Positions 1 through 34,150 of a stretch of DNA of 34,150 nucleotides are shown one piece after another. Within the stretch, counting starts at the first letter, position 1; every line of letters begins with the position of its first letter. The position numbers and the translations under genes were made by a program. The DNA is from Pseudomonadota bacterium (lineage in GTDB: Bacteria > Pseudomonadota > Gammaproteobacteria > Eutrophobiales > Eutrophobiaceae). The notes beneath the pieces were generated by a model. It was given only the letters and a program-made list of their open reading frames with translations, was not told the DNA's origin and made no database searches. The stretch is taken from positions 1 through 34,150 of the forward strand of contig JADFPU010000009.1 of the NCBI GenBank assembly GCA_022562175.1, written 5' to 3'.

Positions 1-237
1 CCTAGAATCCGCAGTTGGACAGCGTGTAGAGTAGTTCTGTTTGCTTGGCTGGCGTAGTGAAAAATCGAGCTAATGGCCGCTCCCTTAGTGAGTTTTTTCA
101 CATAGCCAGGCGGGCAAACAGGGCTGCTATACATGCTGTAGCGCCTTCACCCATTCGGTGAATCCAAATAATATGTAATGAGATATGCTTATCATCATCT
201 TATGTTCAACTCGTAGCGGTTAACTGCGGATTCTAGG
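1..237. mobile_element. MITE-like non-coding element with 16-bp perfect terminal inverted repeats (IS1380/ISEcp1-like ends)
   Basis: cctagaatccgcagtt at 1-16 is the exact reverse complement of aactgcggattctagg at 222-237. An inner imperfect inverted repeat lies at 37-64/94-121 (22 of 28 positions pair) and a small hairpin at 146-162. No ORF inside. The CCTAGA tip resembles IS1380-family ends as remembered. Confidence 0.7.
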
Positions 238-240
238 ATA

Positions 241-1137
241 ATGTTCACCAACTGTCCTCAATGCCACAGGCAATTTCGTATTCGTGCTACGCAGTTATCC
301 GTTGCCGACGGACAGGTCAAGTGTGGTTATTGTGGTCAGCAATTTAATGCAATCGAGCGCCTGCATGATAAACCTCTAGCACCGCAAAAACAGCCTGTTG
401 CCGTTGTGCAGGCACGTAAAGAGCTTGATCAGGAGCCACAGTTTGATATTCCAGGCTCAAATGAAACGACTGTCGAAACGGTAACGCCTGAGCCCCCGCC
501 AGAGCAGGATAGCCTGTCCACTGAGGTCCCTGAGTTTGAAACAGAGCTTGAAACCAAGCATGGGCCGGATGTCGAACAGACGGCATTATCAGGTCAGCAG
601 GCGCAGGCATCTGCATATATGTTTTCTGAAGATTTGCTTGACGACAAGCCCTCAGGCAGCGGTTTTGTCAACAGAGTGCTGTGGGCCTTGAGTACCTTGC
701 TGGTCGCGGTCGTATTAGTCGCCCAGCTAGTATGGTTTAACCGGGATGCGTTAATCAGTCGTTATCCAGAGATGCTGCCCTGGCTGCAGGATATATGTGC
801 ACGGTGGCATTGTGAGCCAATCCGCTATCGTAATGTCTCAGCCATCAAGCTCATTAACCGCGATGTCAGAGACCATCCGCGTTACAAACAGGCCTTGCTG
901 GTCAATGCCACGATGGCCAATCAGGCACATCGCACGCAACCATTTCCTGTTGTGCAACTGATCTTGTATAACGATAACGGTAGATTAATAGCGCACCGGC
1001 AATTTAATCCGGTAGATTATCTTGACAGGAGCATCGACATCAATCGTGGCATGCAGCCGGATGTATCGGTACATTTTGTACTGGAGGTAATTGACCCGAC
1101 AGAAGATGCGGTAAGTTTTGAATTCAAATTTCTTTGA
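241..1137 (+). CDS. Zinc-ribbon (MJ0042-type) and DUF3426 domain membrane protein
   Basis: N-terminal CPQC...CGYC zinc ribbon, a single TM segment (VLWALSTLLVAVVLVAQLVWF) and a DUF3426-like C-terminus; located next to dusB/fis as is common in Gammaproteobacteria. Confidence 0.85.
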   Translation: MFTNCPQCHRQFRIRATQLSVADGQVKCGYCGQQFNAIERLHDKPLAPQKQPVAVVQARKELDQEPQFDIPGSNETTVETVTPEPPPEQDSLSTEVPEFETELETKHGPDVEQTALSGQQAQASAYMFSEDLLDDKPSGSGFVNRVLWALSTLLVAVVLVAQLVWFNRDALISRYPEMLPWLQDICARWHCEPIRYRNVSAIKLINRDVRDHPRYKQALLVNATMANQAHRTQPFPVVQLILYNDNGRLIAHRQFNPVDYLDRSIDINRGMQPDVSVHFVLEVIDPTEDAVSFEFKFL

Positions 1138-1151
1138 CGCTGTAAAAAAAA

Positions 1152-1177
1152 GCAGGAATCAGGCCAAAGTTTCCTGC
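1152..1177 (-). terminator. Hairpin with an 8-nt T-tract on the minus strand (possibly bidirectional)
   Basis: gcaggaa (1152-1158)/ttcctgc (1171-1177) stem; A8 tract at 1144-1151 gives a T-tract when read on the minus strand; AT-rich on the plus side. Confidence 0.5.
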
Positions 1178-1284
1178 ATTATTTAAATTATTCGCTTTCT
1201 TCTGGATGCGATCCTCGCTATTATCGACTGGTCGTTTTTTAACCGCCAGCAGTATAAAAATATAACGAGCGGTATGTATGTCGC

Positions 1285-1533
1285 ATGAGAATTGGCTCCC
1301 ATTTACTTCGTAATAATCTAATTCTTGCCCCGCTGGCAGAGGTGACTTACAGACCTTTCCACCAGCTTTACAGAAAGTTGGGCGCAGGCATGGCTGTGTC
1401 GGAAATGATTAGCTCGAATCCGGATTCAAAGGCATTTCATGCCCGGATAAATCGGCTGGAACAAAGTGAGGAGCAACTACGCATGGTTGTAAGTTATTTT
1501 GATGTATCTCAACAGAGGGATCTTGTCGCATGA
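1285..1533 (+). pseudogene. dusB: Internally deleted tRNA-dihydrouridine synthase B remnant (N-terminus fused to C-terminus, 82 aa)
   Basis: MRIGSHLLRNNLILAPLAEVTYRPF...GAGMAVSEMISSNP matches the DusB N-terminus; FHARINRLEQSEEQLRMVVSYFD resembles the DusB C-terminus; about 250 aa between them are missing; immediately upstream of fis. Confidence 0.8.
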
Positions 1534-1811
1534 CTACAACAGGATCAAGCAAGCAGGTCATAACGACCAGTAAAAAATCAACTAATGGTTTGAGTGACTG
1601 CGCCAAGCAGACACTGGAGAAATATTTTGAAGACCTGAAAGGTCACCAGGCCAATGGCCTGTATGATCTGTTTATGGCGCAGGTGGAGAAACCCTTGTTT
1701 GAAGTTGTTATGAAACATACCCGAGGTAATATGAGCCGGGCGGCTGAGCTACTCGGACTGAACCGGGGTACTTTACGTAACAGGCTGAAGAAGTATGGGC
1801 TGGATAAATAA
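1530..1811 (+). CDS. fis: DNA-binding protein Fis
   Basis: 93 aa; C-terminal HTH GNMSRAAELLGLNRGTLRNRLKKYGL; ATGA overlap with the dusB remnant stop; AGAGGGA upstream. Confidence 0.95.
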   Translation: MTTTGSSKQVITTSKKSTNGLSDCAKQTLEKYFEDLKGHQANGLYDLFMAQVEKPLFEVVMKHTRGNMSRAAELLGLNRGTLRNRLKKYGLDK

Positions 1812-1887
1812 AAACTGCTGCAATTGAAATCGGTTTTTATTTTCGGCAGTCACCCGAGTATATAAAAAACTCAAAGAAGAAATTAAA

Positions 1888-3450
1888 ATGTCCGTTGTTA
1901 AGCGTGCCCTCGTCAGTGTTTCGGATAAAACCGGTATCGTAGACCTCTGTAAATCACTCAGCAGCCTTGGCATCAGCATCCTCTCCACAGGCGGTACCGC
2001 ACGTTTACTGGAAGATAATGGCGTTAATGTTATAGAGGTATCAAGCTATACGGGCTTTCCGGAGATTATGCATGGCCGGGTCAAAACCTTGCATCCCAAA
2101 GTACATGGCGCCCTGCTGGGTAGGCGCGGCATAGACGATGAGGTGATGGCTGAGCATGGTATTGAGCCGGTCGATCTGGTGGTAGTAAATCTCTATCCCT
2201 TCGAGGCAACAGTGAGCCGGGCAGATTGCACACTGGCCGATGCGATTGAAAATATTGATATAGGCGGGCCCGCCATGCTGCGCTCTGCTGCCAAAAATCA
2301 TGCCCATGTCGGCGTAATGGTAGACACTGCTGACTATGCAACGGTTTTAACCGAGCTCAGGGAGTGTGATTGCAGTCTGAGCGATGCCACACGTTTTTCT
2401 CTTGCGCAGAAGGTGTTTGCCCATACTGCCAATTATGATGCCTCTGTATCCAATTATCTTGGCAGTATAGATGAGACTGGCAAACATTTAAATTATCCGC
2501 AGACCTATACTATACAGTTCAGCAAGTTGCAGGATTTGCGCTACGGTGAAAATCCCCATCAAACAGCAGCCTTTTACGGGCAGGCAAATGCACCTGCCGG
2601 AAGTCTGGCAACTGCCAGACAGTTACAGGGTAAAGCTTTATCCTACAATAATATTGCGGATACCGATGCGGCGTTGGAATGCGTTATGTCCTTGCAGGCG
2701 CCGGCATGCGTCATCGTCAAACACGCTAACCCCTGTGGTGTCGCTGTGGCTGAAAACATACTTGCTGCATATAAAAAAGCCTATATGACTGATCCCACCT
2801 CAGCGTTTGGTGGCATTATCGCTTTTAATCGTGCTCTGGATGAAGCAACCGCCCGTGCAATCATTGATCAACAGTTTGTGGAAGTAATTATCGCACCGGA
2901 TATTCAGCAGCAGGCATTAACGGTTAGCGCAGAAAAACAGGCAATACGTGTATTGGCATCAGGCGTGCGTGAGCAATCAATCCAGCAGCTGGAATTGAAA
3001 CGAGTCAGTGGTGGCCTGCTCATACAAGATAGCGATAACGGCAGCATCACAAGAGACGATTTAAAAATTGTTAGTAAACGTATGCCGTCCGATCAGGAAC
3101 TGGATGATCTTTTGTTCGCCTGGCAAGTAGTTAAATATGTCAAATCCAATGCCATCGTCTATGCAAAAGCTGCCCAGACCATAGGCATTGGCGCCGGCCA
3201 GATGAGTCGGATCTATAGCGCACGGATAGCTGCTATCAAGGCAGCTGATGAGGGGTTGCAGGTAAAGGGGTCTGTCATGGCCTCTGATGCCTTTTTTCCG
3301 TTTCGCGATGGTATCGATTCAGCAGCTGAAGCAGGCATAACAGCCGTCATTCAACCAGGCGGCTCGATTCGGGATGAGGAAGTGATCAGCGCAGCAGATC
3401 AGCACGATATGGCTATGGTATTTACCGGCATGCGTCATTTCCGCCATTAG
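1888..3450 (+). CDS. purH: Bifunctional AICAR transformylase/IMP cyclohydrolase
   Basis: 520 aa, full-length Pur[17 protein letters not shown]...[13 protein letters not shown]...LRYGENPHQ...KHANPCGVA...[12 protein letters not shown]...IQPGGSIRD. Confidence 0.97.
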
Positions 3451-3521
3451 ATGGGCATCTTTTGGGTAACTTCTGCGTTGTAAGCATCGCTACACTGCTC
3501 ATTTATCAGTTGGAATAGATT

Positions 3522-4808
3522 ATGAAAGTATTGATTGTGGGTGGTGGTGGGCGTGAGCATGCCCTGGCCTGGAAGGCGGTGCAATCAGCGGATGTTGAGA
3601 TCGTTTATGTTGCGCCAGGCAATGCCGGCACAACACTGGAAGCGGATGTTGAGAATGTATCGATAGCGGCAGAAGATATCGATGGTTTAAAAAAGTTTGC
3701 CCAGGATAATAAAATCGACCTGACTATCATAGGGCCGGAAGTGCCCCTGATTGCCGGCATCGTTGATGTCTTCACCGAAGCCGGTCTGCGTTGTTTTGGG
3801 CCCAGCAAAAAGGCGGCAATTCTGGAAGGATCAAAATCCTTTAGCAAGGAGTTTCTGCAACGACATAATATCCCGACAGCCGACTACGGTAGCTTTACTG
3901 ATCTGCAGCAGGCTACTGACTACATCAGGGAAAAAGGCACGCCGATCGTGGTAAAGGCCGATGGGCTGGCCGCGGGTAAAGGCGTACTGATTGCTGAAAC
4001 AGAGCAGCAGGCGATTGCTGCGGTCACCGATATGCTGTCAGGGAATAAGTTCGGTGATGCCGGTCATCGTGTCGTTATTGAGGAATTTCTGATCGGTGAA
4101 GAGGCCAGTTTTATTGTGATAAGCGATGGTGAACATATCTTGCCGCTGGCCAGTTCTCAAGATCACAAAGCAAGGGATGAAGGCGACAAGGGGCCTAATA
4201 CCGGCGGTATGGGGGCTTACTCACCGGCCCCTGTGGTGGATGAGACGATGCACCAACGTATCATGCGTGAGGTCATTGAGCCGACAGTTGCCGGGATGCG
4301 TGCTGAAGGAAGAACTTACCTTGGTTTCTTGTATGCCGGCGTGATGATTATGCCTGACGGTACTCTCAAAGTACTGGAATTTAACTGTCGATTCGGTGAT
4401 CCGGAGACACAGCCGATCCTGTTGCGTTTAAAAAGCGATCTGATCCTGTTATGTAACAAAACACTGGATGGTGAGTTAGATACTGTTTGCATAGAATGGG
4501 ATAAGCGCCCTGCCCTGGCAGTGGTGTTGGCTGCCAAAGGTTATCCGTCGGCTGTCAGCAAAGGAGATGTTATTCAAGGACTGGCAGAGAAATTCGACGA
4601 CAATATCAAAGTTTTTCATGCCGCTACGATGCAAAAAAATGGCGATGTGGTGACAGCAGGTGGGCGCGTGTTATGTGTGGCGGCATTAGGAGAAAATGTT
4701 ACTGCAGCAAAACAGCATGCTTACGAGACGATAAAAAAGATCAATTGGCAAGGAATGTTCTATAGGAATGATATCGGTCACAGGGCTGTTATGCGCGAGC
4801 ACAATTAG
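3522..4808 (+). CDS. purD: Phosphoribosylamine--glycine ligase
   Basis: 428 aa; MKVLIVGGGGREHALAWK...GPEVPLIAG...FNCRFGDPETQ; follows purH. Confidence 0.97.
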   Translation: MKVLIVGGGGREHALAWKAVQSADVEIVYVAPGNAGTTLEADVENVSIAAEDIDGLKKFAQDNKIDLTIIGPEVPLIAGIVDVFTEAGLRCFGPSKKAAILEGSKSFSKEFLQRHNIPTADYGSFTDLQQATDYIREKGTPIVVKADGLAAGKGVLIAETEQQAIAAVTDMLSGNKFGDAGHRVVIEEFLIGEEASFIVISDGEHILPLASSQDHKARDEGDKGPNTGGMGAYSPAPVVDETMHQRIMREVIEPTVAGMRAEGRTYLGFLYAGVMIMPDGTLKVLEFNCRFGDPETQPILLRLKSDLILLCNKTLDGELDTVCIEWDKRPALAVVLAAKGYPSAVSKGDVIQGLAEKFDDNIKVFHAATMQKNGDVVTAGGRVLCVAALGENVTAAKQHAYETIKKINWQGMFYRNDIGHRAVMREHN

Positions 4809-5012
4809 TTGCATTTTTTCTGCAGAATAACTGATTATTACCTGAAACATAATTTCCAGTTGTATTTAACCCTGTATACATAGGATAATTACCGTGCCTG
4901 GAGAAACACAGATGCAGGTGAAAACATTATTAGCCGTTGTCATATAAAGTGAGACGAAGGCTTATTTCAGTAATAAAACCACACGTTAAAAATCAGACTT
5001 TAAGGAGACACC

Positions 5013-5345
5013 ATGGCGAAAAAACCTGTTGCTATAGCAACCAAACAAACTAAATCCCAGATCCTCAGTGATCTTGCTGACGATACCGGACTGACAAAAA
5101 AACAAGTCGCTGCCGTTCTAGACGCAATGGCCGCACTTTCTCACCGTCATCTCAAGAAAAATGGATCCGGCGAATTTACTGTCCCATCACTGGCAATAAA
5201 GTTGCGCCGTGTGGTGAAACCTGCGCGTAAAGCCCGCAAAGGCATCAACCCGTTCACCGGTGAGGAAATCATGATCCAGGCAAAACCTGCAACAACAGGT
5301 GTTCGTGCGACAGCCATGAAGGCATTAAAGGATGCCGTTGCCTGA
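5013..5345 (+). CDS. HU/IHF-family histone-like DNA-binding protein
   Basis: 110 aa; TKSQILSDLADDTGLTKKQVAAVLDAM...ARKARKGINPFTGEEIMIQAKPA; SD aaggaga. Confidence 0.9.
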   Translation: MAKKPVAIATKQTKSQILSDLADDTGLTKKQVAAVLDAMAALSHRHLKKNGSGEFTVPSLAIKLRRVVKPARKARKGINPFTGEEIMIQAKPATTGVRATAMKALKDAVA

Positions 5346-5376
5346 CTTAGAGAAGCATCCAGCCAACGATTCTACG

Positions 5377-5413
5377 GAGCCATTTACCTTAAGCCGGTAA
5401 ATGGCTCTTTTTT
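5377..5413 (+). terminator. Rho-independent terminator downstream of the HU-like gene
   Basis: Perfect 12-bp stem gagccatttacc (5377-5388)/ggtaaatggctc (5396-5407) followed by T6. Confidence 0.92.
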
Positions 5414-5422
5414 ATGCAGCTG

Positions 5423-6058
5423 TTACCACGACAGGAAATTTTGCAGTAGCTGCAGACCTGCGCGTTGGCTTTTTTCAGGGTGGAACTGGACCGCGAATAA
5501 ATTATCGCGGGCAACGGCAGAGGTAAAATCAACAACATAATCTGTGCTTGCTGCAATATCCGCTTGCAGCTCTGGTTCTACATAAAAGCTGTGTACGAAA
5601 TAGAATCTTTCCTGATCTGCTATGCCCTTCCATAAAGGGTGAGCTTGTGTCTGGCTGACATTGTTCCAGCCCATGTGAGGGATCTTGTAGACATCGCCAT
5701 TTTCATCGCGTGCTGCATCAGCGAATTTGACCACTTTGCCAGGTATAATGTTCAACCCGGATACGCCACCATCTTCATCGCTCTCGCGCATCAAGGTTTG
5801 CAGGCCCATACAAATTCCGAGAAAGGGTTTGTTTATAATACACTCACGCAGGACAGCATCCAGTCCTTTGTCGACTAAACTTCCCATACATTGGCCGATG
5901 GCTCCCTGTCCGGGGAATACTACACGATCAGCAGCCAGTATCCGTTCAGCCTGATCACTGACGATGATCTTCTGACTGCCTTCGGCAACGTGTTCGAGTG
6001 CTTTGCAGACCGAGCGCAGGTTGCTTGCGCCGTAGTCAATAATGGCAACGGTATTCAT
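5423..6058 (-). CDS. hisH: Imidazole glycerol phosphate synthase subunit HisH
   Basis: MNTVAIIDYGASNLRSV...VVFPGQGA...FLGICMGLQ...FVHSFYV...QFHPEKSQ; class I glutamine amidotransferase of histidine synthesis. Confidence 0.96.
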   Translation of the reverse strand: MNTVAIIDYGASNLRSVCKALEHVAEGSQKIIVSDQAERILAADRVVFPGQGAIGQCMGSLVDKGLDAVLRECIINKPFLGICMGLQTLMRESDEDGGVSGLNIIPGKVVKFADAARDENGDVYKIPHMGWNNVSQTQAHPLWKGIADQERFYFVHSFYVEPELQADIAASTDYVVDFTSAVARDNLFAVQFHPEKSQRAGLQLLQNFLSW

Positions 6059-6076
6059 GACGCGTAATTAAGAGAC

Positions 6077-6688
6077 TTATAAGACGCCTTTTGTAGAAGG
6101 TAATATACCTTGCATGCGTTCATCGACTTCTACAGCCATTCGCAAGGCACGGCTAAATGCCTTGAAGATTGTTTCAGCGATGTGGTGAGCATTGCGCCCG
6201 CGAATATTATCAATGTGCAAGGTCACCTGTGCGTGATTGACAAAGCCCTGAAAAAACTCAGACAGGAGGTCAATATCAAATTCACCCACACGCGCACGGG
6301 GGTAATCGACATTATAGTTAAGTCCGGGACGACCAGAACAATCCAGCACCACTCTTGACAAGGCTTCGTCCAGAGGCACATACGCATGCCCGTATCGTCG
6401 TATGCCTTTTTTATCTCCCAGAGCTTTAGCAAAGGCCTGTCCAAGGGTGATACCAACGTCTTCAACCGTGTGATGTGCATCGATATGCAGATCACCTTTG
6501 GCCTTGATATTAAGGTCGAACGCACCATGACGGGCAACCTGTTCCAGCATGTGCTCGAAAAATGGTATGCCAATATCCAGTTCTGCGTTGCCTGTGCCGT
6601 CAAGGTCAATAACAACACTTATCCGGGTTTCCCTGGTCTGTCTGTCAACAGTCGCTATACGTTTGCCACTCATTTTGTTCATCTTCAA
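6077..6688 (-). CDS. hisB: Imidazoleglycerol-phosphate dehydratase
   Basis: [16 protein letters not shown]...[11 protein letters not shown]...GRNAHHIAE; upstream of hisH on the same strand. Confidence 0.96.
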
Positions 6689-6746
6689 CAGGATTTAATA
6701 ACTTGTTAAACAACGTCTCTTTACTAAACTTTTCGCAGTTTAGAGG

Positions 6747-7694
6747 ATGTACTATGACAAATACAGATATACTGTCTTGATGGATGAAATTGATATTAAT
6801 GCGGTTAAAGAATATCTACTTGGATTACAGCACCATATTTGCTCATCCATTGAGGGACTCGATGACAAGCAAGACTTTAACGAAGATCGCTGGCAACACG
6901 AACAAGGTGGTGGCGGTCTCTCGCGTGTATTGAGCAATGGCCATATTTTTGAGCAGGCAGGCATAAATTTCTCGCATGTGCTGGGCGCCAGCCTGCCAGG
7001 CTCAGCGACGGCCCAACGCCCGGAGCTTGCCGGATACGGTTTTCAGGCCATAGGCGTGTCTCTGGTCATGCACCCGCATAACCCCTATGTCCCCACTACC
7101 CATATGAATGTCCGGTTTTTTCTTGCAGAAAAGCAGGGCCGTGAGCCGCAATGGTGGTTTGGTGGCGGTTTCGACTTGACACCCTATTATGGCTTTGACG
7201 AAGATGCTGAACATTGGCATCAGCAGGCTTACGATGCATGCAAGGACTTTGGTGACAATGTGTATCCGCGTTATAAAAAATGGTGCGATGAGTACTTTTA
7301 TTTAAAACATCGGCAGGAGCAGCGTGGTATTGGCGGCCTGTTTTTTGATGATTTGAATGAATGGGGGTTTATCCGATGCTTCGATTTTATGCGCAGTGTC
7401 GGTGATCATTTCCTGCCCGCATATCTTCCTATTGTTGAGCGTAGAAAAGACACGTCCTATATAAAAAAACAACGGGATTTCCAGTTATACCGGCGCGGTC
7501 GTTATGTGGAGTTTAATCTGATCTATGATAGAGGAACCTTGTTCGGCCTACAATCGGGCGGACGAACAGAGTCCATCCTTATGTCTCTGCCGCCGCAGGT
7601 GCGCTGGCAATATAACTGGCAACCGCAGCCTGGCACAGAAGAAGCAAACTTGTATGAGAAATTTCTTAAACCCAGAGAGTGGTTAAAGGGCTAA
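6747..7694 (+). CDS. hemF: Oxygen-dependent coproporphyrinogen III oxidase (start may be ATG 6780)
   Basis: [13 protein letters not shown]...NVRFF...[13 protein letters not shown]...[31 protein letters not shown] motifs of HemF. Confidence 0.95.
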
Positions 7695-7813
7695 AGCGAT
7701 CTTTTTTACAGGTGATATGCAGTGACATGAACATACCGTGATGATAGAGATCGGATATCTTTACTTGTCGCTTGATTTGATTTGGAAGATCAACACGAAT
7801 TGAAGTGCCTGGT

Positions 7814-8470
7814 TTAGCCTGGCAGGCTGCGTTTGCTGCTAAGCCAGCGTAACAAGGGTTGCCATTGTTCCCGATCATACAACGTCTTGGCAGGGGCAAA
7901 CTCGAAGATGCTGAGGCCCTTCTCGGCTGCCTTGATGTAGTTCTGGCTGGACCTTAAGACCGTCATATAGGGTAATTTTTGGCCGTTTGGCAGTTTCATT
8001 TTGTCGAGATAGTAGTCCAGCTTTGCCGCCGCAAGCGTATCTTCCCTGACGCGATTTGCGACAGTCGCCAGTTTTATCTTGCGCTTGATCAGTTTGCGCA
8101 GGGAATACAGCTCATCGATAAAATGCTCTGCGGCACGGATATCTATTGGCGAAGGCATCAATGGGATGACCATGGTCTGGCCGAGCCGGACGTAATTTGC
8201 CAACCTTTGTCCATGGGTTGCTGCCGGGGTATCGATAACAATAACGTCTGTGTTTCTGGGAACATGAAGCTTGCCGCCACGAATAGAGGCATCGTAGATT
8301 TCTGTTGCGCTCGATGGACGAATGGAGAGCCAGTCCCTGCTTGAACCCTGCGGATCACAATCTGCCAGGGCAACACGTTTACCCAGTTGCGCGAAGTAAC
8401 CGGCAATATTTGTTGCCAGCGTGCTCTTGCCACAGCCTCCCTTGGAGTTGAGAACGAGGATGGAGTGCAT
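7814..8470 (-). CDS. ParA/MinD-like P-loop ATPase (orphan)
   Basis: Deviant Walker A KGGCGKSTLATNIA, ALADCDPQGSSRDWL, VIVIDTPAA. Confidence 0.9.
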   Translation of the reverse strand: MHSILVLNSKGGCGKSTLATNIAGYFAQLGKRVALADCDPQGSSRDWLSIRPSSATEIYDASIRGGKLHVPRNTDVIVIDTPAATHGQRLANYVRLGQTMVIPLMPSPIDIRAAEHFIDELYSLRKLIKRKIKLATVANRVREDTLAAAKLDYYLDKMKLPNGQKLPYMTVLRSSQNYIKAAEKGLSIFEFAPAKTLYDREQWQPLLRWLSSKRSLPG

Positions 8471-8617
8471 GGTGTTACTCCTTATTATTTTTCCGCTGTA
8501 GGCTTTCTATTCTCGGACGAACTCCAAGTATAGCCTGTCTGCCGGTTGCTTACAGTAGCGATTTCAGCAGTTATGGTGCATCGCATCATATTTGTACGCA
8601 ATGATGGGGGCTTTGTT

Positions 8618-9490
8618 TTATTTGTTTTTTGTTTCCATCATGGCCTGGATCACCGGGTTCAGGATCAGTTGCATGGAAAAAATCTTCTTGCCGGCAGGGA
8701 TGACGATGGTGTCGGGACTGGACATAAAAGAGCCCTCCAGCATTTCCAGCAGGTAGCGGAAATCAATCGGGATCTTTTTCCGGTTTCTGATGTGGATGAC
8801 GGAAAAACTCTCGTCATTGGTTGGATTATGAGTCGCCGCAAAAGGATTGGAAATGTCCACCGTCGGGACACGCTGGAAGTTTATGTCCGTTTTTGAGAAC
8901 TGCGGTGTAATGTAATGAACATAATCATGCATCCGTTCAAGGATCATCTTGGTGGCGTCCTCGGTCGAGTAACCGCGGATGTCACGATCACGCTTGATTT
9001 TTTGTATCCATTCCAGGTTAATAATAGGCACCACACCGATCAGCAGATCAACATATCGGGTAATGTTAACCTTGTCGGTGACCAGGCCACCATGTAATCC
9101 CTCATAAAACAGCAGATCCGTATTGTCCGGTAATGCTTCCCACGGGGTCAATGAGCCGGGCGGATAGCCATGCTGTGTAGCTTCTTTTGCGTTGTGGATG
9201 TAATAACGTCGCTGTCCCTGGCCGGTCTCTGAATAGCCCTTGAAAAATGCCTGCAGTTCCGTATACAGATTGCCTTCAGGGCCAAAGTGCGTGATAACCT
9301 TGCCTTCTTTTTCAGCCTGTTTGACCTTCTCATCCATATCGTGGCGGTTATAGCGATGGAAGCTGTCCCCTTCGATAATGGCCGGCTTGATACCCTGGTC
9401 CCTGAATATGTGCTCAAATGCTGTTTTTACATTTGTGGTGCCGGCTCCCGATGAACCGGTAACGGCGATTATGGGGTGTTTTTTTGACAT
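8618..9490 (-). CDS. prk: Phosphoribulokinase (start MSKKHPII at 9490, not 9565)
   Basis: PIIAVTGSSGAGTT...GDSFHRY...FYEGLHGG...YVDLLIGVVPIINLEWIQKIKRD; proteobacterial Calvin-cycle PRK. Confidence 0.93.
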   Translation of the reverse strand: MSKKHPIIAVTGSSGAGTTNVKTAFEHIFRDQGIKPAIIEGDSFHRYNRHDMDEKVKQAEKEGKVITHFGPEGNLYTELQAFFKGYSETGQGQRRYYIHNAKEATQHGYPPGSLTPWEALPDNTDLLFYEGLHGGLVTDKVNITRYVDLLIGVVPIINLEWIQKIKRDRDIRGYSTEDATKMILERMHDYVHYITPQFSKTDINFQRVPTVDISNPFAATHNPTNDESFSVIHIRNRKKIPIDFRYLLEMLEGSFMSSPDTIVIPAGKKIFSMQLILNPVIQAMMETKNK

Positions 9491-9572
9491 ATGACGAACT
9501 CGTTCATAGTTATTTATTTGATCATATAGCCTTATTTTGCGTTCAGCATCAAGCAACAATTTCACAGTAGGA

Positions 9573-9578
9573 TATAAT
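9573..9578 (+). promoter_or_regulatory. Candidate -10 element TATAAT upstream of msbA
   Basis: Consensus tataat at 9573-9578; no convincing -35 identified. Confidence 0.3.
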
Positions 9579-9666
9579 CAGGGCCCAGCAAACCTGCTTA
9601 TGCAATTATAAAAAAATTACAAACCGACATAAAAGCGCGGATGATCTACGCTTATATCTGCGCCTG

Positions 9667-11382
9667 TTGAGTTATGTGCTGCCTTATTGGCGAGTATTTT
9701 TATTATCCCTGCTTGCCTTGGTGATCCTGGCCGCTACGGACCCGGCCATGCCTGCTTTATTAAAACCCCTGCTGGATGGGGCCTTTATTGAAAAAGACCC
9801 CGCTATGTTGAGGACAATTCCCTTGTTACTGATCGCGCTGTTTGCGGTTCGTGGCATATCAGCTTATACGAGTAGCGTCTCGATTAACTGGCTTGCTAAT
9901 AAAGTTGTGATGGATCTTCGCGGGGAGATGTTTACACGGCTGTTGAATTTTCAGAGCCAGTATTATGACAGCCATAGTGCTGGCAGCTTAATGTCAAAAT
10001 TTACCTTTGATGTCACCCAGATCAAGGAAGCCGCAACCACTGCCGTCACGGTATTGGTCAGGGATTCGCTGGCGGTCATTGGTTTGCTCGCCTGGATGTT
10101 TTTCATTGACTGGAAAATGACATTAATTGCCCTGATCAGCACGCCTTTTATTATAATGGTTGTATTGATCATACGTCACAGGCTGCGAAAAATGAGTCAT
10201 CGGGTGCAAGATACCATGGCGGATATACATCAAACGCTAAGCGAAACTATCGATGGGCAACGGATTGTCAAACTTTTCGGTGGCCAGCAACAGGAAACGC
10301 AGCGTTTTAAAAAAATCATTAATGATAACAGGCGGTTTACCATGAAATTTGCCATGGCTGCTGCCGCCAGCGGTCCAGCAGTGCAGATGATCGTTGCCAT
10401 AGCGTTGGCAATTATAGTCTATATAGCCACCGAACAGGCGTTTACTGGTGAGTTGAGTGTCGGTGATTTTATGTCTTTCTTCGCCGCAGTCGCCATGTTA
10501 CTCGGACCGTTAAAAAGACTGGTCCGTGTCAACGAGTATATTCAACGCGGACTTGCGGGATGTGAAAGTGTGTTTGCTTTGCTTGATGAGCAGATAGAAG
10601 TGGATACAGGCACGATCGCACTAGGACGCGCCACCGGTAAGCTTGAGATCCGTGGGCTGAAATATCGGTATCAGGACAGCTCGGCAGAGGTTCTGACAGA
10701 TATTAATTTACTGATCAAGCCAGGCGAGACGCTTGCACTGATCGGGGCGTCTGGCAGCGGCAAGACCACGCTTGCTAATCTTATACCGCGATTCTACCAG
10801 GGTGATGAGGGTGTGATATTTCTTGATGGACACGATATAAACACTATAAGTCTGGCTGATTTACGCGCCAATATCTCGCTTGTTAGCCAGGACATCATTC
10901 TATTTAATGACACGATTCGCAATAACATCGCTTATGGCATCAAGCAGGATGCCGATGAAGCAGCTATCATCGCTGCAGCAAAGGCGGCCCATGCGATGGA
11001 ATTTATTCAGGCCCTGCCTGAGGGACTGGACACCAGGATCGGTGATAAAGGCACGCGTCTGTCAGGCGGACAAAGGCAGCGGATTGCGCTGGCCCGCGCA
11101 TTACTGAAGGATGCGCCCATCCTTATCCTTGACGAGGCGACTTCAGCCCTGGATACGGAATCAGAGCGACATATACAGGCGGCGCTTGAAGAGATAGGTC
11201 GGGATAAAACCTGCATTATTATCGCGCATCGTCTGACGACCATAGAATCAGCGGACAGAATAATTGTTTTGGAAAAAGGCAGGATCGTACAAGCAGGCAC
11301 GCATGAAGAACTGTCACAACAGCACGGCACTTATGTCCGGTTACATCAAAACCATGCTGCGCTGAACACTCGAAAAGGATAA
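9667..11382 (+). CDS. msbA: Lipid A export ABC transporter ATP-binding/permease (MsbA-like); true 5' end probably upstream
   Basis: ABC exporter TM domain followed by GASGSGKTT, LSGGQRQRIALARALL and LILDEATSALDTESE; reading frame is open upstream of 9667. Confidence 0.92.
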   Translation: MSYVLPYWRVFLLSLLALVILAATDPAMPALLKPLLDGAFIEKDPAMLRTIPLLLIALFAVRGISAYTSSVSINWLANKVVMDLRGEMFTRLLNFQSQYYDSHSAGSLMSKFTFDVTQIKEAATTAVTVLVRDSLAVIGLLAWMFFIDWKMTLIALISTPFIIMVVLIIRHRLRKMSHRVQDTMADIHQTLSETIDGQRIVKLFGGQQQETQRFKKIINDNRRFTMKFAMAAAASGPAVQMIVAIALAIIVYIATEQAFTGELSVGDFMSFFAAVAMLLGPLKRLVRVNEYIQRGLAGCESVFALLDEQIEVDTGTIALGRATGKLEIRGLKYRYQDSSAEVLTDINLLIKPGETLALIGASGSGKTTLANLIPRFYQGDEGVIFLDGHDINTISLADLRANISLVSQDIILFNDTIRNNIAYGIKQDADEAAIIAAAKAAHAMEFIQALPEGLDTRIGDKGTRLSGGQRQRIALARALLKDAPILILDEATSALDTESERHIQAALEEIGRDKTCIIIAHRLTTIESADRIIVLEKGRIVQAGTHEELSQQHGTYVRLHQNHAALNTRKG

Positions 11383-11408
11383 GCGCCAGTAACTGACTGC
11401 GTCACGTT

Positions 11409-12386
11409 TCAGCTTTTTATGATATTTTTTCCGGTTCGTTTTGCTCTATACATGGCCTTGTCTGCGGCATGGATCAATTGTTCAGCGGTATCGTTTCCCT
11501 GCATTTCCGCCATACCGATGGAAACCGTCAGTGAAGGCAGAACAGTTTCATTATCGAGCAAAATTTCTGCATCATTTATGGCTTTGCGAAGACGTTCAGC
11601 GATGGTTGCAGCTTCATTGATATCAAGGCCCGGCAGCAATGCAAATAATTCCTCACCGCCATAACGACTCACCATGTCTTCAGGCCGGAGGTTGTGCAAT
11701 ATGGTCCTGGATACCATACGCAGGGCCTGATCACCTGCGATGTGGCCATGCTTATCATTAAATTGTTTGAAGAAATCAATATCGATCATCAGCACGGAAA
11801 GAGCTTGTTGATTTGTTGCACAGCGGTGCATGACCCGCTCCAGCATACTGTCCAGCCAGCGGCGGTTATACAGACCGGTAAGTGAATCAACGGTGCTGTT
11901 GTACTCATACTCGTTCATGCGTTGCTTGATTTTATCGATGACCATATTACCGTTACGCAAACGGTTGGCAATGACAACTAACATGTTATAGGCGAGGGCG
12001 TGTGATTGTTTCACCAGGGTCCATAAAAGTGTTTCTTCTATTATCAGGACTCGAGAATCAACATCTGCAATAACATTCCCCGAAGCGGGCTGGTGATCGA
12101 TAATGGATATCTCGCCGATACTTTGTCCGGGGCCCAGTACCAGCACGGGGTTTACTGGATCACTGGGTAGATGAACGCGGAAGCAGCCGGACAGGATCAG
12201 ATACAGATAATGTCTTGATTCGCCCGCATGAATAATCATATCGTTCTGTTTGATTAATTTCAGCGGGCATTTGTTTAATAGCGGAAGAATTTCAGTCAGA
12301 TCCATGTCATTGAAAATATCCTGCTGACTTAAATCATGAGTGTAGAAAAGCAGGTCATCTTGTGACTTTGTATTTTGATCCGTCAT
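11409..12386 (-). CDS. Diguanylate cyclase with N-terminal cyclic-nucleotide-binding-like domain
   Basis: CRP-like N-terminal domain (LYLILSGCFRVHL...GEISIIDHQPASG) and GGDEF-type domain SRYGGEELFALL; I-site-like RPED five residues upstream of GGEE. Confidence 0.92.
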   Translation of the reverse strand: MTDQNTKSQDDLLFYTHDLSQQDIFNDMDLTEILPLLNKCPLKLIKQNDMIIHAGESRHYLYLILSGCFRVHLPSDPVNPVLVLGPGQSIGEISIIDHQPASGNVIADVDSRVLIIEETLLWTLVKQSHALAYNMLVVIANRLRNGNMVIDKIKQRMNEYEYNSTVDSLTGLYNRRWLDSMLERVMHRCATNQQALSVLMIDIDFFKQFNDKHGHIAGDQALRMVSRTILHNLRPEDMVSRYGGEELFALLPGLDINEAATIAERLRKAINDAEILLDNETVLPSLTVSIGMAEMQGNDTAEQLIHAADKAMYRAKRTGKNIIKS

Positions 12387-12407
12387 GGTGTTTTTTATGA
12401 AGGTTTA

Positions 12408-14405
12408 TTATTTAGAAGGATTAAAGGATCTTACTTGTTGCGTTAAGTGTTGTATTGATTCAGCTTGCCCCCCATAACGGATAGCGACATAAACACGGGT
12501 AATCTCGCGAATCTTGGCAGCCAGGTCGCTGCGCTGTTGTATAGCGCGTTTTGCAAAATCTTCAGGTCCTTCGCTGGCGTATCGTTTGATACCGAGTCTG
12601 GCCATACGCGCGCAATATTTATCATACAAAATTCTTGCCGCATCGATATGCTTCGGCCTGTTTGTGAATAATAAAAAGGCCACCAACAGAAACACCAGCG
12701 TGACGGCAAGGATCAGCCAGGCTATCATTCCCTGCCAGTCCAGTTCTCCGAGGCCGAGCCGGCTAAGCGTGTTAAATTGTTGTCTGGCGTTGTAGCCAAG
12801 CACCCATTGGTTCCAATAGTTATTGATCGCAGTGAATGTGTCAAAAACCTGTCGCCATAATTCACGGATAGCGGCATTATTATACAGGCCCAGCGGGATA
12901 TCGATAATACTGTCTGGCAGAGCACTTTCTATGCCATCGCTGATTCGTGCTGGCGCAACAGCAGCAGTAGGATCCACTCTAATCCAGCCCCGATTACCCA
13001 ACCAGACCTCTGTCCAGGCATGCGCATCTCGTTGGCGGACAACCAGATAGCCATCAACAGGATTGATAGTCCCGCCCTGGTAACCGGTGACGACGCGGGC
13101 AGGAATACCGGCCGCCCGCATCAATATGGTGAAAGCAGCAGCATAGTGTTCACAGAAACCCTGGCGTGTCTCAAACATAAATTCATCAATGCTATCTTTC
13201 AAAAGCAAAGGTGGCGCCAGTGTGTAGTAAAACGCCTGCTCATTGAATAAACGTAGTGCATGATTAACGATGTCGGCCTCACTCAGGCCGAGTTCTCGCC
13301 AGGAACTACCCAGGGCAATGGTCTTGTTGTGATAGCCATAGGGTAATTGCAGCGCCTCTATCAACTCTGTGTGACTGGCTGTATCGATGCGATAATTTGT
13401 GTACGAGGTCAGTGAGTATCGTCTGCGCTCTCGTACCGGCGTTGTGGTTTTAATTTGCAGATCATGACTGAAGAATGCCCCTGCAGGCGCCTGTATCGGC
13501 ATCTCCAGTCCGTATAACCAGCGCTTGTCAGTCGGCTCAAGCGTGACAGTATACCTGACGGGCGTACCTGACCAGCTGACAGGCGATTGTAGCGGCAGGG
13601 GTTTACCGGCCACCCATTTTACCCCATCGGTGAGCCACAGAACCGGACCACGCCAGTAAAGTCTGGATTTGGCTGGCATGGCGTCATGAAAATCAACGCG
13701 GAATGCGATCTTGTCCGATAAGATAAGTTGGCTGATCGTACCGGGAGACATTTCATCACTGAGCCCCGACAGACCTGAATGGGTATCATTGGGCATACCC
13801 CATAATGGCCCTTGAACTCGAGGGAACAGCAGAAAGATGACTATCAGTAAGGGTAATGATTGTAACAGCATCAGGCCCGATGCAGATAACAATTCACCGC
13901 TACCTAGAAAGTTGTCTTTGTCATTAAAGGCGATCAGTGCGGAGATAAAGATGGATACTGCCAGCAGTGAATAAATTGCCGTAAAGAGGGTCTCCGAATA
14001 AAAGAAATTGGTCAGGATCAAGAACAGGCCGATGAAGCAGGTGATGTAATAATCACGCTTTTGCCTGGTTTCAAGCAGCTTCATGCCAGCGAGAAGGATC
14101 AGCAGTGAGACGCCGGCATCACGACCGATCAGTGTGCCGTAGCTGGCAAGGATGCCGATGATAATCACTATCGCGACAAGCAGTTTCGCCAGAGAGATAA
14201 ATGAGACAGCCTGGTATTGGGCCCGTTGTACATAAATGGCCAGAAAAACACGCGCAACAGCCATGCTGAAAAACAGCACCGGTATCCACACAGGCACACG
14301 CTTGATATGGGGTATCACTGCGAGACAGATGCCCGCTGTCAGCCACAGCAGATCAGGTGGCAGCGATCGGAGCCTGGCTTTAAACCTTGTCAATGGCAAA
14401 GCCAT
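12408..14405 (-). CDS. DUF3488/transglutaminase-like (TgpA-type) membrane protein; likely start at 14405
   Basis: Several TM helices, then RQGFCEHYAAAFTILMRAAGIPARVVTGYQGG...DAHAWTEVWLG (transglutaminase core). Confidence 0.92.
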   Translation of the reverse strand: MALPLTRFKARLRSLPPDLLWLTAGICLAVIPHIKRVPVWIPVLFFSMAVARVFLAIYVQRAQYQAVSFISLAKLLVAIVIIIGILASYGTLIGRDAGVSLLILLAGMKLLETRQKRDYYITCFIGLFLILTNFFYSETLFTAIYSLLAVSIFISALIAFNDKDNFLGSGELLSASGLMLLQSLPLLIVIFLLFPRVQGPLWGMPNDTHSGLSGLSDEMSPGTISQLILSDKIAFRVDFHDAMPAKSRLYWRGPVLWLTDGVKWVAGKPLPLQSPVSWSGTPVRYTVTLEPTDKRWLYGLEMPIQAPAGAFFSHDLQIKTTTPVRERRRYSLTSYTNYRIDTASHTELIEALQLPYGYHNKTIALGSSWRELGLSEADIVNHALRLFNEQAFYYTLAPPLLLKDSIDEFMFETRQGFCEHYAAAFTILMRAAGIPARVVTGYQGGTINPVDGYLVVRQRDAHAWTEVWLGNRGWIRVDPTAAVAPARISDGIESALPDSIIDIPLGLYNNAAIRELWRQVFDTFTAINNYWNQWVLGYNARQQFNTLSRLGLGELDWQGMIAWLILAVTLVFLLVAFLLFTNRPKHIDAARILYDKYCARMARLGIKRYASEGPEDFAKRAIQQRSDLAAKIREITRVYVAIRYGGQAESIQHLTQQVRSFNPSK

Positions 14406-15375
14406 AGGTGGCAAGTGCCGCCAGGCACTGATGTTTATGTGAATCACCTTTGCCAAAGTCGATAGTGACTGGCGCAATGTCCAGGCCATAATAAATTCCC
14501 TGTTTGTCCGCCTCGATTATCCATAGACACATCTGTGACAGACGTTGTTCCGTGCCGGTCATGTGTTGACATTGACCCCAGTGCAACATCAATTTGTCAG
14601 AACCACTGCCGCTGAAATGTTTGACCAACAAGCCTTGCTCGCGCGCCAGCGCTTTCCAGTTGATCTTGCGGATGGAGTCGCCCGGCCGGTAGGGCTTGAA
14701 GCCGGTAAAGTCATCAGTGCCGTCATGTACACCTGCCTGCTCCTGTGCATCATGTTCTGAAGCCAAAGGTAGTTGACTGTTGCCTGCAGGCTGTGGATAG
14801 ACAAGACAACTCTGCCCAGCCTCTACATACGACCATACGCGGAACAGGCCAAGCGGAAAGGTTGAGGTGATCCGTAGCCTGCCAGGCTTTAAAATACCGC
14901 GCTTGTGTGCAGGCATGGAAAGGTATTTGCTGATCAGATCGCCAGCATTAACATTGATGCACAGGTTATCAGGGTATGTTTGCCCGGTTTGCTTTTTCGG
15001 CCGGTGTTTTGGGCTGACATGGATGTCTATTGCAATCCGCGTCTGGCCCAAACGGTTATCTATTAATAAAGGGAAATATGCGGTTTCTCCAGCGAATACG
15101 GGCCGGCTGTCTGCGGCGTTTATCATCAAACCGCGCAAGTTCCGGTAGGTGTGTAGCATACACACCATAAACAGACTGCAGAGCAGGAAGGTGAGCATAT
15201 AAGACATGCTGTTGTTGTAGTTCACCGCCCCCAGCAGCATGACTATTAACATAGCGCAAAAAATCAGCCCGTAACGCCCTGCAAAGATATAGATCCGTTG
15301 GCGGGGAATGTGCTTGCGAGCCGTAGTGTGAGTGACGCTATGTGGCAGGCGTTCCAGCACAAAGGTTTTGGACAT
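14380..15375 (-). CDS. DUF58 domain-containing protein
   Basis: DDFTGFKPYRPGDSIRKINWKALAREQGLLVKHF is the DUF58 signature; between moxR-like and transglutaminase genes. Confidence 0.92.
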   Translation of the reverse strand: MSKTFVLERLPHSVTHTTARKHIPRQRIYIFAGRYGLIFCAMLIVMLLGAVNYNNSMSYMLTFLLCSLFMVCMLHTYRNLRGLMINAADSRPVFAGETAYFPLLIDNRLGQTRIAIDIHVSPKHRPKKQTGQTYPDNLCINVNAGDLISKYLSMPAHKRGILKPGRLRITSTFPLGLFRVWSYVEAGQSCLVYPQPAGNSQLPLASEHDAQEQAGVHDGTDDFTGFKPYRPGDSIRKINWKALAREQGLLVKHFSGSGSDKLMLHWGQCQHMTGTEQRLSQMCLWIIEADKQGIYYGLDIAPVTIDFGKGDSHKHQCLAALATYGFAIDKV

Positions 15376-15470
15376 GGCAGTAAAGGACTAGAGCGTAGTG
15401 GCCAGCGGTTGCTTATGTATGGGTAAGTTTCTGTGCATCAATCTACAGTCCCTGACTGCTGGTTGCTTAA

Positions 15471-16424
15471 TCACGGGATCGGCACCTGACTGATAAGTGA
15501 TTCAGCGATGGAGGTTGGGGAAGTCGCCGACTGTTCCTGTGCCAGATGTAAGCGATGACCAATAACACTCGGCAGCACAGCCTGAATATCCTCCGGCAGC
15601 ACATGCCCATGCTCATGCATCAGTGCCCAGGCCCGTGCGCAGCGCAAGATGGCCAGTCCGGCGCGTGGGGACAGGCCGGTAATGTAGTCAGTACAGACCC
15701 TGCTGAATTCCAGCAGGTCCTGCAGATAGTCGAGCAGCGCCCCGGCAACATGTATAGTCTTGGCCTGACTTTGCAGGGACTGAAGTTGCTCCGAGCTTAA
15801 CACCGGAGTGATCTCGGCAAGCAGTTCGCGCCTGTCGCGGCCTTGCAGAAGCTCTCGTTCTGCCGAGCTGTCCGGATAGCCCAGATGCAGACGCATCGTG
15901 AAGCGATCCAGTTGTGACTCAGGCAACAGGAAGGTGCCAACCTGATTGGACGGATTCTGTGTGGCAATGACAAAAAATGGACTCGGCAAAGCTCTCGTTT
16001 CACCTTCCAGCGTCACCTGATTTTCCTCCATGGCCTCCAGCAAGGCGCTTTGGGTGCGTGGTGTGGCGCGATTCACTTCATCGGCGAGGATCAGCTGGGA
16101 GAAAATGGGCCCGGCATGGAAATTAAATAAGCCCGACTGCCGATTGTAGATAGAGCTACCAAGGATGTCAGCGGGCAACAAATCACTGGTAAATTGAATG
16201 CGCTGAAAGCTTAACCCCAATGTGTTAGCCAATACATGCGCCAGGGTCGTTTTGCCAACACCGGGGATATCCTCAATCAACAGATGACCGCGTGCGATCA
16301 GGCAGGTCAACGCCAGGCGCAGCACGTCCTCCTTGCCGAGGATAATGCTATTGGCTGCGTCAATGACATGCTGCAGTTCGGCCGTTGCGATATAGGTGGT
16401 TGATTCTGCTTGAGTGATTGTCAT
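15471..16424 (-). CDS. MoxR-family AAA+ ATPase
   Basis: GHLLIEDIPGVGKTTLAHVLA, FQRIQFTSDLLPADILG, LADEVNRATPRTQSALLEAMEE. Confidence 0.95.
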   Translation of the reverse strand: MTITQAESTTYIATAELQHVIDAANSIILGKEDVLRLALTCLIARGHLLIEDIPGVGKTTLAHVLANTLGLSFQRIQFTSDLLPADILGSSIYNRQSGLFNFHAGPIFSQLILADEVNRATPRTQSALLEAMEENQVTLEGETRALPSPFFVIATQNPSNQVGTFLLPESQLDRFTMRLHLGYPDSSAERELLQGRDRRELLAEITPVLSSEQLQSLQSQAKTIHVAGALLDYLQDLLEFSRVCTDYITGLSPRAGLAILRCARAWALMHEHGHVLPEDIQAVLPSVIGHRLHLAQEQSATSPTSIAESLISQVPIP

Positions 16425-16878
16425 GTTTCCTCTTCATATATAGGGGCAAAATAATGCACTAACGATCAGATTTCTCAACCGGCATCGTACCGCCCTATTT
16501 CGCCTGATTTCAAACTATTTGGAATAAGCTTGTTATAGCAGGCTCGATTTTTGCTAGTCTTCAGAATTAATGATTTAATATTAGCGTCACTCGTGCCGAC
16601 ATGATATAGAGGATCAAAGTTTAATAATGACCGCGCAAGACTAGTTGGCTGGCCGGAATCGACCCGAATCTTTTCAGCGGTGGGGAGGAGACTGAAAATT
16701 AAGGTAATATTGTCAGTTGTACTAACCGGCACAGCTTTATAATAACAATAATTATTTATTAGTTAGATCAGGGGGTATTCTGTTATTTTGCTCATGCCTG
16801 CTGCGTTACTATAGTTGCTGTCCAATCATTCTTTAGCTGTTTTTTTGTAATTGTTTCACAACTTTAGAGGCATTGTGA

Positions 16879-19296
16879 GTGATCTATAAGAATAATATAA
16901 GTAAGATCGAGGCAACTAATAGGTCAGATCGGCTTGCGAATGCACAACCAGTAGAGCCGCTCGCGACAGCCCGTCATCACCACCAGACTGCAGCGATAAT
17001 GGATGCTGTTGCTATGCTGGATCAGATGCATGATGCGGTGATCATGACGGATCTGAATGCCAATATTAGCCGTTGCAACAAGGCAGCAGAACGATTATTT
17101 GGTTACCCGGCAAAAGAGCTCATCGGCCAACCCGTTTACCTGCTCTACCCGCAAGAAAAACAGCAGTTTTCTACCGGGCACATCATCAAGATCCTGCATG
17201 CCAATGAAGATTTCGAGATCGAAGCGATTATGCGCAGCCGCTCAGGTCAGGACATATTTGTGCGCAACTCCTATTCGTTATTATTCGATGCTGATGCTGA
17301 GGTTACAGGCATCATCAGTTATACACAGGATATCACCGAGCAAAAACTGGCGGAGCAGGCGTTACGGCAGAATGAGGACCTGATGCGTCGTTACTACGAT
17401 GCAGGACTGGTCGGCATGTCTATCTCCTCTGCTGACAAGAAGCATATTCAATGCAACGATACCTATTGTGATCTCATGGGCTATAGCCGCGAAGAATTGC
17501 AGCAGATGTCATGGCTGGCTCTCACCCACCCGGATGATATAGACAAGCATATCATTCTACATGATCGGATTTTGTCAGGTGAAATTGATGGCTTTATAAA
17601 AGACAAGCGCTGTATTCGTAAAGATGGTCAGATCATTTATCTCACCGTTTCCGCAAAGTGTGTGCGTAAGCCGGATGGTACAGTGGATTATTTTGTCACG
17701 TTTGTACAGGACATCACTGAACGCAAACGTGCAGAGCGGTCCTTAAAGGAAAGCGAGAGTCACTTACGCGAAGCACAGCGTATCGCGCACCTGGGTTTCT
17801 GGGAGTGGGATATCGTCAAGGATAAAGCATCCTGGTCTGACGAGACGCGTTCCATACTGGGTAATCCAGCGCGAGAAAACCCCGCCGGATTTAAAGCCTT
17901 ATTGAGAAACATAACGCTCCCGGAGGATTTTGAACGCGTCTGGCAGGCAGTTACTGCGACATTACAAGACGATAGCCCGTATGACATTGTGCATCGATTA
18001 GTGCGGCCTGATGGACAGATCCGCTACGTCCATGCCAAGGCTGAGGTGAGCAAAGATGCGGCGGGTAAAGCCGTCAGGCTGGCTGGCACCTTGCAGGATA
18101 TTACTGACAGTAAACGGTCGGAGCAGGCACTGCGCAGCAGTGAAGCACGTCTGCAAATCGCCCAGCACGTCAGTAAACTGGGATTCGTTGAATGGGACAT
18201 GGTCAAACAGAAGCGCTACTGGTCTGACCGGCTTTATGTGATCACCGGCCAGGATCCGGACTCGTTTGACCCCTCGCAGACTTCCCTCGTAGACCTGATC
18301 CATCCGCATGATCGTGAGCGTTTCAGTCTGGCCAGAGAAGCATCCCTGTTGGATAAAACCCCGCTTGATATTGAGACTCGCATTATACGCAAGGACGGCG
18401 AGGTACGTTATATCCATGCCCGGGGCGAGATAAGCTACGATGACAGTGGTCAGCCTGTCCGTATGGTCGGCACGGTGATGGATATAACCGAGCGTAGACT
18501 GGCAGAGGCGGAGCTGACCAGGTATCGCAAGCACCTGGAGGTATTGGTTAAGGAGCGAACCTCCGCGCTGGAAGCTACCCAGCAGGAACTCATCACCAAG
18601 GAGCGTCTTGCCGTGCTCGGGCAATTGACAGCGACTGTCAGCCATGAATTGAGAAACCCGCTCGGCACGATCAGCTCTTCTCTGTATTCAATTGCAAAGA
18701 AAGCGGCTGCTCAGGGACTGGTGCTGGGCTCTAGCATAGAGCGCGCTGAAAGGAATGTAGTGAGATGCAACAATATTATCGAAGAATTGCTGGATTACAC
18801 GCGTATCCATAAACTTGAACTCGAGCAGACGGCTATCGACAAATGGCTTGCCAAGGTCCTGGATGAATATCAATTTCCTGACGGACTGACCGTGAGCTGC
18901 GAATTACACGCCTCTGCGACAGTTGAATTCGAGCCGGAACGTCTACACCGCTGCGTCATCAATATCATAAACAATGCCTGTCAGGCGATGAAAGTTAACG
19001 AGGATGACACAGATATACAATCACAGAAGCTAAAAATCAGCAGCCATATCAGAGATGGGCGGTTTGAGATTCAGGTGGATGACACAGGGCCAGGTATCTC
19101 TGAAGATGAATTGCCTAAACTATTTGAGCCGCTGTACAGCACCAAGATCTATGGTATTGGTTTGGGCCTGTCGATTGTTAAGCACATCATGCAACTACAT
19201 AATGGCGGCATAGAAATATCGTCTAAACAAGGCGAGGGCACATCTGTGAAGCTATGGTTACCCTTACCACAACAAAAACAGGAGGTCAGGATTTGA
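16879..19296 (+). CDS. Soluble multi-PAS sensor histidine kinase
   Basis: Four PAS-like domains, H-box SHELRNPLGTI, N-box NIINNACQAM, DTGPGISEDEL, GIGLGLSIVK; no TM segment evident; GTG start. Confidence 0.93.
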   Translation: MIYKNNISKIEATNRSDRLANAQPVEPLATARHHHQTAAIMDAVAMLDQMHDAVIMTDLNANISRCNKAAERLFGYPAKELIGQPVYLLYPQEKQQFSTGHIIKILHANEDFEIEAIMRSRSGQDIFVRNSYSLLFDADAEVTGIISYTQDITEQKLAEQALRQNEDLMRRYYDAGLVGMSISSADKKHIQCNDTYCDLMGYSREELQQMSWLALTHPDDIDKHIILHDRILSGEIDGFIKDKRCIRKDGQIIYLTVSAKCVRKPDGTVDYFVTFVQDITERKRAERSLKESESHLREAQRIAHLGFWEWDIVKDKASWSDETRSILGNPARENPAGFKALLRNITLPEDFERVWQAVTATLQDDSPYDIVHRLVRPDGQIRYVHAKAEVSKDAAGKAVRLAGTLQDITDSKRSEQALRSSEARLQIAQHVSKLGFVEWDMVKQKRYWSDRLYVITGQDPDSFDPSQTSLVDLIHPHDRERFSLAREASLLDKTPLDIETRIIRKDGEVRYIHARGEISYDDSGQPVRMVGTVMDITERRLAEAELTRYRKHLEVLVKERTSALEATQQELITKERLAVLGQLTATVSHELRNPLGTISSSLYSIAKKAAAQGLVLGSSIERAERNVVRCNNIIEELLDYTRIHKLELEQTAIDKWLAKVLDEYQFPDGLTVSCELHASATVEFEPERLHRCVINIINNACQAMKVNEDDTDIQSQKLKISSHIRDGRFEIQVDDTGPGISEDELPKLFEPLYSTKIYGIGLGLSIVKHIMQLHNGGIEISSKQGEGTSVKLWLPLPQQKQEVRI

Positions 19297-20012
19297 AAAA
19301 AAGATATATATTAATTGTCGATGATGATCGCGATTTTGCTGAAGGCATAGCGGAAATACTCGAGCTGAGTGGCCATAAAACACTGGTGGTGCACAGTGGC
19401 AAAGCTGCCCTGGAAATCCTTGCTCAGCATGAGTTTGACATGGTGTTTATGGACATCCGTATGCCGGGTATAAATGGCGTAGAAACGTTCGCCAGGGCGA
19501 GACAATTGAAACCGCATATCAAGGTTGCCATGATGACCGGCTATTCCGATTCTGAGTTGACAGAGGCAGCCCTAAATAATGGCGCAGTGGATGTGTTAAG
19601 CAAACCGGTCAACATAAAAGATCTGGTGTCAACCATCGAAAAAGCTGGGCTGGACGATATTATATTGTTACTTGATGACGATAAGGATTTTTCTCGCGGT
19701 CTTAAAGGAGCGCTACAGGAGCATGGCTACACGGTCTCTATAGCCAGTAATATCAATGAAGCACTGGATCAGGTTAGTGACAAGGTTAAACTCATATTGC
19801 TTGATTTACGTCTGGCAAAAGGCAGTGGTCTGGATTTCTGCCGCAAGTTAAAGAAACAGGGCAGAGTCATACCTGCCATTATTGTGACCGCTTATTCTAT
19901 TGAGGAGAAGCATCAGATTGATGAATTAAAATTATTGTCAATCAATCAGGTTATTCGAAAACCATTCCATCCCAAGGAGTTGATTAGCGCAATTGAGGCA
20001 ATTGCCATCTGA
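19293..20012 (+). CDS. Response regulator with two receiver domains and no output domain (likely TTG start at 19293)
   Basis: Two REC domains: ILIVDDDRDF...MVFMDIRMPG and ILLLDDDKDF...LILLDLRLAKG; caggaggtcagga upstream of ttgaaaaaaaga. Confidence 0.9.
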   Translation: MKKRYILIVDDDRDFAEGIAEILELSGHKTLVVHSGKAALEILAQHEFDMVFMDIRMPGINGVETFARARQLKPHIKVAMMTGYSDSELTEAALNNGAVDVLSKPVNIKDLVSTIEKAGLDDIILLLDDDKDFSRGLKGALQEHGYTVSIASNINEALDQVSDKVKLILLDLRLAKGSGLDFCRKLKKQGRVIPAIIVTAYSIEEKHQIDELKLLSINQVIRKPFHPKELISAIEAIAI

Positions 20013-20019
20013 TAAAACC

Positions 20020-22185
20020 ATGCGACTATCAACCTCAAATGGTGGCAACATGAAATCGGACCTGCAAAACCAGTCCGAGCAGCGCATTTTTATTGTAGAT
20101 GATGACAAGGATTTTGCCGATGCGTTGCAAGACATGCTGGGGCCGGAAGGCTACGTCATCAAGGTATCTTACGATGTTGATTCTGTGCAGCAATTAGTCA
20201 CGCAGTTCAGGCCACACGTGGCGCTGTTGGATATTCGTATCGGCGATAATTGCGGTATCAGTCTGTTGCAGCAGATGAAACAGCTATGCCCCGACACAGT
20301 CTGCATAATACTAACAGCTTACGCAAATATTGAAACGAGCATTGACTCACTGCGGCTGGGGGCCTATGACTATCTACGCAAACCAGCCGATCCCGATGAT
20401 TTGCTTGCTACACTTCGTCGTTGTTTTGATATGTTGCACCTGACAAAAGAAAAAATGCGCGCAGAAGCAGCTTTGCGAGAGAGTGAGGAGAGATTTCGCA
20501 GCCTGGTAACAAATATACCGGGCGTTATTTACCGCTGTGCTTCTGATAATACATTCTCGATGCATTATATGAGTGACATGATCGAAAAGATTTGCGGTTA
20601 TCCGGCTGCAGATTTTATTGATAACAATGTTAGTTCGTATGCCAGCATTATTCATCCGGACGATTTAGCTTCGGTAAAGTCTGCTGTGCAGCGTGCAAAT
20701 AGCCGGGGCGAGCCTTATGAACTGGAATACAGGATTCTTCATAAGGACGGCAATGTACGCTGGGTTTATGACAAAGGCCAGATAGTGAGCGATGCTTACA
20801 AAGGAGAAAGCTGGCAGGATGGCGCCATTTTTGATATTACCGAGTCGCACAATCTGTCTGAGCAACTCAATTATCAGGCAAGCCATGATGCCTTGACAGA
20901 CCTGGTTAATCGTCGAGAGTTCGAATACCGACTGGAACGGGTATTGGAGACAGCACGTGAGGAGCAATCGGAACATGCATTGTGTTATCTGGATCTGGAT
21001 CAATTTAAAGTCATTAATGATACCTGTGGTCATGTTGCCGGTGATGAGTTATTACGTCAATTAAGCAGCCTGCTGAAAAAAGAGATCAGGAAGCGTGACA
21101 CGCTGGCGCGTCTGGGAGGAGATGAGTTTGGCGTGTTAATGGAACATTGTTCGCTGGAACAGGCCAGACGGGTGGCGTTAAAGTTACGTAAAGCAGTCGA
21201 AAGGTATCGTTTTGCCTGGCAGGAGAGGAGTTTTGCTTTAGGTGTCAGTATCGGTCTGGTACCGATCACGGAGACGTCAATGAACACCATTGAAATCCTC
21301 AAGCAGGCGGATGCTGCATGTTATGCGGCGAAGGATGCTGGCCGTAACCGCATCCATATTTATAAGGCAGACGATGTCGATCTGGCGCGGCGTTCTGGTG
21401 AAATGCAGTGGGTGGAGCAGATTAATCTGGCGCTGGAGAAAAACCACTTTTGTTTGTATGCACAACCGATCATGCCGTTAACGCAAAACGATTACAGCTG
21501 GAACCATTATGAGTTGTTGGTACGGATGCGCAATGAAGACGGTTCACTGATACCGCCGGGGGCGTTCTTGCCAGCGGCGGAACGCTATAATCTTTCCACC
21601 CGCCTGGATACCTGGGTGGTAGAAAATTATTTGAACTGGTTAATTGCCCATCCCCAACACCTTGCACAATTATCGCAATGTGCAATCAATCTGTCCGGTT
21701 TGTCGTTGGGGGATGAGCAGTTTCTCGACTGGCTGGTGCATCGATTTGAACAAACCGCGGTGCCACCGGATAAAATTTGTTTTGAAATCACAGAAACAGC
21801 GGCGATAGCAAATTTGTCGAGCGCGACAATGTTTATCAAAACACTTAAGGCACTGGGTTGCCGGTTTGCACTGGATGATTTTGGCAGCGGCCTGTCGTCA
21901 TTTGCGTATTTGAAAACCTTGCCAGTGGATTATCTCAAGATAGACGGTGTTTTTGTCAAGGGTATTAAGAATGATCCGATTGACCTGGCGATGGTGAAAT
22001 CGATTAACGATATCGGTAAGGTGATGGGCAAGCAGACCATCGCTGAATTTGTTGAAAATAAATTTATACTGGACCGACTGAAGGAAATTGGTGTCGATTA
22101 TGCGCAGGGTTTCCATATCAGTAAACCAAGACCCATTGATGAAATCGTATCCATCACTATAGCATCGAAAACCTCTGTAATGTAA
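20020..22185 (+). CDS. REC-PAS-GGDEF-EAL cyclic-di-GMP protein
   Basis: REC (FIVDDDKDF...VALLDIRIG), PAS, GGDEF (ARLGGDEFGVL) with RKRD I-site, EAL-type domain (YELLVRM...DDFGSGLSSFAYLKTLPVDYLKIDG). Confidence 0.92.
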   Translation: MRLSTSNGGNMKSDLQNQSEQRIFIVDDDKDFADALQDMLGPEGYVIKVSYDVDSVQQLVTQFRPHVALLDIRIGDNCGISLLQQMKQLCPDTVCIILTAYANIETSIDSLRLGAYDYLRKPADPDDLLATLRRCFDMLHLTKEKMRAEAALRESEERFRSLVTNIPGVIYRCASDNTFSMHYMSDMIEKICGYPAADFIDNNVSSYASIIHPDDLASVKSAVQRANSRGEPYELEYRILHKDGNVRWVYDKGQIVSDAYKGESWQDGAIFDITESHNLSEQLNYQASHDALTDLVNRREFEYRLERVLETAREEQSEHALCYLDLDQFKVINDTCGHVAGDELLRQLSSLLKKEIRKRDTLARLGGDEFGVLMEHCSLEQARRVALKLRKAVERYRFAWQERSFALGVSIGLVPITETSMNTIEILKQADAACYAAKDAGRNRIHIYKADDVDLARRSGEMQWVEQINLALEKNHFCLYAQPIMPLTQNDYSWNHYELLVRMRNEDGSLIPPGAFLPAAERYNLSTRLDTWVVENYLNWLIAHPQHLAQLSQCAINLSGLSLGDEQFLDWLVHRFEQTAVPPDKICFEITETAAIANLSSATMFIKTLKALGCRFALDDFGSGLSSFAYLKTLPVDYLKIDGVFVKGIKNDPIDLAMVKSINDIGKVMGKQTIAEFVENKFILDRLKEIGVDYAQGFHISKPRPIDEIVSITIASKTSVM

Positions 22186-22196
22186 ATACCGCTGGT

Positions 22197-23537
22197 TTAC
22201 TCGCCTGCTACTATCATGCTCTCAATCAGCACTGAACCCGTTTGTATGTTGCCGCGACGTTCAATATCATTAGCAATCTCGACAATCTGTTTGTACATCT
22301 CGATAAGGTTTCCGGCAACAGTGATTTCTTCGACGGGGTATTGAATCTCACCACCTTCAATCCATACACCGGATGCGCCGCGGGAAAAATCGCCGGTAAC
22401 CTGGTTGACGCCAAAACCAATCATGTCTGTAATCAACAAACCTGTGCCCATTTTCTTGATCAAGCCAGACAGATCATATGGGCCGGACTCAATTATAAGA
22501 TTATGCACTCCGCCAGCATTGCCGGTCGGCGCCATGCCAAGCTTGCGTGCTGAATAGGCGCTGAGCAAATATCCCTGAAGTATGCCGTCTTTAACCAGAT
22601 CCCGTGCACGGGTGGCCATGCCATTGTTATCGAAAGGGGCGCTGCCCAGGGCTTTCTTCAGGTGTGGCTGTTCATGTATGTGAATGTGATCAGCAAAAAC
22701 CTGTTGATTGAGTTTATTCAGTAAGAAACTGGCTTCACGGTAAAGCGCGCTGCCGGAGATAGCGGAAATAAATGCTGAAAACAGACTGCCCGCTACGGGC
22801 GACTCGAATATTACCGGTACATTGCGGGTGGAAAGTTTTCTGGCGCCGAGTTTTGCAACAGTCCTGCTGGCAGCCTCTCTGCCGATATCCTTGATATCTT
22901 GTAGATCGTTTCGATCCCTGGCTTTGCTATACCAGCCATCGCGTTGCATATTGCCATCTTGTTCAGCGATGACCGTGCAATCAATAGTATGGCTGGACCA
23001 GTTCCAGCCGCCGATGAAGCCGTTTGTATTGCCGTAGATATGACAACCTGAATAGGTATTTAACAGGGAGCCATCAGAGTTGTTGATGCGCGGATCCATC
23101 TGCCGGGCTTCATGCTCGCACTGCAAGGCAAGCTCGACAGCTTCATCAGGCTCTATGTCCCAGGGGTGGAACAGATCCAGATCCGGGATCTGTTGCGCCA
23201 GATATTTCTCATCAATCAGTCCTGCATGTTCGTCTGCACCGGCATTTTTTGCGATAGTGCAGGCAGCCCGGGCGGCATCAGTGATAGCCTGGCTGGTAAA
23301 ATCCGTTGTGCTCGCGCTGGCCTTTTTTTGACCTAAATATACGGTCAAGCTCAGACCCTTATCGCGTTGATGCTCAATGGTTTCAAGTTCACCCATACGC
23401 ACAGTTACAGACAGGCCGTTGCCCGTGCCGATGTCAGCCTCGGCAGACGTTGCTCCTGCGGACTTCGCTGCATCCAGTACTTGTTGGATGATGTCTTCTA
23501 AATCTGCTCTGTTATTATTGTTGTCCGGGCGGTTCAC
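22197..23537 (-). CDS. pmbA: Metalloprotease PmbA/TldE
   Basis: 446 aa; SVTVRMGELETIEHQRDKGLSLTVYLG...TGNAGGVHNLIIESG...RGASGVWIEGGEIQYPVEEITVAGNL. Confidence 0.95.
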   Translation of the reverse strand: MNRPDNNNNRADLEDIIQQVLDAAKSAGATSAEADIGTGNGLSVTVRMGELETIEHQRDKGLSLTVYLGQKKASASTTDFTSQAITDAARAACTIAKNAGADEHAGLIDEKYLAQQIPDLDLFHPWDIEPDEAVELALQCEHEARQMDPRINNSDGSLLNTYSGCHIYGNTNGFIGGWNWSSHTIDCTVIAEQDGNMQRDGWYSKARDRNDLQDIKDIGREAASRTVAKLGARKLSTRNVPVIFESPVAGSLFSAFISAISGSALYREASFLLNKLNQQVFADHIHIHEQPHLKKALGSAPFDNNGMATRARDLVKDGILQGYLLSAYSARKLGMAPTGNAGGVHNLIIESGPYDLSGLIKKMGTGLLITDMIGFGVNQVTGDFSRGASGVWIEGGEIQYPVEEITVAGNLIEMYKQIVEIANDIERRGNIQTGSVLIESMIVAGE

Positions 23538-23633
23538 TGTATTAGTCCTGTTTGAAAGGCACTATTCTAACCTAAATAGAATATTGAAACGCTTCATGAA
23601 AATACTTTTTAACATTCTGTTAGAATCCTGCGG

Positions 23634-25793
23634 ATGGATGTTTCGACGATACTAGACGAATTGAATGAAGCGCAGCGAGAGGCAGTAGCGGCGCCAACCG
23701 GCAATATAATCGTACTGGCCGGTGCCGGCAGTGGCAAAACCAAGGTCCTGGTTCATCGTGTCGCCTGGTATATTCAGACCGGGCAGGCAATTCCCCATGG
23801 CATAATGGCTGTAACCTTTACCAATAAAGCGGCGGCAGAGATGCGCGCCCGTATTGAAAACGTGTTACAGCGGCCCACAGGCGGTATGTGGGTGGGTACT
23901 TTTCACGGTATTGCCCATCGCTTGTTACGAGCGCATTGGCAGGAGGCAGGCTTGCCGGAAAACTTTCAGATCATGGACAGTGACGATCAATATCGCGCCA
24001 TTCGGCGCCTGATACGTGGGCTCGGTATTGATGAAGGGCGTTATCCTCCACGCGAAGTGCAATGGTTTATCAATGGACAAAAGGACGAAGGTCTGCGTTC
24101 CCGGCATATCGAAGACAATGGCGATACCAACCTGAGGCAGCTTATCGATCTATATCAGGCCTATCAGGACAATTGTAACCGTACCGGCCTGGTGGATTTC
24201 GCTGAACTGTTGCTGCGGGCCTATGAGTTATTCCGGGATCAAAAAAATATTCTCGAAAACTATCGGCAACGCTTCCGGCATGTACTGGTGGATGAGTTTC
24301 AGGACACCAATGCCTTGCAATATGCCTGGCTGCGCTTATTGGCAGGTGACAATGGTTCTCTGTTCGCGGTAGGAGATGATGATCAATCGATTTACAGTTG
24401 GCGAGGAGCACGCATGGAGAACATGCAGCAATTCCAAAAGGATTTTTCTGATGCGGTGTTGATCAAGCTGGAACAAAATTATCGTTCCACAAGCAATATA
24501 TTGAAGGCAGCAAATGCCCTTATAACAAATAATAATGCACGACTGGGTAAACAGTTATGGACCGATGGAGATGAAGGTGAACAACTGAGTCTTTATATCG
24601 CCTATAACGAACAGGATGAAGCGCGCTATGTTGTCGAACGAATCAAGGAGCTAAAAGAACAGGGCAATCACTATAACGACAATGCTGTACTTTACCGCGT
24701 CAGCGCCCAGTCGCGCGTGCTGGAAGAAGCACTTATGCAGGCCAGCATCCCTTATCGTGTTTACGGTGGCCTGCGCTTTTATGAACGCGCCGAAATTAAG
24801 GATGCATTGGCCTATGTCCGTCTTGCCAGCAACACGGAAGACGATGCCTCGTTTGAACGCATTGTCAATACGCCCACGCGTGGCATGGGACAACGGACTA
24901 TCAACGAATTACGTAGCCTGTCCAGACAGGAAAACTGCTCTTTATGGCAAGCTGCCCAGCGCATGCTGCATGATAAATTACTGCCTGCAAGGGCCTTGCG
25001 CGCAATTGAAGGCTTTCTCGGCCTGATTGGCCATATGTCAGTGGATGTGCGTGGATTGTCATTGGACGAGACCGTCGATATACTGATTAAGCGCAGTGGT
25101 TTGATAGAGCACTACCGTAAAGAGAGAGGCGAAAAGGGACTTGCCCGGATTGAAAATATGCAAGAACTTGTCTCAGCAGCACAGGAGTTTCAGGTAGATA
25201 AAGATGTGCATGGCGATATTGAGCCACTATCCGCCTTTCTCTCTCACGCCGCACTTGAGTCCGGTGAGACCCAGGCCGATGCTTATACAGATTGTGTACA
25301 TTTGATGACGCTGCATTCTGCCAAGGGCCTGGAGTTTCCTGATGTTTATATGGTCGGCATGGAAGAAGGATTGTTTCCGCACCAACGCAGTAGTGGGGAT
25401 ATAGTACAACTGGAAGAAGAGCGGCGTCTTTGCTATGTCGGCATCACCCGGGCACAGAAAAATTTAACAATGACCTATGCTCAACACCGTCGTTTACATG
25501 GCAGTGAATACTATCCTCAGCCATCACGATTTATTGGTGAATTGCCGGCGGAACTCATCAACGAGATCCGTCTGGGAGGAAACGTTGCCGGGAATTTCTT
25601 TCATCAGACCACAACAGTTGAGAATAATGGATCCGGTTTCTCGCTTGGCCAACGCGTAGCGCATGCAAAGTTTGGCGAAGGTACTGTGTTGAATCTGGAG
25701 GGACAGGGCAATCAGGCGCGGGTGCAAGTCAATTTTGAACAGGGTGGAAGCAAGTGGCTGGTGTTGGCGTATGCCGGCTTACAACCCACATAA
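23634..25793 (+). CDS. uvrD: DNA helicase II UvrD
   Basis: 719 aa; LNEAQREAVAAPTGNIIVLAGAGSGKT, VDEFQDTN, GDDDQSIYSWRGA, LMTLHSAKGLEFPDVYMVGMEEGLFPHQRS. Confidence 0.96.
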   Translation: MDVSTILDELNEAQREAVAAPTGNIIVLAGAGSGKTKVLVHRVAWYIQTGQAIPHGIMAVTFTNKAAAEMRARIENVLQRPTGGMWVGTFHGIAHRLLRAHWQEAGLPENFQIMDSDDQYRAIRRLIRGLGIDEGRYPPREVQWFINGQKDEGLRSRHIEDNGDTNLRQLIDLYQAYQDNCNRTGLVDFAELLLRAYELFRDQKNILENYRQRFRHVLVDEFQDTNALQYAWLRLLAGDNGSLFAVGDDDQSIYSWRGARMENMQQFQKDFSDAVLIKLEQNYRSTSNILKAANALITNNNARLGKQLWTDGDEGEQLSLYIAYNEQDEARYVVERIKELKEQGNHYNDNAVLYRVSAQSRVLEEALMQASIPYRVYGGLRFYERAEIKDALAYVRLASNTEDDASFERIVNTPTRGMGQRTINELRSLSRQENCSLWQAAQRMLHDKLLPARALRAIEGFLGLIGHMSVDVRGLSLDETVDILIKRSGLIEHYRKERGEKGLARIENMQELVSAAQEFQVDKDVHGDIEPLSAFLSHAALESGETQADAYTDCVHLMTLHSAKGLEFPDVYMVGMEEGLFPHQRSSGDIVQLEEERRLCYVGITRAQKNLTMTYAQHRRLHGSEYYPQPSRFIGELPAELINEIRLGGNVAGNFFHQTTTVENNGSGFSLGQRVAHAKFGEGTVLNLEGQGNQARVQVNFEQGGSKWLVLAYAGLQPT

Positions 25794-25845
25794 GCGGTAA
25801 CCATTAGCAACAGAAAAATAAAAGGCCGGACCGGGCAAAAACATT

Positions 25846-26943
25846 ATGATTATTATTCGTACTTTATTCATTCTGATGATATGTGTGTCGATTAGCGCCT
25901 GTGGTGACAGGCCGGATGAGCAAGCGGACAGCACCAATGCCATTGATACCAATAAACGCTTTCGCTGGAAGATGGTCACTACCTGGCCGGCAAATTTTCC
26001 GATAATTCAGGAAGGTGCAGAAAAATTTGCTGACGATGTGCGCGACATGTCTCGTGGCAGACTGGATATTCAAGTCTTTGCCGGGAACGAGTTGGTGCCA
26101 CCGCTAGGAGTGTTTGATGCGGTTTCGCAGGGCTCGGTTGAGATGGGTCATGGCTCTCCTTATTACTGGGCCGGTAAAGTCCCTGCGGCACAGTTTTTCT
26201 CTACGGTACCCTTTGGTATGACCGTCAGCGGTATGCAGGCATGGCTCTATCATGGTGATGGATTAAAACTATGGCGGGAAATCTATCAGCCATTTAATTT
26301 AATACCTTTCCCTATGGGTAATTCCGGAGTGCAAATGGGTGGCTGGTTTAACAAAAAGATAGAATCGATAGAAGACCTGAAAGGCTTGCGTATGCGCATT
26401 CCCGGTCTGGGCGGCAAGGTCTTTAAAAGAGCGGGGGGTAATCCTGTGTTGATGGCAGGTGGTGAAATTTATACTGCGCTCGAACGGGGCACTATCGATG
26501 CGACTGAGTGGATCGGCCCGTATCATGATTTACGCCTGGGCTTGAACCGCGCAGCGAAATACTATTATTACCCCGGCTGGCATGAGCCAGGCACCGAGTT
26601 CGAGTTGATCGTTAATATGGATCATTGGCAAGAGTTACCGGATGATCTGAAAAAGATCGTTGAGATAGCCGCTGGCGCAACCAGCGAATGGGTTTATTCA
26701 GCAATGGAATACCACAACAGTCATGCGCTACAGGAACTCAAGCAAATGAAAAATATTAAAATGCTGGAATTCCCTGCCGATGTGTTAACGGAACTTAGGC
26801 AGATGACCCGGGTAACGTTGCAACAGGAGGCAGCTGCAGCCCCTGATTTCAAGAAAGTATACGACTCGTATTCAGCGTTTAGAGATATATATGCTGATTG
26901 GAGTAGCTTGTCGACTGAAGCCTACCGGCGTAGTTTAAATTAG
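25846..26943 (+). CDS. TRAP transporter substrate-binding protein (DctP family), predicted lipoprotein
   Basis: Lipobox-like ISAC; TTWPANFPIIQEGAEKFADDV...AATEWIGPYHDLRLG-type motif (IDATEWIGPYHDLRLGLNRAAKYYYYPGWHEPG). Confidence 0.88.
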   Translation: MIIIRTLFILMICVSISACGDRPDEQADSTNAIDTNKRFRWKMVTTWPANFPIIQEGAEKFADDVRDMSRGRLDIQVFAGNELVPPLGVFDAVSQGSVEMGHGSPYYWAGKVPAAQFFSTVPFGMTVSGMQAWLYHGDGLKLWREIYQPFNLIPFPMGNSGVQMGGWFNKKIESIEDLKGLRMRIPGLGGKVFKRAGGNPVLMAGGEIYTALERGTIDATEWIGPYHDLRLGLNRAAKYYYYPGWHEPGTEFELIVNMDHWQELPDDLKKIVEIAAGATSEWVYSAMEYHNSHALQELKQMKNIKMLEFPADVLTELRQMTRVTLQQEAAAAPDFKKVYDSYSAFRDIYADWSSLSTEAYRRSLN

Positions 26944-26956
26944 CGTGAGGCCACTG

Positions 26957-27454
26957 CTACTGGCTATTGGCAATCATATAGTCGACCGCTGCCTTGACTT
27001 CATCGTCACTGAGTGACGCATTGCCACCTCTCGGCAACATAGGTATGCCGCTGGAGCCGGTGAAGCCATTGATCGCATTAGCATAGAGCACATCAGTCCC
27101 CTGGGCCAGCCTGTCTGTCCAGGCGTCTTTATCGCCCAACTGCGGTATTCCCGGTATGCCTGTGCCGTGACATGAAATACATAGTCCACTATATACCTGC
27201 TTGCCTTGATCGGCAGCGCCAATCGTAGCAGTGGCGGCAGGCGCTACCGCTGCAACCTGAACAGGCGCTTCGTCGCCAGCCATCCTCACTTTACCGACAG
27301 GTGCTGTGTTTTCGAAGGCATTCGCAATATTGCCATCATCATCACCGCCGGTGATGGCTCTGGCCAGAAATATAAAGACGACAATCATCACCGCCAACAA
27401 GCCAATGATAATGGCATAATTTCTGAAAAATACCCGATCTTCTTTTTCACTCAT
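26957..27454 (-). CDS. Membrane-anchored cytochrome c5-like monohaem protein (likely start MSEKED at 27454)
   Basis: N-terminal TM segment and one CISCH haem site; GKQVYSGLCISCHGTGIPGIPQLGDKDAW. Confidence 0.88.
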   Translation of the reverse strand: MSEKEDRVFFRNYAIIIGLLAVMIVVFIFLARAITGGDDDGNIANAFENTAPVGKVRMAGDEAPVQVAAVAPAATATIGAADQGKQVYSGLCISCHGTGIPGIPQLGDKDAWTDRLAQGTDVLYANAINGFTGSSGIPMLPRGGNASLSDDEVKAAVDYMIANSQ

Positions 27455-27597
27455 GATATTCCCTCTGCGGTTATACTCGGTCTTATGTGATAGTTGGGAT
27501 GACAAGTATACCTTTTGTCGATAACTGTGGAAACTTGAGATAGACTAATCATATCAAAATATAGCCATCAGTTGCTGGTGGCTTACAGCATAATATT

Positions 27598-27677
27598 GCG
27601 CCTGTAGCTCAGATGGACGATGTGCAGGAAGCACAAGTGTCGCGGGAGGCAGGAGCCGGTAGCGACTAGAGTACTGC
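27598..27677 (+). pseudogene. Partial tRNA-Arg copy (first 31 nt) split in the D-loop by a 49-nt insert
   Basis: gcgcctgtagctcagatgga (27598-27617) and tagagtactgc (27667-27677) are contiguous in the intact tRNA at 27735; the 49-nt insert is 27618-27666. Confidence 0.85.
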
Positions 27678-27734
27678 AGTGCGCAGCACTGCCATACTTT
27701 GGACTGGATATTTAATAAGATTGAAAGAAAAAAC

Positions 27735-27811
27735 GCGCCTGTAGCTCAGATGGATAGAGTACTGCCCTCCGAAGGCAGGGGTCACAGGTTCGAATCCTGT
27801 CAGGCGCGCCA
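27735..27811 (+). tRNA. tRNA-Arg(CCG), CCA encoded
   Basis: 77 nt; acceptor gcgcctg/caggcgc; anticodon arm ctgcc-ctccgaa-ggcag gives CCG; T-loop ggttcgaatcc; ends gcca. Confidence 0.95.
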
Positions 27812-28076
27812 GTTTAATCAATAAGTCATGATTATTTTATGCCTATTATGACTTTATTAAATATGTTGTAAAAGCAAACGTTATAATTTCGATGTGTTCA
27901 TGGAGTAATGTTCAAGACTACCTACACGAAGTGCCACTAACTGTTGGCAGTAGCTTCTTGCTTACTAGAATGGCTTTAGCTGACAGCCCGGGTAGCGTTT
28001 GTTAAAGATTCGAGGATTTAGCGGATTATTATTAAATTTTGAGTATCAATAGCCTGGTTAGGTAATAAACCCTTTC

Positions 28077-29393
28077 GGGGGTGTACAAATAACTGTGTAA
28101 CTGGTAATTATCAAGAAAGAGAAACAGGAGCAGATAATGACCAGCGTAACAAAAAAACAAGAAGCCTTATTAGATGAACTTCTCAAAGGCTGTGAAAAAC
28201 CGGAGGATATTCTGGGCGAGCATGGTCTCATGCGCGCACTACAAAAGCGGCTCGTCGAGCGTGTCCTGGAGGGTGAATTGACCGAAGAGCTTGGCTATGA
28301 AGCCCATGCGCCCTCTGGGCACGGCAGCGGGAATTCCCGCAATGGTAAGACTCGAAAGACGATCCAAACGGCGACCGACCAATTTGAAATTGAAGTGCCA
28401 CGTGACCGCAATAATGTCTTTGAGCCCCAGTTAGTCAAAAAGCGTCAGCGCCGACTCCCCGGTATCGATGAAAAAGTTCTTGCCCTGTATGCCCGCGGCT
28501 ACAGTACACGAGAGATTGAGGGCCAACTGGAAGAACTTTACGGCATCGACCTCTCACCGAGTCTGGTCTCCACGATCACCGACCAGGTCAAGGAAGATAT
28601 CGATGCGTGGCAGAACCGCCCTCTGGAGCCCATCTATCCCATCTTGTATTTTGATGCCTTGGTGGTGAAATCGCGACAGGATGGTCCGTCGAAGAACAAG
28701 GCCGTGCATGTGGCGCTGGGGATCAATATGGATGGCGAGAAAGTCTTGTTGGGCCTGTGGATGACCGAAAACGAAGGGGCGTCTTTTTGGCTATCGGTGT
28801 TCACTGAACTGAAGAACCGGGGTGTCGAGGATTGTTTTATCGCCTGCGTGGATGGGCTCAAAGGCCTGCCGGAGGCGATAGAAACCGTCTTTCCACAGAC
28901 GCAGGTTCAATTATGTATTGTGCATAAGGTGCGCTCCTCCTTGAAATATGTCCCCTGGAAAGAACGCAAGGCGGTGGCTGCTGATCTGCGGGCTGTCTAC
29001 GGCGCCGCCACCTTGAAAGAGGCTGAGAACGCCTTCACACGATTTGGTGACAAGTGGGATGAGAAATATCCTGCCATCAGTCCCAGCTGGAAGGCGGATT
29101 GGGACAGACTCACGGTCTTCTTCGACTACCCTCCAGCAATCCGGCGGGTGATCTACACCACCAATGCCATCGAGTCATTGAACTACTCACTGCGCCGATT
29201 ATTGAAAAACAGAGGGGCTTTCCCGACGGATGAATCGATCATGAAAGTTTTTTATCTGGCATTGAAAAACATTTCAAAAAAATGGACCATGCCTATTCAA
29301 AATTGGAAACAGGCATTGAATCAATTTGTTATTATTCTCGGTAGTGAACGGGTTATACTTTAGTGGCAGTTACACAGTTTAATGGACACCCTC
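28077..29393 (+). mobile_element. IS256-family insertion sequence
   Basis: Inverted ends at 28077-28104 and 29366-29393 (22 of 28 identical, core aactgtgtaactg) flank an IS256-type transposase. Confidence 0.85.
28137..29363 (+). CDS. IS256-family transposase (Transposase_mut)
   Basis: 408 aa; GSGNSRNGKTRKTIQT...LYARGYSTREI...CFIACVDGLKGLPEAIETVFPQTQVQLCIVHKVR...VIYTTNAIESLNYSLRR. Confidence 0.95.
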   Translation: MTSVTKKQEALLDELLKGCEKPEDILGEHGLMRALQKRLVERVLEGELTEELGYEAHAPSGHGSGNSRNGKTRKTIQTATDQFEIEVPRDRNNVFEPQLVKKRQRRLPGIDEKVLALYARGYSTREIEGQLEELYGIDLSPSLVSTITDQVKEDIDAWQNRPLEPIYPILYFDALVVKSRQDGPSKNKAVHVALGINMDGEKVLLGLWMTENEGASFWLSVFTELKNRGVEDCFIACVDGLKGLPEAIETVFPQTQVQLCIVHKVRSSLKYVPWKERKAVAADLRAVYGAATLKEAENAFTRFGDKWDEKYPAISPSWKADWDRLTVFFDYPPAIRRVIYTTNAIESLNYSLRRLLKNRGAFPTDESIMKVFYLALKNISKKWTMPIQNWKQALNQFVIILGSERVIL

Positions 29394-29446
29394 GCCTGTG
29401 CCGGCATTGACGAACGTCCGCTCCCAGTATCTACCGTGCATTGTTG

Positions 29447-30970
29447 CTAGATAGAGGCACTCAAAGACTCTTTCTTCTGCAACCTTAGCGCGCAGGTTTG
29501 CATATTTTCCCTTAACCACACGTTTCTTACACCGGTCGCACTCAGTTCAATCTGATAGTGTTTTCTCAGCTGGTAGGAGACCTGGACCTGCCCGAGATGT
29601 GGATTGTCTAGCGAGAACTCGATAACGGTATCCGCTATCGCCTGGTCGGTTCGATTCTGATGAATGTGTTCTGCACGAACCTGACGTTTTAGGGCCTGAA
29701 GGCCCTTTTCCTTGATCAGTTTCCTATGCCTGTAGATCGTGTCGCGAGAGACACCGCTGAGACGAGCGGCCTCACTGACATTTTGAAGCTTCTCGGCAAG
29801 GTTCAAGACTTCCAGTTTCTTCTGAATTTCTAAATCGAGCATTGACGGTTTGGTCGGCTCAAAAACTTCAGATACAGCCAGCTCTCTTCCAGCAAAGTAA
29901 GCGGAGAATCCATTGTCATGCCCAGTACGTATTTCTATTTTTTGTTTCGCGATAGAATGCTTTAAAGGTGACTCTATGAGGTAAAACGTGTTGCCATAGC
30001 TGAACGTATGGTCACTGCGTATTTTGCGATAGTCCTTTATGACGAACACATCGTCCAAGTTTATATGCTCTGGTACAGGCGTGAACGCTGATCCCCCGCT
30101 ACGGGACAACACTTCGATCTGTTCGCGCCAAAATGAAGGAATAAAGACATCCTGCAAGTACCGATTGGCACTGTCCATATCTTGAATATCGTTTAGCCTG
30201 AGTTCCGGTACAAGCCGGTCCTGGAAGGTGTCAAACGAGCGTTCAATCCGGCCTTTTCCTTGTGGGGAATTGGCAAATATAATTTGGATCCCCAGTTCGT
30301 CACAGGCGCGTTGAACCTGAGAGAAGTTGCAGCGCTTCGGCCCACCAAAAATACCGGCCTTATCGACGTAGAGTACTTTGAACACACCTTTTCGGGTAAT
30401 GTAATCGCGCAGTACTCTCAGACAGCCAAAAGTGGTCTCCGATTCAAAGAACTCAGCATGGATTTCACTGGTCGCATCATCAATGATCGCAATCAGACAG
30501 GATTTCTTATCGCCGAACCAACGATGGGTACTTCCATCCATCTGCAATAGCAGACCAGGAGCTTCCATACGTTCCCTTCTTTTTCTGCTCTGTGATCGTC
30601 TGCGTTTTGCGCGCTTGACGTGGTGTATATCATGTGCCCAGTTTCTAAGCGTCTCGCGCTTTACAAAGATCTGTTCCTTGTCTCGTAGTAGCTCTTTGAG
30701 ATGAGTTAGATTGACATCGAAGTACTTTTGTTTGATCAGGTTTTGGACAGCACACCTTACTTCACTACAGGATTTATTCGACGGTGATTTACCCGTGTTC
30801 TTGTGCACAACAAACTGAATGCCAACATTCCGATACTGTTGGAGATAACGTTCAATAGTTCTACGCGACTTATTAAGCAATTTTGCTGCATTGACGATAT
30901 CTATTTTACCTTCAGCAATCTTTGCAACAATGTCTACTTTGAGTTGAGTTTTGGAATCCATTGTAATCAT
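29447..30970 (-). CDS. DDE (rve-type) transposase, IS481/ISNCY-like
   Basis: 507 aa; N-terminal HTH, LLQMDGSTHRWF...AIIDDATSEIHAEFFESET...FANSPQGKGRIERSFDTFQDRLVPEL; C-terminal HTH ASEAARLSGVSRDTIYRHRK-like segment. Confidence 0.85.
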   Translation of the reverse strand: MITMDSKTQLKVDIVAKIAEGKIDIVNAAKLLNKSRRTIERYLQQYRNVGIQFVVHKNTGKSPSNKSCSEVRCAVQNLIKQKYFDVNLTHLKELLRDKEQIFVKRETLRNWAHDIHHVKRAKRRRSQSRKRRERMEAPGLLLQMDGSTHRWFGDKKSCLIAIIDDATSEIHAEFFESETTFGCLRVLRDYITRKGVFKVLYVDKAGIFGGPKRCNFSQVQRACDELGIQIIFANSPQGKGRIERSFDTFQDRLVPELRLNDIQDMDSANRYLQDVFIPSFWREQIEVLSRSGGSAFTPVPEHINLDDVFVIKDYRKIRSDHTFSYGNTFYLIESPLKHSIAKQKIEIRTGHDNGFSAYFAGRELAVSEVFEPTKPSMLDLEIQKKLEVLNLAEKLQNVSEAARLSGVSRDTIYRHRKLIKEKGLQALKRQVRAEHIHQNRTDQAIADTVIEFSLDNPHLGQVQVSYQLRKHYQIELSATGVRNVWLRENMQTCALRLQKKESLSASI

Positions 30971-31040
30971 CCTCGGTGACCTCTAAACCTTTAGAAAAGG
31001 CTTAGAAAATCACTGATTAAATAGATCCGTCAATTTCCCT

Positions 31041-31104
31041 CGGTAATTAGTTGCGACAAAATCGCTTGGTAGTTAAAGTACGACAAAGTCGCTCGGTGTT
31101 AACA
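31041..31104. repeat. Tandem degenerate repeat at the promoter-side end of the IS481/ISNCY-like element
   Basis: cggtaattagttgcgacaaaatcgct (31041-31066), tggtagttaaagtacgacaaagtcgct (31067-31093), then partial unit cggtgttaaca (31094-31104). Confidence 0.75.
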
Positions 31105-31220
31105 GCAGGCTGTGAGAGAGCAGGTATGAGTCACTACAGATGATGTGGGTTACATTGAAGGTATCACCCGTACAGAATCCTCTGTGGTTTTATCAACTAA
31201 ATTTGAGCGTAGATAGATCT

Positions 31221-31928
31221 TTAAATCAAATTCTCAGACCATTTCGTGTATAGCTGTTCAGCTAACTCAAGACTGATCTCAAAATTACTGTCTAATGCGC
31301 TAATGATTTGTTCCCGTGTTTGAACACTTTCATTCGTAATCGGGTGTTTCTCGTATAGGTCTATTGCCCAATACTCTATTGTTTCGACGCTAACCTCTAC
31401 ATGAAATTGCATGGCAAGCATGTTGCCGTATACAAATGCCTGATTGATACAGTGATCACCTGTCAGTATGCGTGTTGCACCAGCAGGAAGAGTGAATGTG
31501 TCACTATGCCATTGCATAGCAAACAATTCAGCGGAGACACCATTCAACCATTGCTTACTAAATTCATTGTTATCAGGGTACAATCGTGACCAGCCGAATT
31601 CCACAAGATGATGACGCCTCACTTCTCCGCCTAAGGCTTTACTAATCAATTGACCACCCAGACAATGGCCAATTACCGGTGTGCCATTTTCTCTAGCGGC
31701 CTGAATTAAATTTATTTCTTCTATCATCCAGCTGGTAGGTTCCGTTACGCTTTCCGTGCCACCACAAAAACATAATCCGGAATAAGATGAAATATCTTCA
31801 CAGTTCGGAACCTTGTCCCCGTCATTCGGACGTAATATTTGGTACGGGATCGAGCGGGCTTTGAGAAACGCTTCAAATAAATCGGGGCCGCTACTTTCTA
31901 TATGTTCGAAGATGAGTATTGGTTTCAT
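31221..31928 (-). CDS. Class I glutamine amidotransferase-like protein
   Basis: Nucleophile motif VIGHCLGGQLISKALGG; MQWHSD and MQFHVE motifs. Confidence 0.85.
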   Translation of the reverse strand: MKPILIFEHIESSGPDLFEAFLKARSIPYQILRPNDGDKVPNCEDISSYSGLCFCGGTESVTEPTSWMIEEINLIQAARENGTPVIGHCLGGQLISKALGGEVRRHHLVEFGWSRLYPDNNEFSKQWLNGVSAELFAMQWHSDTFTLPAGATRILTGDHCINQAFVYGNMLAMQFHVEVSVETIEYWAIDLYEKHPITNESVQTREQIISALDSNFEISLELAEQLYTKWSENLI

Positions 31929-31939
31929 TTATTCAATAT

Positions 31940-32716
31940 TTAATGAGCAGATAATTTATCCAGGCTGCCATAAACAACTTTACCATCGAACAATGTTAAC
32001 AGGACCTTGGCATCTGAAATTTCCGATGGGTGAATTTCAAATAAATTTTTATCGACTACAATCAGATCGGCGAATTTTCCGATCGCGATAGATCCGGTTT
32101 TATCATCCAGATGATTGATAAATGCGGCGTTAATTGTGTAGGCCGCAATTGCTTCTGATAGAGTGATGCGTTCTTCAGTAACAAAGATCTCTCCTGATGA
32201 GTTAGATGGATCAAGTCTTGTAATCGCAATCTCTATACCCAACAACGGGTCAGGTGATGTCACCCACCAATCGGATCCAAATGCGATCCTTCCACCCGAG
32301 CGTAAAATACTACCGACGGGGTAGTTCCAGCGGAGTCGTATCGGGCCGAGTTTTGCAGGATATGATTCCGTTATATCGTTATATGCCCATAAGGGTTGAA
32401 AGCTTGCGGTCACATTCAGTTCACCGAAACGTGATACATCATCCGGGTGTACCAATTGAACGTGTGCCAAGTGATGACGATTATCATTAATTATTTTATT
32501 ATCACGAATTGCAACTGCCTCCGCCCATGAATGTTTTGCATCAACGGTGTAAATAGCGCCATTAACAAAAGACAAGTCAGCTGAATTATTAATTGATTTT
32601 TGATCTACGGGGGAGATTTTATTTTGCTCATCGGGGTTGCAGGCAGATAAGAACAAAATAACCACTAGGAGGTGTATTCTTAACATATAATTTAGGTACA
32701 TTGGTGCATTGTACAC
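31940..32716 (-). pseudogene. Amidohydrolase (YtcJ-like) with large internal in-frame deletion; lipoprotein-like N-terminus
   Basis: 258 aa; ADLSFVNGAIYTVDAKHSWAEAVAIRDNKI (N-terminal part) joins directly to RHHLAHVQLVHPDDVSRFGELNVTASFQP...FGSDWWV (C-terminal part). Confidence 0.75.
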
Positions 32717-32817
32717 TGAGATAATATGTTTGGAAAATTTCGAAATATGCTGTGACTATACAAATAATCGAATTAAAATTAATGTATATGACGAAACTTC
32801 ACTGAGGGGGTATCGAT

Positions 32818-33228
32818 ATGACAATCAAAGGTAGTTGTTTATGTGGTGCAGTCCAATATGAAGTAACTGGCTCATTGCACAATATTGGTAACTGTTATTG
32901 TTCAATGTGTCGTAAATCCCACGGCGCGGCATTTGCAACCTATGCCGGTTTGGATCCGGATACGTTTCATTGGGTATCCGGTGCAGAGATGGTGACGGAA
33001 TATATTTCTTCACCGCAAGGGGGTCGTTGTTTTTGTCGGCAATGCGGCGCTACGCTTGGCGCCATTGAAAACGGGAAAGTCACTTATATTACGCTAGGTA
33101 CGGTAGACGGGGATCCCGGTGTGCGTCCGGAGGGACATATTTTTGTTGGCTCAAAAGCCCCATGGGTAGAGATAACCGATTCATTGCCGCAGTTTGAAGA
33201 ATACCCTCCTGGTATGGGTACTGAATAG
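32818..33228 (+). CDS. GFA-family (glutathione-dependent formaldehyde-activating-like) protein
   Basis: GSCLCGAVQYEVTG...NCYCSMCRKSHGAAFATYAG...FCRQCGATL zinc-binding Cys pattern. Confidence 0.9.
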   Translation: MTIKGSCLCGAVQYEVTGSLHNIGNCYCSMCRKSHGAAFATYAGLDPDTFHWVSGAEMVTEYISSPQGGRCFCRQCGATLGAIENGKVTYITLGTVDGDPGVRPEGHIFVGSKAPWVEITDSLPQFEEYPPGMGTE

Positions 33229-33239
33229 AGGATTACGCT

Positions 33240-33584
33240 ATGAAATCTGGCAGATGGCATGCTGATGATGTTTTAAATCAACTTTCATTGATTTCACAAG
33301 AAGATGAACCTTATGTTGAGCCCTTTCGTCATGGAACCATGAGTTTGGGAATGTACGCACCGTATAGGCATGATCCGCAGGAACCACATGATCAGGACGA
33401 GTTATATTTTGTATTGTCAGGATCGGGCGTGTTTGTCCATGGAGATGAAAAATCTGATTTCAAGACTGGTGACGCCTTGTTTGTTGCAGCAGGGGTGGAG
33501 CACCGATTTGAAGATTTTACCGATGACTTTGCCGTCTGGGTTGTGTTTTGGGGTACAAAGGGTGGAGAAGGTGATGACGGTTAA
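33240..33584 (+). CDS. Cupin domain protein
   Basis: DQDELYFVLSGSGVFVHGDEKSDFKTGDALFVAAGVEHRFEDF. Confidence 0.88.
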   Translation: MKSGRWHADDVLNQLSLISQEDEPYVEPFRHGTMSLGMYAPYRHDPQEPHDQDELYFVLSGSGVFVHGDEKSDFKTGDALFVAAGVEHRFEDFTDDFAVWVVFWGTKGGEGDDG

Positions 33585-33611
33585 TTCAAATCCTAAAGAG
33601 AGAGGTTGATT

Positions 33612-34017
33612 ATGGTTGAAGGTGGTTGTCTTTGTGGTGCGATACGGTATTCATTCCAACTGGCGCCTTATGGTGTTGGTTATTGTCATTGCCGGCTTTG
33701 TCAGCGTTCATTGAGGGATGCCGGTTTTAGCATGGGCTGCATTTCCCCTGGAAGCATTTCGTTATACCCGTAGCACTCTCAAACTATTTAGATCATCTGA
33801 GCATGGTCAACGTGAATTCTGTGGAGATTGTGGTAGTCAATTGCTGTTCCGGTATATAACGAGTGCAAAATCAGTTGATGTCAATATTGGTACCTTAGAT
33901 AAACCCACTCAGGTAAAACCTGAATGTCATATCTGGACTGAAAGCCAAATAAATTGGTTTGATATTGCAGATGAATTACCTAGGCATAGGCAAGATATTC
34001 CGGAGCATAAAACTTAA
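33612..34017 (+). pseudogene. Second GFA-family gene, frameshifted
   Basis: MVEGGCLCGAIRYSFQLAPYGVGYCHCRLCQRS from ATG 33612 leaves frame near 33712; homologous continuation PVLAWAAFPLEAFRYTRS...FCGDCGSQLLFRY is in the frame of the 33718 ORF. Confidence 0.8.
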
Positions 34018-34090
34018 GGATTTCTATCGACAAAATAAAGGGGTCAAGTATCATATTGAAAGGTTATGATAATACTATTATCCTGCATTT

Positions 34091-34150
34091 ATGCACAGAC
34101 CCTTACGCATCGAGTACGCCGATGCCTACTACCCTGTATCCCCCACCTAA
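34091..34150 (+). pseudogene. Possible 5' stub of a REP-associated tyrosine (Y1) transposase
   Basis: MHRPLRIEYADAYYPVSPT*; the first 14 residues resemble the RPLRIEYxxAxYHVxxRG start of RAYT/Y1 transposases. Confidence 0.5.

Follow-up and report, generated by a model that had tools for sequence, protein, structure and literature searches.

Among the closest described counterparts of the element reported here are the CsrB/CsrC and RsmX/Y/Z sponges, in which several hairpins per RNA display CAGGA(U/A/C)G or ANGGAN loops. The CsrB repeat, CAGGA(U/A/C)G, is bound by CsrA, a global RNA-binding regulator, and the SELEX consensus for this protein, RUACARGGAUGU, places GGA in a six-base hairpin loop (PMC7652899). 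Our unit shares these loops and shows a weak likeness to RsmY; it differs in its position in a putative tRNA leader, in having two sites per basic unit and in having no terminator-type 3′ end. The RrA, RrB and RrF sRNAs of the Escherichia coli rRNA operons bind CsrA in vitro (PMC8144298). Like the leader proposed below, they are CsrA-binding RNAs co-transcribed with stable RNA, and hence growth-linked, but they lie at the 3′ end of rRNA operons, whereas the unit here would lie in a tRNA 5′ leader and is built from a mobile-type repeat.

Further parallels are found in tRNA processing and among dispersed repeats. The E. coli leuZ 3′ETS is a sponge derived from a tRNA external spacer that pairs with sRNAs; the shared idea is a tRNA-processing by-product acting as a regulator, here with a protein as the proposed partner and with the RNA on the 5′ side. 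The tandem rtT repeats of E. coli tyrT carry the tRNA 3′ end beside the tRNA, whereas the partial-tRNA repeats next to tRNAs described here carry the 5′ end, with hairpins in the D-loop. Rickettsia palindromic elements are short palindromic repeats that insert in frame into protein genes and also into RNA genes, as our repeat does, in another host group and, as far as is known, with another loop motif. REP/RAYT systems likewise consist of dispersed hairpin repeats, and Y1 transposases are commoner in genomes that carry our repeat; here, however, the stems vary while the loop is fixed, and the 20 RAYT/Y1 genes examined have no convincing copy beside them.

A split tRNA-Arg(CCG) duplicate

The window is a 34,150-nt stretch of a gammaproteobacterial contig (JADFPU010000009.1, family Eutrophobiaceae), and all features given for it lie on the forward strand. 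It contains an intact tRNA-Arg(CCG) gene at 27735..27811 (ARAGORN; 68 bits to the Rfam tRNA model), and nucleotides 1–31 of this tRNA are repeated 137 bp upstream, split after nucleotide 20 by a 49-nt insert, just as the first-pass annotation had read directly from the letters. The duplicate begins with GCGCCTGTAGCTCAGATGGA (27598..27617; 100% identity to tRNA nucleotides 1–20), corresponding to the acceptor 5′ strand and the first half of the D-arm, and resumes as TAGAGTACTGC (27667..27677; identical in sequence to nucleotides 21–31), corresponding to the 3′ half of the D-stem and beyond. The palindromic insert (27618..27666) is thus positioned in the D-loop and scores 74.6 bits against R1, a covariance model of the insert core that was itself built with this insert. 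Hairpin 1, TGTGC-AGGAA-GCACA (27621..27635), has a CsrB-type CAGGA(A)G loop by the consensus in PMC7652899, and hairpin 2 (27639..27666) has an outer stem GTCGC/GCGAC around an inner GGC-AGGA-GCC; both are drawn from folding and covariation. A third hairpin, GCAGTGC-GCA-GCACTGC, replaces the anticodon arm at 27676..27692, one base from the 27675–27691 first assigned to it, and related loci have a hairpin of other sequence at the equal position. The spacer that follows (27693..27734) is of nearly constant length between the loci compared, with no conservation of sequence.

Upstream of the duplicate, 27505..27560 is a probable tRNA promoter region on side-by-side reading, with a block, TTGTCGATAACTGTGGAAACTTGAGATAGACT, that is also present in an element-free tRNA-Arg(CCG) locus of another genus (L008); a consensus scan called no sigma-70 site in this block. 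About 330 bp downstream of the tRNA, an ORF of 408 aa (28137–29363) resembles, by eye, an IS256/mutator-type transposase. An Rfam search of the locus at the gathering cut-off returned only the tRNA, and comparison of the element with plasmid records returned only tRNA similarity.

Folded alone, the 49-nt insert reaches −18.6 kcal/mol (z −4.5), a value equalled by 0 of 200 shuffles, and forms both hairpins as they had been drawn by eye. Within 95 nt of sequence, the duplicate is predicted to close its D-stem around both hairpins, with hairpin 2 kept; within 137 nt there are competing folds, one minimum-energy fold opens hairpin 2, and the predicted fold of the longer leader is not unique. Misassembly of the duplicate is unlikely, as the arrangement recurs in independent genomes, and its recurrence in other genera and families places it far beyond chance.

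A dispersed palindromic repeat

A genome search for the 49-nt motif, named beforehand as telling against the annotation should it come back empty, found about 11 copies in the source genome (11 copies of the core with R1 at E < 1e-3, on E-values from a short calibration) and many elsewhere. Model R1 places the family in 78 of 369 gammaproteobacterial genomes sampled across the class and in 34 of the 53 genomes of the source family; these counts are of related sequences rather than independent events, and MAG assemblies break at repeats of this kind. A pattern scan of 84,980 species genomes, biased to one hairpin-1 sequence, returned 50 stretches. By title almost all of these are gammaproteobacterial, and in about 30 the match falls in the D-loop of a 5′ duplicate of tRNA-Leu (CAG, TAA, GAG, CAA) or tRNA-Arg; viral contigs did not match the pattern. 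Among the carriers are Bowmanella, Aliiglaciecola, Gilvimarinus, Marinagarivorans and Oceanicoccus, with Gilvimarinus chinensis DSM 19667, Bowmanella pacifica and Bowmanella denitrificans as cultured examples. Numerous copies scattered through unrelated contexts are the mark of a dispersed palindromic repeat (MITE/RPE-like), and it is well supported that the 49-nt insert is one copy of such a gammaproteobacterial family, with GGA in both loops. Neither Rfam nor the literature searched, mostly papers readable without subscription, held a name or description for it.

The main rival to an RNA function is a selfish palindromic repeat that spreads at the DNA level, probably into single-stranded hairpin loops, for which the D-loop of a spare tRNA half would be a harmless favoured site; the GGA and the stems would be needed by a mobilising enzyme, and no RNA function would exist. 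We consider this account possible, if on balance doubtful. It agrees well with the large number of scattered copies, for which R1 counts reach about 40 in one genome, and with copies that lie both between genes and within protein genes, where they leave the reading frame unbroken (phosphoglycerate mutase-like L119, MetE L128, HsdM L130 and MurD L134, named by eye from peptides). The latter occur in both orientations (by a rough coding score, with some genes miscalled, 17 are sense, 20 antisense and 16 ambiguous), which indicates that most of the family is not maintained for a sense RNA. Strand bias in protein genes was set aside as a test of RNA function, a small first sample being sense-biased and a larger one unbiased. 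Nesting of hairpins within hairpins (L034, L092, L042, L072, L083), two different insertion points in the tRNA-Leu D-loop and similar duplicates whose D-loop holds a hairpin of another family (L015, L034 at tRNA-Ser, L081) also favour spread at the DNA level. Y1 transposases are commoner in carriers (66/78 versus 159/291, p 8e-7, from a hand tally that ignores kinship), but 20 Y1/RAYT gene neighbourhoods, 58 kb in all, held no convincing copy, and the search for a mobilising gene found none. The first-pass suggestion of a REP-like palindromic repeat in a duplicated tRNA end is borne out by the copy numbers as far as the repeat goes, and is not supported in the strict RAYT sense, since the repeats do not flank the Y1 gene in the 20 neighbourhoods examined.

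Additional repeats accompany the family. A second one, ACGACTACAnGGATGTAGGAGGTAGAGnAATGnnTGGAnCAATTGCCGAG, is about 50 nt long, likewise shows GGA in its hairpin loops and is nested, being inserted in the first repeat or next to it (L032 719–790, L033 670–740, L034 520–570). A CAAATTTGC-CGGGA-GCAAATTTG hairpin family and more GGA hairpins are located in the D-loop of 5′ tRNA duplicates, at tRNA-Ser(GCT) in L034 (20–150) and at tRNA-Leu(CAA) in L081 (reverse strand, about 1780–1850), which suggests that the site attracts several repeat families. At another tRNA-Arg(CCG) (L015, reverse strand 1241–1530), about 60 bp of upstream flank and tRNA nucleotides 1–19 are duplicated around a different hairpin insert, and the third hairpin is formed where tRNA sequence joins the flank that lies upstream of it. 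In MAGs of Chromatiales and of other Gammaproteobacteria the core is embedded in a larger element with inverted repeats, CGTTTACGGAC...GTCCGTAAACG or a version of this (L049, L051–L053, L063, L068, L070, L073, L078, L082), with several copies in one MAG.

The unit ahead of tRNA-Leu and tRNA-Arg genes

In several families an intact tRNA-Leu or tRNA-Arg is preceded by the same parts in the same order, namely a 5′ tRNA duplicate that holds the insert in its D-loop, a stable triloop hairpin and a spacer. This basic unit is mostly 135–144 bp long, contains no gene and is often repeated in tandem. A DNA search of relatives found the arrangement upstream of tRNA-Arg with anticodons CCG (G009, G031), TCG (G005, G029) and CCT (G009), in two tandem copies in G015, and in G006. 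Of the copies that lie up to 400 nt from a tRNA, 42 are followed on their 3′ side by a tRNA-Leu or tRNA-Arg in sense; one lies near a tRNA-Leu in antisense and one near a tRNA-Gln in sense. In 22 of the 23 copies that lack additional inserts, 111–122 nt separate the insertion point from the tRNA start, with spacers that are mostly unrelated; longer distances arise because extra hairpins, many with GGA in the loop, are nested in the unit. The third hairpin has a perfect stem of at least 5 in 21 of 26 copies, against 4% of shuffles, in a sequence that varies. A selfish repeat alone leaves unexplained why the unit is placed in sense and confined to Leu and Arg tRNAs, why its third hairpin is conserved and why its length is nearly constant although the spacers are unrelated. 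Several third hairpins (for example among L003, L020 and L032) contain GCGAAGC, known as a DNA mini-hairpin of exceptional stability; this could hint at a role in single-stranded DNA. In L065 (reverse strand, near 4746–4856), a repeat of at least the first 36 nt of a tRNA-Cys lies 110 bp upstream of the annotated gene.

A location between tRNA-Cys and tRNA-Leu(TAA), all on the same strand, is found in a number of Alteromonadaceae, Cellvibrionaceae and Porticoccaceae, Bowmanella included, and a unit so placed is very likely inside a transcript. The unit of Bowmanella pacifica lies in a tRNA-Gly-Cys-Leu order, which is that of E. coli glyW-cysT-leuZ.

The duplication itself might be read as the footprint of a site-specific integrative element, or as the product of simple tandem duplication of the tRNA 5′ end, in which case the hairpins would be debris left at the junction. 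Such a footprint would account for a unit that regenerates the tRNA 5′ half, for tandem arrays (L045, L059, L069, L084, G415), for the junction hairpin of L015 and for the 5′ flank that some units repeat as well. The part of the tRNA that is duplicated is its 5′ half. No integrase was tied to the unit, however, and debris would hardly place one insert family at many unrelated tRNA loci; the family-wide recurrence weakens this reading, and we regard it as very improbable. An origin of the unit by simple duplication of a leader suits L041, L059, L084 and G415, but not the window, where the 5′ flanks of the two copies are unrelated (30% identity).

Empty and filled sites can be compared at tRNA-Leu(CAG) in one genus (g4). 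G029 lacks the unit, and its tRNA comes after a promoter-like block of the type TTGACA-N17-TAAAGT; in G003, G416 and G412 the unit is positioned between the same block and the tRNA; and G035 and G415 have at least two units with the upstream flank partly held, the contig of G415 beginning within the array. G029 set against G003 and G416 therefore provides the empty site expected for a dispersed repeat, as does the unit-free locus L008. It is the 5′ flank of the upstream half, not that of the intact gene, that matches the empty site, which indicates that the unit entered the 5′ part of the tRNA and the gene was regenerated. Among G003, G416 and G415 the segment from insert to tRNA is 84–87% identical, the insert only 76–78%. 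Hairpin 1 appears in these three as GTGC-ATGGAT-GCAC, ATGC-AGGAT-GCAT and ATGC-ATGGAG-GCAT, and the outer stem of hairpin 2 shifts among g4 orthologues from GTCGC/GCGAC to GTCGT/ACGAC. These shifts, with structure and GGA retained, are the best evidence in this report for selection on RNA or on a single strand.

Over the wider family, compensatory changes are seen in 11 of 12 base pairs, with 97.4% of cells paired over 115 distinct copies; the alignment was fitted to the model and its pairing counts lean towards it, while slid controls drop to 6–54%. The covariation observed was reached by 0 of 500 shuffles. Hairpin-1 stems include GUGC, GUAC, GCAC and AUAC, and hairpin-2 stems vary more. GGA is kept in the loop of hairpin 1 in 102 of 109 copies and of hairpin 2 in 96 of 109, partly through ascertainment by the model; in the linked copies L079 and L046 it is lost in one loop. 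The motif CA(N)GGA(N)G is present at a mean of 1.9 per copy, compared with 0.14 in shuffles, again in part an effect of that ascertainment.

A leader switch, in which the 5′ tRNA half and the hairpins compete for pairing in the precursor and set tRNA-Leu or tRNA-Arg output, with or without a protein ligand, is an unlikely alternative explanation of this structure. The D-stem of the duplicate is kept and able to close, and the middle GTCGC can pair with CGAY on the 5′ side or GCGAC on the 3′ side, as such a switch would need; the acceptor strand of the duplicate, however, is often decayed (L056, L065, L140). In genus g4 the spacer carries TGGTGCC, which is complementary to the tRNA-Leu 3′ end GGCACCA, and the spacers of L275–L280 have it in TTGGTGCCAA or a variant; this match also suits a switch, but is absent from the spacer in the window.

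CsrA-type loops and the proposed leader

The loop motif of the family, CAGGA(U/A/C)G, is identical to the CsrB repeat, and GUACAGGGAUGUAC-type copies fit the SELEX consensus RUACARGGAUGU letter for letter, in a six-base ANGGAN loop. The possible CsrA/RsmA link, raised as speculation in the first-pass annotation from the AGGA loops, is strengthened by this exact match to published motifs. As judged from sequence, the hairpins have the characters expected of a CsrA-binding RNA, with GGA in short loops of the CsrB/ANGGAN type and a structure apparently under selection around a fixed GGA. The annotation's other suggestion, a structured RNA made with the tRNA, agrees with the covariation, the sense placement and the site between a promoter-like block and the tRNA; from promoter position and operon context, the unit is predicted to be transcribed.

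The source genome has csrA, and no CsrB, RsmY or RsmZ match over the cut-off was found in it. At the locus, 27613–27690 resembles RsmY weakly (17.4 bits against a cut-off of 57, E 0.033), CsrB and RsmZ give no match, and RsmY models hit control genomes below the cut-off too. The best RsmY-model match of the source genome is elsewhere (G000:C242:18533–18674, 23.1 bits, also below the cut-off) and may be an RsmY-like RNA of its own. Presence of csrA in 73 of 78 carriers versus 239 of 291 other genomes (p 0.013) is a weak association, hand-tallied with kinship and genome size ignored.

Our preferred reading, to which we give an even chance, is that the palindromic repeat has been recruited into tRNA-Leu and tRNA-Arg leaders as CsrA-binding hairpins, in a unit that is transcribed, released by RNase P and used as a decoy or in control of maturation. 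The repeat sub-lineage in the unit, between the promoter and an intact tRNA-Leu or tRNA-Arg, would be transcribed as a pre-tRNA 5′ leader or inter-tRNA spacer, and RNase P would free the leader unit from the pre-tRNA. The hairpin pair of one unit is predicted to bind one CsrA dimer, and tandem units would provide more CsrA sites, the leader serving either as a decoy for CsrA that is linked to growth or as a stage of tRNA maturation under CsrA control. The fixed layout ahead of Leu and Arg tRNA genes suggests a CsrA decoy built into tRNA transcripts. The identity of the repeat is well supported; the leader function is what we infer from its sequence and placement. A selfish repeat and a recruited subset of it may both be true.

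The broader proposal, that in many gammaproteobacteria pre-tRNA-Leu/Arg leaders are a domesticated CsrA-binding palindromic element in a truncated tRNA D-loop, coupling stable-RNA synthesis to global post-transcriptional control, and that the wider family is a mobile source of CsrA sites, is a tentative one and somewhat less than probable. If the leader binds CsrA, transcription of tRNAs would itself adjust the amount of free CsrA to the growth rate, in a genome in which no CsrB or RsmY/Z was found. In that case a small mobile repeat would also have provided stable-RNA operons, repeatedly and in one and the same structural pocket, with hairpins already fit for protein binding. Even if the repeat is purely selfish, a class-wide repeat that favours hairpin loops and tRNA D-loops, with no mobiliser found, presents a testable problem.
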